Both the position numbers and the translations under genes were made by a program. Positions 1 through 64,000 of a stretch of DNA of 64,000 nt are shown piece after piece. Each line of letters begins with the position of its first letter. Within the stretch, counting starts at the first letter, position 1. The notes under the pieces were generated by a model that saw nothing but the letters and a program-made list of their open reading frames with translations, did no database searches and had not been told where the DNA came from. Source of the stretch: Verrucomicrobiia bacterium. Lineage in GTDB: Bacteria; Verrucomicrobiota; Verrucomicrobiia; Verrucomicrobiales; Akkermansiaceae. The DNA lies in the NCBI GenBank assembly GCA_030431475.1, contig JAUIJD010000021.1:1-64000 (forward strand), in the 5' to 3' direction.

Positions 1-57
1 CCAGTCGTCGTTCAAACCCAACAGCAGCGCGTAATGTGAAGCGAGATCCTGTCCCAT
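1..57 (-). CDS. N-terminus of a probable ISL3-type transposase (cut by window edge)
   Basis: Reading leftwards from an ATG at 57, the first 19 residues are MGQDLASHYALLLGLNDDW. A strong ribosome binding site (AGGAGGGGG) lies just upstream at about 60-68. The LLGL-x-x-x-W pattern at the very N-terminus resembles ISL3-family transposases, and a likely IS end lies about 45 bp upstream of the start. Only 57 bases are visible, so the family call is an inference. It could be another protein with a similar start. Confidence 0.4.
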   Translation of the reverse strand, partial: MGQDLASHYALLLGLNDDW

Positions 58-127
58 GCTCCCCCTCCTACAGCATCGCGCCTCACGCTGCGACCACGAT
101 CCCACCCACTAAAACCCCGGAAGAGCC
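1..127. mobile_element. End of an ISL3-like insertion sequence
   Basis: The likely element end is at 127. Read on the minus strand from there, the sequence begins GGCTCTTCCGGGGTTTTAGT, the general form of ISL3-family terminal repeats (GGCTCTT followed by a T-rich stretch). The transposase start at 57 points away from this end. The other end is outside the window, so neither the partner repeat nor the 8-bp target duplication can be checked. A candidate duplication would start at 128. Confidence 0.42.
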
Positions 128-142
128 ATAAAACGATTAATT
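127..142. promoter_or_regulatory. Possible LacI-type operator (weak)
   Basis: CATAAAACGATTAATT is centred on a CpG and shares AAACG-x-T-x-x-ATT with the two better sites at 13702-13717 and 16586-16601. Its dyad symmetry is poor (about 5 of 8 pairs). It lies about 120 bp upstream of the PEP-CTERM gene and beside an IS end, which may have brought it in. This is a regulon inference only. Confidence 0.28.
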
Positions 143-262
143 TGCCGCTTGCATGGTCCTTTTTTGTACGTTTTGATCACCGCGTTGAATGGAGGATGCC
201 GGAGATCCGGATGCCGATCCCGGCCGTCCTCGTTCCAAGCCTGGAATCCAACCAAAACCCCA

Positions 263-955
263 ATGACGATGAAGCCCCAGATCCTGCCTCGATCCGTTCT
301 TGTTCTCGGTGCCACGACCCTTGCCGCACACTCGGTGACCGTGGTTGCCGATGATTTCGACTCCCGAACCGAGCCCTACACGGTCGCTTCCGACGGGACC
401 AACACGCTCGTCGCGGACGGGGGTGGCGGACTCGCCGCGACGTACACCACGGTGACCGGTGCCGACGGGGGCTTCTTTGCTTCCGGATGGGATTTCATCC
501 CGACCGTCCAGCCCGGCCCGAACAACAGCGCCAACAAGGCGGACTACACGGTCAGCTTCGATCTTACCATCAACAGCAGCTACACGGTCGGCAGCGGACT
601 TGAAGTGTGGCTCAAGGACCAGTCGGGTCAGGGAGATCCGGAGGGAGATCCGTCCGCAAGCCTGTATTCGATCCCGTTGGGGGGATTCACGGTGGGTGTG
701 AGCCAGCCCGTGTCGTTCACCCTCGATCAGTCGATCAACGACGCGCCTTTCGGCTATGACAATGGGTCTGGATTCCTGCCCGAGCAGGTGGACGAATGGC
801 GAATTCGGTTCAATGGTCTCGACTTCGGGTCGCCCGCGGACACCGAGTTCTCGTTCACGGTGGACAACTTCAACGTGGACGTCGTGCCCGAGCCGTCGGG
901 CAGCCTGATGCTGATCGGAGGCATCGGCCTGCTCGCCCTGCGTCGCCGCCGTTGA
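263..955 (+). CDS. Secreted PEP-CTERM protein of unknown function
   Basis: The product is a 230-residue exported protein. The start chosen (MTMKPQILPRSVLVLGATTLAAHSV) gives a basic N-terminus and hydrophobic signal peptide, whereas the longer upstream reading adds no plausible sequence. A second ATG follows two codons later. The body is rich in Gly, Ser, Thr and Asp and probably all-beta. The C-terminus is VVPEPSG, a hydrophobic stretch and RRRR, the classic PEP-CTERM signal recognised by exosortase. No catalytic motif is recognised. It lies upstream of the xylan-degrading genes, but a link in function is only positional. Confidence 0.85.
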   Translation: MTMKPQILPRSVLVLGATTLAAHSVTVVADDFDSRTEPYTVASDGTNTLVADGGGGLAATYTTVTGADGGFFASGWDFIPTVQPGPNNSANKADYTVSFDLTINSSYTVGSGLEVWLKDQSGQGDPEGDPSASLYSIPLGGFTVGVSQPVSFTLDQSINDAPFGYDNGSGFLPEQVDEWRIRFNGLDFGSPADTEFSFTVDNFNVDVVPEPSGSLMLIGGIGLLALRRRR

Positions 956-1356
956 ACGGGGCGAAACACCACGTTCCCAGTGCCCGCCTTTCTCCAAAGG
1001 GGGAGGGCGGGTGAGTTCCGCTCCAGCTCAGCGGAACCGGCCGGGCTTGAGGCGAGAAGAATCCTCTCCTCTGGCCGCTGCCCTTGCGGTCTTTTGCCGT
1101 TCTGGCCCCATGGATCTGCCCGGAAGGTTCGTTGCATGGTGACTGACATCCTGAACTTCGGGGGGGCGGAGGCCGCCCGCCCGCGAAAGGCTCCCCGGGC
1201 GATGATTCGTTTCGCCTGCAGCAGCCTCCCGCACGGGAGGATGCTCGCGGAGATGGGGCTGCTCCAAACGCTTCGGCGCGTGACGCGCCGCCTCACGCGG
1301 CTCGGGCTGCGAGGCTGCCCTCTCGTGCCTTCCGATCCGCCCCTTCCGGACCCGCA
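956..1356. other. Intergenic, no gene recognised
   Basis: About 400 bp between the PEP-CTERM gene and the multi-domain xylanase. The stretch is very GC-rich with runs of G and C. The open frames here have the arginine and proline bias of non-coding high-GC DNA. No clear terminator, RNA gene or repeat was seen. The promoter of the GH43-GH30 gene presumably lies near its 3' end. Confidence 0.5.
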
Positions 1357-4300
1357 ATGACGAGCCAAGAGTCACGATTCCTCCCCATCAATTGCGTCCT
1401 CGCCTGGGTCGTCTGGATCTTGGCGGGCGCCACGCTGCGTGCCGACTACCCGATCATGTCCCAGCACTACGCGGCGGACCCGACGGCGGTCGAGCACGAC
1501 GGTCGCCTCTACGTGTACTGCTCCAACGACGAGGAGAACGGCGAGGACACCGGCTACATCATGGACTCGATCGTCTGCTTCTCCACGGACGACCTGAAGA
1601 ACTGGACGAATCACGGGGTCGTCTTCGACGCCGACGACCTGCCCTGGTACACGGGGACCGCGTGGGCCCCGGCGATCGTGAAGAACAACGACCGCTTCTA
1701 CCTCTACTTCGGCGATGCGGGACTGGGAGTGGGGGTGGTCACCAGCGATTCGCCGACGGGGCCGTTCACGGATCCCAAGGGGGATCTCGTCGTGCGCAGG
1801 GGCGTCACGCCCGGGGCGGACAGCGCGTGGCTTTTCGATCCTTGTGTGTTCGTCGACGAGGATGATCAAGCCTACCTCTACTTTGGCGGCGAGAGCGCGA
1901 ACCAGGCCCGGGTGATCCTGTTGGAGCCGAACCTGTACGACACCATCGGCGCGGCCACTCCGATCGAGTTTCCCGACTTCTTCGAGGCCTTGCTGATGCA
2001 CGAGCGCGACGGCATCTACTACCTGTCCTACGCCGACAACTACAACAACGACTACACCGACCCGCCGCCGACTCCCTCGTCCCAGATCGGCTACATGACC
2101 GGCCCGGGCCCGCTCGGCCCCTTCGAGTACCAGGGGGTGGCCCTGCCGCAGCCGCCGGACAACTACGGCAACAACAACCACCACACCTTCTTCACCTTCC
2201 AGGGCGAGTGGTACGCGGTCTACCACAACCGCTACCAGGCGACTCAGGACGGGGTCTCGACCACCGAGCACCGCAACCTCTGCCTCGACCGGCTCCACTA
2301 CAACCCCGACGGAACCCTCCAGCCGGTCGTCCCGACCCGCGACGGCCTCCCGCAGCTGAAGAACTTCGACCCCTACACCCGGGTCGAGGCGGAGACACTC
2401 AACGAACGGAACGGCGTCGACAACGAGACCTGCTCCGAGGGTGGCCTGAACCTCGGATACATCGAGAACGGGGACTGGGTGCGCCTGCGCGGGGTCGATT
2501 TCGGTCCCGGCGCCGAACAGTTCACCGCAAGGGTCGCCAGCGACGGCTCCGGCGGCAGCATCGAGCTGCGACTCGGCGCGGTCGACGGCCCGCTGGTCGG
2601 CACCTGCGCCGTCCCACCCACCGGGGGATGGCAGGACTGGGCGACGGTGTCGTGCCCGGTCGCCAACGCGACCGGCATTCACGATCTCTATCTCGTCTTC
2701 ACCGGGGACCCGGGGTACCTGTTCAACGTCAACTGGTGGCAGTTCGAGGCCACCGGTGAAGCCGTGCTGTCGACCACCTTCGAGGCCGAGTCCGGCAGCC
2801 TCGGCAGCGACTGGTCGACGCCGACCAGCGACGGCGTGACGAGCATCACGATCCAGGCCGCTTCCACCGGCGACCAGCCCGACTCCGGCGACCGGGTCGC
2901 GACCTACAGCGTGACCTTTCCCGGCGCCGGCGACTACGAGCTCTACGCACGGGTGTGGGTCGACGAGCCCGACCCCTACACCAACGACAGCTTCTTCTAC
3001 GGCAACGGCTTCGGGCCGCGCTCGCCGTCGCTGGCCGACGACTGGATCACGGTCAACGGCCTGGCGAACGCCTCCGGCTTCAGCGATCCCGGGGACGAGG
3101 TGGGCGCCGGGGGCACGGCGACCTCGGCCGTGTGGAAATGGGTCAACCTGTCCCGCCACGGCGACCCCGAGGCCGGCATCACCTTCAGCGTGCCCGAGGG
3201 GGGGCTGACGCAGGACTTCGCGATCGGCGCGCGCGAGGACGGCCTCCGGATCGACAAGCTGGTCTTCGGCCGGGCCGGCGTGGCATTCACGGTGTCCGAG
3301 CTGGACGGGTACGGACCGGAGAATCCCCGGCCCGCGGCCGCGACGATCGACGCGACGGACGCTTTCCAGACCATCGAGGGAATCGGGGGGGCGGTTTGCT
3401 TCTACAACGGCTGGTTCCCCGCCCACCCGGCGTGGGAGGAGATCGCGGATCACGCCTTCTCCGGGTTGAACCTCTCGATGCTCCGGCTCGGGAACTGGTG
3501 GCGCGGCACCGACGGGGAGGACACCGCCACCTACGAGATCGTGGCCGAAGCCCAGGAGCGGCTGGGGGAATCGCTGCCGATCCTCATGAGCTCGTGGTCT
3601 CCCCCGGCCTACCTGAAGAGCAACGGCGAGGTCGGCAACGGCGGAACGCTCATCCAGGTCGACGGCAACTACGACTATCAGGGATTCGCCGAGTACTGGC
3701 GGGATTCGCTCGCGGACTACGCGAGCCACGGCATCGTCCCCACCTGGGTCAGCATCCAGAATGAGCCGGACTGGACGGCAAGCTACGACTCCTGCCGTTT
3801 CAATCCGACCGAGGCGCCGTGGAACGGTGAGAACTTCGCCAGCTACGCGCTGGCCCTCGAGGCCGTCCACGCGGAACTCCAGGCCAGCATGCCGTCGCCT
3901 CCCAAGCTACTCGGCCCGGGCTGCGTCGGGCTCTACGGGAACACCGGGGCCTACCGGGACTACATCGACGCGATGGATCCGGACCACTACTACGGCACCG
4001 CGCATCACCTCTACGGCGGCAGCACCGACGGCACTCCCGACGGTTACAACCCGGCCTTCGAGACGCTCGCCGACTACGTGCCCGAGAAACCGAGGTTCAT
4101 GACCGAGTTCGGGGACATCAAGGGACTGGTCGAGTGTGCCAACCTGATCCACAACCTGCTCGTGGTCGAGGGCGTCAGCGGCTACAACCACTGGAGCCTG
4201 ATCTGGCCCGGGGAGATCGGCCTGGTCGAGATCGAGAACCCCTTCGACCAGGGCAGCTGGACGACGGAGGACGGCTACTGGCTGAATCCGGCCTACTGGT

Positions 4301-5754
4301 CGGTGAAGCACTTCTCCCAGCACATCCGGCCCGGCTACCGGCGGGTGTCGAGCGACTCGAGCGACCCGGACGTCCTGAGCTCGGCCTACCTGTCCCCCGA
4401 CGGCAGGCGACTGGTGGCGGTGTTCATCAACCGCAGCGAGACCTCGTCGTCGGCGGTCTCGGTCGAAACCGCTGGCTTCGAGGCGGCCTTCTCCAGCATC
4501 CACCAGTCGACCGAAACCGACCACTTCGTGCCGATGGGGGAGATGAGCGGCGACCTCCTGACCCTGCCGGTCGCCTCCCTGACGACCGTGGTGCTCGACC
4601 AGCAAGCCCGCCCGGGGCTCCACCTCAAGTTCGACGACGGGAGCGGCACGACGGCCGCCGATTCGACGGGCAGCGGCTGGGACGCGACCCTCGTCGACGG
4701 GGCGGCCTGGGGTGCCGGGTACGACGGGGGCGCCGTCGAGCTCGACGGCACGGATGCCCATGTGGAGCTTCCGGACGGGGTGGTCGCCGGCCTGGATGAG
4801 TGCACCCTTTCCGCGTGGGTCGAACTGGACGAGGTGCCGAACTGGTCGCGCGTGTTCGATTTCGGCAGCGGAACCTCCAACTACATGTTCCTGACCCCGA
4901 GGAACTCCGTGACCGGCACCGCCCGCTTCGCCATCACCACCGGAAGCGGCGAGCAGGTCATCGACGGCACCGGTCCGCTTCCCGCCGGCGAGTGGACCCA
5001 CGTGGCCGTCACCCTGAGCGACTCGACCGGGACCCTCTACGTGAATGGCGTGCAGGCCGGGAGCGCCGACATCCTGCTCAAGCCGTCGGACCTGGGAAAC
5101 ACGACGCAGAACTGGATCGGACGCTCGCAGTACGCGGCCGACGCCCGTCTGGACGGCCGGGTGGACGACTTCCGGATCTACCCGGTCGCCCTCGGGGCCG
5201 AGGCGGTCGACCAGCTCTACCTTCAGGGCCCGCTGGGCGCTCCGTCCGCCCTCGCGGCCACCCCGGTCTCGGCCTCGCGGATCGACCTCGGCTGGGCCGA
5301 TGCCCCCGGCGCGGAGAGCTACAGCGTGCATCGCTCGGTCTCCGCCGGCGGGCCGTACTCGGAGATCGCGACCGGCCTTGGGTCACCGGGCTTCAGCGAC
5401 ACGGCCGGCCTGACTCCCGGGACCCGCTATTGGTACGTGGTCCGGGCCGCGAACCCGTTCGAGCAGAGTGACGTGTCGAACGAGGCCAGCGCGGTGCCTT
5501 CCGATCCCATTTCCCCGGACGAGCTCGAGCTCGATGTGTCCATCGCCGATGGCGACGGGTTCCGGATGGTGGTGCCGAACACGGTCTTGGGTCATGACTA
5601 CCGGGTGCTGGGCAAGCAGCGCCTCAGCGACCCGGAATGGGAGATCGTCGAGGGCGGCGGGCCCGTCGTGGGCACGGGCGGGGCCATCGAGTTCATCTTC
5701 CCGATCCCGGATTACCCCAGCTATTTCTACCGGCTGCAGGTCAGCCGTCGATAG
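1357..5754 (+). CDS. Secreted multi-domain xylan hydrolase: GH43, CBM6, GH30, LamG, FN3
   Basis: A 1465-residue exported enzyme with two catalytic domains. Residues 1-28 form a signal peptide ending near LRA. Residues about 30-340 are a GH43 five-bladed propeller, with likely catalytic base Asp41 in AADPTAVE. Residues about 341-465 are a CBM6-like domain (RVEAETL through the NWWQFEA strand), and 470-645 a second beta-sandwich of the same kind. Residues about 655-1085 are a GH30 (beta/alpha)8 barrel, with acid/base Glu803 in QNEPDW and nucleophile Glu917 in MTEFGD. Then come a LamG domain (about 1095-1290) and an FN3 domain (about 1300-1385). GH30 commonly acts as glucuronoxylanase and GH43 removes arabinose or xylose, so one polypeptide could cut the chain and trim side groups. 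GH67, GH43 and a sugar symporter nearby support xylan as substrate. Confidence 0.88.
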   Translation: MTSQESRFLPINCVLAWVVWILAGATLRADYPIMSQHYAADPTAVEHDGRLYVYCSNDEENGEDTGYIMDSIVCFSTDDLKNWTNHGVVFDADDLPWYTGTAWAPAIVKNNDRFYLYFGDAGLGVGVVTSDSPTGPFTDPKGDLVVRRGVTPGADSAWLFDPCVFVDEDDQAYLYFGGESANQARVILLEPNLYDTIGAATPIEFPDFFEALLMHERDGIYYLSYADNYNNDYTDPPPTPSSQIGYMTGPGPLGPFEYQGVALPQPPDNYGNNNHHTFFTFQGEWYAVYHNRYQATQDGVSTTEHRNLCLDRLHYNPDGTLQPVVPTRDGLPQLKNFDPYTRVEAETLNERNGVDNETCSEGGLNLGYIENGDWVRLRGVDFGPGAEQFTARVASDGSGGSIELRLGAVDGPLVGTCAVPPTGGWQDWATVSCPVANATGIHDLYLVFTGDPGYLFNVNWWQFEATGEAVLSTTFEAESGSLGSDWSTPTSDGVTSITIQAASTGDQPDSGDRVATYSVTFPGAGDYELYARVWVDEPDPYTNDSFFYGNGFGPRSPSLADDWITVNGLANASGFSDPGDEVGAGGTATSAVWKWVNLSRHGDPEAGITFSVPEGGLTQDFAIGAREDGLRIDKLVFGRAGVAFTVSELDGYGPENPRPAAATIDATDAFQTIEGIGGAVCFYNGWFPAHPAWEEIADHAFSGLNLSMLRLGNWWRGTDGEDTATYEIVAEAQERLGESLPILMSSWSPPAYLKSNGEVGNGGTLIQVDGNYDYQGFAEYWRDSLADYASHGIVPTWVSIQNEPDWTASYDSCRFNPTEAPWNGENFASYALALEAVHAELQASMPSPPKLLGPGCVGLYGNTGAYRDYIDAMDPDHYYGTAHHLYGGSTDGTPDGYNPAFETLADYVPEKPRFMTEFGDIKGLVECANLIHNLLVVEGVSGYNHWSLIWPGEIGLVEIENPFDQGSWTTEDGYWLNPAYWSVKHFSQHIRPGYRRVSSDSSDPDVLSSAYLSPDGRRLVAVFINRSETSSSAVSVETAGFEAAFSSIHQSTETDHFVPMGEMSGDLLTLPVASLTTVVLDQQARPGLHLKFDDGSGTTAADSTGSGWDATLVDGAAWGAGYDGGAVELDGTDAHVELPDGVVAGLDECTLSAWVELDEVPNWSRVFDFGSGTSNYMFLTPRNSVTGTARFAITTGSGEQVIDGTGPLPAGEWTHVAVTLSDSTGTLYVNGVQAGSADILLKPSDLGNTTQNWIGRSQYAADARLDGRVDDFRIYPVALGAEAVDQLYLQGPLGAPSALAATPVSASRIDLGWADAPGAESYSVHRSVSAGGPYSEIATGLGSPGFSDTAGLTPGTRYWYVVRAANPFEQSDVSNEASAVPSDPISPDELELDVSIADGDGFRMVVPNTVLGHDYRVLGKQRLSDPEWEIVEGGGPVVGTGGAIEFIFPIPDYPSYFYRLQVSRR

Positions 5755-5768
5755 GAGACGTCAGCCGC

Positions 5769-8700
5769 ATGAAGCGCCAGGTCAGTTTCCGGGATCCGAC
5801 GGGCCGATTGACAAGGCGCTCCGGCACTCATGAGGCCGGCCGGGGTTTCCCGTCCGGCGGAACCGACGGCAGGGCCTCCGGGTTCCCGGAGCGACCGCCC
5901 CGTCGGCCCCGTGCCACGCTGAAGCGTCTGAGCGTCGATTGCGGGCTCCTGTTGCCGGCGGTGGCGCTGTTCTGGCCCGTCGGCCGGCTCGGAGCGCTGC
6001 AGTTCTCCGACGTGACGGAAACTGCGGGGATCGGGCACCTTCACGAACTCGACCTCCGCCTCGCCCCCCGGGATCCGGAGTTCGCGTTCCTGATGGCCGG
6101 GGCGGTTGCCGAGGATCTTGACGGCGATGGCCTGCCCGACCTGTTCGTGACCGGCAGCAACGGAAAGCCCAACCTGCTCTACATCAACCAGGGCGATGGG
6201 ACCTTCGCGGAGGAGGCGGCGCTGCGCGGGGCGGGCCAGGAGAATGTCTACCTGTCGCCGTCGGCGGCGGACTACGACTCGGACGGCGACGTCGACCTCT
6301 TCGTCAGCAACTGGGCGGGACACCATCTCCTGCTGACCAACGACGGATCCGGGCATTTCGAGGCCAGCACCACCGCCTTCCCGGATCCGGTCTGGCGCGG
6401 CACCGGTGCCGGCTGGGCGGACATCGATGGCGACGGGTTGCTCGACCTCGCCATCGGCTCGTGGTCGGATGGCACCGGAGCGGCGAGTGCCTACGACCCC
6501 GAGCGTCGCTCCGCCAACATCTTCGTCTATCGCAACGAGGGCGGGGGCCGGTTCTCGACCTTCCAGGTCATCCCCCAGGACTGGACCTTCGCGGTCCACT
6601 TCGCCGACCTCGACCACGACGGCGACCCGGACCTGGTGGCCGCTGCGGATTTCGGGCAGACCCGCTGGTTCCGCAACAACGGAAAAGGGGTGTTCCTCCC
6701 CATGGGGGCGAGCGACGTCGAGAACGGGATGGGTGTCGCCTCGGGGGACGTCGACGGCGACGGCGACGTCGACCTGTTCTTCTCCTCGATCCGGGATCTC
6801 GACGAGCCCGAGGCCAACTGGGGAACGACCGGCAACCGGCTGCTGCTCAACGATGGCGCGGGTGGCTTCGGCGATGCCACCGAGGAAGCCGGCGTTCGTG
6901 ACGGCTACTGGGGCTGGGGCGCGCTCCTCGCGGATCTCGACAACGACCGCGACCTCGACCTCTACCACGTCAACGGCTGGCCCGATCCCGGGCGCAACGT
7001 GCCGGCCCAGTTCGGCATCACGCCGGCGTGCCTGTTCGTGAACCGGGGCGACGGAACGTTCGACGAGGTGGCTGCCCTTGCGGGAGATGCCGGGGACACC
7101 GGCAACGGGCGGGGCGTGCTGCCGTTCGACTACGACGGCGACGGCGACCTCGACCTCTTCGTCGCCAACAACTCGACGGTGGTGGCCGACGGCCTCGGCG
7201 GTTACTCCATCGAACCGGGGCGCCCGGTTCTGCTGCGCAATGATTCGGAAGCTACGGGAAACTGGCTGAAGGTCCGGGTCGCGGGTGGAGCGGGCCGGCA
7301 TGTCGACGGGCACGGGTGCCGGGTCACCGTGATGGCCGGAGGCGAGACGCTGGCTCGGTCGATCGGGGCGGCGAACACGTTCAACGGCCACGGCCCCGGG
7401 CGGCACGCTCACTTCGGCCTCGGCGACGAGGCGGCGGCCGGGCCGATCCAGGTGAGCTTTCCCAACGGCGACGAGGTGACGGTTCCGGTTGCGGCGGCGA
7501 ATGTGGCGCTGACGGTCGAGGCCCCGCGATCGAGGCTATCGAATGCGCGGCCGGCGGTTGGCGAATCGATTTCCGCGGCGATCGACGAGCATTGGATCCC
7601 GGCGGCGGGTGAGGCCGTCTGGTTGGTTGACGGAGTCGAGCACCCGGCGCCGTGGGAGATCTCCTTCGCCGAGCCCGGTTCGCACTCGGTCGTGCTGGAA
7701 CTTTACTCGGACGGACAGCGCGTTGAGCTGCTCCGAAGCGAGCGCCTGGCGGTGACCGTGGTGGATCCGGGGCCGGCGCATCCCAGCGTGGCGAGGGCGT
7801 GGAACGAACAGATCCTCGACGCCATCCGGATCGACTTCCCCAACCCGCCCGTGCATGCGCGGAATCTCTTCCACCTGTCCGTGGCGATGTGGGACGCCTG
7901 GGCCTGCTATGACGAGACGGCGGTCGGCTACCTGCATCGTGAGTTCGTTCCCGCGGCCGACCCCGACGCGGCCCGCCACGAGGCGATCAGCCACGCGGCG
8001 TTCCGAGTGCTCTCCTCGCGCTACGCGAAGTCGGTCAATCAGTCGACCACGCTCGCCCTGCTGCGGCTCCAGATGGTGGACTTCGGCTACGAGCCGGAGC
8101 ACACCTCGACATCCGGCTCGTCGCCCGCCGCGGTCGGCAACCGGGTGGCTGCGACCGTCCTCGCCTGGGGCGACTCCGACCGCTCCCGCGAGGCGACCTA
8201 CTACGACGATCCCAGTTATTCGCCGGTCAACGAGCCGCTGGTGCTGTCCGGTTCGGGGGCCGAAATGCTCGATCCGAACCGCTGGCAACCGCTGCAGTTC
8301 GAGGTGGCGCTGACCCAGAACGGTCAGGTCACCAGCACGACCCAGCTGTTCGTCGGTTCGCACTGGGGCGGCGTCCGGCCCTTCGCCCTGGAACCGGATC
8401 CGGTCACCCCCCTCGATCCCGGCCCGCCGCCGTGGCTCGGGAGCGACCGCGAGGAGGAGTTCCTCGACGGCCTGCTCGCCGTCATCCGGTTCAGCAACGG
8501 GCTCGATCCGTCCGACGGCGAGATGATCGATGTCTCGCCGTTTTCCCGCGGATTGAACCCCGTGGGCACCAACGACGGCAGGGGCCACGGAACGGCACCC
8601 AACCCGGTGACCGGCGAGCCCTACGAACCCCATCTTGTGCCCCGGGGCGACTTCGGGCGGGTGATCGCCGAGTACTGGGCGGACGGTCCGGCATCCGAGA

Positions 8701-9713
8701 CCCCGCCGGGGCACTGGAACACGCTGGCGAACGCCGTCTCGGATCACGCCGCCACCGACTTTCGCTATCGGGGCGGGGGTGAGCCGCTGGACCGGCTGGA
8801 GTGGGACGTGAAGCTCTACCTTGCGCTCAATGCGGCGCTGCACGACGCCGCGGTCGCTGCGTGGGGATGCAAGCGGGTCTACGACTACGTCCGCCCGATC
8901 AGTGCGATTCGCCATCTTTCCGGGGACCGCCGGCTGCCCGAGACTCCCGGTCTGGTCGAGGCGATCACCGAGGAATCGGCGGCGCCCGGGGGGCGGCACC
9001 GGGCTCTTCTGGAAGCCGGGGCCGCGGTGGGTGAGATCGCGATCCTCGCCTGGGGCGGGGAGCCGGACGACCCCGAGACCGAGGCGACCGGCGCCCGCTG
9101 GATCCTGGGCGAGGACTGGTTGCCCTACCAGCGGGACACCTTCGTCACGCCGGCGTTTGCGGGCTATGTTTCGGGGCACAGCACCTTCAGCCGGGCCGCG
9201 GCGGAGGTGCTCACCGACTTCACCGGGAGCGCCTATTTTCCCGGCGGCCTCGGCACCCACGCGGTCCCGGTCGGCGCGCTCGAGTTCGAGTTCGGGCCGT
9301 CGGTCCCGGTCACGCTCCAGTGGGCGACCTACTACGACGCCGCGGACGAGGCGGGGATCTCCCGGCTCTACGGGGGGATCCATGTTCCGGCCGACGATCT
9401 TCCCGGCCGGCTCATGGGCTCGGTGGCCGGGAAGCGGGCCTTCGCGCTGGCTTCGAAGTACTTCGATGGCAGCATCGTCCACGAGCCGATCGCGGCCCGG
9501 ATCCGCCGCGAGGGCGGCAAGCTGGTCTTCGATGTCCGGGCGAATCCCGGCTTTTACTGGCAGATGCACACCGGCCCGTCACCCGCGCAGCTGAAGCCCG
9601 TGGGTTCCTACCTTCGGATCCATGAGCGCGAGTTCATCCGGGAGGTCGGCATCCCGAACGAGAGCGCGCGCTTCTACCGGTTCGCCCAGACCCCGACCCC
9701 ACCCGCCGACTGA
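5769..9713 (+). CDS. VCBS/ASPIC-UnbV protein fused to a vanadium haloperoxidase/PAP2-type domain
   Basis: A 1314-residue protein starting 14 bp after the GH43-GH30 gene. A GGAG precedes the ATG at 5769; the earlier in-frame start would overlap the upstream gene. Residues about 85-480 hold FG-GAP/VCBS repeats with calcium-binding patterns such as DLDGDGLPDLF and DYDSDGDVDLF. An ASPIC/UnbV domain (WLKVRV to about residue 580) follows. The C-terminal part is an acid phosphatase/vanadium haloperoxidase domain. It has the vanadate-binding signature in order: K1035-x6-R1042-P, then S1135-G-H1137 (usual Pro before SGH replaced by Val), then S1198-R-x5-H1205. A hydrophobic segment near residues 50-80 may be a signal or anchor. 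Halide oxidation or phosphatase activity is inferred from the motifs; the true substrate is unknown. Confidence 0.85.
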   Translation: MKRQVSFRDPTGRLTRRSGTHEAGRGFPSGGTDGRASGFPERPPRRPRATLKRLSVDCGLLLPAVALFWPVGRLGALQFSDVTETAGIGHLHELDLRLAPRDPEFAFLMAGAVAEDLDGDGLPDLFVTGSNGKPNLLYINQGDGTFAEEAALRGAGQENVYLSPSAADYDSDGDVDLFVSNWAGHHLLLTNDGSGHFEASTTAFPDPVWRGTGAGWADIDGDGLLDLAIGSWSDGTGAASAYDPERRSANIFVYRNEGGGRFSTFQVIPQDWTFAVHFADLDHDGDPDLVAAADFGQTRWFRNNGKGVFLPMGASDVENGMGVASGDVDGDGDVDLFFSSIRDLDEPEANWGTTGNRLLLNDGAGGFGDATEEAGVRDGYWGWGALLADLDNDRDLDLYHVNGWPDPGRNVPAQFGITPACLFVNRGDGTFDEVAALAGDAGDTGNGRGVLPFDYDGDGDLDLFVANNSTVVADGLGGYSIEPGRPVLLRNDSEATGNWLKVRVAGGAGRHVDGHGCRVTVMAGGETLARSIGAANTFNGHGPGRHAHFGLGDEAAAGPIQVSFPNGDEVTVPVAAANVALTVEAPRSRLSNARPAVGESISAAIDEHWIPAAGEAVWLVDGVEHPAPWEISFAEPGSHSVVLELYSDGQRVELLRSERLAVTVVDPGPAHPSVARAWNEQILDAIRIDFPNPPVHARNLFHLSVAMWDAWACYDETAVGYLHREFVPAADPDAARHEAISHAAFRVLSSRYAKSVNQSTTLALLRLQMVDFGYEPEHTSTSGSSPAAVGNRVAATVLAWGDSDRSREATYYDDPSYSPVNEPLVLSGSGAEMLDPNRWQPLQFEVALTQNGQVTSTTQLFVGSHWGGVRPFALEPDPVTPLDPGPPPWLGSDREEEFLDGLLAVIRFSNGLDPSDGEMIDVSPFSRGLNPVGTNDGRGHGTAPNPVTGEPYEPHLVPRGDFGRVIAEYWADGPASETPPGHWNTLANAVSDHAATDFRYRGGGEPLDRLEWDVKLYLALNAALHDAAVAAWGCKRVYDYVRPISAIRHLSGDRRLPETPGLVEAITEESAAPGGRHRALLEAGAAVGEIAILAWGGEPDDPETEATGARWILGEDWLPYQRDTFVTPAFAGYVSGHSTFSRAAAEVLTDFTGSAYFPGGLGTHAVPVGALEFEFGPSVPVTLQWATYYDAADEAGISRLYGGIHVPADDLPGRLMGSVAGKRAFALASKYFDGSIVHEPIAARIRREGGKLVFDVRANPGFYWQMHTGPSPAQLKPVGSYLRIHEREFIREVGIPNESARFYRFAQTPTPPAD

Positions 9714-9720
9714 GGGCCTA

Positions 9721-9780
9721 CCCCCGCCAAGTGGACGGAGCCGGCGTGGGGGCTTTCGACCCGCGTCCCGGCCGCGGGTC
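9721..9780. terminator. Hairpins between convergent genes
   Basis: Two inverted repeats fill the gap between the haloperoxidase fusion and the convergent GH67 gene: CCCCCGCC (9721) pairing with the GGCGTGGGGG region ending at 9752, and GACCCGCG (9758) with CGCGGGTC (ending 9780). Neither has a T tract. Bidirectional termination is an inference from position. Confidence 0.35.
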
Positions 9781-9811
9781 GCCGATGCCGCCCTTCCCGG
9801 CACGCGGATGA

Positions 9812-11962
<2,151 letters not shown>

Positions 11963-11996
11963 GGTGGATACTCGCCGGGGACGGCGGCAAGCGGCT

Positions 11997-13685
11997 TCAT
12001 CGAGCGGTGGCCCTCCTGAGGGCGGGGCTCGCGCGGTCGGAGTCGAAAGATCTTGAGCCTACCGTCTGTGCGTCCGCGATCGGGTCGTCCGGGCTGGCTC
12101 CGACGATCTCCGCATAGTGGAAGCTGGAGAAGTCGGCCGGGTGGGAGTTTCCCGTCAGGTCCTGGCAGCACAGTCCGACGAAGGCACCGGTGAAGCCGAG
12201 ATGCTGGTAGTCGTCCGATAAAATCGTGGCGTCGAGGACAGGGCCGATCGGTTGCCAGTCGTCCTCGGCAATCGAGTATTCGAACCGGAGATCACCGCCC
12301 TTGAAGTGGAGGCGCATGCCGATCGGGCCGCTGTCAGGCACCGGAACATCCTCGGCAAGCACTTCCCCGCTGTTCCCGGCATCGGTCGCAATGATGTTCA
12401 GGTTGCGGCCGACGCGGTCGTCGTGGCTGAGGCGGAGGTAGTAGTGGTTTTCGGTGTCGTAGTAGGCGATCAGGCCGGCCATCTGCTGGAACGACTCTGG
12501 CTGAAAGTCGATCAAGGTGGACGCCGTGATGTCAAAGGCCTGCACCCGGCGGGCGATCAGGCTTTGGCGAAACACGCTGATGGTCGGCTCCTGGCCCCGG
12601 AGGCGGAGATGGCCGGGACGCTCGGTCAGGCTGAGCCAGTCCTCGGAGATCGGTCGGCGAAGGCTTTGGAAATGGCGGTCGAGTGAGGGCGAGTCAAATC
12701 GGCCGTTCCATTCGACCTCTTCGAAGGGAGCTGGATCCACTCCGGCCGGACCCTCAACACGCACCGCCGGCAGCGGTCCTCCCTCATCGAGCCGCAGCCA
12801 CCCGTCGGCATCCCAGCGGCACCGCTGCAGGGCCGTCTCGCGCCCGAGCGTGCAATGCGAGCCGTCCACCGGGCGCCCGCACAGATGGGCGAGAAACCAT
12901 TCACCGCCCGGGGTTTCCACCAGCGACCCGTGGCCCGCCTTTTGCAAACGAAGCTCGGGATGGCCGCGGGAGCTCAAGAGGTGGGTCTCGGGATGCAGCT
13001 CGTAGGGACCGTCGATGTTCCTGGAGCGAGCGAGGGTGCAGGCGTGATCGTACTCGGTGCCTCCTTCCGCGGTCAGCAGGTAGTACCAGCCGTCCCGCTT
13101 GTAGAGGTGAGGTCCCTCGACCAGCCCGCGGTCGGTGCCTTTGAAAATGTTGGTAGCCGGGCCGACGAGGCGTCCTTCGTCGGGGAGATACTCCTGAAGC
13201 ATGATCCCGGCGAAGCGGTCGCGCCCCGTGCGGTGATCCCAGAGCATGTTCAGCAGCCAGCTACGGCCGTCGTCGTCGTGGAAAAGCGAGGGATCGAAGC
13301 CGCTGGCATTGAGAAAGACCGGGTCCGACCACGGACCTTCGATCGAGGGCGCGGTGACCAGATAGTTGCGCACGACCTTGTAGGCGTTTCCCTTCCAGGC
13401 CTTGACGTCGCTGTAGATCAGATGAAACAGGCCGCGGGCGTGGGAGAGGCAGGGAGCCCAGACTCCCCCGGAGTCCGGATTTCCGATCATGTCGAGCTGG
13501 CTGCGCCGATCGAGAGGGCGGGTGAGGAGCCGCCAGTGGGCCAGGTCTTTCGAGTGATGAATCTGGACGCCCGGAAACCACTCAAAGGTCGAAGTCGCGA
13601 TGTAGTAGTCCTCTCCGACCCGGAGAATCGATGGGTCGGGATTGAAGCCCCGGAGAATCGGGTTGTGGATGGTCAGTCGGGACAA
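11997..13685 (-). CDS. GH43 beta-xylosidase / arabinofuranosidase
   Basis: 562 residues without an obvious signal peptide, so probably cytoplasmic, splitting xylo-oligosaccharides to xylose. The N-terminal GH43 propeller (about 1-320) shows the catalytic base Asp17 in GFNPDPSI, the modulating Asp131 in GFDPSLF and the acid Glu190 in LVEGPHLY. The C-terminal half (about 330-545) is the beta-sandwich common in XynB-type GH43 enzymes. It is first in a two-gene run with GH67. A CG-centred palindrome, probably the operator of the adjacent LacI regulator, lies 17-32 bp upstream of its start. Confidence 0.92.
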
Positions 13686-13701
13686 GGCGGAGCGGGTTGG
13701 A

Positions 13702-13717
13702 ACTGAAACGTTTAATT
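13702..13717. promoter_or_regulatory. Candidate LacI-family operator upstream of GH43/GH67
   Basis: ACTGAAACGTTTAATT pairs at 6 of 8 positions around a central CpG and contains the perfect octamer AAACGTTT. LacI-family proteins bind 14-20 bp palindromes with a central CpG. It sits between the 3' end of the LacI gene and the GH43 start, where a minus-strand promoter must lie. A very similar site precedes the symporter gene. Confidence 0.6.
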
Positions 13718-13740
13718 AAGTCCGCTCTCTTGGCAAGGCT

Positions 13741-14784
13741 TTAGGTCGTCTGGCCCACGACGAGGCTGGGTCGATGGACCGAGGAGGGGAGCTGCGTGTC
13801 GGGTCCCTTTTGGATCATGGTCATTGCCATTTCACCGGCCTTGCGTCCCATTTCGTAGGATGGGATCCGCACGGTCGTGAGGTGCTGCCAAGAGCAGAAT
13901 GAGCCGTAGTCGCCATTGAAGCCGGCGATGGCGAGAGCGTCCGGGATCCAGAGTCCACGGTCATAGGTCGAGCGGGCGACGAGGTTGGCCAGGTCGTCGT
14001 CGTAGGCGACCACCGCATCGAACTTCGAGATGAGTTCCCAGTCATCATCGTGAAGCGCGACCTCGGGGCCGACGACGTCGCTGGTCAGTACCGTGTGGAA
14101 CTCGGGGCTCAGCTTGGCCTTTTTCATGGTCTCGCGGTAGCCCTTGGCACGGTCCTTGGCACTATGGTGCATCCGCGAGACGGGAGGACCTCCTTCGACG
14201 CGTCGGTGGAGGAAGAGGATCTTCCGGTAGCCCTTGTCGATCAGGTGCTGGGTGAGCTCCGCGGCGCCGCGCACATCGTCCACATAGACCGAGTTCGATT
14301 TGTGCCGGTCATTGATGAAGATGATCGGCATCTTGGTCGCCTCGATCTGGTCGTAGATCTGATGGGCGAGTTCGCTGTAGCTTTCGATGACGATCGCATC
14401 GAGGTTCCGCTCGGTGAAGACCCCGAGCATCGCCTTGCTGAGGTCCGCGAGGGTCGCGGGCAGACGGATCAGGGTCATGCGGAAATCGTGCTCCTCCGCG
14501 ACGTCATGAACCCCGGCGAGGTATCCGCTCGGGGTGGGCGTGAGCAGCCCGGTCTTGGCCATGAAATAGCCGATGTTGTGAAAGCGGTTCGAGCGGATCG
14601 AGCGGGCTCCCGCGTGGGGCTGGTAGTTCAGGTCGCGCGCGACCTTCCGGACGCGCTCGATGGTCCCTGGGTTGAGCTTGATGTTCGAGCTCGGCTGAGG
14701 GCGGAGTGCCTGGGAGACGGCCGCGGTGCTGAGACCCGCGACGCTGGCGATGTCCTTGATGGTGATGCGACGACTGGAACTCAT
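13741..14784 (-). CDS. LacI-family transcriptional regulator of the xylan locus
   Basis: 347 residues from the ATG at 14784 (MSSSRRITIKDIASVAGLS). An upstream in-frame start would add 20 residues before the HTH, which is unusual for the family. The HTH (KDIASVAGLSTAAVSQAL) and hinge lie at residues 5-65. A periplasmic-binding-protein-like sensor domain follows (about 70-340). It lies between a GH43-GH67 pair and a sugar symporter on the same strand, so xylose or xylo-oligosaccharides are the likely inducers (inferred). Likely operators are the CG-centred sites at 13702 and 16586. Confidence 0.9.
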   Translation of the reverse strand: MSSSRRITIKDIASVAGLSTAAVSQALRPQPSSNIKLNPGTIERVRKVARDLNYQPHAGARSIRSNRFHNIGYFMAKTGLLTPTPSGYLAGVHDVAEEHDFRMTLIRLPATLADLSKAMLGVFTERNLDAIVIESYSELAHQIYDQIEATKMPIIFINDRHKSNSVYVDDVRGAAELTQHLIDKGYRKILFLHRRVEGGPPVSRMHHSAKDRAKGYRETMKKAKLSPEFHTVLTSDVVGPEVALHDDDWELISKFDAVVAYDDDLANLVARSTYDRGLWIPDALAIAGFNGDYGSFCSWQHLTTVRIPSYEMGRKAGEMAMTMIQKGPDTQLPSSVHRPSLVVGQTT

Positions 14785-14945
14785 CGGCCTATAGGGTGCT
14801 TCGACGTCGGCCCGCTGCGGTCCAACCTGTGCGGTGGAAATCATAGGTGCCCGGTGCGTGAGGGTCCAGCCCCCGTTGTCATCGTGCCTGCTTCAGGAAG
14901 AAGAGTATCCCGAAGCGCGGAGGTTTCCGATGCTGCCGGGCCTTT

Positions 14946-16463
14946 CTAGGCTGGCACTTCCCCCTCGCCTGCGGGGCGTGACGTGGCGCGGCGGCGGGCT
15001 TCCAGCTCATCGCCCATCCGTTTTTCCACCGCCCGGGTGATCGGATAGAAGAGCATGAATCCCATCCCGATGGCGAAGCATCCGCCGGACCAGAACCCCA
15101 CGAGGAGCCGGATGCCCTGCCGGACTTCGGGCAGGTTGGCTGTTTCGGGGCTGTAGTTGTAGAAAGCGAGAAGCCATCCCGCCAAGGCCCCGCCGATGCC
15201 GAGGCCGGCCTTGAGGGCGAATACCATCCCGGCAAAAACGAAACCGGTCGAGCGCCGGTGGGTCTTCCATTCGCTCCAGTCAGCGGTGTCGGCGATCATC
15301 GCCCAGAGCAGGGGAATCGTGGGGCCGTAGCAAAGGCTGGTGAGGAAATTGAGGAGGAACACCAGCGGGATGTCCTCCGGGCCGGCGATATAGACGAGGG
15401 ATTGGAAAAAGGCCGCTCCCGCCAATCCGATGATGAACACCCACTTCTTGCCGAAGAGCCGGGCGAGGGGCTTGGCCGCCAGCACGCCGGCGATGTTCAC
15501 CAGGCTGTTCATCATGTTCAGGACGCTGAAGCCGATCGCCCCTGGATCGTCTCCAGGCCTGAGGATGAGCCCGAAGAGGTCCAGGGCCCGGAAGCCTGCC
15601 GTCGGGTCGGCCACGGAAGCCGGCGTGGCGAAAAGTCCGATCCGCTCGATGAATGCGCGCAGCGCCTCGGGGTCGAGATAACTGGTCACGTGGGCGTAGC
15701 TGACGTTCCCCCGCAGCGCCAGCGTGATGAAGACGAAAAGGGTCATGCCGAACATCGCCAGCCAGGGACGGTTTTTCGAAACGTCCTTGAAATCCCTCGC
15801 GAGGTCCGGCTTTTGGCCCTCCGGTGGCTGAATGCGCTCCTTCACGCTGAAGAAGGTGATGACAAAAAACACCACCGAGATCGCGGCATAGATTGCGACC
15901 GTGATCGACCAGCCCTTGGCCGGATCGCCGTCGCCAAACTTCTGCACCAGCGGAAGCGTGAACCCCTGAACGATGAAGGCCGCGACCATGGCTGCGAAGA
16001 AGCGGTGGGAGGAGAGGCTGGTGCGTTCGATCCCATTGCCGGTGATCACCCCATTCAGTGCCGAGTAGGGTACGTTGTTCATCGTGTAGGCCATCATCAG
16101 CACCGTGTAGGTGATGATCGCATACCATAGCCGTGCCCCGTCGCTGAGGCCTGCGGGCACCGTGAAGGTCACCCAGAAAAGCAGGGCGAAGGGGACTGCC
16201 GACCAGAGAAGCCAGGGGCGGAACTTTCCCCAGCGGGTGTTCGTGCGGTCGGCGATGTAGCCCATCACCGGGTCGGTGATCGCGTCGCTGAAGCGGACGA
16301 GCAGCAGCATCCATCCCATCGCCGCCGCCGAGATCCCCATCACGTGAACGTAGAACGCCGTGGGGAACACGATGAACATCTGGAACACGAAGTTCGCCGA
16401 CGCATCACCCAGGCTGTAGCCCACCTTTTCCCGGAAGCTGAGTTTGGTGGAAGTCTGGCTCAT
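14946..16463 (-). CDS. GPH-family sugar:cation symporter (MFS)
   Basis: 505 residues with about 12 membrane segments. The ATG at 16463 (MSQTSTKLSFREKVGYSLGD) matches the usual GPH beginning. Typical motifs are SFREKVGYSLGDASANFVFQ near the N-terminus and SDAITDPVMGYIADRTNTRWGKFRPW after the second segment, as in melibiose and xyloside transporters. The late loop has the DTADWSEWKTHRRSTGFVFA pattern of the family. It probably imports xylosides or glucuronylated xylo-oligosaccharides made by the secreted GH43-GH30 enzyme. A candidate LacI operator lies 123-138 bp upstream. Confidence 0.9.
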   Translation of the reverse strand: MSQTSTKLSFREKVGYSLGDASANFVFQMFIVFPTAFYVHVMGISAAAMGWMLLLVRFSDAITDPVMGYIADRTNTRWGKFRPWLLWSAVPFALLFWVTFTVPAGLSDGARLWYAIITYTVLMMAYTMNNVPYSALNGVITGNGIERTSLSSHRFFAAMVAAFIVQGFTLPLVQKFGDGDPAKGWSITVAIYAAISVVFFVITFFSVKERIQPPEGQKPDLARDFKDVSKNRPWLAMFGMTLFVFITLALRGNVSYAHVTSYLDPEALRAFIERIGLFATPASVADPTAGFRALDLFGLILRPGDDPGAIGFSVLNMMNSLVNIAGVLAAKPLARLFGKKWVFIIGLAGAAFFQSLVYIAGPEDIPLVFLLNFLTSLCYGPTIPLLWAMIADTADWSEWKTHRRSTGFVFAGMVFALKAGLGIGGALAGWLLAFYNYSPETANLPEVRQGIRLLVGFWSGGCFAIGMGFMLFYPITRAVEKRMGDELEARRRATSRPAGEGEVPA

Positions 16464-16941
16464 GGAGAGGGTCGATTGCCGCGCCGGTCCCAGCTCGCTC
16501 CGACAACGCCGAACCATAGGGCGCTGCCCGCTGCAGCGGAATCTGCGTCGCTCTCCCTCTCGATTCGCAAAGCCTCTTGCAAGAAAATAAAACGTTCTAT
16601 TCAGTCGGATCGCAGGGTTTTCCTTGGCGGCGTGCCGTGGTCCGTTGACTACCCGGAATCTGCAGTGATGCGCGTCGAACGACCCTTCCTAAGCACGGGT
16701 TCAGCGGATTGCGCGGCTTGTTGACCTTTGAGGCCTGCGGGATGGTGCATTTAGAGCTTTTCGTCTGTTGAGCGGATCGTCGCTGGCTGCGGGCTCAGCC
16801 TGTCACCTTTGGAGTGAAGGCGAGCAGGCGGAGATGACTCGCCAGCGAGCATTTCACGATCCAAGCGCCCCGTGCACATCGAACCAATGTTCGCGACCAC
16901 GGACCTCCAGATGGATCAGATGGCGGTGGCGAGTGTCGGTC
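16464..16941. other. Intergenic region with symporter promoter and possible element edge
   Basis: About 480 bp. It carries the candidate operator at 16586 and presumably the symporter promoter. The first 19 bases (16464-16482, GGAGAGGGTCGATTGCCGC) match, in inverted orientation and with one extra base, the sequence at 28779-28798 beyond the integrase. No gene was recognised, and no full tRNA that could be the integration target was found. Confidence 0.4.
16586..16601. promoter_or_regulatory. Candidate LacI-family operator upstream of the symporter
   Basis: AATAAAACGTTCTATT pairs at 7 of 8 positions around a central CpG. It shares AAACGTT-x-x-ATT with the site upstream of GH43. Two such sites at the two other transcription starts flanking one LacI gene make a local regulon likely. 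Confidence 0.6.
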
Positions 16942-16950
16942 TCACTCGCC
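16928..16950. terminator. Hairpin at the end of the small-gene operon
   Basis: GGCGAGTG and CACTCGCC form a perfect 8-bp stem with a 7-base loop. The stop codon of the last minus-strand gene (16942-16944) lies inside the hairpin. No T tract follows, so this may be a pausing or mRNA-stabilising structure rather than a full terminator. Confidence 0.4.
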
Positions 16951-17187
16951 CCTGAGATGATCCGACAGCGGATAGAGCCGGGAGTTGGTGGCCTGCATGC
17001 TGCGTGCCAGCTCGTCGTAGGGATCGTATTTCAAATCCACCACCCTCTTGTTGCTCGACTGGCCTTTGGTCTTCAGCGGGCCGTCGTCGATATAGCGAAA
17101 CCAGTGCCAGCCGACGGCGTTGCGGTTCCGCAGCCGGCGGATCGTGAAGTTTTCATAGAAGCTGCCGCGGTCCCGCTGGGTGGGCAC
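16942..17187 (-). CDS. Small protein, or displaced C-terminus of the ParB-like protein
   Basis: Read from a GTG at 17187, this gives 81 residues (MPTQRDRGSFYENF...LYPLSDHLRGE) with charged and aromatic content unlike non-coding frames. AAGGGGG lies 8 bases before the GTG and could be its ribosome binding site. The reading frame overlaps the end of the ParB-like gene by 35 bp. That ParB gene ends in an unnatural-looking tail just after a run of five G (minus strand, 17197-17201). A single frameshift there would join both frames into one protein of about 255 residues. No family recognised. Confidence 0.5.
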   Translation of the reverse strand: MPTQRDRGSFYENFTIRRLRNRNAVGWHWFRYIDDGPLKTKGQSSNKRVVDLKYDPYDELARSMQATNSRLYPLSDHLRGE

Positions 17188-17713
17188 GGTGAAGAGCCCC
17201 CTTGGTGTTGTCGAGCTCCCTGTCGTGGCGGTCGTCGTCTTCGTCATCCGAGTCGTCGTCCGGGTTGAGGAGCGCATCGAGGTCGGCTGGCTCGAAACCG
17301 GCGAGGATCGTGTCGAAGTCCGCCGCCTTCCACTCACCGGCGATCTTCTCCAGCTCGTTGAGGTCGACTGTCGAAAGTTCGGCCAGGCGGTTGTCGGCGA
17401 CGAGGACCGCCAGCTCGTCGTTGTCGTCGGTGAAATCCTGGAAGTCGACGGGCACGACCTCGACACCGAGGTGCTTCGCAGCCATCAGCCGGCCGTGTCC
17501 GGAAACGATCAGACCGCTGCGATTCGAGACGGTGATCGTCTGCCGCCACCCGAAGTAGCGGATGTTCTTGGCGAGCAGCTCGACCTGCCGCTGCGGGTGG
17601 GTGTTCGGGTTGCGCGGGTTGGGCTTCAACTCGGCCACCGGCACGAGCTGATCGAAACTGCACCAGACCTCGATGCCGTTGGCGAGGGTGCGGGCTTTTG
17701 CGGGATCGGCCAT
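17153..17713 (-). CDS. ParB/Srx-fold nuclease-like protein
   Basis: 186 residues from the ATG at 17713; a TTG seven codons earlier is also possible. Residues about 20-110 match the ParB-like domain found in phage and plasmid proteins: the VAELKPNPRNPNTHP start, then LIVSGHGRLMAAKHLG (the G-H-G-R core) and VADNRLAELS. An acidic stretch (PDDDSDDEDDD) follows. Such domains often act as DNA-binding nucleases or accompany methyltransferases in mobile elements. It belongs to the minus-strand operon of small genes. The C-terminal tail may be frameshifted (see the overlapping entry). The exact role is not known. Confidence 0.75.
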   Translation of the reverse strand: MADPAKARTLANGIEVWCSFDQLVPVAELKPNPRNPNTHPQRQVELLAKNIRYFGWRQTITVSNRSGLIVSGHGRLMAAKHLGVEVVPVDFQDFTDDNDELAVLVADNRLAELSTVDLNELEKIAGEWKAADFDTILAGFEPADLDALLNPDDDSDDEDDDRHDRELDNTKGALHRAHPAGPRQLL

Positions 17714-17730
17714 CGCCACGGTCGCCGCTG

Positions 17731-17964
17731 TCAACGGTGACCATCATCGGGTGTCTCCGGTGCCGGGCCAGCGGAGGCATTGGCATGGACGGTGCCGGCA
17801 TGGACCGGATCGGTAGGATATTGGACATCCTGAATCAGGTTGGCGACGGCCACGGAGCCGCGACGGTAGACGGTGACGGCGAGCAATTCGCCGTCGACCA
17901 TCACCGCCCAGTAGCGCGAGGCGTAGCCGTCAGGTTTTCGGTAGCGGGTGACTTCCACCTTCAT
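17731..17964 (-). CDS. Small hypothetical protein
   Basis: 77 residues, MKVEVTRYRKPDGYASRYWAVMVDGELLAVTVYRRG at the N-terminus and a Pro/Ala-rich tail. It looks like a short beta-rich protein of phage or plasmid type. The start shares one base with the stop of the upstream gene (TGATG), so translation is probably coupled. No family recognised. Confidence 0.6.
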   Translation of the reverse strand: MKVEVTRYRKPDGYASRYWAVMVDGELLAVTVYRRGSVAVANLIQDVQYPTDPVHAGTVHANASAGPAPETPDDGHR

Positions 17965-18293
17965 CAGAAGTTATAGTCGTGGAACTGGTGGCGACCGGGA
18001 ACGACACGCTCGTTGTTGGTCGTTCGGTAGCGGCCGTCCTTGCGGAGGGATGCGCGGTGGACGTGCCCCTCCGGATTCGGGCGGTAGGTGTAGTGCTGGC
18101 TGGCGTTGTTCACGCAGTGGCCGGCGAATCCACCCGGAACGATCTCGGGCTTCCAGTCGTCGAGCGTGGCGACGTCCTCCCGCAGGTGGATCGTCTTCCC
18201 GCTCGCGCTGACCTTGATGACCGTGCATGCGGTCCGGTCGGAATAGTGGCAGACGGTGGCACCGTCGCCGACCTTGGGTGTCCAGTCGCTCAT
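17964..18293 (-). CDS. Hypothetical protein, SH3-like beta-barrel suggested
   Basis: 109 residues from the ATG at 18293 (MSDWTPKVGDGATVCHYSDRTACTVIKVS). The pattern VGDGATVxxYSDRxACTVIKVSxxGKTIxLREDVA suggests a small beta-barrel seen in phage proteins. Two cysteines and several histidines occur, with no obvious metal motif. The start overlaps the preceding gene's stop by 4 bases (ATGA), so the two are cotranscribed and probably coupled. Confidence 0.65.
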   Translation of the reverse strand: MSDWTPKVGDGATVCHYSDRTACTVIKVSASGKTIHLREDVATLDDWKPEIVPGGFAGHCVNNASQHYTYRPNPEGHVHRASLRKDGRYRTTNNERVVPGRHQFHDYNF

Positions 18294-18781
18294 GCTTCCC
18301 CCTTCCAGTTCTCGCGGCGGGCGCGGGTTTTGACGCTGTTCGGCGACAGGTTGAACTCCCGGGCGGTTTCGCGGAGGTTGCCGCACTTCTTCCAGTGGGC
18401 CTGGACCTTCGACCATAGCTCGTCGCCGTGGCCGGGGTTACCGACCTTTGCGTCGGGCTCTGCCTTCTTCTTCGAGGGCTTCACTTTCGGCTCAGAGGCC
18501 GGGGCGGTGGCATCGAAACGTTCGACCTTCGGCTCGGGTTCGGGGGCCTTGAGGGGCACGACGTTGGCTGCGGAAGTGACCTCGCCAAGGATCTCGGCGA
18601 CGATCTCTCGGATCAACGGGACCGGGATCTCGGTGATAGTGAAGACCAGTCCGTTGAGGCTCTTGCGGCCGACGGCATCCTTGAGGTGCTTCAAGGCAGC
18701 TCCGCGGGTGCGTCCCTGGTAGCGGCCTTCGAACAGGGTGGTGTCCTTGTCTTCGCAGACGATCCAATACAGTTTGTCCAT
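18290..18781 (-). CDS. Hypothetical protein with C-terminal helix-turn-helix
   Basis: 163 residues. The N-terminal half (MDKLYWIVCEDKDTTLFEGRYQGRTRG, about 1-70) resembles no family I can name. The middle (about 72-110) is rich in Pro, Lys and Glu, a likely linker. The C-terminus (WKKCGNLRETAREFNLSPNSVKTRARRENW) is a helix-turn-helix of the kind found in small terminase and phage DNA-binding proteins. The leader has no Shine-Dalgarno but contains CCCCAACC. It overlaps the next gene by 4 bases. Confidence 0.65.
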   Translation of the reverse strand: MDKLYWIVCEDKDTTLFEGRYQGRTRGAALKHLKDAVGRKSLNGLVFTITEIPVPLIREIVAEILGEVTSAANVVPLKAPEPEPKVERFDATAPASEPKVKPSKKKAEPDAKVGNPGHGDELWSKVQAHWKKCGNLRETAREFNLSPNSVKTRARRENWKGEA

Positions 18782-18793
18782 GGTAGGTTGGGG

Positions 18794-18991
18794 TTAGCGG
18801 TAGGTGGTGACCTTTCCGGTTTCGTCGATCTCGACCTGTGCGAGTCGTAGGCCGGTCTTGAGCCGTTTGCTGAGGTAGGCGGTGTATCCGCCGCCGTGTT
18901 CGGGCGGGGTCGGGACGATGCGCACGACGCGGAAGCCGTTGCGTTCGAGTTTGGTGATCGCCTCGTTCAAGGCGGGTGGCAGGTGGTTCAT
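18794..18991 (-). CDS. Small hypothetical protein
   Basis: 65 residues, MNHLPPALNEAITKLERNGFRVVRIVPTPP at the start. The length and the alternating charged and hydrophobic pattern suggest a compact alpha/beta protein. Its ATG overlaps the stop of the upstream gene by 4 bases (18988-18991). Its frame also extends upstream, but that extension is arginine- and proline-rich non-coding sequence. No family recognised. Confidence 0.6.
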   Translation of the reverse strand: MNHLPPALNEAITKLERNGFRVVRIVPTPPEHGGGYTAYLSKRLKTGLRLAQVEIDETGKVTTYR

Positions 18992-19230
18992 TGTTGTTCG
19001 GGGTTGGGGTTGGCCGCCGGACCGATCCAGCGGAGGAGATGGGAAGGGGCCCGCTCGACGAGACGGGCGCCGACGAGGAGCTCGATGACCTGCTCGTATT
19101 GCTGGAGGGTCATCACGCCCATGAGTCGGGGGTATAGGTGTCCGCTGGGGACTTGGCGGAGGTCGCGGATCGCTTCGGCGACGGCTTGGGCGACATGGAC
19201 GACGGCGATGGCTTCGGAGGTCTTGCTCAT
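18988..19230 (-). CDS. Small hypothetical protein
   Basis: 80 residues, mostly helical by composition (MSKTSEAIAVVHVAQAVAEAIRDLRQVPSGHLY...). It could contain a winged-helix-like segment (LMGVMTLQQYEQVIELLVGARLVER), but this is only suggestive. It is linked to both neighbours by 4-base ATGA overlaps and so is part of the same operon. No family recognised. Confidence 0.6.
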   Translation of the reverse strand: MSKTSEAIAVVHVAQAVAEAIRDLRQVPSGHLYPRLMGVMTLQQYEQVIELLVGARLVERAPSHLLRWIGPAANPNPEQQ

Positions 19231-19949
19231 GACTGGCTGTCGTTGAGGGGGCGGTTGATCTGGATGGTCCGGCCCTTCGTCTGGCCGGCGGTGTAGCTGC
19301 GTGCATCGACGTGGCGGCTGCGGGACTTGCGGGTTCCGACCTTGCCGTAGGTGTGCTCGACGAAGCGGGTGATGGCGGCGCCCCGGTCGACCACGACCAG
19401 CGCGTAGGACTGGCGGGCGTCGCTGGCGTAGGACTGCTCGGCGCGTTGCTTCGCCGCAGTCAGTTCCGCATGGAGTCCGTCACGCAGGCCCCGGTAGTAG
19501 GAGGCCCGGTCCGGTTTGGCGGTGGTCCGTTTGAACTCGTTCCAACAGCGGAAGAAGGTCTCGCGGAGGTAGCTCAGGGCGAAGATCGCGAAGTCGACAT
19601 CGGCGGGCGTCCCGATGATGTCGACGGGCGTCTTGCGATGGCCGTGCATCAGGATGATCCGGACGTTGAAGTGGCTCTGCAGGAGCGAGAGGATCAGGAG
19701 GTTCGCCGGGTTGAGGGACCTCGGCAGCTCGTAGAGTCCCTTGGTGACATCGATGCCCGGTCGGTCGTCGCCGGCCTCCATGCGGAGCAGGGCCGAGTCG
19801 ATGTTGTGGCGGGTCATCAGCTCCTGAGCCTTGGCCAGCGCCACCTTGGCCTCGTTCTCGATGGCACCGCGTGACCGGTCGGCCAGGCGGAGGAGCTTGC
19901 GGATCTTGTCGAGGATGTCGGGGTCGGACGGGGATGGTGGTTTCATCAT
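19227..19949 (-). CDS. DUF2786 domain protein
   Basis: 240 residues. Residues about 10-55 (ILDKIRKLLRLADRSRG...EAKVALAKAQELMTRHNID) match DUF2786, a helical domain frequent in phages and mobile elements. The rest (about 60-225) is the associated region with LLILSLLQSHFNVRII and a positively charged C-terminus. The function is unknown; association with DNA metabolism is an inference from context. It is the first gene of the minus-strand operon ending at 16942, with a short divergent promoter region upstream. Confidence 0.82.
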   Translation of the reverse strand: MMKPPSPSDPDILDKIRKLLRLADRSRGAIENEAKVALAKAQELMTRHNIDSALLRMEAGDDRPGIDVTKGLYELPRSLNPANLLILSLLQSHFNVRIILMHGHRKTPVDIIGTPADVDFAIFALSYLRETFFRCWNEFKRTTAKPDRASYYRGLRDGLHAELTAAKQRAEQSYASDARQSYALVVVDRGAAITRFVEHTYGKVGTRKSRSRHVDARSYTAGQTKGRTIQINRPLNDSQS

Positions 19950-20064
19950 CCCTCATCTGCCTGTCAGAGCGGGTGAGTCCATATCTTTCGGACTCATTCT
20001 GTCGCCACTACAGAAATCGTAGTTAGCCATGGACATCGGGTGCCGATCTGGCAGAGCAGCGACC
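19950..20064. promoter_or_regulatory. Divergent promoter region with inverted repeat
   Basis: 115 bp between two divergent gene starts. TGAGTCC at 19974-19980 pairs with GGACTCA at 19990-19996, a 7-bp dyad with a 9-base spacer, suitable as a repressor site. Exact -35 and -10 elements cannot be assigned. Confidence 0.4.
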
Positions 20065-20343
20065 ATGGCATACCACCTCATGGAACCACGCTTCCCGCTC
20101 GGGAAGGTCGTCGCGACGCCAGGAGCCTTGGCCCTGAACGTCGACCTGAACACCTACATGCGCCGCCACCATTGCGGCGACTGGGGTGACCTCTGTGACG
20201 AGGACAAGCAGGCGAACGAGGAAGCGCTCGCCGAAGGATTCCGCTTGCTGAGCTGCTACCAGGTCGGCGACGGGAAGCGGATCTACATCATCACGGAACA
20301 CGACCGTTCGGTGACGACGGCGCTGCTTCCGGAAGAGTATTGA
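20065..20343 (+). CDS. Small plasmid/phage-type hypothetical protein
   Basis: 92 residues from the ATG at 20065; an ATG 12 codons upstream is possible but gives an unlikely N-terminus. The sequence (MAYHLMEPRFPLGKVVATPGALALNVDL...HHCGDWGDLCDEDKQANEEAL...) is like small proteins common on plasmids and integrative elements, whose role I do not know. Its 3' end overlaps the convergent endonuclease gene by 53 bp, so the two transcripts are antisense there. Confidence 0.65.
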   Translation: MAYHLMEPRFPLGKVVATPGALALNVDLNTYMRRHHCGDWGDLCDEDKQANEEALAEGFRLLSCYQVGDGKRIYIITEHDRSVTTALLPEEY

Positions 20344-20653
20344 TAAAGGCGACGATCTTCTCGATCACGCCGATCTCGAGCTGCTTCTCGGTGAGCCGTA
20401 GGACCGTCCAGCCCTCCATCGCGGCTTCGAGATACTTCTCGGCGTCCTTGGCGTAGCCCGCGCCGCGGTTGTGGCGACCTCCCTTCCGGGAGAAGATGCC
20501 GCCCTCGATTTCGAGAAGCGTGCGGCTCGGCAGGTGGGCGAAGTCGGAGCGCCATTTCCGGGTCGGATGGAAGTGGAACTCGCGTTCGAGCTCAGGTCCC
20601 TGGGCGACGCGCCAGAGGAAGGCGAAGCGGTCTTCGAGGGTGGATCGGGCCAT
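20291..20653 (-). CDS. DUF559-like endonuclease-fold protein
   Basis: 120 residues. The central part has a restriction-endonuclease-like core: FHFHPTRKWRSDFAHLPSRTLLEIEGGIFSRKGGRHNRGAGYAKDAEKY. The D38...E48-I-E50 set and GRHNRG are typical of short phage and genomic-island nucleases of the VSR/DUF559 type. The ATG is at 20653. It is probably a nuclease used in replication, recombination or host takeover, but this is an inference. The end is antisense to the neighbouring small gene. Confidence 0.75.
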   Translation of the reverse strand: MARSTLEDRFAFLWRVAQGPELEREFHFHPTRKWRSDFAHLPSRTLLEIEGGIFSRKGGRHNRGAGYAKDAEKYLEAAMEGWTVLRLTEKQLEIGVIEKIVAFINTLPEAAPSSPNGRVP

Positions 20654-21007
20654 GGTGACCCGGCCGGAACGTCAACCGCAGGGAAGTAGTAGAAACCAGC
20701 GACTGAAACTTCCCACTTTTCCCACTTACAGCGAGAGAAGTGTCGTGCCTCCGATCGTCGCAAGACTCGGAGAATCAATGGATCGGAGCCCGATCACGTT
20801 CGCCGCGACCCCCGCCGTTATGTGGGAAATCGCAAATGGCGCATTTCACGGAATTTGGACGCCGGTGGGGACATCCCGGCGTGAAGGGGCTTCCCTAATA
20901 GATTCCTTTATGCAGGGAGCGGCAGCTTCCGGCAGGCGGAGGTGATGCTGTGCATGAATTACGTCGGAAGTAGTAGCAGATGACGTGAGCTTGCCGGTCT
21001 TCGCTGT
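20654..21007. other. Non-coding spacer between endonuclease and replicase genes
   Basis: About 350 bp. It must hold the endonuclease promoter. CTCCGATC (20749-20756) and GATCGGAG (20781-20788) form an 8-bp inverted repeat. GGAAGTAGTAG occurs twice, near 20679 and near 20966. No gene recognised. Confidence 0.4.
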
Positions 21008-24000
21008 TCACTTCTCCGCCCACGACTTCCCGATGCTGGCCTCGACCTCGATGGGGATCTCGGGGAAGAGGTCGGACATCGCCTCGGTCATGGTGTCGAT
21101 CATGAGCGTGCGGATGGCTTCGGCATCCTGCTCGGGGCACTCGACGACCAGTTCGTCATGCACGGTGGAGACGATGCGCGCGTCTTCGGGCAGGCGTTCA
21201 CTGAGCAGGACGATGGCGTATTTGATGCCGTCAGCGGTGCTGCCCTGGATCGGCGTGTTGACCAGGGCGGTGAAGCAGTCCCAGTTGCTGGCATCGCGGG
21301 GGATCAGGCGCCGTCGACCGATGCAGGTCTTCACCCATTCCGGACACTGGTCAACGTGCTGCCACGCCTTCCCATGCCAAACCTTGAGGGCCGGGTAGGT
21401 CTTGAAGAACTTCAGGCGGAAGCGGTGGGCTTCATCGACGCTCATGTCGACGCCGTAGCTGTTACGGGCGTAGCGTGCTAGGCCTTCGTCGCCCTGACCG
21501 TAGAGGTTGCCGAAGTTGATTGCCTTGGCCATCTGGCGCTGATCCTTCGTGACTTCGGCCATGTCGATTTCCTGCATGGCGGCCGCGGTGAGGGCGTGGA
21601 GGTCGGTGCCGTCCTTGTAGGCCTGGATCATCTTCGGTTCGTTGGCAATCGCCGCCGCGGCCCGGAGCTCGATCTGGGAATAGTCGGCGACCACCAGCCT
21701 GCGTCCCGGACCGGCGACGAACGCCTCCCGGAGGTCGCCACGGCCGATGTTCTGGAGGTTCGGGTTCTTGGACGAGAAACGCCCGGTCGCCGTGCCGGTC
21801 GGCTCGAACCGCCCGTGGATACGTCCGTCGGCGGCGACGTGCTTGATGAGGGCTTCTGCCTGTTCGACCCGTTTCTTGGCGGTGCGGTGACGCAATAGGA
21901 GCGGGACGAGTGGGTTTTCTTCCACCCGCTTCAGGTCCTCGGCCCGGGTCGACTTGAGCTTCAATCCCGCCTCCTGAAGCGCCTTGAGCAGCTTGAGCGG
22001 ACTGGCGAGGTTGAGCGAGGGCGCACCCAGCGCGGCACGGAGGTCGTCGGCAGCCTGTTCCGCGATGACGCTCTGCTCGGTGACGATGACCTCCAGCTTG
22101 CCGCGATCCACCCCGATGCCGGCGGCCTCCATGTCGACCACGCACGGGAGCAGCTGCCGTTCGAGCATCCAGACCTCGTCGAGGCCGCTGATCTCGATCT
22201 CGTGCTCCAGCGTGCCGGCGAGATCATGGAGGTGGGCGACATCACGGCTGGCGTAGGCGAATTGCTCGGTGGAAAGCATCATGGCGCCCCAGTCCGAGTG
22301 GCCGAGGTCCTTTCCGGGCTCGATCTGAAGATGGCGCCACAGGCAGTCGTTGAGCTTGTGGCCCCGTTTCAGACCGGCGGTGAGCAGCCGCGAGGCGGTC
22401 ATCGTGCATACGACCTTCCGGGGATTCACGCCGCATTTCACGCGCAGCCACAGCAGGTCGAACTTGGCGTTGTGGGCAGCGATCTCGGCACCCTCCAGCA
22501 CTGTCTTCAGCGGACCGAGCTCATAGCCGAGCGTCTTCAGGTCGAGCATCCAGACCGGTCCCCGGTGGCCGGCGACGGTGAGCAGGCGGATGTCACCGCG
22601 GAACGGATCGAGGGCCCCTCCCTTCTTCGGACCGTAGGTTTCGAGGTCGAGGGCGATCCGGTGCTCACCGGCCAACGCTTTGGCAACCCGCTCCAAGTCC
22701 TTGAGATCGGTGCAGAAGATCGACTCGCGCGGCGGGTGGGGAGGTTGGGGCGATCGGTGATGTGCGTCTATGCTCTCTCTATGTACTGTACTCTTTTCAC
22801 ACCACTCACTCTTCTCTTCGGAAGGCTCGGAAACCTTTTGCAGGGTATGAACCTCCCCAACATCCCCAACCTCCCCACGGAGGAGGTGATCGAGGTCGAT
22901 GGGATTGGTGGGTGCCGGTTGGGTGAACATGACCCGCTGCCGCTCGCTCTTGGCATTGTCCTCGATGAGCAGCTGGATCCCTTCGAGGTGGCGTCCGCGA
23001 AACTGCCGTAGCGCCTTGCCGATCCGGACCTTCGCCGAGCGGGAGCTGAGGTCGCCGTCCTGGGCGAAGAACGTGAGCTCGTCGCAGTCGGTGGCCGCCT
23101 CGAGGAGCTCGAAAAGCCGGGATTTCTCGATCCAGGCGTCCGGGTGGTTGTCGAAGCCGATCCGGAAGACCGCCCGCATGGCCCGCTCCTGGCGGTCGCC
23201 GCCGAGGTCCTCGACGTGCTCGTGGGGCAGGCACGGGTCGGGCAGCCCGCAGCTCGTCATGATCCCGCCGACGACCCGCGACCACTCCGGGAAGGAATTG
23301 AACGGGGTCGGTCCCGGCGGGCACCCTTGGTTGATCCAGTGCTGGACGAGTGCGGACACCGCGCCGAGGAGCAGCGGGCGGTTCTCCAGCACCCAGCCGT
23401 GGAGGTCGGGGCGGGTGAAACTGCGGCCGTTCGGGTTCTCGTCGTAGAACTGGAGGGCGATCCGGCGGGTGCGAGGTTCGACGTCCTCGCGGAAGGTCAG
23501 CCCGACGTTGGCCGAGAGGCTGAACTCGATCTCGTTGGGCATGACGAGGTCGGCCTTCGCCTCGGTGCTACCGAGGTTGCGCGCCGCGAAGGTCTTGGAG
23601 GTGATCGCACCGATGAAGTGGGCGTCCTGGATGTGCCCCTGGCAGTTGGCGAAGTGCATGATCCGCCGGCCCGACATCATCGCGGCGGTGATCCGCTTGC
23701 GGGTTTCTTCACTGTCGCGGTCGAGAGGGGCGTCCTCGCAGGTCCGGCCCTCGTAAATGAGGTGGGTGACACCGGCGAGGTAGTCCTTCCCGGCCCGCGG
23801 ACGGTTGGCGGCAAAGTGCCACAGCGGAAACCGGGCGTCCCAGCCCATCAACCCCCGGCAATAGGGGGTGATCACCCGGGCCAGCGCGTGGGTGACGCTC
23901 TGCTCGTCCTTCCAGCAGAACTCCCCGTGGACGTCCTTGAGGATGTCGATCGCTTGGTGCAGGCCCATCGGCTTCGGCTGCGGGGCGTCCGGTGGGCAGT

Positions 24001-25447
24001 AGGAACGAAACCGGGAATCGTATCCCGGTTCGGGGAACAGGATCTCCGAACCGCGAGCGATGGGGAGCCGGATGTCGAGGATGCGGATGATTTCGGGCAG
24101 CTGGGTCCGGAACTGCGGAGCAGCCATGAGCTTGCCAGCGCACTCGCGGGACATGCTCTTCGCGTGAAATTCGAAGTCGCCGTCGTCGTCCTGCACCAGG
24201 ATCCCGGGTTCGACGAACTTCTCGGCGGCGGTGACGGCCTCGACCGGCTGGACCGGCGCGAAGACGAGCGAGCTCACTTTCTCGGTGATTTCGCGCATCT
24301 CGACCGAGCAGACATGCGCGCCCTTCCGGAACCACTGCTTCCGCGGGCCGATGGCGGCACCCATCTCGGCGGCGAATTCGGAATCCGGGCGTCCCAGGCC
24401 CGGCAGCAGGATACGCGGGCGTCCATCCATGTTCTCCTGGCCCGCCTCCCACTGGCGCATGCGTCCGCAATGGCTGGCGACCAGTCCCGGCTTCCTCTCC
24501 TCGAGCCACTCGACGAGGCTCTTGAAGTTCCGTTCGGCACAGTGGGCGTGGAGGCACTTGAAGGCGGGGAGGCGCTCGGGCGGGTTGAACACGATGGTGC
24601 CGCTGTCGGCGGACAGATCCGCAGTCCCGCTGTGGTGCTCGGCCCACGGGCAGCGCACCGACCACTTGTGATCGTCGGGATCCAGGCACTCGCCGAGCAG
24701 GTCGGCCTCCTCGAGCGCCGCGACCAGGTCCAGGCTGCGGAGATCCTCCTTCCAGTCCGCCAGCCAGCTCCGGTCCTTCTTCCGCTTCTTTCCCTCGACG
24801 CCCCCGCCACCCTTTTCACGGAACCCGAACGAGGCTTGGAGGTCAGCCCACGAGACCAGCGGGATCTCGCCGGTGACCTCCCAGTGGTATTGGTGGCCGC
24901 TGGCGTGAACCGAGGGCGAGAGCACGATCGTCAGCCCGGCGAAGAACAGCTCGGCGGTGATCGTCTCGCTGATCTCGCTCACCAGCGCCGACTTCGCCAT
25001 CAGGACGGACGCCGGCAGGTCCCGGCAGCGGAAGACCAGGTGGACTCCGCCACCGGTCCGCTCGCGCGGCACCTCAGCCAGCCCCGGCACGCCGGCCAGC
25101 CATTCCATGACCGATGCGCCCTTGTCCGCCTTCGAATCCAGGTCGACGTGGACAAAGTCGCCGTCGATGGCGCATCCAAGGTTGTATTCCTTCTTCCCGC
25201 CAAAGTAGCGGGCGATGAATTCGGGCGTGGCGTCCTCCAGCGTGTGGTGCTTCCAGCCCTTGAGGACCGCCTTCTTGCCCCGCTCCCTGCCGCGGCCCTG
25301 GGTGGGTCCGTAGAGCGGCTGGATTGCCCAGCCCAGCGCCTCGACGTAATACTGGGCCGCCTCGAAGCGGCCCAGCTCGTTGATGTGGGAGGGGATCGCG
25401 GGGCCGATCGCGGCGGCATCCTCTTTTGGTGTCGCCTCCTCGCTCAC
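21008..25447 (-). CDS. Primase - ATPase-like - exonuclease/DNA polymerase A fusion
   Basis: A 1479-residue replication protein starting at a GTG that overlaps the upstream TGA (GTGA). Residues about 20-205 are an archaeo-eukaryotic primase/prim-pol domain with VHVDLDSK (Asp102, Asp104) and TGGGVHLVF (His136). Residues about 255-315 are a zinc-binding module (C266, H271, C298, C303). Residues about 490-740 look like a helicase or ATPase, with a degenerate P-loop NRPRAGKD at 548-555. A proline-rich linker follows (about 860-920). Residues about 925-1090 are a DEDDy 3'-5' exonuclease (Asp934-Leu-Glu936, then NAKFD and YASRD). Residues about 1100-1479 are a family-A polymerase with motif A DYSQIELR (Asp1255), motif B (RQMAKAINFGNLYG) and motif C HDE (Asp1431). 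Priming, unwinding, synthesis and proofreading thus appear joined in one chain. Confidence 0.88.
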   Translation of the reverse strand: MSEEATPKEDAAAIGPAIPSHINELGRFEAAQYYVEALGWAIQPLYGPTQGRGRERGKKAVLKGWKHHTLEDATPEFIARYFGGKKEYNLGCAIDGDFVHVDLDSKADKGASVMEWLAGVPGLAEVPRERTGGGVHLVFRCRDLPASVLMAKSALVSEISETITAELFFAGLTIVLSPSVHASGHQYHWEVTGEIPLVSWADLQASFGFREKGGGGVEGKKRKKDRSWLADWKEDLRSLDLVAALEEADLLGECLDPDDHKWSVRCPWAEHHSGTADLSADSGTIVFNPPERLPAFKCLHAHCAERNFKSLVEWLEERKPGLVASHCGRMRQWEAGQENMDGRPRILLPGLGRPDSEFAAEMGAAIGPRKQWFRKGAHVCSVEMREITEKVSSLVFAPVQPVEAVTAAEKFVEPGILVQDDDGDFEFHAKSMSRECAGKLMAAPQFRTQLPEIIRILDIRLPIARGSEILFPEPGYDSRFRSYCPPDAPQPKPMGLHQAIDILKDVHGEFCWKDEQSVTHALARVITPYCRGLMGWDARFPLWHFAANRPRAGKDYLAGVTHLIYEGRTCEDAPLDRDSEETRKRITAAMMSGRRIMHFANCQGHIQDAHFIGAITSKTFAARNLGSTEAKADLVMPNEIEFSLSANVGLTFREDVEPRTRRIALQFYDENPNGRSFTRPDLHGWVLENRPLLLGAVSALVQHWINQGCPPGPTPFNSFPEWSRVVGGIMTSCGLPDPCLPHEHVEDLGGDRQERAMRAVFRIGFDNHPDAWIEKSRLFELLEAATDCDELTFFAQDGDLSSRSAKVRIGKALRQFRGRHLEGIQLLIEDNAKSERQRVMFTQPAPTNPIDLDHLLRGEVGDVGEVHTLQKVSEPSEEKSEWCEKSTVHRESIDAHHRSPQPPHPPRESIFCTDLKDLERVAKALAGEHRIALDLETYGPKKGGALDPFRGDIRLLTVAGHRGPVWMLDLKTLGYELGPLKTVLEGAEIAAHNAKFDLLWLRVKCGVNPRKVVCTMTASRLLTAGLKRGHKLNDCLWRHLQIEPGKDLGHSDWGAMMLSTEQFAYASRDVAHLHDLAGTLEHEIEISGLDEVWMLERQLLPCVVDMEAAGIGVDRGKLEVIVTEQSVIAEQAADDLRAALGAPSLNLASPLKLLKALQEAGLKLKSTRAEDLKRVEENPLVPLLLRHRTAKKRVEQAEALIKHVAADGRIHGRFEPTGTATGRFSSKNPNLQNIGRGDLREAFVAGPGRRLVVADYSQIELRAAAAIANEPKMIQAYKDGTDLHALTAAAMQEIDMAEVTKDQRQMAKAINFGNLYGQGDEGLARYARNSYGVDMSVDEAHRFRLKFFKTYPALKVWHGKAWQHVDQCPEWVKTCIGRRRLIPRDASNWDCFTALVNTPIQGSTADGIKYAIVLLSERLPEDARIVSTVHDELVVECPEQDAEAIRTLMIDTMTEAMSDLFPEIPIEVEASIGKSWAEK

Positions 25448-25689
25448 GGTTGCTCCTCCCCGGTCGTGGCTTCGTCACGGATGGCGGCACCGCCGACGGT
25501 CAGGGCGTCGAGGGCACGGTCGAGGTCGCTCTGGCGGTAGCGCAGGGCCCGGCCGATCCGGATGAACGGGATCAGCCCCTGGATGCGCCAGGTGTAGAGC
25601 TGGCGTGGCCGGATGCGGAGGTATTCGCAGGCTTCGAGGTCGGTCAAAAGCCGGTCGGCACGGCGGGCGGAATCAGGTTGCTTGGACAT
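25444..25689 (-). CDS. Helix-turn-helix excisionase-like protein
   Basis: 81 residues with an HTH_17/MerR-like DNA-binding fold: LLTDLEACEYLRIRPRQLYTWRIQGLIPFIRIGRALRYRQSDLDRAL. Such small proteins serve as excisionases or replication and copy-number regulators in integrative elements. It is translationally coupled to the replicase (GTGA overlap) and lies immediately downstream of the palindrome array. It is therefore a prime candidate to bind the array or the promoter within it (inferred). Confidence 0.8.
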   Translation of the reverse strand: MSKQPDSARRADRLLTDLEACEYLRIRPRQLYTWRIQGLIPFIRIGRALRYRQSDLDRALDALTVGGAAIRDEATTGEEQP

Positions 25690-25734
25690 GCCACCAGCCG
25701 CGTGTCAACTTGCGCGAGCTGCCGAGGGGTGGAT

Positions 25735-27081
25735 TTCATTGCGTAATGAACTTTCCGGCTGGAAATCCGTGAACGTTCACAAGTTTCCGGGGGCGGGGAA
25801 AGCTCTGCCCGCGCAGAGATTTGGGAAGAAAAGCCGCGCTTCCGTTGGCCCGGATTTGTCAGCGCGGGATGACAAATGACAGCCGATCGGCCGAGATTTT
25901 CGGCACACGCCGAGATTACTTCCCGGGTAGAGATTGTTCTGACGTAAGAACAGCCCCCCGTCGGCTGGCCATTTTTCTGCGCGCGCAGAAACTTTCCGCT
26001 CGAGCGGAAATTCTTGGCGCCCAGAAAATGTGTGATCGGTCACACAATTCGAAGTCGCTGGCCCATTTGTCCTGCCGGCAGGACAAGCTTCGCGGGGGAT
26101 CCGCGCGGCAATTGTCATGTCGGGATGACAATCTGGGGCACCATCAACTGCCTGAAATCTACTTACGTAAGTAGGTTTCAGCCGCTCGAGGGTCGCCAAA
26201 GCCTGCCGTCCGTCTGGTGGCGCCACGAGGTTCCCGTCGAGCGTAGACAACCATTTGTCCGCACGCGCAGACAATCGGCGGTTACTTCTACACGTGTAGA
26301 ACGAAAGCCCGCTGCCGTAGCGGGGCTGACGCAGGCGGGGCGCGTGAATCTTGTGCGCGCGTACAAAATGGGCTTCCCGCCTGGCAGCCAGCGAGAGGCA
26401 GAATCTTAGATCGATCTAAGGTTCTCGGCGGGGCCCGGCACCGGGAGATTTTCCCGACGACAGGAAATTTCGTTCCGGAACGAAAATGTTGATGCGCATC
26501 AACGACCGCCGGCGGCAGGAGGCGGTGGATCGAGGAGGTGGCAATTTTTTTGCGCGCGCAAAACAAGGCACCCCGGCCGAGGCGAAGGCTTCGTGGGGAA
26601 ATCGTCTTTGCGCAAAGACAAAGGGCACTGGATCTGGAACGGAGGGGGTGACTGGCCGAAGCGTGTAGACGGCTACACGTTCCGTGAGCCCGGGCACTGA
26701 GGACCGGGGCTGGAATTGTTTATTCGCATAAACAATTCGAGCTCCCCCTTCGTCGTGGCGCCACGACAATCTTCCCAGATGCGAATCCTTGCAACGCCGG
26801 CACAATCAGCCTGCTCGGATGCAGGAGATGGGCGTCGCAATTGTCTGGCCGGCAAGACAATCGGCCGCTTGTCGTTCCGGAACGACAATCCCGGAGTGGA
26901 GGCCGTCGGCGGCTTCGCGAAAGGCAAGATCTGCGGAGTGGTCGTTTAGTTGACTAAACGTCTGAAACTCCCGGGGTAGGGTGGTCGTGGGCAAATTCTC
27001 GTTGCGTAACGAGATTTCCTCCTGCCGGCAGGAGATTTTTTGGCCGGCAAGAAAAATGGGACAATCTTCGACCGATCTAAG
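25735..27081. repeat. Array of about 30 different CpG-centred short palindromes
   Basis: A 1.35-kb non-coding stretch packed with 10-26 bp dyads of differing sequence, spaced about 17-60 bp centre to centre. Thirteen are perfect over 16-20 bp: 25974-25991, 25993-26010, 26067-26086, 26159-26174, 26286-26301, 26405-26420, 26468-26485, 26488-26503, 26548-26563, 26604-26619, 26752-26767, 26869-26888 and 27019-27034. Examples are TTTCCGCTCGAGCGGAAA and TTGTCCTGCCGGCAGGACAA. Most others carry one or two mismatches, such as 25935-25952, 26011-26026, 26029-26046, 26351-26366, 26713-26738, 26840-26861 and 26998-27013. Nearly every one is centred exactly on CG (26943-26960 has TG). Arms tend to be AT-rich outside and GC-rich inside. 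The array lies between the integrase 3' end and the HTH-replicase operon. Its role is unknown. Confidence 0.93.
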
Positions 27082-27094
27082 AATCGCCTCGGCC

Positions 27095-28402
27095 TCAACC
27101 TGCCTTCCGGCGATGCGCCTCGACCGCCCGTCGGATCCGCTCCCGGATCGGCCAGGGGAGCTCGTTCGGCACCCAGCCCTCCGGCGGCGTGATCGCGAAC
27201 CACGCCTTCGCCGACTCCTCGTCGACTACCGCCCGGTAGTGGCGGAAGACCTGCTTCGGCGAGTTGCCAGCCTCCAGAGAGGTCCGAGCGACGTCCCCGG
27301 TCTCCGCAACCCGGTAGCTGATGAAGGAGTGTCTGAGCCCATTCTGACGCCATCCGCCCGGGATCCCGGCTTTCACGGCCACGTCGCCGAGCGCCCCCGA
27401 GGAATCCCGAATCGGGACGACCGGCCCCTGCTCATCACGCCACGGGGCAAGCCATGCCTTGAGGTTCTCGCTGAGCGGGACCAGCCGGCGCGCCCGGGTT
27501 TTGGCGATCCGACCGGAGATCTCGATGTGGCCCCGGTCCCACTTGATGTCCTCCCAGCGGAGCTTGCAGATCTCGGCATTGCGAATCCCGGAGAAAGCAC
27601 CGATGGCCATCAACGGCAGAATCCGCGCATGGGCGGCGAGCAGGAGCTTCTGCATTTCCTCGGGCGTGAAGATCTCGATCTCCTTCTCCGGGACCTTGAA
27701 GGTCTCGCTGAGCTCGGCCGCCGTCTTCCGGTCCGGGTCGATGTAGCCCTGCTTCTTGGCGAACGAGAACATCGTCACGATCGTCCGGCGAAGGCAGTTC
27801 TTCGAGACCGGAGCCAGCGTGGTGAGGCTGGTCAGGAACCCGTTGATGTCGGCCACCGTGATCTCGGAGATCTGTCCGGGCAGACGCTCCGTGAAGCGCT
27901 TGAGGTTCTGGCGGCAGGAATTCACGTAGGCTTGGCTGACCCCGCTCGCGGCACGGGAGGCGACGAACTCCTCCGCGACCTCGGCGGTAGTGCGAGGAGG
28001 GAAGGAGTTCTGCTGGGCCTCGGTGTGACCTTTGACCGCCTCGCACAGCGGGATCTCGCCGGCCAGCTTCCGGGCGTGGACCCATTCCTCCATCGCTACG
28101 GTCAGCGAGAGGTCGAAGCGGGCGGCGAGTTGCTCACAGTATCGGAGCAGTTCGATGTCCCTGCGGGTCACCTCGTCACCGGTGGCGATGCCGTTGGTGA
28201 GCCGAACGGTGATCTGCTGGGCGACGACCTGGGCTTCGTCCGGGCAGGAGATGCTGCGCCTCCGTCGCCGGCCGCCCTCCTTCCAGGCGAGCGTGTGTTC
28301 CGAGTATCCGTCGGCGCGGGTCATCGTGTAGATCTTCACAGCCGCGGGGCCGGTTCCGATCTGGATCACGCTGTTGCGTTTCTTCCGTTTGCGCGGGTTC
28401 AT
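27095..28402 (-). CDS. Tyrosine recombinase / integrase
   Basis: 435 residues from the ATG at 28402 (MNPRKRKKRNSVIQIG). The longer upstream frame reads through an arginine- and proline-rich intergenic stretch with strong hairpins and is rejected. A SAM-like core-binding domain (about 165-255: TTAEVAEEFVASRAASGVSQAYVNSCRQNLKRF) is followed by the catalytic domain. Active-site elements are Arg in GAFSGIRNAEICKLRW, RHS in NGLRHSFISYR, and HYRA near the C-terminus carrying the tyrosine nucleophile. It presumably integrates and excises the element reaching to about 16.9 kb. The array begins 13 bp beyond its stop codon. Confidence 0.88.
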   Translation of the reverse strand: MNPRKRKKRNSVIQIGTGPAAVKIYTMTRADGYSEHTLAWKEGGRRRRRSISCPDEAQVVAQQITVRLTNGIATGDEVTRRDIELLRYCEQLAARFDLSLTVAMEEWVHARKLAGEIPLCEAVKGHTEAQQNSFPPRTTAEVAEEFVASRAASGVSQAYVNSCRQNLKRFTERLPGQISEITVADINGFLTSLTTLAPVSKNCLRRTIVTMFSFAKKQGYIDPDRKTAAELSETFKVPEKEIEIFTPEEMQKLLLAAHARILPLMAIGAFSGIRNAEICKLRWEDIKWDRGHIEISGRIAKTRARRLVPLSENLKAWLAPWRDEQGPVVPIRDSSGALGDVAVKAGIPGGWRQNGLRHSFISYRVAETGDVARTSLEAGNSPKQVFRHYRAVVDEESAKAWFAITPPEGWVPNELPWPIRERIRRAVEAHRRKAG

Positions 28403-28819
28403 CGAACCCTTCGCCGGTGTCAACTTGTCGGAATTTTTGTCCGAAGGATTCGCCCTCGGCGGCTTCGGATTCCTGCGAGTTGCTTGCTTGGAGCGGGTTA
28501 CGGGATTGCTCCCACCCTCTCCGCCAGACCCCGCTCCCGGCTCACCCGGGAGCGGGGTCTGGCGTTTCCGGGGTGGGTGGAGAAGGCCGAGGAGCGGAGC
28601 GAGACCGGGTTTGAATGCGGCAAGCCGATCGTATCGGCGGCGTCCATCCCGGCGCGCAGCGCCGCAGACCGGCATGGCGTGAGGAGCGCAGCGACGAGGG
28701 CAATTCGGGAAGCCGTCGGTGACGGCGACCTTCATGGGCGAGCGGTGCGAGCGAAACTGGAATGGCCGGAGCGGAGCGGCGGCAATCCCACCCTCTCCGC
28801 CGAGCGCGAGACGACCAAC
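28403..28819. other. Hairpin-rich spacer upstream of the integrase, possible attachment region
   Basis: About 420 bp without a gene. CCCACCCTCTCCGCC occurs twice in direct orientation (28511-28525 and 28787-28801). With the following A, the first copy looks like the 3' end of a serine tRNA (T-stem, acceptor, CCA), a common integrase target. Three hairpins have 3-base loops: 28624-28638 (GCCGAT/ATCGGC), 28651-28663 (GGCGC/GCGCC) and 28712-28726 (GCCGTC/GACGGC). No complete tRNA gene is present. The attachment-site role is inferred. Confidence 0.45.
28523..28563. repeat. Perfect 18-bp inverted repeat with 5-base loop
   Basis: GCCAGACCCCGCTCCCGG at 28523-28540 pairs with its full complement at 28546-28563 around the loop CTCAC. 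Flanking CCACCC and GGGTGG can extend the stem with bulges. There is no T tract on either side, so a simple terminator is not evident. It lies 120 bp upstream of the integrase start. Confidence 0.7.
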
Positions 28820-30373
28820 TCACCGGTAGAAATCGATCCACTCCAGTACGAGTGGCAGCTCGGGGTCGTCGATCAGCTCCTTCGGGATTTCGACGTCGAA
28901 GAATCCGTCGGTGAGAGGAATCGTCTCGGGTCGGCTGGCGTCGTGCCTCACGATCCGGAGCGAATCCCGGAGGGCGTCGCCGGGCGCCACCGGAACCTCC
29001 TTGCCCTCCGGGAGGCGCGACACACGAATGCGGTGGGGTGGCGTGCTCGAGACCGACCAGCGGAGCGCCGTGTCGCCGGACTTCACCTGCAGCGATTCGA
29101 GGCCGCCAAGGTGGAGTCGCAGTCGCAGGGCCCCGGGCCAGCCTCCCTGGCCGGGGCGCAGGCGGACGGCGCCAATGCCTTTCGGGTCGTGGACCTCGAG
29201 TCGGATGGCGTCGCCCTCGGAGGTCATGCGGAGTGTCGGCTTGCCACGAACGATCTCGCTCTCGAGCCCGCCTGTCGCCGGAGCGACCAGCGGGATGTGG
29301 ATGTTGAAGCTGAGATGCCCCTGGAAGGGGTCGCGAACGGCGGCGGCGGCGAAGAGCACACCCGGCTCGCCGGAGGCATCGAAGAGCAACTGCGGACGCT
29401 CAAGATTGGCCAGCTTCTGGAACGTACCGTCCGGCTTGCGGAACTCACGGAGGGAAACCAGGCGATGGCCGGCCGGTTTCCAGTCGGCCCAGCCCTTCTC
29501 CGAGGTGACCAGCGCCAGCGCCCCGAACTGCGGCGTCAGCTCGCGGGTCTTGCGGGCGAAATCCTTGACGATCGCGTAGTAGCGGTCGCGGCGGGCGTCG
29601 TACCAGAAATACGGATCCTCGGCGGAGTAACGGGCGTCGGTGAGAGCCGGGCCGGCGAGCGTGAAGGGGCCGGCGGGACCGTCGGCGACTGCGACCCAGT
29701 GAATCATGTGGCCGCCGGTCGGAGCACTTCGCGCCTTGAACATCAGGAGGTATTTTCCGTCGCGTCCGAGGGTTACCGAGGGGTTCACCGCCCGGCAGAA
29801 GGTGTGTTTGCCGTCGGGCGCGATGAGCGGTGCGTCGAGCCGGGTGAAGCGGCCGGCGACGAGATCGGCGACCGAGTCGGCGACGACGACCCCCGTGCGC
29901 TGTCCGTCGGCGAGGCTCATCCATTCGTCCGGATGCTCCACCGGGCGGGTGGCGACGTGGTAGAGGTAGACCTTCCCGTCGAAGCGCCGGACGTGGGGAT
30001 TGTGGGCGTTGAGGTGGTCCCAGCGCTCAGGCTCGCCGCTGCCTTTCAGCACCGTGCCCAGCGGTCGGTAGGGGCCGGCGGGCGAGTCCGAGACCGCGGC
30101 GGCGATCTCGCTGTACTTCAGCCACCCGCGCATGTCCTTGAAGAGGGTCGATTCGCCCTCGGGCCGACCCTTCATGCCGGCCGGCCAGCGGGCGTAGAAG
30201 AGGTAGTGGCGCCCGTCCTCGCCGCGGATCGGGCTGCCGCCCCAGACATACCAGCCGTCTTCGCGAAGTTGCTGGTCCGGGGTCACGGTTCCGAGCCGCG
30301 CCTGGAGGTCGAGGGTGTCTTCGGCGACGAGCGGGACGACGAGCAGCCATCCCAGAAGCAGTCGGGAGATCAT
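28820..30373 (-). CDS. Secreted GH43/GH117-like glycoside hydrolase
   Basis: 517 residues from the ATG at 30373 (MISRLLLGWLLVVPLVAEDTL), which gives a clear signal peptide. The longer frame overlaps the regulator gene. The body has five-bladed-propeller repeats typical of clan GH-F: DGRHYLFYARW, HNPHVRRFDGKVYLYH, NPSVTLGRDGKYLLMFKAR, EDPYFWYDARRDRYYAIVKDF and ERPQLLFDASGEPGVLF. The C-terminal 120 residues form a beta-sandwich. The exact family and substrate cannot be fixed by eye; arabinose-containing polysaccharide fits the neighbouring ara operon. It follows the LacI gene by 50 bp and may be cotranscribed with it. Confidence 0.72.
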   Translation of the reverse strand: MISRLLLGWLLVVPLVAEDTLDLQARLGTVTPDQQLREDGWYVWGGSPIRGEDGRHYLFYARWPAGMKGRPEGESTLFKDMRGWLKYSEIAAAVSDSPAGPYRPLGTVLKGSGEPERWDHLNAHNPHVRRFDGKVYLYHVATRPVEHPDEWMSLADGQRTGVVVADSVADLVAGRFTRLDAPLIAPDGKHTFCRAVNPSVTLGRDGKYLLMFKARSAPTGGHMIHWVAVADGPAGPFTLAGPALTDARYSAEDPYFWYDARRDRYYAIVKDFARKTRELTPQFGALALVTSEKGWADWKPAGHRLVSLREFRKPDGTFQKLANLERPQLLFDASGEPGVLFAAAAVRDPFQGHLSFNIHIPLVAPATGGLESEIVRGKPTLRMTSEGDAIRLEVHDPKGIGAVRLRPGQGGWPGALRLRLHLGGLESLQVKSGDTALRWSVSSTPPHRIRVSRLPEGKEVPVAPGDALRDSLRIVRHDASRPETIPLTDGFFDVEIPKELIDDPELPLVLEWIDFYR

Positions 30374-30423
30374 TAGGAGGAAACGGTCGGAAAATCCGGA
30401 ATCTGGCAGGCTGTGCCGAAGCT

Positions 30424-31467
30424 TCAGGGAGTTCTCTTCGCCGTCTCGCCGTCGATCCATTGGCTGCCGATCAGGGTCGCCCGCGGGTGGTCCGGGATCC
30501 CGCGCTGGTTGGAGTGGATCATCGACACGAGCATGTCGACGGCCGCGACTCCGACCCGGTCGTTGCGCTGGTCCATGCCGGCCCATTCGGGATGGGCGTC
30601 GCGCCATTCATACTGGATCAAGCCGACATCCTCCGGCACCCGCATTCCGAGTTCGCGAAGCCAGTCGTGGACCTCGTGGTAGAGGGTGAAGATGACGTCC
30701 GAGCGGTTGGCGTGAAGCCACTTGGCGAAGCGGTTGCGGTCGCCCCGCGCCGCCGCGACGTCGTGGAAGGGGTCGGTGCGTTCGGCGGCGGGCAGCAGAC
30801 GGTTCTGGGCGGTGAGGAAGCCGGCGGTGAGGCGGCCCTCGATGAGGTCATCGATGACGCCGTCGAGCACCAGGCCCGGCCGGCGGTAGCCCAGCGCGAG
30901 GGCTTTCTCGAAGGCCGTGAGGGCCAGGGTGTGGTGATCGGAGCAGGCGTAGGAGAGCGCCGGCTCACGGGTGCGGACCCCGGTCACCAGGGCGGGGAAT
31001 TCCTCCCACAGTGGCCGGAAGCGCGGCGGCAGGCGGTTGCTCTGCATCAGCCCGACCAGCAGCGCCCCACGGATGTTGCGAGTGCGGAAGATCGACTGCC
31101 AGCGCTCCACCGGCAGCGCCGGATCGTGGAGCCAGAATTCGTCCAGGGCGTAGCCGAGTTCACGGGCCCGCTGACGGCAGCCGGCGACGTAGGCCGGGAG
31201 GGTCGGATGCTCTGTGAAGGCGTGGCGGCTGCCGTTGACGTTGATGAGCGCGAGCGTTGCCTGAAAGCCCTGGCTTCGCGTCTGCCGCAGCTCGGCCATC
31301 AGGTGCGCGACGGTCGGGTTCAGCTGGTAGCCCAGGCGTTTCGCCGCCGCTTCAATGAGGGCACGCGTCGCCTCGGACACGCGCGGACTCCCGCGCAAGG
31401 CGAGACTCACGGTGTTTTTGGAAAACCCTGCCGCCCGAGCGACATCGGCCATCGAGGGGTTCGACAT
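30424..31467 (-). CDS. LacI-family regulator of the arabinose operon
   Basis: 347 residues. The N-terminal HTH and hinge (MADVARAAGFSKNTVSLALRGSPRVSEATRALIEAAAKRLGYQLNP) are typical, and a ligand-binding domain follows (about 65-340). It is divergent from araB with a 108-bp intergenic region carrying a dyad at 31513-31525. Arabinose or a derivative is the probable effector (inferred). The gene downstream on the same strand encodes a secreted glycosidase, which would extend the regulon to polymer breakdown. Confidence 0.88.
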   Translation of the reverse strand: MSNPSMADVARAAGFSKNTVSLALRGSPRVSEATRALIEAAAKRLGYQLNPTVAHLMAELRQTRSQGFQATLALINVNGSRHAFTEHPTLPAYVAGCRQRARELGYALDEFWLHDPALPVERWQSIFRTRNIRGALLVGLMQSNRLPPRFRPLWEEFPALVTGVRTREPALSYACSDHHTLALTAFEKALALGYRRPGLVLDGVIDDLIEGRLTAGFLTAQNRLLPAAERTDPFHDVAAARGDRNRFAKWLHANRSDVIFTLYHEVHDWLRELGMRVPEDVGLIQYEWRDAHPEWAGMDQRNDRVGVAAVDMLVSMIHSNQRGIPDHPRATLIGSQWIDGETAKRTP

Positions 31468-31512
31468 CCGACGTCATTTTCACACGGAGATCCAGCGAGG
31501 TCCACCCGATTG

Positions 31513-31525
31513 TATGACTGTCATA
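31513..31525. promoter_or_regulatory. Candidate operator between lacI-type gene and araB
   Basis: TATGAC-T-GTCATA is a perfect 6+6 dyad around a single base, in the 108-bp divergent intergenic region. It is the only clear dyad there. Odd spacing is unusual for LacI-family sites, so the assignment is tentative. Confidence 0.45.
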
Positions 31526-31575
31526 TCAGGAGGGTCTTCACGGGCGGGCCGGCGATATGTTTTGAAGCAGGCGTC

Positions 31576-33240
31576 ATGCCATTCACGATCGGACTCGACT
31601 ACGGAACGAACTCGGCGCGCGCGCTGGTCGTTGACACCCGGAACGGACGCGAGCTCGGCACCGCGGTGGTGGATTATCCGTCGGGTCATCAAGGCATCCT
31701 GCTCAACCCGTCGGATCACCACCTCGCCCGTCAGAGCCCGGCCGACTACGTTCATGCGCTGGAGAAGGCGACGATCGAGGCCATCGCCGAGGCGAAGCAG
31801 GCGGATCCGTCCTTTTCCCCGGACCAGGTCGTGGGCATCGGCATGGACGGCACCGGTTCGAGCCCCATTCCGGTCGATGCGGACAACGCGCCGCTCGCCT
31901 TCCAGGATGCCTTCAAGGACAACCTCGCCGCGCAGTGCTGGCTGTGGAAGGATCACACCAGCATCCCGGAGGCCGCCGCGATCACCGCGAAGGCGGCCGA
32001 GCTGCGCCCGCAGTATCTCGCGAAGATCGGCGGCACCTACTCTTCGGAGTGGTTCTGGGCGAAGATCTGGCACTGCCTCAAGGTCGATCCCGCGGTCTTC
32101 GACGCCGCGCATTCGTGGGTCGAGCTGTCCGATTTCATCCCGGCGGTGCTCGCCGGCGTGAGCGATCCGAAGCAGATCGTCCGCGGCGTGTGCATGGCGG
32201 GTCACAAGGCGCTCTACGCCGAAGACTGGGACGGCCTGCCCGACAAGGAATTCCTTTCCGCGCTCGATCCGAAGCTCGCCGACCTGCGCGACCGGCTCTA
32301 CGACCGGGCCCACGATGCCTCGGTGTCCGCCGGCAAGCTGTGCGACGAGTGGGCGGCGAAGCTTGGTCTGCCGGCCGGCATTCCCATCGCCATCGGCGAA
32401 ATGGACGTTCACTATGGCGCGATCGGCTGCGGCGTCGATGAGGGCACGCTGGTCAAGGTGATCGGCACCTCGACCTGCGACTGTGCGGTGGTTTCCGCCG
32501 ACAAGACGGTGGCCGACATCCCGGGCATCTGCGGCATCGTCAAGGGCGCCATCCTGCCCGGCTACTTCGGCGTCGAGGCCGGCCAGTCGGCGGTCGGTGA
32601 CATTTTCAAATGGTATGTCGAGGGCGTGCTCGGGGACGTCGAGCTCCACGCGAAGCTCACCGAGGAGGCCGATCATCTGAAGCCCGGCCAGTCCGGCCTG
32701 CTGGCACTCGACTGGAACAACGGCAACCGCACCATCCTCGTCGACCAGCTGCTGACCGGCATGATGCTCGGGCAGACGCTCTACACCACCCAGGCCGAGA
32801 TCTACCGGGCGCTGATCGAGGCGACCGCCTTCGGCGCGCGGGCCATCATCGACCGCATCAAGGAATACGGCGTGCCGGTCGAGCGCATCGTCTGCTCCGG
32901 GGGCATCGCCGAGAAGAATCCGGTCCTGATGCAGATCTACGCCGATGTGACCGGCTGCGAAATGCGCGTCTCCCGTTCTTCCCAGTCCTGCGCTCTCGGC
33001 TCGGCGGTCGGTGCCTCGGTGGTCGCCGGGGTGCATGCCGACTTCAAGTCCGCCCAGGATGCGATGACCGGACTGAAGGACGTGTCCTACCAGCCGATTC
33101 CCGAGAACCAGCAGGTCTACGAAACCCTCTATCAGCTCTACCGCGAGCTCCACGACGCCTTCGGCGGTGTCAGCCCGTCGGCCGACCTCGGCCACATCAT
33201 GAAGGATCTCCTCGCCCTCAAGGCGACGCAGTCCGCCTAA
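31576..33240 (+). CDS. araB: Ribulokinase
   Basis: 554 residues, usual length for AraB. It phosphorylates L-ribulose to L-ribulose 5-phosphate. The N-terminus MPFTIGLDYGTNSARALVVD is the FGGY-kinase phosphate-binding loop; VGIGMDGTGSSPIPVD and the GTSTCDCAVV stretch are typical of AraB. The ATG at 31576 is preferred because upstream sequence is the divergent promoter. It is first in the operon araB-araA-xylA-araD-SSS transporter. Confidence 0.94.
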   Translation: MPFTIGLDYGTNSARALVVDTRNGRELGTAVVDYPSGHQGILLNPSDHHLARQSPADYVHALEKATIEAIAEAKQADPSFSPDQVVGIGMDGTGSSPIPVDADNAPLAFQDAFKDNLAAQCWLWKDHTSIPEAAAITAKAAELRPQYLAKIGGTYSSEWFWAKIWHCLKVDPAVFDAAHSWVELSDFIPAVLAGVSDPKQIVRGVCMAGHKALYAEDWDGLPDKEFLSALDPKLADLRDRLYDRAHDASVSAGKLCDEWAAKLGLPAGIPIAIGEMDVHYGAIGCGVDEGTLVKVIGTSTCDCAVVSADKTVADIPGICGIVKGAILPGYFGVEAGQSAVGDIFKWYVEGVLGDVELHAKLTEEADHLKPGQSGLLALDWNNGNRTILVDQLLTGMMLGQTLYTTQAEIYRALIEATAFGARAIIDRIKEYGVPVERIVCSGGIAEKNPVLMQIYADVTGCEMRVSRSSQSCALGSAVGASVVAGVHADFKSAQDAMTGLKDVSYQPIPENQQVYETLYQLYRELHDAFGGVSPSADLGHIMKDLLALKATQSA

Positions 33241-33261
33241 TCCCCAACCCATCCCCAAACC

Positions 33262-34782
33262 ATGCGCGACATCAACAAGTTCAAGAGCCTCGAGATCTGG
33301 TTCATCACCGGCTCGCAGCACCTTTACGGGCCGGAGGCCCTGCAGCAGGTCGACAAGCACTCGAAGCAGGTCGTCAAGGCGCTCAATGCCAGCGACACGA
33401 TCCCGCACAAGATCGTCTTCAAGCCGGTGCTGGAGTCGGCCGAGGCGATCACCCAGCTGATGATCGAGGCCAACGCCTCGGAGAAATGCATCGGTCTGGT
33501 CGCGTGGATGCACACCTTCTCGCCGGCCAAGATGTGGATCGAGGGGCTCCGGATCCTCAACAAGCCGCTGTGCGACCTCCACACCCAGTTCAACCGCGAC
33601 ATCCCGTGGGCGGACATCGACATGGACTTCATGAACCTGAACCAGACCGCCCACGGCGGTCGTGAGTTCGGTCACATCGGCGCCCGCCTGCGGCTGCCGC
33701 GCAAGGTGGTGGTCGGCCACTGGGAGGATCCCGAGGTCCACGAACGGCTCGGCGCCTGGGCCCGCGCGGCCCGCGGATGGCACGCGTCGCGTCACCTCAA
33801 GGTGCTGCGGATCGGCGACAACATGCGCTACGTCGCGGTTACCGAGGGCGACAAGGTCTCGGCCCAGATGCGCTTCGGCTGGGAGGTGAACACCTGGGGC
33901 GTGGGCGACCTGGTCGAGAAGATCGACAAGGTCACCGAAGCCCGCATCACGAAACTGTGCGCGCTTTACGAGGAGAAGTACGAGGTCGCCCCCGAGCTGC
34001 GGAAGGACGGCGAGCGTCACCAGTCGCTGCGGGATTCCGCGGCGATCGAGCTCGGCCTGCGCGCGCTGCTGGAAGAGCACGGTGCCACCGCCTTCACCAC
34101 GACCTTCGAGGACCTTCACGGCATGAAGCAGCTGCCCGGCCTGGCCGTGCAGCGGCTGATGGAGGACGGCTACGGCTTCGCCGGTGAGGGCGACTGGAAG
34201 ACCGCCGGCCTGACCCGCGTGATGAAGGTGATGGCCCACGGCCTCGAGGGCGGCACCTCCTTCATGGAGGACTACACCTACCACCTCGACCCGAAGAATC
34301 CGCTCATTCTCGGGGCGCACATGCTGGAGATCTGCCCGTCGATCGCCAGCGGCGCGGTGAAGATCGAGGTTCATCCGCTCGGCATCGGCGGCAAGGAGGA
34401 TCCCTGCCGCATGGTCTTCGACTGCGGTCCGGGCGAGGCGGTCAACGGATCCATCGTCGACCTCGGAAGCCGTCACCGTTTCCTCGTCAACGAGGTGAAG
34501 TGCGTGGCGCCGAAAAAGGAGCTGCCGAAGCTGCCCGTGGCCCGGGTGCTGTGGAAGCCGAAGCCCGACCTCAAGACCGCGACCGCCGCGTGGATCCACG
34601 CCGGTGGGGCGCACCACACGGTGCTTTCCTACGCGCTCACCAGCGAGCACCTCGAGGACTTCGCGGAGATCTCGAAGATCGAGCTGAGCGTGATCGACGC
34701 GGACACCAAGCTCCGCTCGTACAAGAACGAGCTTCGGCAGAACGATTTGTATTTCCACCTCGCGCAGGGTGTGCAGGGCTGA
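33262..34782 (+). CDS. araA: L-arabinose isomerase
   Basis: 506 residues. It converts L-arabinose to L-ribulose. The metal and catalytic residues align with the E. coli enzyme at an offset of about three: Glu309 (FAGEGDW), Glu336 (FMEDYTYH), His353 (GAHMLEI) and His451 (GGAHHTVLS). It starts 21 bp after araB. The leader (TCCCCAACCCATCCCCAAACC) has no Shine-Dalgarno sequence. Confidence 0.96.
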
Positions 34783-34816
34783 GTGATCCAACCCACCCAA
34801 GACCACCCAACCTGAC

Positions 34817-36123
<1,307 letters not shown>

Positions 36124-36124
<1 letters not shown>

Positions 36125-36825
36125 TGTCGGAATACCAGGCCATCCGCGAGGAGTGCCTCGCCGCGAACCTCGACCTGCCCAAGACCGGGCTGGTCGACCT
36201 GACCTTCGGCAACGTCTCGGTGGCCGATCCGGAGCGGCGCGTGTTCGCGATCAAGCCGAGCGGCGTCGACTACGACAAGCTGACGCCGGCCGACATGGTC
36301 ATCCTCGACTTCGACGGCAACACCATCGAGGGCGAGCTGCGCCCGTCGTCGGACACGCCGACCCACCGCTGCCTGTTCCTCCACTTCGAGGGCATCCGCT
36401 CGGTGGTCCACACCCACTCGCGCAGCGCGGTCGCCTTCGCCCAGGCGGGGAACGACGTGCCGTGCCTCGGCACGACCCACTGCGACTACTTCCACGGCCC
36501 GGTGCCGGTCACCCGCGGGATGACGCCCGAGGAGGTCGGCGGCGAGTATGAGTGGGAGACCGGGCAGGTGATCGTCGAGCGCTTCAGGACCGGCGGCATC
36601 AACCCGCTCGACGTGCCGGCGGTGCTGGTGCGCAACCACGGCCCCTTCGCCTGGGGCCCCTCGGGTGCCAAGGCGGTCGAGACCGCCCAGGCGCTGGAGA
36701 TCGTCTCCGACATGGCGATCAAGACCTTCGCGGTGAACGCGTCCGCCCCGGGGGCGCCGCAGCACCTTCTCGACAAGCATTTCTTCCGCAAACACGGCCC
36801 GGGCGCCTACTACGGCCAGGCCTGA
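36124..36825 (+). CDS. araD: L-ribulose-5-phosphate 4-epimerase
   Basis: 233 residues of the class II aldolase/epimerase fold. It makes D-xylulose 5-phosphate, the link to the pentose phosphate pathway. Zinc ligands are visible in VVHTHSRSAVAFAQ (two His) and LVRNHGPFAWG (third His). TFGNVSV and AIKPSGVDYDKLTPADMVILD are family signatures. It starts on the xylA stop codon. Confidence 0.95.
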
Positions 36826-36858
36826 TCTTCTCCCTACAACCAACCAAACATCCAACCC

Positions 36859-38796
36859 ATGGAAACCCTCGACTGGATCGTCATCGCCGGATACTTCGGC
36901 ATCATCGGATACATCGCCTGGTGGTACGGCCGCCAGCAGAAGGACACCGCCGACTTCTTCCTCGCCGGACGCAACGCCGGCTGGATCACGATCGGTGCGT
37001 CCATCTTCACCTCGAACATCGGCTCCGAGCACATCGTCGGCCTCGCCGGCCAGGGTGCCGCGACCGGCATGGCGATGGCCCACTGGGAGCTCCACGCCTG
37101 GGTGCTCATCATGCTCGCCGGCCTGTTCGTCCCGTTCTACTACAAGTCGGGCGTTCAGACGATTCCCGAGTTCCTCGAGAAACGCTTCGGGGCCCGGACC
37201 CGTTGGGTGTTGTCCCTCGTTTCGCTGGTGGCCTACATCTTCACCAAGGTGAGCGTCACCGTCTTCGCCGGTGCGATCGTCTTCAAGGCCCTGCTGCCCG
37301 AGGTGGCGATGGCCTTCGGCGGTGAGGCGGGCGGCCTCAAGTTCGGCAGCGCGGCGGTCGCCGTGGCCGAAGAGGCCGGGGTGTTCCTCGACGCCTTCTG
37401 GATCGGTGCCTTCACCACGGTGATCATCACCGGTCTCTACACCGTGTTCGGCGGCATGCGCGCGATCATGGCGACCTCCACCCCGCAGGCGGTGGTCATC
37501 CTCTTCGGTTCCGCGGTCATCACCGCGATCGGCCTGTCCCGCCTCGGCGGCGACGCCGGCATCGCGACCGGCTGGGGCAACATGATCGCCGAGTGCAAGA
37601 CCCAGTCCGAGCAGTTCGCGCTGTGGCGCCCGCTCTCCGACCCGGACTTCCCGTGGCTCGGGGTGCTGATCGCCTCGCCCATCATCGGCATCTGGTACTG
37701 GTGTACCGACCAGTACATCGTCCAGCGGACGCTGACCGCGAAAGACCTCGCCACCGCCCGCCGCGGGGCGCTCTTCGGCGGCCTGCTGAAGGTCTGGCCG
37801 GTGCTCATCTTCCTCATTCCCGGCATGATCGGCTGGACCCTCGACCAGAAGTTCAACCGGGGCGCCGAGGATCCGATGATGGCGCAGACCTTCTCCACCG
37901 ACATCACCAAGGAGCAGGAGGTCCAGGCCGAGCGGGCGATGAACGACCGCCTGCGCGAGCTCAACGAAGTGGAGAGCGCCGATGGCAAGCAGGGCTTCTT
38001 CATCCAGCGCGAGCTCAAGGACACCAAGGTCGACGGCGAGACCGTCAAGGCCTTCGCCATCCAGGGCGACCAGGTGTTCCCGACGCTGGTGACCTCGCTG
38101 CTGCCGACCGGCATCCGCGGCCTGATCGTCGCCTGCCTGCTCGCGGCCCTGATGAGTTCGCTCGCCTCGTTGTTCAACTCGAGCGCCGCGCTCTTCACCG
38201 TGGACGTCTATGAGAAGCTGCGTCCGGGCATGTCGCAGAAGCACCTGCTCACCGTGGGCCGCGTGGCCACCGTGGTGGTGGTCGGCTGCGGCATGATCTG
38301 GATTCCGGTCATGGCCCGCATCTCCGACGGCGGCCTTTACCAGTATCTGCAGAGCGTGCAGGGCTACCTCGCGCCGCCGATCACGGCCGTGTTCCTGCTC
38401 GGCCTGTTCTGGAAGCGCACCAATGCCGCCGGCGCCACCGCCGCACTGGTGGTCGGCTTCGTGCTCGGCATGATCAAGCTCACGCTGCAGTCCTTCTTCG
38501 GAGCGGCCGAGGGCAAGATCAACGACCCGGCCTTCCTCGCCGCGATCGGCGACTTCAACTTCCTCTACGCCACCGGCGTGCTGATGCTGATCTCGGTGGT
38601 CGTGATGATCGTCGTGTCGCTGATGACCCCGGCGCCGACCCCGGAGCAGACCAACGGCCTGACCTACGGCTCGATCCACCACCTCGCCGAAGACGAGATC
38701 AAGGACAGCTGGAACCTCGGCAACAAGATCCTCGCCGGGCTGATCCTGCTGCTGGTGGCCGGCATGTATCTCTACTTCAGCTTCTGGCTGAGCTGA
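36859..38796 (+). CDS. SSS-family sodium:sugar symporter
   Basis: 645 residues with about 14-15 membrane segments, SGLT-like length. Typical signatures are FFLAGRNAGWITIGASIFTSNIGSEHIVGLAGQGA near the N-terminus and RGLIVACLLAALMSSLASLFNSSAALFTVDVYEKLRPG in the later part, including the sodium-binding region. A hydrophilic insert (about 340-400) lies before that segment. As last gene of the ara-xylA operon it probably imports arabinose and/or xylose. The leader ACAACCAACCAAACATCCAA lacks a Shine-Dalgarno. Confidence 0.92.
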   Translation: METLDWIVIAGYFGIIGYIAWWYGRQQKDTADFFLAGRNAGWITIGASIFTSNIGSEHIVGLAGQGAATGMAMAHWELHAWVLIMLAGLFVPFYYKSGVQTIPEFLEKRFGARTRWVLSLVSLVAYIFTKVSVTVFAGAIVFKALLPEVAMAFGGEAGGLKFGSAAVAVAEEAGVFLDAFWIGAFTTVIITGLYTVFGGMRAIMATSTPQAVVILFGSAVITAIGLSRLGGDAGIATGWGNMIAECKTQSEQFALWRPLSDPDFPWLGVLIASPIIGIWYWCTDQYIVQRTLTAKDLATARRGALFGGLLKVWPVLIFLIPGMIGWTLDQKFNRGAEDPMMAQTFSTDITKEQEVQAERAMNDRLRELNEVESADGKQGFFIQRELKDTKVDGETVKAFAIQGDQVFPTLVTSLLPTGIRGLIVACLLAALMSSLASLFNSSAALFTVDVYEKLRPGMSQKHLLTVGRVATVVVVGCGMIWIPVMARISDGGLYQYLQSVQGYLAPPITAVFLLGLFWKRTNAAGATAALVVGFVLGMIKLTLQSFFGAAEGKINDPAFLAAIGDFNFLYATGVLMLISVVVMIVVSLMTPAPTPEQTNGLTYGSIHHLAEDEIKDSWNLGNKILAGLILLLVAGMYLYFSFWLS

Positions 38797-38817
38797 TTCT
38801 ACCAGTAGGCAAAACCA

Positions 38818-38857
38818 AACCCGTCCGGCTTCGTGAGGAGGCCGGGCGGGTTTTTTT
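38818..38857 (+). terminator. Rho-independent terminator of the ara operon
   Basis: AACCCGTCCGGC and GCCGGGCGGGTT form a 12-bp stem with one G-T pair and an 11-base loop, followed by seven T. It lies 22 bp after the transporter stop codon. Confidence 0.9.
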
Positions 38858-39015
38858 GTGGGCGTGGACGAAGGCTCCCGCCGGTCGGCGGGTGGATGGC
38901 ATCCGGGAAACGCCGGGCCGATGCCGGCGCGATCGGTGAGCCATCCCGGAGGGGGAAGGCCGGAGCCCATCCAAGCCCTCCGGGTTTCTCCCGTGGACTC
39001 ATCGCCTTCCGTGAT

Positions 39016-39041
39016 CCTCCCGGGCTTTGGCCTCCGGGAGG
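39016..39041. terminator. Hairpin downstream of the protease gene
   Basis: CCTCCCGG and CCGGGAGG form a perfect 8-bp stem with a 10-base loop, five bases beyond the stop codon of the minus-strand protease gene. No T tract is present, so it is a weak terminator candidate. Confidence 0.4.
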
Positions 39042-39046
39042 GGAGA

Positions 39047-40408
39047 TCAGCGGTTCGGCACCATGGCGTAGAGACCCATGGTCATGCACCAGGCTTCGTC
39101 GAGACGCATGGTCTTGCAGGAGTGTCCCTCGCCCCAGGAGTCGGTGTAGTAGATCTTCGGCATTTCCGGGTCGTCGTAGTTGTAGCCGATGATCATCCGC
39201 ATGTGGCCGCCCCACTGCTGGGGCAGGTCGCCCTCCTTGAACATGCCGAGGAAAAGCGTCCAGCAGAGCGGCACGCCCTGGTCGATGTAGTCCTCGATCT
39301 TGCCCTTGAAGAAGCGGAAGCCGTTCTGGTCGGCCTTGACCTCGCGGAAGATCTCCGGATCGGCCTTCGACCAGAACCAGACCGGGTTGATGATCCACTC
39401 GTCGGGGTCCTTGTCCATGGTCCACGCGCCGGCTTTCTTCGCCGCCCGGTTGTAGTCGCGAAGGTCCTTTTCAAACTGGCGGTCGTCGAAATCGACGAGC
39501 TTCAGCGTGCGGGCGTGGATCTTGCCGGTCACGCGCTTGAAGGCGTCCTCCATTTCCTTGCCGCTGGTGCCTCCGTTGCCGGAGGTGTTGGCGAGCTGGG
39601 CCATCTCGTGCTGGTCGATCTCGATGCCGTAGTAGCGGGCGACCCGTTCGACGGTGGCGACGACGCAGTAGCCTTTCGTCCCCTGGTCCACCATCGGCAC
39701 GCTGTCGATCCAGACGAAGCCGTTCTCGTCGGTCTTGACGTTGTCGTCCAGCGCGGACCGGCGGGTGATCTTGCCGCCCCCGTGGCGGGCGCCGGAGACC
39801 GACGTCGCCCGCAGCCGGATGAACTCGGCGCGGTTCTCGTCCTTGTTCCAGCTCGATTCGAGGAGGAAGGCGGAATCGCCCTTGCGCCAGGTCCAGCCCT
39901 TGATGTCCACCGCGCCCGCGCGATCCCGTTCATGGGCCCTCTCGTCGATCTTCTCGTCGAGCACCGACTTCCATTTCCGGAAGCGTTCGAGGAACTCGTC
40001 GCGTTTGATCTCCTCGTCGTCGCCACGGTTGTAGATCGAAATGGCGACGGTTCCGACCGCTCCGTCGGATCCGCGGACGACGATCTCGCCGACGCCGGAG
40101 CCGAACAGGTTGAAGGTGCCCGGGCCCGCACGCAGCGCCTCCTTCCGTCCCGAGAGCCACTCGAACCCGATCGACTGCTCTTCGAGGATGATCCCTTCCT
40201 TCTTGAGTTGCTCGCGGAGCTCGCGCTTCACCGCGTCCTCCTTGTCCACGACCACTCCCCCGGAGGCTTTGGTCTTGAGGTCCTCGAGCGGCATCGACCA
40301 GACCTCCGGATCGAGAAGGAACTCATCGAAGCTTCCCTTCTTTTCCTCGTCCTGGGCCAGCAGGGGGAGGGCGCCCAGCAGCAACCCGGTGGTAATTCTC
40401 AACGTCAT
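39047..40408 (-). CDS. Secreted papain-fold (C39-like) peptidase
   Basis: 453 residues with a signal peptide (MTLRITTGLLLGALPLLAQ). Residues about 20-225 form an N-terminal domain of unknown kind with beta-strand repeats. The C-terminal part holds a cysteine peptidase triad: Cys248 in VDQGTKGYCVVATVERVARYYG, His402 in QWGGHMRMIIGYN, and Asp423 in YYTDSWGEGH. This suits C39 or papain-like folds. The natural substrate is unknown. It is separated from the ara operon by convergent terminators. Confidence 0.82.
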   Translation of the reverse strand: MTLRITTGLLLGALPLLAQDEEKKGSFDEFLLDPEVWSMPLEDLKTKASGGVVVDKEDAVKRELREQLKKEGIILEEQSIGFEWLSGRKEALRAGPGTFNLFGSGVGEIVVRGSDGAVGTVAISIYNRGDDEEIKRDEFLERFRKWKSVLDEKIDERAHERDRAGAVDIKGWTWRKGDSAFLLESSWNKDENRAEFIRLRATSVSGARHGGGKITRRSALDDNVKTDENGFVWIDSVPMVDQGTKGYCVVATVERVARYYGIEIDQHEMAQLANTSGNGGTSGKEMEDAFKRVTGKIHARTLKLVDFDDRQFEKDLRDYNRAAKKAGAWTMDKDPDEWIINPVWFWSKADPEIFREVKADQNGFRFFKGKIEDYIDQGVPLCWTLFLGMFKEGDLPQQWGGHMRMIIGYNYDDPEMPKIYYTDSWGEGHSCKTMRLDEAWCMTMGLYAMVPNR

Positions 40409-40539
40409 GGTGAACGGAGACTACCCCATGCTTGAGCCGGTGTTGTCGAGAAAGTTCACCAAATGTGGCGGAAAGGTCGAAATCAAGCCCTCTCCCGCGC
40501 GCGCAGCGATCGGCCGGGCCCGAGCGGTCGATCCGCGGG

Positions 40540-41256
40540 TCAGTGGCAGCAGCTGGGAAGTTCGCCGGCTTCCTCCTGGGCGGCCGGGGTCGGCTCGCGG
40601 CCCCAGCTCGGGAGGGTGTCGTGCAGGCGCCACGCGAGGACGACCGCGGTGACGAGGGCAAGCCCGCGCTGGAGGCGGGCGAGGCGCACCGGAGTGAGCT
40701 TGAGCCGCAGGCGGTGGAACTGGTGCTGGGCGAGCCAGAGCAGGGGCACGGTGCCGAGGCCGAAGGCGAGCGCCGCTTCCGCGCCGCGGGCGGCCGAGCC
40801 GGAGGCCATCAGGGCGATGAAGACCGCGTAGAGTGGACCGCAGGGGAGGAAGGGGGTGAGAAGGCCCATCGCCGAGGCGCCTCCCACGGACGAGAGCTTG
40901 CTGGCCTTCAGGCGCGCACCGGCGGTCAGGCGGCTGAGGATCTTCGGACGCGGGATCTTCTTGTCGAGGCCGCTGGCCAGCAGCAGCAGGGCGACCACCA
41001 GGGCCCAGGGCAGCAGCACCGCGGGCGAGTCGAAGAAGAAGTGCAGCGGCTCCCGGCCGACGGCCCCGCAGATCGCCCCGATCACCGCATAGGCTGCAAG
41101 CCGCGAGGCGTGGTAGAGGCTGGCGGCCGTGAGCCGCTCGGACTCGGACTTCGCCAGGGTGCCGACACCGCAGGCGATGGGACCGCACATGCCGGCGCAG
41201 TGCAGGCTGGTCGCGAGACCGACCGCAAGCGCGCCGAAGGTGGTGGTGACGTCCAT
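40540..41256 (-). CDS. SafE/DsbD_2-type membrane protein of the ccoG neighbourhood
   Basis: 238 residues with about six membrane segments. The start MDVTTTFGALAVGLATSLHCAGMCGPIACG has the C-x2-C motif typical of the TauE/SafE and DsbD_2 proteins found beside cbb3 oxidase assembly genes. A second cysteine motif, LTPFLPCGPLYAVFIAL, mirrors the first half. A Cys-Cys-His end may bind metal. It is third in a minus-strand row with ccoG, where such proteins are linked to copper or thiol chemistry for oxidase maturation (inferred). Confidence 0.82.
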   Translation of the reverse strand: MDVTTTFGALAVGLATSLHCAGMCGPIACGVGTLAKSESERLTAASLYHASRLAAYAVIGAICGAVGREPLHFFFDSPAVLLPWALVVALLLLASGLDKKIPRPKILSRLTAGARLKASKLSSVGGASAMGLLTPFLPCGPLYAVFIALMASGSAARGAEAALAFGLGTVPLLWLAQHQFHRLRLKLTPVRLARLQRGLALVTAVVLAWRLHDTLPSWGREPTPAAQEEAGELPSCCH

Positions 41257-41302
41257 GCGAGAGATGGCGAATGCCGGGTTTCCGGTGTCGAAACCCGCCG
41301 GG

Positions 41303-41461
41303 CTATTGATCGGCCTGCATCTCGATTTTCTCGGGCGCGTGTTTCACGGCGATCGTGATCAGCGCCGACCAGGCGCCGATGAGCAGGAGAAACGCGAGAA
41401 CGACGAAGATCCACGGATGCTTCTTCATGGGGCGGGGATCTTGAGTGGAGGTGGAGGACAT
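41303..41461 (-). CDS. 52-residue single-pass membrane protein (FixH-like position)
   Basis: MSSTSTQDPRPMKKHPWIFV begins a 52-residue product with one strong membrane segment (VVLAFLLLIGAWSALITIAV) and a charged C-terminus (KHAPEKIEMQADQ). It lies between ccoG and the SafE-like gene, where FixH usually sits. It lacks the globular domain of full-length FixH (about 150 residues). It may be a truncated or minimal FixH, or an unrelated small subunit. Confidence 0.6.
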   Translation of the reverse strand: MSSTSTQDPRPMKKHPWIFVVLAFLLLIGAWSALITIAVKHAPEKIEMQADQ

Positions 41462-41490
41462 TTCGAGTGGGGATTTTGGAACGGGGACCT

Positions 41491-42906
41491 TCAGCGGTCC
41501 GCCTTGAGAAGTTCCGGATTGGGGCCGAGGAAGGTGATGGTCTGGTCGATCTCGACGTCGCCGGGGTCGGCCGTGACCCTCAGGGTGACGCTGGTGCGCC
41601 CGGTGTAGATGTCGGTCGGGGCGATCACCACGAACTGGCGCGTGAGCTCGCCCTGGGCCTTGACCGAGACCGCCTGGTCGCTGCCGCTCAGGACGTAGCC
41701 CTCGGGCGCGTCGGCGAGCGTCACGCGGAAGGTGGCGGCCTGGTTGCGTTTGTTGAGGAAGCGCAGCTCGTAGAAATTGCGGACGCCGACCGCGTCGGCC
41801 TGGAACGGTTTGCCGGCCATCGCGACTTTCTTGAAGGCGGCGTTGTACGGCCGGGCCTTGCGCGAGGCGGTGAAGGCGAAGGCGCCGAGTCCGAGCAGGC
41901 AGAGGGCCGTGTAGGCGATGATGCGGGGACGGATGAAACGGCGCTTCTGGCCGGAGAGGCCGTTCATCGAGTCGTAGCGGACCAGCCCGGTCGGCCGTCC
42001 GACCTTGGTCATGATCTCGTCGCAGGCGTCGATGCAGGCGGCGCAGCCGATGCACTCCATCTGCAGGCCGTTGCGGATGTCGATCCCGGTCGGGCAGACG
42101 GTCACGCAGCGTTTGCAGTCGATGCAGTCGCCCTCGGACTTGCCCTTCGGCCCCCGCGGTTCGCCCCGTCCCTCGTCGTAGCCGATGATCACCGTGTCGT
42201 CGTCCGTGAGCGCGCTCTGGATGCGGCCGTAGGGGCACATGATGATGCAGAACTGCTCGCGGAAGTAGCCGAAGCAGAACCACAGGACGAGGGTGAGGAA
42301 GGCGACGATGCCGAAGGCGGTGGCGTGGGCCAGGGGACCCTCGTCCATGAACGAGTAGAGTCGTTCCATCGACACAAAATAGGAAAGGAAGACGTGGGCG
42401 ATGAGGGTGGCGCAGAGGGCGTAGAGCGCGTGCTTGAGGAGGCGCTTGGCGATCTTTCCGCCGGTCCACGGGGCCGCGGCGAGTTTTTTCCGCTCCTGGG
42501 CGTCGCCCTCGATCCAGCGCTCGATGCGGCGGAAGATGTGATCGAGGAACACCGTGTAGGGGCAGGTCCAGCCGCACCACAGCCGGCCGAGGAGGGCGGT
42601 GACGAAGAACAGGGAGAACCCGAGGCCGGTGATGCAGAAGAACATCACCCACAAATCCTGCGGGACGAGGGTGAGCCCGAAGAAGTGGAAGCGGCGGTAC
42701 TCGACGTCGAAGAACACCGCCGGCGCCCCGTTGATCTGGATCCAGGGCAGGGCGACGTAGATCCCGATCAGGAGGAAGCCGAAGACGCGTCGCCACACGG
42801 TCCACTGGCCCCGGACGTCCGAGGGATGGAGGAAATAGCGGGAACCATCTTCGTTGATCGTGGTGACCGAATCGAGATTCGGCTTCTTCTGCGAGGTTCC
42901 GGCCAT
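41491..42906 (-). CDS. ccoG: CcoG/FixG, cbb3 oxidase copper-centre accessory protein
   Basis: 471 residues from the ATG at 42906 (MAGTSQKKPNLDSVTTINEDGSRYFLHPSDVRG). It is a membrane protein with several segments and two [4Fe-4S] ferredoxin motifs (CIDCKRCVTVCPTGI and CIGCAACIDACDEI). The membrane-embedded motif WCGWTCPYTVF and RRIERWIEG are CcoG signatures. The C-terminal Ig-like domain (about 370-471) completes the family layout. It helps deliver copper to cbb3 cytochrome oxidase, whose structural genes are not in this window. Confidence 0.93.
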   Translation of the reverse strand: MAGTSQKKPNLDSVTTINEDGSRYFLHPSDVRGQWTVWRRVFGFLLIGIYVALPWIQINGAPAVFFDVEYRRFHFFGLTLVPQDLWVMFFCITGLGFSLFFVTALLGRLWCGWTCPYTVFLDHIFRRIERWIEGDAQERKKLAAAPWTGGKIAKRLLKHALYALCATLIAHVFLSYFVSMERLYSFMDEGPLAHATAFGIVAFLTLVLWFCFGYFREQFCIIMCPYGRIQSALTDDDTVIIGYDEGRGEPRGPKGKSEGDCIDCKRCVTVCPTGIDIRNGLQMECIGCAACIDACDEIMTKVGRPTGLVRYDSMNGLSGQKRRFIRPRIIAYTALCLLGLGAFAFTASRKARPYNAAFKKVAMAGKPFQADAVGVRNFYELRFLNKRNQAATFRVTLADAPEGYVLSGSDQAVSVKAQGELTRQFVVIAPTDIYTGRTSVTLRVTADPGDVEIDQTITFLGPNPELLKADR

Positions 42907-43040
42907 GGTGACGTCAGCAATGTGCGTGGGTCCTTCCCCGATCGCTCCGCACAAGCTGTCGAGGACGGGGCGTTTCTTAGCGGAGAATTTGCGGAGCCGA
43001 GAGCCCCGGATCCAAGGATCTTCAAGGCTTCTGCGTGGTT

Positions 43041-43475
43041 TTACGCATCGAGGGGAGAGCGTGATGGCGTGCGCCGGTCCGGACGCGGTGCCGCGTGGCA
43101 GCAGGGGTGGATTTTCGCCAAGGATAGCGAGTCTTTCCGGAAGCGCTGGTAGATGGCTTCGGGCGCGCCTTTGTCGGCGGTGACCAGTGGGTGGATGCCG
43201 CGAGCTTCGAGGATCTCGGCCGCGTGTTGGCCGATCCCGCCGCAGATGACGTGCGAGCAGTCCGCGAGAAGATCGGCGATCTGGCGATGGTGGCGTTCGT
43301 GGGAAGAGCCGGAGTCGTGATCGGACCGAAGGTTCACGCGATAGACCGGGGCCGGTTCGGCCTTGTCGCCGACGAGGAACACGGCAAAGGCCTGGGTGTC
43401 GCGGAAGTGGTGCGAGAGCTGACAGTCACGGGTGGCGATGGCGATCTTCTCGCGACGGGCGGACGGTCGATTCAT
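43041..43475 (-). CDS. NifX/NifB-type dinitrogenase cofactor-binding domain protein
   Basis: 144 residues from the ATG at 43475. The core IAIATRDCQLSHHFRDTQAFAVFLV to IADLLADCSHVICGGIGQHAAEILEARGIHPLVT is the NifX-like fold. Small stand-alone members occur widely outside nitrogen fixation with unknown metal-binding roles. The C-terminal CCHAAPRPDRR adds two cysteines and a histidine. Its start overlaps the upstream thioesterase stop by 4 bases. Confidence 0.82.
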   Translation of the reverse strand: MNRPSARREKIAIATRDCQLSHHFRDTQAFAVFLVGDKAEPAPVYRVNLRSDHDSGSSHERHHRQIADLLADCSHVICGGIGQHAAEILEARGIHPLVTADKGAPEAIYQRFRKDSLSLAKIHPCCHAAPRPDRRTPSRSPLDA

Positions 43476-43927
43476 GGGTCTCGGGGTAGGGAGGGGGGCT
43501 TGACGCGCGGTTCGAGGAAGCTGGCCTCGGCCCGGGCGCGGAGGATGTCGTCCTGGACAAGGGTGGCTTCCATGTGATGGAGGCCGTGGTGGAACTTGAG
43601 GCGGCGACCCCGGACGACGACCGGTGCGTCGAGTTGAACCGGGTGGTGGTAGCGGATCTCGAGGCGGGCGGTCACCGCCTGGTGGCCGAGGGAGAAGAGG
43701 GCGTGGACCATGGCGGCATCGAGAAGGCTGGCGACGACGCCCCCGTGCAGCTGGTCCGGGTAACTCCGCCAACGGGCGTGAGGTTGCCAGGTCGAGGAAA
43801 CTTCACCGCTGTCGTCGCTGTGGAACTCAAGCCCGAGTCCCGTGTCGCCGACCGTCCCGCAGGCAAAGCAACGATCATGCGACAGGGCCTGGTGGCGGCG
43901 CTCAAGCTCCTCCCGACTCACCTGCAT
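43472..43927 (-). CDS. PaaI-type hotdog thioesterase
   Basis: 151 residues. The hotdog-fold signature LHGGVVASLLDAAMVHALFSLG carries the likely catalytic Asp. A short Cys-containing N-terminal segment (CFACGTVGDTGLGLEF) is common in this branch. It probably hydrolyses an acyl-CoA of unknown identity. It is coupled to the NifX-like gene by an ATGA overlap. Confidence 0.85.
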   Translation of the reverse strand: MQVSREELERRHQALSHDRCFACGTVGDTGLGLEFHSDDSGEVSSTWQPHARWRSYPDQLHGGVVASLLDAAMVHALFSLGHQAVTARLEIRYHHPVQLDAPVVVRGRRLKFHHGLHHMEATLVQDDILRARAEASFLEPRVKPPSLPRDP

Positions 43928-43971
43928 ATTTTGAGCATACGCTCACAATTGAGAAGCGCAAGACCGGCGAC

Positions 43972-44259
43972 TCAGGATGTTTCCGGGCTTTCGATTCGAA
44001 GCGCTTCTCCGTGGACGATGGTGTGGGCGAGTTGGCTGCGTGCGCGACGCAGGATGCGGCCGAAGGTCTGGCGGGAGACGCCCATGCGCCGGGCGGACTC
44101 CTGATGGTCGAGTTGCTCGAGGTCGGCGAGCCGGACGGCTTCGAACTGATCGAGCGGGAGCACGTTCTCCCGCAGATCCCGCAGCGGGATCCCGGCGGGC
44201 TTGAAATAGGTGGCGGCGGGGGATCCGGACACCACCCGCGGGCACGGCGGTCGGGGCAT
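43972..44259 (-). CDS. UPF0251 (DUF134) DNA-binding protein
   Basis: 95 residues. PRPPCPRVV at the start, FKPAGIPLRDL, and the HTH LDQFEAVRLADLEQLDHQESARRMGVSRQTFGRILRRAR match the UPF0251 family, short HTH proteins often next to NifX-like genes as here. It probably regulates its neighbours (inferred). The ATG is at 44259. Confidence 0.9.
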   Translation of the reverse strand: MPRPPCPRVVSGSPAATYFKPAGIPLRDLRENVLPLDQFEAVRLADLEQLDHQESARRMGVSRQTFGRILRRARSQLAHTIVHGEALRIESPETS

Positions 44260-44310
44260 GACGTCACCGTAGACGCCGTGCTGCGGGGCGGCGATTGGAA
44301 ACGGCGGGAC

Positions 44311-44562
44311 TCAGCCCGCTTCCTTGGCGGCGCGCAGCCGCTGGAAGATCTGGTCCTTGAGCGCGGCCCGTTCGAATTTCAGCTTCTCGATTTCCTCGTC
44401 CGAGATCGGTTGCTGCTCCTCCTCGAGCACGCGGATCTCGTTGTCGAGCTTGTCGTGGCGGCTGACCATTCCGTCGAACTCCGCGTCGGCCGCGCACAGG
44501 GCGTCGAGGGCGGACTGGAGATCGGGGAATTCGTGGGCGATGTCGTGATGTTCCGAGAGCAT
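44311..44562 (-). CDS. DUF465 (YdcH-like) small coiled-coil protein
   Basis: 83 residues, heptad-rich, with HHDIAHEFPDLQSALDALCAADAEFDGMVSRHDKLDNEIRVLEEEQ typical of DUF465. The family function is unknown. The leader AAACCAAACACCACGCAAACC has no Shine-Dalgarno. Confidence 0.88.
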   Translation of the reverse strand: MLSEHHDIAHEFPDLQSALDALCAADAEFDGMVSRHDKLDNEIRVLEEEQQPISDEEIEKLKFERAALKDQIFQRLRAAKEAG

Positions 44563-44611
44563 GGTTTGCGTGGTGTTTGGTTTCTTATCAGATGGGGGAT
44601 GAGTGGCGATG

Positions 44612-46696
44612 TCAAACGGCCTCGGCCTCGCGGTTGTCGGCTTTGCTGAGGATGGTGGACTCGAGTTCGCGCGGCACCTCCTCGTAGTGGTCGAAGCGCT
44701 CGCTGTGACGGCCGCGGCCGGCGGTGATGGCGCGCAGCTTGCTCGAGTACTGGAACAACTCGGCCTGCGGGACCTGGGCGATGACCACCTCGAAGCGGCC
44801 TTCGGTTTCCATGCCGAGGACCCGGCCCCGGCGGCCCGAGAGATCGGCGAGCACCCCGCCGACGGCGTCGGAGGGCGACTTGATCCGCAGCTCGGCCATC
44901 GGCTCGAGGATCTTGGGCGCCGCCTGCTGGAACGCCTCGTTGAAGGCGCCCTTGCCGGCGATCTGGAAGGCGATGTCCTTCGAGTCCACCGGGTGCTGCT
45001 TGCCGTCGTAGAAGTCGATCTTCACGTCGGTGACCGGGAAGCCGCCGTGGGGACCCCGGGCGCAGGCGGCTTCGACGCCCTTCTCGACCGACGGCACGAA
45101 CACGCGGTCGACGTTGCTTCCGACGAGGGATTGGGTGAAGACGACACCGCTGCCGGCGGGCAGGGGTTCGATCCGCATCCACACCTCGGCAAATTGCCCG
45201 GCGCCCCCGGACTGCTTCTTGTGGCGGAACTTCGACTCGGCGTGGCGGGTGATCGTCGTCAGGTAGGCGACGCCGGGTTCGACGAGATCGACCTCGACGT
45301 TGAAGCGGCGCTTGAGTTCCTCGACGATGATCTGGAGCTGCAGCTCTCCCTGGCCCGAGACGATGGTCTGCCCGAGCACCGAGTCGTGGTGGAACTCGAA
45401 GGTCGGGTCCTGCTCGCGGAGCACCGAGAGCCCTTCGCCGAGGCGGTTGCGGTCGGCGCGGGAGCGGGCGACGAAGGCCCCCCGGGTGTTCGGCTCCGGG
45501 AAGTCGACCGTCGGCAGCGTGAGCGGACGTCCGGCGTCGCTCAGGGTGTCCCCGCAGTGGGTCGCGCGGAGCTTCACCGCCGCGCCGATGTCGCCGGCAT
45601 GCAGCGAGGGGACCGACTCCCGCTCCGCGCCGCTGACCCGGAAGATCTGACCGATGCGTTCGCTTTCGTTGCGAGTCGCATTGTAGAGTTCGGAGCCCGA
45701 GACCACGTCGCCGCTGTAGACGCGGAAGAACGACAGGGTGCCGACGTGGGGCTCGTGCATCGTCTTGAAGACGAAGGCGAGCGGCTGCTTGTCATCGAGC
45801 GAGGCCTTGACCTCCTTCCCGTCGGCGTCATGCGCCTTCACCGTCGCCCGGTCGACCGGCGAGCTGCCGTATTTGGCGATGAAGTCGAGCACCCGGGTGA
45901 CGCCGACGTTCCGGGTGGCGGAGGTGGCGAAGACGGGGATGATGAGTCCCATCTGGAAGGCCTGGTGGACGTGCTCGCGCAGGTGTTCCTCGCTGAGGGT
46001 GCCCTCCTCCAGGAACTCCTCGAGCAGCTCGTCGTCGGACTCGGCGACGAGGTCGATGAGGGCGCGGTGGAGTTCGTTCACCCGCTCCTTGAGGGCTCCC
46101 TCCGCGGGCTGCTCCTCGAAGGACGGGCTGCCGTCCCCGGAGAAGGTGATGACTTCCGAGCGCATCACGTCGAGCACCGAGCGGAAGCCGGGGCCTTCGT
46201 CGACGGGCAGGGTGAGGGGGATGACCTTGGGGCCGTAGTGGTCCCTGGCCTCCTCGACGATCTCGTCGAAGCGGGTGCGGTCGCGGTCGAGCAGGTTGAC
46301 GACGAGGAAGCGCGGGATGCCGTAGTCCTCGGCGGCGGACCAGATCTCGTCGGCCCCGGTCTCCACCCCGTTCACTCCGGAGATGACGACCATGGCCGAG
46401 TCCGCGACCCGCACCGAGCCGAGCGGCTCGCTGATGAAGTCGGGCGTGCCGGGGCAATCGAGCAGGTTCAGTTCACGTCCCAGCCACTCGGCGGCGAGCG
46501 TCGTGGCGTGGACCGAGACCTGGTGCTGTTTCTCGTCGGGGTGGAAGTCCGAGACGGTGGTGCCCTGCTCGATGGACCCGAGGCGGTCGAGTTTCTCCGC
46601 GCAGCGCAGCATCGCTTCGCAAAGCAGGGTCTTTCCAGAGGCGGGCGGGCCGGTGACGGCCACGTTTCGGATGTCGGGGGCGCGGAATTCTGTCAT
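44612..46696 (-). CDS. EF-G-like translational GTPase (FusA2 type)
   Basis: 694 residues with the five-domain EF-G layout. The P-loop is GPPASGKT (16-23), G3 is LLDCPGTPDF, and the later domains include HHDSVLGQTIVSGQGELQLQIIVEELKRRF and GAGQFAEVWMRIEPLP. The G4 motif, normally NKxD, reads NLLD (Leu for Lys), as does no canonical EF-G. This paralogue type is usually dispensable and may act in ribosome recycling or under stress (inferred). It has 210 bp of upstream non-coding DNA, enough for its own promoter. Confidence 0.85.
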   Translation of the reverse strand: MTEFRAPDIRNVAVTGPPASGKTLLCEAMLRCAEKLDRLGSIEQGTTVSDFHPDEKQHQVSVHATTLAAEWLGRELNLLDCPGTPDFISEPLGSVRVADSAMVVISGVNGVETGADEIWSAAEDYGIPRFLVVNLLDRDRTRFDEIVEEARDHYGPKVIPLTLPVDEGPGFRSVLDVMRSEVITFSGDGSPSFEEQPAEGALKERVNELHRALIDLVAESDDELLEEFLEEGTLSEEHLREHVHQAFQMGLIIPVFATSATRNVGVTRVLDFIAKYGSSPVDRATVKAHDADGKEVKASLDDKQPLAFVFKTMHEPHVGTLSFFRVYSGDVVSGSELYNATRNESERIGQIFRVSGAERESVPSLHAGDIGAAVKLRATHCGDTLSDAGRPLTLPTVDFPEPNTRGAFVARSRADRNRLGEGLSVLREQDPTFEFHHDSVLGQTIVSGQGELQLQIIVEELKRRFNVEVDLVEPGVAYLTTITRHAESKFRHKKQSGGAGQFAEVWMRIEPLPAGSGVVFTQSLVGSNVDRVFVPSVEKGVEAACARGPHGGFPVTDVKIDFYDGKQHPVDSKDIAFQIAGKGAFNEAFQQAAPKILEPMAELRIKSPSDAVGGVLADLSGRRGRVLGMETEGRFEVVIAQVPQAELFQYSSKLRAITAGRGRHSERFDHYEEVPRELESTILSKADNREAEAV

Positions 46697-46906
46697 GGCG
46701 CTTGAGGGTTTGCGGAGACGTGGAATCGCCTCGGAAATGGATCACTACCATCTCCACCTTTTCGCCCGAATCCGTCAACCGCCTCCGGCCGAATCGAAGG
46801 GGGTGACCGGAATTTGCGAAATGATGCTCAGTCGGATCCGGTGAACGGCGGATTCGACCGAGCCGCGTCAGCGGACGGTTGTCTACGGGCCGGAGCCGAC
46901 CGGGAT

Positions 46907-47635
46907 TCAGCGGGTGCGCCGCCGGAGCCATCCGAACGCCAGCAGCAGGAGCCATCCGGTCAGAGGCTCGGGAATCACGGCGGCGGTGGTGCTGAATTCG
47001 TCGAAGTTGAGAATGCCCGTGGGATTTTCCTCGCTCTCGAGCACGCCGGTGATCACGAAGCCGAACTCGGTGGCGCCGGCGAGCGTCTCCCCAACGGTGA
47101 ACGGGTCGGGGCCTTCCTCCTGGATCAGGGTCCAGTCCGCTTCGTTGCCGGAAATCGAGAAGGTGTTTTCGGCCCAGGCGCCGTCACCGACCGTCAACGG
47201 GGAGTTCATGCGCATGAGCCGGTAGTCGGCCGTCTCCGGATCGTAGCGGGAGACGTAGAAGTAGAGTTCGCCGCTGCGGAGCTCGACGCCGTTGCCGTTG
47301 ACGAAGATCTGCGCGCTGGCCCCGGTGAAATTGAAAGTGGTGCCGGCTTCAAGGTCCTCGGGATAGAGATACAGCGGCCAATACACGTAGTGGACGGGCG
47401 CGGGCACCGAACCCCAGTCGAGTACCTGGTCGAGATCGACGGTGGCGTAGCCGCCCGACTGACCGCCGGTGGCGACGGTCGAGACTTCGGGCTCGTTGAG
47501 GCTACCGGCCCAGTAGCGCCAGCTGTCGGCACCGTCGTCCCATGACTCGGTGTAAGCGGCTCCGGCGATCCCGATGGATGCCAGCAGCGTCAGGCTCGAC
47601 AGGACAAGGCGGGAGCTCGCGGATTGATGGTTCAT
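46907..47635 (-). CDS. Secreted PEP-CTERM protein of unknown function
   Basis: 242 residues from the ATG at 47635 (MNHQSASSRLVLSSLTLLASIGIAGAAYTESWDDG), a clean signal peptide. The middle is a beta-sandwich-like region (about 25-215) that might bind carbohydrate. The end VIPEPLTGWLLLLAFGWLRRRTR is a PEP-CTERM sorting signal. No enzyme motif seen. Confidence 0.85.
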   Translation of the reverse strand: MNHQSASSRLVLSSLTLLASIGIAGAAYTESWDDGADSWRYWAGSLNEPEVSTVATGGQSGGYATVDLDQVLDWGSVPAPVHYVYWPLYLYPEDLEAGTTFNFTGASAQIFVNGNGVELRSGELYFYVSRYDPETADYRLMRMNSPLTVGDGAWAENTFSISGNEADWTLIQEEGPDPFTVGETLAGATEFGFVITGVLESEENPTGILNFDEFSTTAAVIPEPLTGWLLLLAFGWLRRRTR

Positions 47636-47838
47636 GGATTTTTCCTCCTTCCGGACAGAATCCAGCAATCCGAGTCGGTGAGGGGAAGGGGAAAAGCCGC
47701 ACTTGTCCGAATGGATGCGGCCGGGTCATGACTCCGCATATTTTGCTCCACTGAGAGAGCGGGGAGGCGCCCAGGGTGAAGGCGTCGATCGTCACCGTTT
47801 TCGATGGGGACGCCGACGGACTCCGGCGGGGTACCGGG

Positions 47839-48119
47839 TCAACTGTAGACCTGCTGGTAGTACTCGTCCGCTATCCGGTCGGAGTCGAAGAAGGGAACCA
47901 CCTCGGTCATGCTGTTCATCACGAGCTGGTTCCATTCGTCGGGGCGGTCGTAGTACATCGGCAGCGCCTTGTTCTGGAGGATGTCGAGGATGCCGAGGCG
48001 GTCGTGCTCGTCGCGGTCGTGGTCGGAAAGACCCGGATCGGCCGGCGGGACGATGAACGAGTTGTGGTCGTCCTTGGCGAACTCGCAGACCCAGCCGTCG
48101 TAGGTCGAAAGATTGATCG
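47839..48119 (-). pseudogene. Duplicated 3' fragment of the alpha-glucan phosphorylase gene
   Basis: About 281 bp nearly identical (around eight visible substitutions) to the 3' end of the phosphorylase-like gene at 61890-62170, including the stop codon. It encodes only the last about 93 residues and has no start; similarity stops abruptly at 48119. It is a dead fragment left by duplication or recombination, now upstream of a PEP-CTERM gene. Confidence 0.9.
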
Positions 48120-48250
48120 AACCGGCCCGAGGCGTGATGGGCGCTTGAGTGACGGAACCGTGACGAACGGGCCCGGCTGGGTGCTTGCAAGGGGGGCTCC
48201 GTTACCTGATACCTGAGACGTTTCTTGTGAGACGTTACCCCGATCAAATC

Positions 48251-48922
48251 ATGAAAGGTTCCCGCTACCTCCTTCCCGCCTTGTTTGTGTGTTCGACCAT
48301 GACCGCTCCGGGCGCCCTGGTCATCACCGAAGTGATGTCGAACTCCGACCACCCGGGGGGAGCCGCCAACGGGGATTGGTTCGAGATCACCAACACGGGG
48401 GGCAGCAGCGTTGATCTCACCGGATACTACTGGGACGATGGAGATGGTTTCCAGGTCGATGGCGCCCAGTTCCCGGTCAGTTCGATCGGTGCCGGTGAAA
48501 GTCTCGTGGTGGTGGACGAGAACGGCGGCAACCTGGCGGACTTCGTGGCGGCTTGGGGAGGCGGATTCTCCGCGCTTTCGACCGACGACATGCTCGCCCC
48601 GGGGGCGGGCACGTTCAACGATTTCTCCGGTCTCGGCGGTGGCGGCGACCGCGTCGATCTTTACGATGCCGGCGGCACCCTGGTCGCCTCGGCGGTGTTC
48701 GGGGATTCGGACGGCGGCGCCAAGACCTTCGAGTGGTCCACCACGGGTGCATCCCTCGGATTCAGTGTCGCCGGAGAAAACGGCGCCTTCGTCGCTCCGG
48801 GCGATGGAGACGGCGGACTGGGAATCGATGTGGGTTCTCCCGGCGTTGCGGTCGTTCCCGAGCCTTCGATCGCGATTCTCGGCGGGCTCGGTCTGCTGGG
48901 CCTGCTCCGGCGGCGTCGCTGA
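48251..48922 (+). CDS. Secreted lamin-tail-domain PEP-CTERM protein
   Basis: 223 residues from the ATG at 48251 (MKGSRYLLPALFVCSTMTAPGALVITEVMSN), which gives a signal peptide. Residues about 22-150 are a lamin-tail domain (ALVITEVMSNSDHPGG...WFEITNTGGSSVDLTGYYWDDG), as also present in the two CotH proteins next door. The C-terminus VVPEPSIAILGGLGLLGLLRRRR is a PEP-CTERM signal. It is probably surface-attached. Confidence 0.87.
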   Translation: MKGSRYLLPALFVCSTMTAPGALVITEVMSNSDHPGGAANGDWFEITNTGGSSVDLTGYYWDDGDGFQVDGAQFPVSSIGAGESLVVVDENGGNLADFVAAWGGGFSALSTDDMLAPGAGTFNDFSGLGGGGDRVDLYDAGGTLVASAVFGDSDGGAKTFEWSTTGASLGFSVAGENGAFVAPGDGDGGLGIDVGSPGVAVVPEPSIAILGGLGLLGLLRRRR

Positions 48923-48944
48923 AGCTTCGGTCGGCCTGCCAGGC

Positions 48945-51900
48945 TTACTCAAGCCGGATGCGGAGCCGGACGAAGCGCTGGTCGTCGTCGCTCGACGGGG
49001 TCACCACGCGGACGCTCTCCGTCACGGTGCCGTCGCCGTTGTCGACGGGGACGCCGACGGCTTCGACGTAGCCCTCGCCGGAGTTCCACAGGTCGAGATC
49101 CGTCGAGGTCTCGACCTCGTAGGTCACTTGCGTGGCGTCGCTGCGGCGACGGTAGTGGAGGGTGAGGTGATCGCCATCGACTCCGGGGACCATCGAGAAG
49201 GTCGGCTTGGCGTCGTGGAGTTCCGGAACGAGATCGCCGCCGAGCGCGTAGATCATCAGCCAGTTGATGCCGGGAACGACCTCCTCGTCGGGGTCCGAAA
49301 CTCCCTGGGCGGCCAGCCACTGGGCGAAGGCATCGAGGTCGGAGACGCCGGGGGTCGGGTCCCCGGCGGTCCAGCTCGCGGGTAGCGCGTGATCGGGCGC
49401 CGAGCCGGGATCGACGAGCACCATCGCCGGTCCGTCGCCGTCGGGCTCGGTGGGCCACGGCGCCTTGTCGTCGTATTCGAAATCGTGAATCGCGGTGCCG
49501 GCACCGAAGGACAACTTGATTCGCTCGCCGCCGTTGGAGAGGTTCTGGCCGAGCTCCCATTCGCCGGCGACCGGAAGACCCGTGCCGTAGCGCTCCTCGA
49601 AGGCGGCGATGCTTTTCACCACGAGCACGCACTCCCCGGGGGCGAGGCTGGTGACGGCCGAGCCGGCGAAATCGAAGTCGGCCCCCTTGGTGAAGCGAAC
49701 GTTGGTGAGGTCGAGCGTCCACTCGCTGCTGATGTTGGTCAGCTCCATGTATTCGAAGTCCTGATCGTCTCCGCTGGCCGGCGGGGGGCCGTCGGGATGG
49801 TACATCACCTCGGTGATCATCAGGTTCTGCTGCAGCAGCGTGAGATCGTCCGGAGCGGTGGCCGTGAACTCGTAGGGGGCCGACCAGTGGCTCCAGCGTC
49901 CGGTGTTGTCCTTCATCCGGACGCGGGCGCGGTAGGTGTGTCCGGGCTTGGTCGCCCCGGCGGGGATCGCCATCGCGCTGGCGTAGGAGGTCAGCTCACC
50001 GGATTCCCAGACCGGCGTGTATTCCATGATGAAATCCTCGTCGGGTTCCCAGGCGGGTGCGGTGGGGTCCTCGATCTCGCCGATGCGCCACTGCATCGCG
50101 GCGAAGGAGCCCGCCCCCTGCGGGTCGGAAAAGGCGCCGGTCGAGAAGCTCAGTCCGCTGACCGGGTGCGTGGGATCGCCGGTGTAGGTGATGACCGGCG
50201 TTGCGGGCAAATAGGCGGCATCCGGGCCGTCGGCGAGGTTGTCGAGGTGGGCGCCGCGGCCGCCGGGTCCGACGGTGGGACCGGTCGAGCCCGTCCAGCC
50301 GACGAAGCAGAAGTCCTTCATGTCCTCGAGCTTGTTGAAGCCGAATCCGGGCATCGGCTGCAAGGGGTCGTCGTTGCCGGTTCCGGCGCTCACCGGGGCG
50401 TTGCGCCAGCGGTCCATGTCGGCCTTGGAGAATTCGGCGATGACCGCGGTGCGGTCGTCCATCAAGCCGTAGATCTGGTCCTCCTGCCAGATCAGGTCGC
50501 GGAATTCACGCAGCACGTTGCGGTGCTCGATCTTCATGTCCGGCTTGTCGAGGTAGCTCGACCCCGGGGGCGCCGAGTTGACGCTCATGTCCCAGCCGTA
50601 GAGCGCGTTGTTGGCGTGTTCCCAGCCGTTGTTCCAGTTTGGCCCGAAGCTGGCGTCCCAGTCGTACGGGAGAAACCAGCAGAGGCCGCGGGTCGGGTCG
50701 GAGCCGGCCGGTTCGAAGTACCACGCGAGGTTCTTGAGGGCGTGCCGGACCTCTTCGTTGATGTAGGGGAAGACGTCGTAGTGGCGGATCCCCTCGGCCA
50801 CCGCCGAGTAGCGGTACCATTTCTCGTAGTTCACGTGCTGCTGGAGCCAGGCGGCGCTCTGCGCACCGTGGAGGTTGTCTCGGATGTCGTTGAACTCCGA
50901 CCCGTCCGACACCATGTCCGGCGACTGGTAGCGGCGCTGCTTGTCGGCATCCCAGATCCAGTCGGACATCTTGTAGAGGTTGCCCTTCTCCATGTCGCGG
51001 TTCTCGAGGAAACCGCTCTCGTATTCCTCGACCACCTGCGAAAGGCCCCAGAAGTCACCGTGGTGCTGGTCCGGCGCCTCGGCCGCGTCGTCGATCACGC
51101 GGAAGTGGATCCAGTCGGTGTGGGCGGCCGGCACGCCGAAGGTCCGCCACAGCGTGGCGCCGATCTCCTCGGGCATGCCCCAGTTGTTGCCACCCTTGTT
51201 GCCGAACATGCGGTTGAAGGCGAGCCGCTTGCGCTTGGCGGGGTAGGGATCGCCGTTCTCGTCCCGGGCCTCGAAGTAGTAGCCGCGGTTGAAGCGGAAC
51301 TTGTAGTGGCGCCTGCCGGTCGGGAAGCGCCCGTCGTTGTCACCGTAGCGGCTGTTGCCGCCGCGCAGGCGGGTGGTCACGTGATCGTAGACCACGCCGT
51401 CATAGACGAAGGTGCCCTCCCACTCCTCGGAGCGGCGGGCTGCCAGCACGTTCTCGTCGCCGTTATTGGGAAACTGCTGCGAGGGTTCGTAGGCCTGCAG
51501 CGACATCATGTCCTCGTGCCGGGTGATCCAGTGATAGACCGGAAGTGAGGTCAGCATCTCCTTCTGCCAGACCTTTCCGGCGCCGCCATCGACCGACGCG
51601 GCGGAGGCGACGTAGTCGGGCACGCCGTCGTAGACGAAGCAGGCGAAGTTCAGCGAGTCGTCGTCGGCGTAGGGAACCCGCACCTCCTCGCCGGGGAGGT
51701 CCTCGGCCTCGATGCGGTAGCGGACCAGGGTCCGGTGTGACTGCGCCGGGATGATGGCGGTGAAGACGCCGTCGCCGGCGGTGTCATCGCCGTTGGAGCC
51801 GTCGTCGGCCATCACGAGGGTGGTCCAGTTCGCCGGATCTTCGAAGGCAGGGTTCACGGGGCGTTCACCGTCCGGATCAGCCAGTACTTCGGAGACGGTG

Positions 51901-54671
51901 CGGGGGAAGCGCGCCGGGATGTAGGCGCCGGGTGCCACAATCTGATAGAGCAGCCGAACCTCACCGATGCCTTGCGGATCGGTCGCCTTGGCGGTGACCA
52001 CGATGGGCTCGCCCGTCGTCGGTTGTCCGGGTGCGTGATCGACCTGCCGGATCTGCGGGGGCGCGGTGGGGGCGAACACCGAATTGGCCGCGCCGGGTGT
52101 CGGCGGGGCGACGGTGTCCGAGGCGGGCCGGACCAGTTCCAGGTCGAAGCCGATGTCGGAGCTGCCGAGGTTGGCGTTGAAGACCTGGACGGCGATGGTA
52201 TTCTCGCCCTCGACGAGGAAGGTCGCCGCGTTGGTGATGGCTTCGTCGTACCACAGCGCTTCGGTGTCCGAGTAGGTCGTGGCGAAGGTGTAGATGGACG
52301 GACTGGTGGTGTTAACGTTGCGCTGGGCCACCAGAACGCCGTTGATCCAGATCATGCAGCCGTCGTCCTTGGTGTAGCGGAGGTCGAGCTGCGGCGGCAC
52401 TTCGCCGGCCGCGATGGTGAAGCTTTTGCGCAGGAACAGACAGCGGTAGTTGTTCTGCATGCCCGAAATCACCGTGTTGAGGTTGAGCGTCCCGGCCTCG
52501 CTCGCGATTTCGCCGTAGCCGATCGGCGACTGGTAGGAGGTCCAGGAGCCGTCCTCGACGAATCCCTGCTGCCGCCAGGCGGTGGTCGGTGTGGAAGCCT
52601 CGCTCGTCCCCGGCCGCCAGCTCCAGCCGGTGGCATCGGTCGTCACGTAGGTCAGCTCCGGATACGAGCTGGTCGAGCCCGAGGCACGCCATGATCCGGC
52701 GAGATCGTTGTCGAGGCTGGGATGGATCAGCTCCATCGACGGACCCGCGCCGCTGGCCGAGACCGGCCATGGGAAGGAGCCCTTGTAGTCGACGCGATCG
52801 ACGTCGTTGCCGAATTGGTCGCTGAGCACGACTTCCTCCCCGTCTCCCGAGAGCTTTCCGGCGTAGGGGCCGAGCGGGGTGAAGCCGAATTCGGCGGCGA
52901 AGGCGGCCGGATCGTAGGCGACGACGAGATGGGCTCCCGGGTCGAGCAGGGAGAAGGCGGGGAAGGTGAAGTCGATGCCCGAGGTGAACTGCCAGCCGGA
53001 GAGGTCGATGGGGCTCGCCGTCGGGTTGTGGAGTTCGACAAACTCGGTCGGCGCGTTGTTGTCGGGGTCGTAGTGGATCTCGTTGATGACGACCGTTGAT
53101 GGGGTTTCCTCGACGGTCAGCACGAGCACCTGTTCGTGGGTCAGTCCGTTGCCGTCGGTGACCCTGACGCGGATGGAGAAGGTGTTCCCGCCCTGCCCCG
53201 CGAAGCTGCCCGAGGCGATGAGCTGGTTGCGATCGATGGTGAAGAGCGCGTTGTCATCGTCGCCGGCGCCGGCGACGAGCGTGAAGCTGTGGGTGTCGCC
53301 GTAGTTCGGGTCGTCCGCCGTCAGGTTCCCGAGGAAGCTGCCGTCGATGGAGGCGGTGGAGAGCAGGCTCCCCGAGATGTCGACCCCGCTCGGCGCCGTG
53401 GGCGGCGGATCGACGTAGATCGAGATCGTCGCCACATTCGAGAGGTTGGTGCCGTCGTTGGCGCGGAAGGTGAAAGAGTCGTCGCCGTTGTAGCCGGCGT
53501 CCGGGGTGTAGGTCAGGTCCGGGCCGCTGCCGGAAAGGCTGCCGTTTACGGGGGCATCGACGACCTCCCAGCTCAGGGACCCGGTCGGGGTGTTGGGGTC
53601 GCTGGCTTCGAGGGTGATCACCGTCGGGGTGTCCTGGGGAATGATCGCCTCCCCGTCTTCGGCGACGGGCGTGCCCGGAAGGACGTTGATGGTGACGCTG
53701 GCGTTCACGGTGTCGGCGCCGTCGGTCGCCGTCAGCGTGTAGGTGGTGGTGGCCGGCGGCGACACGCTCGCCGGGCTGCCGCCCGAGGCATCGATTCCCT
53801 GGTCGATGGAAACCGAAGTCGCCCCGAGCACGTCCCACGAGAGGCTGGTGCTCTCGCCGGCGTAGAGGGTGGTTTCCGCAGCACCGAAGCTGAGGATCCG
53901 CAGCGCACTGAGGCCGAAATCGGAGGCTTCGGAAGCAAATTCCCCGACGACCTCGCTTGGGGTGAAGGCGGTATCGTGAACCCGGATCCGGGCCATCGTC
54001 ATGCCCCCGTTGGTGTAGGCGATGCCGCCGTCGGGCCACGACTGGGCGGCGAGGCGGATGGGAAGCGGATTGCCCCCCGTGTCCGTCGCCCAGGTCGTGA
54101 GCGGGCCGACCGCCTTGGCGGTGGACAGCTCCCCGTCGGTGTAGGCGCTGAAGACCCCGCTGGCGCTGTCGTAGACCCAGATGCAGCAGGTCCATGCACC
54201 GGTTTTCTCCTGATCCGACCAGCCGACGTCGCCGGCCCCCCACCCGCCGTAGCAGCCCCAGGTGTCGTGCCAGCCGTGGAAGAAGGCGGCAAGCGACCGG
54301 TCGGGACCGTCGCGGCGACCCCAGGCGATCACCGTTTCCTCCTGGCCGATGGCGGGGTTGAAGACCCAGGCGATGACGGTGCGGTCGCCGTCCCCGGTGA
54401 TCGAAGCCGGGGCGTCGGGGCCGGTCAGGCAGTCGGCGTTGCCGTCGAAACTCACGCCCCGGATGCCGCCGATCACTTCGACCCAGGGCTGACGGTAGGC
54501 TGTCGTCTGGGAGAACGAGCCGCCCAGGGTGCCGGCGTTCGACCAGGAGGAAAGGGTGCCGTTCGGAAGTGAGGAGGCGTCGAGCCGGATCAGCTCGGCC
54601 CCGGAGAGCCCCGGGGTCGAGAGGATCAGCGCCAGCCCGAGAGACGGCAGGAGACGTGAGGAGGGAACCAT
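48945..54671 (-). CDS. Giant secreted CotH-kinase / lamin-tail protein 1
   Basis: 1908 residues with a signal peptide (MVPSSRLLPSLGLALILSTPGLSGA). In order: a LamG-like domain (about 25-250), Ig-like and cadherin-like beta-sandwiches (about 255-520), a lamin-tail domain (about 525-640, VVINEIHYDPD...), a further beta-sandwich (about 700-860), the CotH-like protein kinase domain (about 990-1430) and a second lamin-tail domain (about 1650-1770). The kinase domain has the metal-binding YDWDASFG (Asp1337, Asp1339). CotH proteins phosphorylate secreted proteins in Bacillus; the target here is unknown. It is last in the VTC-DUF4956-porin-CotH run. Confidence 0.85.
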   Translation of the reverse strand: MVPSSRLLPSLGLALILSTPGLSGAELIRLDASSLPNGTLSSWSNAGTLGGSFSQTTAYRQPWVEVIGGIRGVSFDGNADCLTGPDAPASITGDGDRTVIAWVFNPAIGQEETVIAWGRRDGPDRSLAAFFHGWHDTWGCYGGWGAGDVGWSDQEKTGAWTCCIWVYDSASGVFSAYTDGELSTAKAVGPLTTWATDTGGNPLPIRLAAQSWPDGGIAYTNGGMTMARIRVHDTAFTPSEVVGEFASEASDFGLSALRILSFGAAETTLYAGESTSLSWDVLGATSVSIDQGIDASGGSPASVSPPATTTYTLTATDGADTVNASVTINVLPGTPVAEDGEAIIPQDTPTVITLEASDPNTPTGSLSWEVVDAPVNGSLSGSGPDLTYTPDAGYNGDDSFTFRANDGTNLSNVATISIYVDPPPTAPSGVDISGSLLSTASIDGSFLGNLTADDPNYGDTHSFTLVAGAGDDDNALFTIDRNQLIASGSFAGQGGNTFSIRVRVTDGNGLTHEQVLVLTVEETPSTVVINEIHYDPDNNAPTEFVELHNPTASPIDLSGWQFTSGIDFTFPAFSLLDPGAHLVVAYDPAAFAAEFGFTPLGPYAGKLSGDGEEVVLSDQFGNDVDRVDYKGSFPWPVSASGAGPSMELIHPSLDNDLAGSWRASGSTSSYPELTYVTTDATGWSWRPGTSEASTPTTAWRQQGFVEDGSWTSYQSPIGYGEIASEAGTLNLNTVISGMQNNYRCLFLRKSFTIAAGEVPPQLDLRYTKDDGCMIWINGVLVAQRNVNTTSPSIYTFATTYSDTEALWYDEAITNAATFLVEGENTIAVQVFNANLGSSDIGFDLELVRPASDTVAPPTPGAANSVFAPTAPPQIRQVDHAPGQPTTGEPIVVTAKATDPQGIGEVRLLYQIVAPGAYIPARFPRTVSEVLADPDGERPVNPAFEDPANWTTLVMADDGSNGDDTAGDGVFTAIIPAQSHRTLVRYRIEAEDLPGEEVRVPYADDDSLNFACFVYDGVPDYVASAASVDGGAGKVWQKEMLTSLPVYHWITRHEDMMSLQAYEPSQQFPNNGDENVLAARRSEEWEGTFVYDGVVYDHVTTRLRGGNSRYGDNDGRFPTGRRHYKFRFNRGYYFEARDENGDPYPAKRKRLAFNRMFGNKGGNNWGMPEEIGATLWRTFGVPAAHTDWIHFRVIDDAAEAPDQHHGDFWGLSQVVEEYESGFLENRDMEKGNLYKMSDWIWDADKQRRYQSPDMVSDGSEFNDIRDNLHGAQSAAWLQQHVNYEKWYRYSAVAEGIRHYDVFPYINEEVRHALKNLAWYFEPAGSDPTRGLCWFLPYDWDASFGPNWNNGWEHANNALYGWDMSVNSAPPGSSYLDKPDMKIEHRNVLREFRDLIWQEDQIYGLMDDRTAVIAEFSKADMDRWRNAPVSAGTGNDDPLQPMPGFGFNKLEDMKDFCFVGWTGSTGPTVGPGGRGAHLDNLADGPDAAYLPATPVITYTGDPTHPVSGLSFSTGAFSDPQGAGSFAAMQWRIGEIEDPTAPAWEPDEDFIMEYTPVWESGELTSYASAMAIPAGATKPGHTYRARVRMKDNTGRWSHWSAPYEFTATAPDDLTLLQQNLMITEVMYHPDGPPPASGDDQDFEYMELTNISSEWTLDLTNVRFTKGADFDFAGSAVTSLAPGECVLVVKSIAAFEERYGTGLPVAGEWELGQNLSNGGERIKLSFGAGTAIHDFEYDDKAPWPTEPDGDGPAMVLVDPGSAPDHALPASWTAGDPTPGVSDLDAFAQWLAAQGVSDPDEEVVPGINWLMIYALGGDLVPELHDAKPTFSMVPGVDGDHLTLHYRRRSDATQVTYEVETSTDLDLWNSGEGYVEAVGVPVDNGDGTVTESVRVVTPSSDDDQRFVRLRIRLE

Positions 54672-54828
54672 GGGTTTTAGTGGGCGCAGGATGGGGGCAT
54701 GCCGCCGCCTTCGCCGGCAGATGCCGACGCGATGAATAAGTGACGTTCCTCCCGCAACGTCTGGATTTCAAGGGAATCCACCTGCTCCATTCGGGGGGGA
54801 CGGACGCCGGGGGGCGGGAAAGACCCGC

Positions 54829-57800
54829 CTACTCGATCGAAACCTCCAGGCGGACGAATCGACGATTCTCGCCTGAGGAGTCCAGGGTGACCCGGACGGT
54901 TTCAGTGACCGTGCCATCGCCGTTGTCGATCGGACTGCCGACGGCTTCGAGCAGCGGCGCACCGCTGTCCCAATCGTCCAGATCCGTCGAGGTCTGCACA
55001 AGGTAGGACACCTGACTTGCGTCGCTGCGGCGCCGGTAGCGCAGTGCGAGGTGGGTGTTCGGGCCGTCGGGGAGCAGGATGGCTTCGGGGAGGGCCTCGA
55101 GCGGATGCGGCACGAGGTCGGCGCCCAGCGCATACATGGTGAGCCAGCTCATGCCCGGGATCGCGTCGGCGTCGGGGTCGCTCGCGCCCTGGGCGGCCAG
55201 CCAATCCCCGAAGGGATCGAGGCCCGCGCTGCCGGGCGAGGCCGGCCCGGCGATCCAGCTTTCCGGGAGGGAGTGGTCGGGAACCGAAAGGGGATCGACG
55301 AGGACCATCGAAAAGCCGTCGCCGTCGGCCTCCTCGGGCCAGGGGGAGGCGTCATCGTAGGTGAAATCGATCACCGGGGTCGTGAGCTGGAAGGAGAGGG
55401 TGAGCTGCTCGCCGCCGTTGCTCAAGTTGGCCTCGTACTGGCCGGCCACCGGGAGGCCGGTGCCGTAGCGGGCTTCGAAGGCGGGCAGGTGGTTGACGAT
55501 CACCAGTGACCCGCCCGGGGCGAGCGAAGTGATCGTGGCGCCGGCGAAGTCGAATTCGATGCCGTCGGTGAACGAGAGGGACGAGAGGTCGAGCGTGAGG
55601 CTGTCCGAGACGTTGGTGAGTTCCAAAAACTCGAAATCGGTGTCGTCGGTGGAGACCAGCAACTCGTCCCCGCTCGGGTCGGCCGGGTGATACATGACCT
55701 CCGAGATCACCAGGTTCTGCGCCAGCAGGGTCGCATCGATGCCGATCTGCGGGCTGAACTCGACGGGATCCGACCAGTGGCTGGTCCGGCCGCTTGAGTC
55801 CTCGTGCTGGACGCGGACGCGGTAGGTGTGCCCGGGGGCGACGGCCGAGGCGGGGATCGCGTGGGTGGCGGTGAAGCTCTCGAACTCGTCCATGCGGAGC
55901 GTCTCGATCTCGTACTTGCGCGGTTCGCCGGCTTCGTGGACTCCCACGCCCGGCGCCGCGATTTCGGCGAGACGCCAGCGGATCCTGCCGAAGGTGCCGC
56001 TGCCGTCGGGGTCGGAGAAGGTGCTGCTTTCGAAGGCGAGGCCGTTGGTCGGGAAGCCGGGATCGCCCACGTAGCTCAGGGTCGGCTTGTCAGGGATCAG
56101 CGCATCTGTGGCCTCCTGGTTGAGATACTCGAATCCGTAGCCGGCCGGGATGCCGTTGCCGGGCGACCAGCTGCCGCCGGTGAAGCGGTCGGTCATGTAG
56201 TCGATGATGTGCTGGACGAAGCCCTCGTGGTCCTGCGAGACCAGCGTGCGCACGTAGGTGCCGCCGAAGCGGCTGTCGGTGAAGGGCGACTGGTAGAAGT
56301 TGCCCTTGTGGTTGGTCTGTCCCGAGGTGTTGCCGACGCTTCCCTTCGTCCGGGGATGATGGTTCCACAGGAAGGCGTCGAGGTCGGCCCAGGTGAGCGC
56401 CTGACCGGCCGGGTTGACGATCTGCGCATACTCGTCGACCAACTGCCCGATCTGCCCGCCGGCCGGGGAATCGTCGGAGGCCATCAGGTCCGAGATCTCC
56501 CGGCAGCGGTTGCGGAACTCGATCATCAGCTGCGGGTGGTTGAGGATCGAGTTCTGCTGGCGGATCACCCCGGCCTGGTGCGTCTCGGCGATGAACATCA
56601 TGTCGAGGTCCCAGGGCATCGGCACCCACTGGTCCGCGGTTGGTTCGTGGTAGAAGTAGTGGTTGGCGCCGAGGCGGATATCGACGTTTCCGGTCAACCG
56701 GTTGAGCGCCCGCATCGAGTAGTAGGCCGGCATGTCCATGCGGTCCCGCCACCAGCTTTCGGTCTGGGCGGAGTTCGAGTCGGCGTAGAACGAGTTCCAG
56801 TCCGAGGAGTCGGTGACCTGGGTGTCGCCCTGCTCCTTCTTGTCGCCGTTGCCGCCTTCGATCTTGTAAACGTTTCCGTCCTCGAGCCCGCGGTCGTCGA
56901 GGAAGGATCCGTTCGGCTGCTCGACCGCGAGATAGAGGCCCCAGAGATCGGAGTCGTAGGGGTCGGACGGATTGCTCTCCGCGGCGCCGTCGACCACCCG
57001 GAACGACAGGTAGTGGGTCCTCGACGAGGGCACGCCGGCGAGATCGTAGAGCCGGAACGAGACCGCCTCGTCGAGGCCGGCCATGCCGCGGTTCACCGCC
57101 GCCCAAGGCGACGCGCAGGCGTTGAAGTTCAGCTTGGTCCAGGTGGAGTCGTATTTCCGGCCCCAGTCGTCCCGGGCCTGGAAGCGCCGTGCGCGGTTGA
57201 AGTGGAACCGCCACTTGTTCTTTCCCGAGACATAGGTCGAAAACTCGCCGCGGTTCTCGAACTCGATGTGGTCGTAGACCTTGCCGTCATAGACCAGCGT
57301 GCCGGTCATGTGGACGCCGTCGTAGCCGCTGTTGTACTGGGAGTTGATGACGTCGGTGTTGTGGGCGATCAGATGGTAAACGGGCAGATCGTCCATCAGG
57401 TCCGCCGGAAAGGTCTCGGTGGAGCCGCCGGGGGCGAAGGATCCCGACCAGGCCGGGGCTCCGTCGTGGACGTAGTAGGCGAAGTTGGGTTGCTCGTCGT
57501 CGGCGTAGGGCACGGTGAGGGCGTTGGCGTTCGTGTCCTCGGTCTCGATCCGATAGCGCACCAGCCGGCGGTGCGTCTGCACGGTGCCGGGAAGGGTGGC
57601 GGTGTAGGTGTCGTCGCCGGCGACCGCGTCGCCCCCGCTGCCGTCGTCGGTCATCGCGACCGTCGTCCAGCCGGTCTCGTAGGCCGCGTCGCTACGGCGG
57701 ATGTAGTTTCCTGGATCGACCGTCTGGTAATGGAGCGTGACCGAGGCGACGCCTTCGGGGTCGGTGACCTTGGCGCTGACGACCACCGGCGTGCCGGAAG

Positions 57801-58920
57801 AAGGGGACTCGGGCGCGTGCCCGACCTGGCGGATCTGCGGTGGGGCCTCGTTGGAGAACGAGGAGTTCGAAGCGCCCGGCGTGGGGACTCCGGACAAGGC
57901 GCCCGCTTCGGGGGTCCGCAGCTCGACGTCGATGGAGAAGTCCGAGCTCGAAAGCGAGGTGTTGAGCGCGTGGACGGCGATCACGTTGGTGCCGCCGTTG
58001 ATCAGGTTGCCCGCGTTCGGCAGGGTGATTTCCTCCCACACCGCCTCGTGGTTGTTGCCGAAGCCGTCGTAGGGGATCTCGCCGGGATCGACCGAAACGC
58101 GGCCCACTTCGGTGCCGTTCAGCCAGACGATGGCGCCGTCGTCGGCATAGACCCGCAGCAGCAGTGAGTTCGGGATTTCCTGGGGATCGACCGTGAAGCT
58201 GTGGCGGAGGTAGACGGTCGAGTAGTTGTAGCGCATGTCGCCGAGCACGGTCGTGTCGTCGCCGTCGCCGTAGCCGATGGGCGTCTGTCCCCCGAGCCAT
58301 GAGGCATCCTCGCTGAAGACCGCCGACCGCCAGGCATCGACCGGGCTCGAGGCTTCGGAGGTTCCCTTGCGGTAGCTCCAGCCGCTGCTCGCGGCGGGGA
58401 CGTAGATCACCGGCGTCGGGGGCACCGGCGGTGAGCCCGAGGTGCGCCACGAGCCGGCGAGATCGTTGTCGAGAGCCGGGTGGACGAGTTCCATCGAGCC
58501 GCCGCCGCCGCGGGCCCCGGTGGGCCACGGGAAGCCGGACTGGTATTCCACCCGATCGACCTCGGTGTCGGTGGCATCGAGCAGTTCGATGACTTCGCCG
58601 TCGTTGTTGAGCCCCTTTTCCCAGGGGCCGAGCGCGGTCACGCCGTAGACCGACGACAGGGTGGCCGGATCCTCGCCGACGACCAGATACCCGCCGCCGG
58701 CGATCTGGGTGCCGTCGGGAAAGATGAAATCGACCGCCTCGGCCAGCGTCCAGCCGGAGAGATCGACCGGACCGGCACCGGAATTGTGCAACTCGATGAA
58801 CTCCTCGGCGCTGGTTTCGTCGTCCGGATCGTAGTGGATCTCGTTGATGACGATGTCTGCGGCGCCCCAGTGCAGGGGGAGCAGCGAGAGTAGAAGCAGG
58901 GCTTTGGCTGGGGAACGCAT
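54829..58920 (-). CDS. Giant secreted CotH-kinase / lamin-tail protein 2
   Basis: 1363 residues from the ATG at 58920 (MRSPAKALLLLSLLPLHWGAADIVINEIHYDPD); a TTG four codons upstream is less likely. A signal peptide is followed directly by a lamin-tail domain (about 20-150), a beta-sandwich with SLLLRVYADDGAIVWLNG (about 220-340), and the CotH-like kinase domain (about 470-900) with PWDLDMMF (Asp771, Asp773). A second lamin-tail domain lies at about 1070-1190. It is a paralogue of the next gene, lacking the N-terminal LamG and Ig-like parts. Confidence 0.85.
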   Translation of the reverse strand: MRSPAKALLLLSLLPLHWGAADIVINEIHYDPDDETSAEEFIELHNSGAGPVDLSGWTLAEAVDFIFPDGTQIAGGGYLVVGEDPATLSSVYGVTALGPWEKGLNNDGEVIELLDATDTEVDRVEYQSGFPWPTGARGGGGSMELVHPALDNDLAGSWRTSGSPPVPPTPVIYVPAASSGWSYRKGTSEASSPVDAWRSAVFSEDASWLGGQTPIGYGDGDDTTVLGDMRYNYSTVYLRHSFTVDPQEIPNSLLLRVYADDGAIVWLNGTEVGRVSVDPGEIPYDGFGNNHEAVWEEITLPNAGNLINGGTNVIAVHALNTSLSSSDFSIDVELRTPEAGALSGVPTPGASNSSFSNEAPPQIRQVGHAPESPSSGTPVVVSAKVTDPEGVASVTLHYQTVDPGNYIRRSDAAYETGWTTVAMTDDGSGGDAVAGDDTYTATLPGTVQTHRRLVRYRIETEDTNANALTVPYADDEQPNFAYYVHDGAPAWSGSFAPGGSTETFPADLMDDLPVYHLIAHNTDVINSQYNSGYDGVHMTGTLVYDGKVYDHIEFENRGEFSTYVSGKNKWRFHFNRARRFQARDDWGRKYDSTWTKLNFNACASPWAAVNRGMAGLDEAVSFRLYDLAGVPSSRTHYLSFRVVDGAAESNPSDPYDSDLWGLYLAVEQPNGSFLDDRGLEDGNVYKIEGGNGDKKEQGDTQVTDSSDWNSFYADSNSAQTESWWRDRMDMPAYYSMRALNRLTGNVDIRLGANHYFYHEPTADQWVPMPWDLDMMFIAETHQAGVIRQQNSILNHPQLMIEFRNRCREISDLMASDDSPAGGQIGQLVDEYAQIVNPAGQALTWADLDAFLWNHHPRTKGSVGNTSGQTNHKGNFYQSPFTDSRFGGTYVRTLVSQDHEGFVQHIIDYMTDRFTGGSWSPGNGIPAGYGFEYLNQEATDALIPDKPTLSYVGDPGFPTNGLAFESSTFSDPDGSGTFGRIRWRLAEIAAPGVGVHEAGEPRKYEIETLRMDEFESFTATHAIPASAVAPGHTYRVRVQHEDSSGRTSHWSDPVEFSPQIGIDATLLAQNLVISEVMYHPADPSGDELLVSTDDTDFEFLELTNVSDSLTLDLSSLSFTDGIEFDFAGATITSLAPGGSLVIVNHLPAFEARYGTGLPVAGQYEANLSNGGEQLTLSFQLTTPVIDFTYDDASPWPEEADGDGFSMVLVDPLSVPDHSLPESWIAGPASPGSAGLDPFGDWLAAQGASDPDADAIPGMSWLTMYALGADLVPHPLEALPEAILLPDGPNTHLALRYRRRSDASQVSYLVQTSTDLDDWDSGAPLLEAVGSPIDNGDGTVTETVRVTLDSSGENRRFVRLEVSIE

Positions 58921-59029
58921 GCGCAGGATCAAATCGGGAAAAGGCGTCGGATCGCCAATTCGGCCGAGAAACTAGCCCGCTGGAGAGCGAAGGAAAGCGG
59001 GTTTTGACGGCAACGGGTGCCGGGGGCGC

Positions 59030-60286
59030 TCAAAAGTAGCTGCGGAAGGCGATCAGGTAGCTCATCGCCCTCACGTCGCCGTTCCGGGCGTGCAGCTTGG
59101 TATGGGAGACGCCCGCCATGATCTTGGCCCGGTCTCCGCAGAGGTGGTAGTTCAGGCCGGCGTAGAAGCTGTGGCTCATATCTCCCCGACCGTTGTCGAC
59201 ATCGATCAGCGGATCGTCGTGGCGGGCCCGCACGTAGCGGCTGTCGAGGCGGATGCCCTCGGCTTCCTCGGATTCCTGGTACTGATAGCTGAGCACCAGT
59301 TGGAGCCGGTCCTCGACGATCCAGTACCACGGCATCACGACATAACCCCAGAAGTCTCCCTGGCGACGGGTGCGGAGGTTGCCTTCCCCGATGCCGCCGT
59401 TGTCGCCGTAGATGCCGTTGACCATCACCCCCCAGCGGTCGTCCTCGTAAACGCCGGAAAGCGACGAGGCCCAGGCGTAGCCCAGCGCCCGGTCGACGCC
59501 ACGGGGGTCGTTGAGGATCTGATCATAGACGAAGCGCCAGCGCTTCTTCGGCTCCCACTCGAGGCTGCCGTAGTAGAAGTACCCGTCGTTCCACCCGCCG
59601 AGCGCATCGGCGTCGTCCTCACCGCTGAAAGCCCCGATCGTGAGTTCCCAGTCGCCGCGCCCGATGGCCAGCACGGCACCGGTCGGCCGCCCCTCCTCGC
59701 CGCCGACGCGGTCGGAAAGCGCCGAGCGCTCGATGGTGAAGATCTCGCGCGACGACTGGTGGGCCTCTTCGCCCACCGCCACCTTCATCTTGCCGTAGGT
59801 CAGCTCGAGCTTGTCCAGCCACTCGAGGTCGAAGGCCTTGTCGAGATCCAGTTCGAGGGTAAGGGTGTCGAAGGTGTCGTAGCCCCAGTCGAGCTGATAC
59901 GGATAATTGTCACGGAAGCGGCGGTCATCCACGAGGTTCACGCTGATCTCGGACTTCAGAAACCGGAGGAACTCGACCTCCGCCCCAAGGCGGGCGCGGC
60001 GGAACTCGTCGTAGGTGTCGTGGAACCGCCGGCCGTTGACGTCCTTCCCGGCGACATAGGCGGCCTGGTAGTGGAAGCGACCCTCCAGTTCGAAACGCTG
60101 GATGAAGGGGTTGTCGTCCGACTCGTAGAGCAGCCCGGGATCGTCCTCGAGCCATTCGCAGATGCCCTTCGGTTCGTCATCCTTGTCCGGCTTGTCGGGT
60201 TTCCCGGTCCCGGACTTCGCGTCGCCCGCGGCGGCGGTCCCGGCCACGGCGGCGAGCAGGGCGGGGAGGATGATCCGCGTTTTCAT
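59030..60286 (-). CDS. OprO/OprP-like phosphate-selective porin
   Basis: 418 residues with a signal peptide (MKTRIILPALLAAVAGTAAAG), a charged linker, and amphipathic beta-strands to the end, with terminal aromatic residues (LIAFRSYF), as in 16-stranded outer-membrane porins. The length and repeats (FELEGRFHYQAAYV, RRARLGAEVEFLRFLKSEISVNLVDD) fit the OprO/OprP family. With a polyphosphate polymerase in the same run, phosphate or polyphosphate passage is plausible (inferred). The start overlaps the DUF4956 stop by 4 bases. Confidence 0.82.
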   Translation of the reverse strand: MKTRIILPALLAAVAGTAAAGDAKSGTGKPDKPDKDDEPKGICEWLEDDPGLLYESDDNPFIQRFELEGRFHYQAAYVAGKDVNGRRFHDTYDEFRRARLGAEVEFLRFLKSEISVNLVDDRRFRDNYPYQLDWGYDTFDTLTLELDLDKAFDLEWLDKLELTYGKMKVAVGEEAHQSSREIFTIERSALSDRVGGEEGRPTGAVLAIGRGDWELTIGAFSGEDDADALGGWNDGYFYYGSLEWEPKKRWRFVYDQILNDPRGVDRALGYAWASSLSGVYEDDRWGVMVNGIYGDNGGIGEGNLRTRRQGDFWGYVVMPWYWIVEDRLQLVLSYQYQESEEAEGIRLDSRYVRARHDDPLIDVDNGRGDMSHSFYAGLNYHLCGDRAKIMAGVSHTKLHARNGDVRAMSYLIAFRSYF

Positions 60287-60981
60287 GAGTCGAACTCCTG
60301 CTCGGTCGGTGCGATCACGACCCGGTTGTTTCCGGTCGCGGCCTGGACCGCCTCGAGCAGTTGGGAGGTCTTCACCTCGTCCTTCAACTGCAGACCGTAG
60401 CGCAGTTCGGTCATCATGCCCGCCTGCACCGAGGCGATGCGGAGCAACTGGGTGCGAACGGTGAATTTCTCGAAGATGGGCGCCATCAGCTCCTCGAAGT
60501 CCTGATCGTTGGTGATGCGCATCGTCATCATGTGCGAGGCGCGGCGTGCGGCGTAGGCGTTGGTCTTGGTCAGCAGATAGATCGCGAGGCCGACGATCAC
60601 GGTGATGATGCAGGCCATGAGGTAGAGGTGGGCGCCGACGACCATGCCGATCGCCATGGCGAAGAAGACGAACGCGAGGTCGCGCGACTGGCCGAGGGTG
60701 CGGCGGAAGCGGATCACCGAGAAGGCGGCGAACATGCCGAAGGCGATCGCCCCGTTCCCGCTGACCACCATGATCAGGATGGTGGTGACCACGCCGATGA
60801 TGATCAGCGTCTGGACGAAGTCCTGGGAGTAGCGGGTGCCCTTGTAGGTCTTCCGGTAGAGTTGGCCGATCAGGAGGTTCAGGCCGATGCTGATGAGCAT
60901 GGCCATCGCGACCTCGGCGGGGCCGGGAATGGCGTCACCGGCGGGTGCGATCAGGTCGTTGAGGAGTTCGTCCAGGTTCAT
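60283..60981 (-). CDS. DUF4956 membrane protein
   Basis: 232 residues with about four membrane segments in the first 140 residues (MLISIGLNLLIGQLY, QTLIIIGVVTTILIMVV, FGMFAAFSVIRFRRTLGQSRDLAFVFFAMAIGM), then a cytoplasmic tail of about 90 residues. This is the DUF4956 pattern, typically next to VTC-type polymerase genes. The role is unknown; channel or polymerase partner are possibilities. It overlaps the VTC gene by 47 bp and the porin gene by 4 bp. Confidence 0.9.
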   Translation of the reverse strand: MNLDELLNDLIAPAGDAIPGPAEVAMAMLISIGLNLLIGQLYRKTYKGTRYSQDFVQTLIIIGVVTTILIMVVSGNGAIAFGMFAAFSVIRFRRTLGQSRDLAFVFFAMAIGMVVGAHLYLMACIITVIVGLAIYLLTKTNAYAARRASHMMTMRITNDQDFEELMAPIFEKFTVRTQLLRIASVQAGMMTELRYGLQLKDEVKTSQLLEAVQAATGNNRVVIAPTEQEFDS

Positions 60982-61702
60982 GAGGGTGAGGGCGGCCGAG
61001 GTCGTAGCGTTCCAGCGCGGTGGCGTACTTGCTGAACCCCCGGGGAACCAGCTTGCGGCTGCCGAGCAACGAGCGGAACCAGTAGGGGACGGTGCCGATG
61101 GTCTTGACCTCCATCACGGCCTCGCCCTCTTCGATCAGGTCGTGACGGGCATCCGGATCGTCGCCGGAGGCATAGTCGGGGAAGCAGCAGCGGAGGTCCG
61201 CGTCGAAGGTGATCCGGATGGTGCCGTCGATCCCGCTGTCGTACGCCCACCGATGGTACTGGATCCGGACGACGGGGGAGAGCGGGGGATCCTCCAGCAT
61301 GCCGGCCAGCTCGTCGCGGAAGCGCTCTCCACCGGCCGCCTCGGAGAAGGCCGGCAGGCGACCGCCGAGGAAGCTTTTCAGCTCCGATTCGCTGACTTCC
61401 ACGCGGCGCTTGACCGTGCGACCGCCCTGCTTGTGCTTGATCTCGATGAAACGGGCGGGCGGAACCGTCGGGCGGAGATCTTCGTAAGTGCGCGTCCGGA
61501 TGCGTCGGCGGTTCGGCTTGGCGAGTGCCTTCTGCCAGTAGCTTTCCCGGTCCTCCGAGTCGAAGTAGTCGGAGCGGACGCGGTAGCCGGCGACCGCCCC
61601 CCGATCGGCATCGAGATGCTCCGCCACCTGGGCGCGGATCGGCCCCAGCATGCCGGTCGGCAGGAGGAACTTGAATTCGCGGCGCTTCTGATGGGCATCC
61701 AT
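60935..61702 (-). CDS. VTC-domain polyphosphate polymerase
   Basis: 255 residues covering the VTC catalytic tunnel domain: RREFKFLLP (Lys for phosphate binding), YRVRSDYFDSEDRESYWQK, RRRIRTRTYEDL, FIEIKHKQGGRTVKRRVEV, and near the end VMEVKTIGTVPYWF. These basic and acidic residues match the polyphosphate-synthesising VTC4 core, which makes polyphosphate from ATP. No membrane segments are present; the partner DUF4956 protein may anchor it. It is first gene of the run that continues through two CotH proteins. Confidence 0.9.
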   Translation of the reverse strand: MDAHQKRREFKFLLPTGMLGPIRAQVAEHLDADRGAVAGYRVRSDYFDSEDRESYWQKALAKPNRRRIRTRTYEDLRPTVPPARFIEIKHKQGGRTVKRRVEVSESELKSFLGGRLPAFSEAAGGERFRDELAGMLEDPPLSPVVRIQYHRWAYDSGIDGTIRITFDADLRCCFPDYASGDDPDARHDLIEEGEAVMEVKTIGTVPYWFRSLLGSRKLVPRGFSKYATALERYDLGRPHPHEPGRTPQRPDRTRR

Positions 61703-61889
61703 GGAGACGGGGGGAGTTTGGTGACGACTTCGTCACCTTGGCCCCGCGATCTACCGTGCGTCCATGCGGATTGTTGCAGAAACGCAGCGAATTTCCGGCA
61801 AACTAACCCGAATAGGGGGGCGAGGTCCCGCCCCGACAAGCGGGATCGGTTTTCCTCCTCGACGCCGGGATCCCGACGCCATTCGCGAC

Positions 61890-63557
61890 TCAACTGTAGA
61901 CCTGCTGGTAATACTCGTCCGCCATCCGGTCGGAGTCGAAGAAGGGAACCACCTCGGTCATGCTGTTCATCACGAGCTGGTTCCATTCATCGGGGCGCTC
62001 GTAGTACATCGGCAGCGCCTTGTTCTGGAGGATGTCGAGGATGCCGAGGCGGTCGTGCTCGTCGCGGTCGTGGTCGGAAAGACCCGGATCGGCCGGCGGG
62101 ACGATGAAGGAGTTGTGGTCGTCCTTGGCGAACTCGCACACCCAGCCGTCGTAGGTCGAGAGGTTGATCGCGGCGTTCATCGCGGCGGTCATGCCCGAGG
62201 TGCCGGAGGCCTCGCGGGTGACGACCGGGTTGTTGAGCCAGATGTCGGCGCCATACTTCAGCAGGCGGGACAGCTCGAGTTCGTAGCCGACGACCACCGA
62301 GGCGTTCGGGAAGTCGCGGGTCAGGCGGACGAGGTGGTTGAAGGTGTCGATCGCGCCGTAGTCGAAGGGGAAGGGCTTGCCACCCCAGATGACCTGGATC
62401 GGTCGGTCGTCGTTGTTGAGCAGCGTGCGGAAGGCCTTCATGTCTCGCGTGATCAGCTCGGCACGCTTGTAGCCGGCGAAGCGGCGGGCCCAGACGACGG
62501 TCAGGACGTCGGGGTTGAACAGCTTTCCGGTCTGATCGGCGACCACGCGGAAAAGCTGATCCTTCAGCTCACGCTTGCGGTCGCGGAGGAATTCGAGGTC
62601 GCCGTTCTGGCGGGCGCGCTCGAGCCCCCGGTCCTTCCAGTAGCGGGCGTTCTGGGCGTTGGTCACGTGGCCGATCGGGCAGATGCCCTCGTGGTGGCCC
62701 CACATCTTGCGCGACACCTCGCCGTGCAGCTTCGAGACGCCGTTCGCCTTGTGGCTCAGCCGCAGCGCGGCCAGCGAGTGGTTGAAGACGTTGTGCTTGT
62801 CGACCCCGGCGGCTTCGCGGACGAGCTTCTCATCGAGGCCGCCGAAGAAGCCGGCCTTCTTGAGCAGGCCGAAGTCGTGCTTCTCGTTGCCCGCTTCCTC
62901 CGGCGTGTGGGTGGTGAAGACGAAGCGCTTGCGAACCTCGGACGGATCGGCCTCGTGGCTTTCCATCACGCGGAAGGCGGCGGAAAGGGCGTGGGCCTCG
63001 TTGAGGTGGTAGATCTCGGGGTCGACCTTGAGCTCCTCCAGCAGGCGGGCGCCGCCGATGCCGAGCACCATGTACTGGGCGATGCGCCGACCGGGGTCGT
63101 TGTCGTAGAGCCGCTGGGTGATCTGGCGGTCGTCGTGGTCGTTCTCCTCGAGGTCGGTGGTGAGGAAGAACATCGGCACGGTGCCGAAGACCTCGGAGGG
63201 CAGGAACTTCGCGCCGACCCAGACGTCCTTGCCGTAGATCGGGACCTGGAAGCGGATGCCGGTGTCCTGGAGGAAGGCATACTCCTTGCGTCGGAACTGG
63301 ACGGCCATTTCGCGGCCTTCGCCGCGGGTCTGGTTGTAGTAGCCGCAGGTCCAGTAGACGCCGATGCCGAGCAGGTTCTGCTGCAGCGCGTAGGCCGAAC
63401 GCATGTGCGAGCCGGCGAGGAAGCCGAGGCCGCCGGAGTAGATCTTGAAGGACTGGTCGATGGCAAACTCGCAGCAGAAATAGACGGCGCTGCGGGCATA
63501 CTTCGGGTTGATCTCGTACGGATGACGGTAGGGATCGGGCAGGAAGGAATCGGACAT
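61890..63557 (-). CDS. Short-form alpha-glucan phosphorylase homologue lacking the PLP lysine
   Basis: 555 residues from the ATG at 63557 (MSDSFLPDPYRHPYEINPKYARSAVYFCCEFAIDQ). GT35 features include YSGGLGFLAGSH, HLNEAHALSAAFRVME, FTTHTPEEAGN, and WARRFAGYKRAELI. The signature that normally reads EASGTSGMK, with the lysine holding pyridoxal phosphate, is EASGTSGMT here (Thr457). It may be a diverged phosphorylase subfamily or a PLP-independent glucosyltransferase. A duplicate of its 3' end lies at 47839-48119. The leader TTTCCCTACCACCGACACC lacks a Shine-Dalgarno. Confidence 0.8.
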   Translation of the reverse strand: MSDSFLPDPYRHPYEINPKYARSAVYFCCEFAIDQSFKIYSGGLGFLAGSHMRSAYALQQNLLGIGVYWTCGYYNQTRGEGREMAVQFRRKEYAFLQDTGIRFQVPIYGKDVWVGAKFLPSEVFGTVPMFFLTTDLEENDHDDRQITQRLYDNDPGRRIAQYMVLGIGGARLLEELKVDPEIYHLNEAHALSAAFRVMESHEADPSEVRKRFVFTTHTPEEAGNEKHDFGLLKKAGFFGGLDEKLVREAAGVDKHNVFNHSLAALRLSHKANGVSKLHGEVSRKMWGHHEGICPIGHVTNAQNARYWKDRGLERARQNGDLEFLRDRKRELKDQLFRVVADQTGKLFNPDVLTVVWARRFAGYKRAELITRDMKAFRTLLNNDDRPIQVIWGGKPFPFDYGAIDTFNHLVRLTRDFPNASVVVGYELELSRLLKYGADIWLNNPVVTREASGTSGMTAAMNAAINLSTYDGWVCEFAKDDHNSFIVPPADPGLSDHDRDEHDRLGILDILQNKALPMYYERPDEWNQLVMNSMTEVVPFFDSDRMADEYYQQVYS

Positions 63558-63760
63558 GGTGTCGGTGGTAGGGAAAGTCTTTGCGGGAGCCAATGTCCCG
63601 AGACCGCGAAGCGTTGGGCGAAATTCTGGATTTGTGAATCGCGAAGCGCGTTTACCGGGAGAATGCGGCACATCCGGTGCCATTTGCGCGGGAAATACGG
63701 GGGGGCATGGGATTCTCCCCTTTCAGCGGGTCGGCCGAAGCCGGGGAGTGGTCGAGGCGG

Positions 63761-64000
63761 TCATTGAGGTTCGGAGACGGCCCGAACGTGGTCGAAGAAC
63801 GACCGGTTGCCTTCGCTCCCGAGGCGGATCTGGTATCCATAGCTGGCATCGAGGTCGGTCTCGAAGCTGTCATAGCTGGCCGGCAACGGGGTGAACCAGC
63901 TGCCTGGATCGAGGACGGCGGCCCCCAGTTCGACCCGCCCGAGTTCGATCCCGCTCTTGAGGACGATGCTGGAGACATTGCCCGGCTGGGTGAATCCGCT
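63761..64000 (-). CDS. C-terminal part of a hypothetical protein (cut by window edge)
   Basis: The last 79 residues of a minus-strand gene, beginning SGFTQPGNVSSIVLKSGIEL and ending DHVRAVSEPQ before the stop at 63761. It is rich in Ser, Gly and alternating hydrophobic residues, suggesting a secreted beta-rich protein. No family can be named from this part. Confidence 0.5.
   Translation of the reverse strand, partial: SGFTQPGNVSSIVLKSGIELGRVELGAAVLDPGSWFTPLPASYDSFETDLDASYGYQIRLGSEGNRSFFDHVRAVSEPQ

Follow-up and report, generated by a model that had tools for sequence, protein, structure and literature searches.

The window analyzed here, a stretch of 64,000 bp on contig C45 of our set, carries genes for a tyrosine integrase, a small HTH_17 (excisionase-like) protein, termed xis here, and a PrimPol-DNA polymerase A fusion replicase, and this combination identifies an integrative element (Table 1). 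The element lies in a sugar-utilization region with LacI, MFS, and GH43 genes, and a search of the window for its att repeats found neither a convincing direct repeat nor a tRNA. A ParB-like N-terminal domain of the DNA methyltransferase type, apparently shortened, is encoded at the element's far end (17153-17734). The TTGACA motif ahead of xis, a possible promoter element, is also found 23 to 25 bp ahead of the ATG of the HTH gene in four other aligned relatives (C106, G328, G269, and G216). Between the integrase gene and xis lies the array of palindromes that is the subject of this work.

Table 1. Features of the element and of its palindrome array in the window (hyphens between two sequences mark the dyad axis).
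Feature	Position	Strand	Remark
PrimPol-DNA polymerase A fusion replicase	21008..25447	-	
xis, small HTH_17 (excisionase-like) gene	25444..25689	-	First gene downstream of the array
TTGACA motif	25703..25708	-	19 bp ahead of the xis start
Array of ~30 distinct 20-24 bp palindromes, CG center	25731..27085	.	Palindrome search and shuffles
Unit closest to xis (C45 25742)	25731..25754	-	22/24 identical to the in-gene lmbU-type site of L213 (G328), asymmetric flanks included
Perfect 20-bp unit TTGTCCTGCCGGCAGGACAA	26067..26086	.	Half-site recurs inside lmbU-type genes of L278-L280
Unit AAATCTACTTAC-GTAAGTAGGTTT	26155..26178	.	Half-site recurs inside the lmbU-type gene of L248/L176
Unit AAATTTCGTTCC-GGAACGAAAATG	26465..26488	.	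Half-site recurs inside the lmbU-type gene of L291
Perfect 20-bp unit TTGTCGTTCCGGAACGACAA	26869..26888	.	Palindrome search
Tyrosine integrase	27095..28735	-	3' end adjoins the array

The sequence-only reading of this DNA had described about 30 distinct palindromes, 13 of them perfect over 16 to 20 bp and nearly all centered on CG, and its number and placement of these elements were correct. Within the tested interval (25690-27094, 1.4 kb), all 13 perfect even palindromes of 16 to 20 bp possessed the CG center; the remaining 62.6 kb of the window contained eight perfect palindromes of at least 14 bp, with mixed centers. Near-palindromes with an arm match of at least 7/8 numbered 26 in the interval, and 24 of these were centered on CG. 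The two exceptions were the element at 26943-26960, for which the TG center noted earlier was confirmed, and a GC-centered case that is an overlap artifact. When the interval was subjected to 1000 dinucleotide-preserving shuffles, perfect 16-mers occurred at a mean of 0.036 (maximum 1) and near-palindromes at a mean of 0.81 (maximum 8), with a CG share of 0.34 at the centers of the latter; the earlier observation was confirmed. A looser rule (6/8 matches plus T at -7 and A at +7) yielded 30 CG sites.

The consensus of the array units is (A/G)A(T/A)T-N-T-C-NNNN-CG-NNNN-G-A-N-A(T/A)T(C/T). The information content was 2.0 bits at position -1 (C), 1.4 bits at -7 (T, present in 62 of 68 half-sites), and moderate at -9 and -11, where T and A predominate within an AT-rich flank. 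Positions -2 to -6 were of low information and nearly free in sequence, yet they were complementary across the dyad, in keeping with the earlier proposal that the symmetry and the center are selected rather than the sequence. Complementarity of the stems was lowest at ±2.

Arrays of this kind were recovered from five further elements or viral contigs (C106, L150, L154, L155, and L176). The one in C106, from the same genome as the window, is smaller and comprises six sites between an integrase gene and an HTH_17 gene; the viral contig L155 has more than 30 different CG palindromes between two HTH genes; the phage contig L154 has five perfect 20-bp palindromes without an adjoining integrase; and L176 is an Akkermansia MAG. 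L150, L154, L155, and L176 came from pattern scans. The hosts are read here as Verrucomicrobia on the basis of named relatives such as this Akkermansia MAG. In the Verrucomicrobia-type elements, the array occupies the interval from the integrase to the xis/replication genes. In L150, L176, C45, and C106, it is flanked by int and by the genes that lead to the replicase, and in C45, C106, L150, L155, and L176 it directly precedes the xis-replicase region. For related integrases that lack an array, the distance from int to the HTH gene is about 50 bp, and in G269 (C150) that gap holds one single site. The suggestion that the same replicase would lead to further arrays did not hold: L034 and L035, two elements whose full-length replicases are related (44-47% identity), lack an array. 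The presence of an array follows the integrase-xis junction and not the replicase. In locus L079 (3794-6483 of G000:C106), two integrase genes are placed head to head with the small array after the second, which suggests neighboring elements.

Several other repeat clusters were seen during these searches. A pattern scan of GTDB contigs returned matches that mostly were not arrays, with the array type present only in L176 and possibly in L193. Palindromic or pattern-matching repeats spaced at multiples of 42 bp occur in L193 (2900-3535, Odoribacteraceae MAG) and L182 (2125-2522, Lachnospiraceae MAG). L157 (9137-9495) contains near-identical copies of one palindrome, TTGTCGTACCGGTACGACAA; with its identical tandem repeats it was rejected as an array of the present kind and serves as a contrast case, an ordinary repeated-site cluster. 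A second kind of palindrome array was observed in a phage-like element from the same host family (L148, 390-1140 of G398:C53), where the units have the center GTTAAC, outer TTGT/ACAA, and a triplet at -6 to -4 that is variable but complementary, and where the unit spacing often alternates between 39 and 48 bp. Its neighbors encode a DUF5906 replicase, an Ant anti-repressor, and a serine recombinase.

Our first hypothesis was that the units are operators of the LacI/GalR-family sugar regulators of the host. LacI-family motifs are even palindromes of 16 to 22 nt with CG at the center of 1173 of 1251 even motifs (PMC4052901), a geometry that the array fits, and the window itself lies in a sugar-utilization region with LacI genes. 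The host, however, has just three LacI-family matches, and the pattern TTNTC-N4-CG-N4-GANAA occurs only eight times in its genome, seven of them within the two arrays (C45 and C106), so that such sites are essentially absent elsewhere in the host. The other arrays have no link to LacI, and the match to LmbU-type genes described below explains more. The LacI operator hypothesis is largely refuted, and we assign it a very low probability.

A scan for AATTGTC-N4-CG-N4-GACAATT identified eight contigs beyond the arrays, with a perfect palindrome in five and one mismatch in a sixth. Most of these single sites fall inside the coding sequences of a single family, the lmbU-type genes, where they encode V/Q-L-S-x-R-x-D-N-L. 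In its general form, the in-gene site encodes L-S-x-R-x-(D/E)-N, and its central CG is the CG of the invariant Arg codon. The genes with an in-gene site are carried by phages and mobile elements. For 11 homologues from protein search alone, two of which (L150 and L176) had originally entered via array patterns, 73 of 77 positions were complementary, as compared to 38.6 ± 4.3 when the halves were shuffled between genes. Extending the comparison to 66 homologues gave 410 of 462 complementary positions against 209 ± 9 expected. With the amino acids fixed and synonymous codons permuted, the wobble pairs of genes with at least 5/7 matches were complementary in 175 of 177 cases versus 88 ± 5, and the whole family had 186 complementary pairs versus 93 ± 5.5. 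Because the wobble pairs are complementary beyond synonymous-codon permutation, it is the DNA symmetry, not the peptide, that is selected; we conclude that the in-gene palindrome is under DNA-level selection. Only 17 other such palindromes were present within the surrounding 600-bp stretches for the 56 genes of the palindromic class. The in-gene palindrome is absent from several remote relatives among the protein-search homologues and from 10 of 11 lmbU genes of Streptomyces and Pseudonocardia (plasmid or antibiotic-cluster genes); the Streptomyces plasmid genes were accordingly dropped as support. One LmbU-type domain, in L197 (1427-2590), is fused to an MT-A70 adenine methyltransferase, and the palindrome in that gene is perfect.

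All 16 aligned members of the family matched the NCBIfam model LmbU_fam_TF (NF038070), with a score of 129.7 (cut-off 125) for the member reported in detail. In an AlphaFold model of an LmbU-type protein (pLDDT 84.8), residues 43 to 137 align with the DNA-binding domains of ParB/Noc/Spo0J proteins at Z values of about 11 (11.3 to 7bnr, 11.1 to 7ol9, and 10.8 to 4umk), and complexes with parS and NBS are among the aligned structures. The family is therefore described here as LmbU-family regulators with a predicted ParB/Noc-type DNA-binding domain. The LmbU-type proteins had no match to the ParB N-terminal (CTPase) domain, and a Protein Data Bank profile search by sequence provided nothing useful. 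Differences among the sites track the recognition helix after overall protein distance is removed (partial r 0.25 versus a permutation 95% value of 0.21), in a test that ignores phylogeny, in which a second window scores equally and for which the top helix is encoded near the site in the gene.

The array units and the in-gene sites share sequence as well as symmetry. Half-sites of the arrays (-6 to -2) were found in lmbU-type genes in 54 of 89 cases, compared with 22.5 ± 3.4 (maximum 32) for a column-shuffled null, and those of C45 alone in 19 of 30 cases compared with 7.3 ± 2.0. The L176 array includes an exact 25-bp copy of the in-gene site of L176 itself, with its mismatch, and the L155 unit at 1645 matches the in-gene site of L201 at 23 of 24 positions with the asymmetric flanks kept. 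As judged from these sequence matches, the link of the array to LmbU is well supported.

The earlier proposal had allowed for selection either on structure or on a symmetric, center-specific contact. Hairpins in single-stranded DNA or RNA, acting for example in replication or transcript processing, would account for a symmetry that is maintained while the sequence varies, with diversity preventing cross-pairing of neighboring stems, and the weakest pairing at ±2 would fit a tetraloop. Against this, G-U and A-C mismatches show no strand bias (14 versus 12 in the C45 array and 10 versus 12 in the genes), the T at -7 and the AT flanks are sequence-specific, and units recur between arrays and genes. 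Since the mismatches are unbiased, the evidence favors recognition of double-stranded DNA, putatively by ParB/LmbU-type dimers. The structural half of the proposal was not sustained and hairpin selection is improbable; the contact half stands as a candidate. The occurrence of such palindromes inside lmbU-type genes of other elements, with the CG center falling in a conserved Arg codon, had not been anticipated in that proposal.

Exact and near copies raise the alternative that the array is a memory, somewhat like CRISPR spacers, with units copied singly from the lmbU-type genes of elements met earlier. The L176 copy and the near copies whose flanks are asymmetric (C45 25742 versus L213, 22/24; L155 1645 versus L201, 23/24) are consistent with such an origin, as is the finding that just one unit has coding-frame stops in both readings. 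Nevertheless, the depletion of stops is not significant (a stop in either reading occurs in 9 units versus 12 ± 2.7 expected), the matches between arrays and genes end at about ±12 bp, and no acquisition machinery was seen. Symmetry at ±12 is higher in the array flanks than in the gene flanks (0.53 versus 0.29), which is expected for optimized binding sites. We consider copied memory to be a doubtful explanation.

In Streptomyces lincolnensis, LmbU is reported to act as an HTH dimer on the CG-centered sequence CGCC-GGCG (PMC6510168, PMC10763038). Its site in the lmbA and lmbW promoters, CGCCGGCG, and the present system are alike in the protein family (NF038070), the HTH dimer, and the CG-centered palindrome, but the known LmbU uses a single motif in target promoters, whereas here many sequences are arrayed and further sites lie within the regulator genes. 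Given that 10 of 11 Streptomyces-type genes are missing the in-gene palindrome, the known and the present sites have only the protein family and the CG center in common. ParB, Noc, and KorB resemble the present case in the predicted DNA-binding fold and in CG-centered palindromes. The parS site is TGTTTCAC-GTGAAACA and NBS is TATTTCCC-GGGAAATA, and both are palindromes centered on CG. The parS, NBS, and operator clusters of those proteins repeat one sequence, in contrast to an array in which every site differs. Iterons, CRISPR, and integron attC arrays likewise consist of many short repeated units, on mobile elements or on chromosomes. Sequence is conserved among iterons and among CRISPR repeats, and a CRISPR or iteron array was rejected here for want of a conserved repeat sequence, positions -2 to -6 being nearly free; attC sites keep their structure with AAC/GTT boxes and carry cassettes, neither of which is found in the present array. 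No described counterpart of the array was found, and a search of open-access published papers yielded no account of heterogeneous palindrome arrays.

We lean toward the view that the array represents a library of LmbU-type sites of differing specificity, which senses the regulators of other elements and sets the xis/replicase operon. LmbU-type proteins would bind as dimers on the CG-centered palindromes, each variant of positions -2 to -6 would confer a different specificity, and the units may be bound by the LmbU-type proteins of related or competing elements and phages. The input is assigned to other elements because the host genome of the window (contigs C45 and C106) encodes no LmbU-type protein. 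The position upstream of the excision and replication genes would let bound regulators act on xis and the replicase, so that LmbU from a co-resident or incoming element would be sensed and the operon set, most likely switched on.

Titration of another element's regulator would, in our assessment, rank as a close second to sensing. In a decoy or incompatibility array, the sites would soak up the LmbU/ParB-like proteins of rivals and thereby derepress or destabilize them, and the proximity to xis would be incidental. More than 30 sites of differing specificity suit titration, as does the predicted ParB-like character of the LmbU-type DNA-binding domain. In L200 (91-1726), an LmbU-type gene is immediately downstream of a ParA-like ATPase gene, an arrangement resembling a partition operon, and some such proteins may thus be partition adaptors. 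This ParA adjacency was found only in L200 among the neighborhoods read, however; one copy per site makes a weak sponge, and the array adjoins the xis/rep genes in all Verrucomicrobia-type elements read. A decoy role is by itself rather unlikely. Our order of preference is sensing, then titration, then copied memory, with hairpins and LacI operators unlikely.

More generally, and only tentatively, mobile elements may sense and compete with one another through regulators that have their own site within the gene, while other elements hoard libraries of 30 and more such sites. The in-gene specificity site may diversify symmetrically through compensatory, partly synonymous changes, and accumulated libraries would let elements detect, exploit, or titrate LmbU/ParB-type regulators. 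Operator clusters are normally one sequence repeated for one protein; here there are dozens, each seemingly for another member of the family. The paired protein and site variants would constitute a natural catalogue for deciphering the code by which ParB-type domains recognize their sites, and in-gene operators become testable at scale. If the proposed binding is true, mobile elements would have a way to read or disarm one another via diversified DNA addresses.
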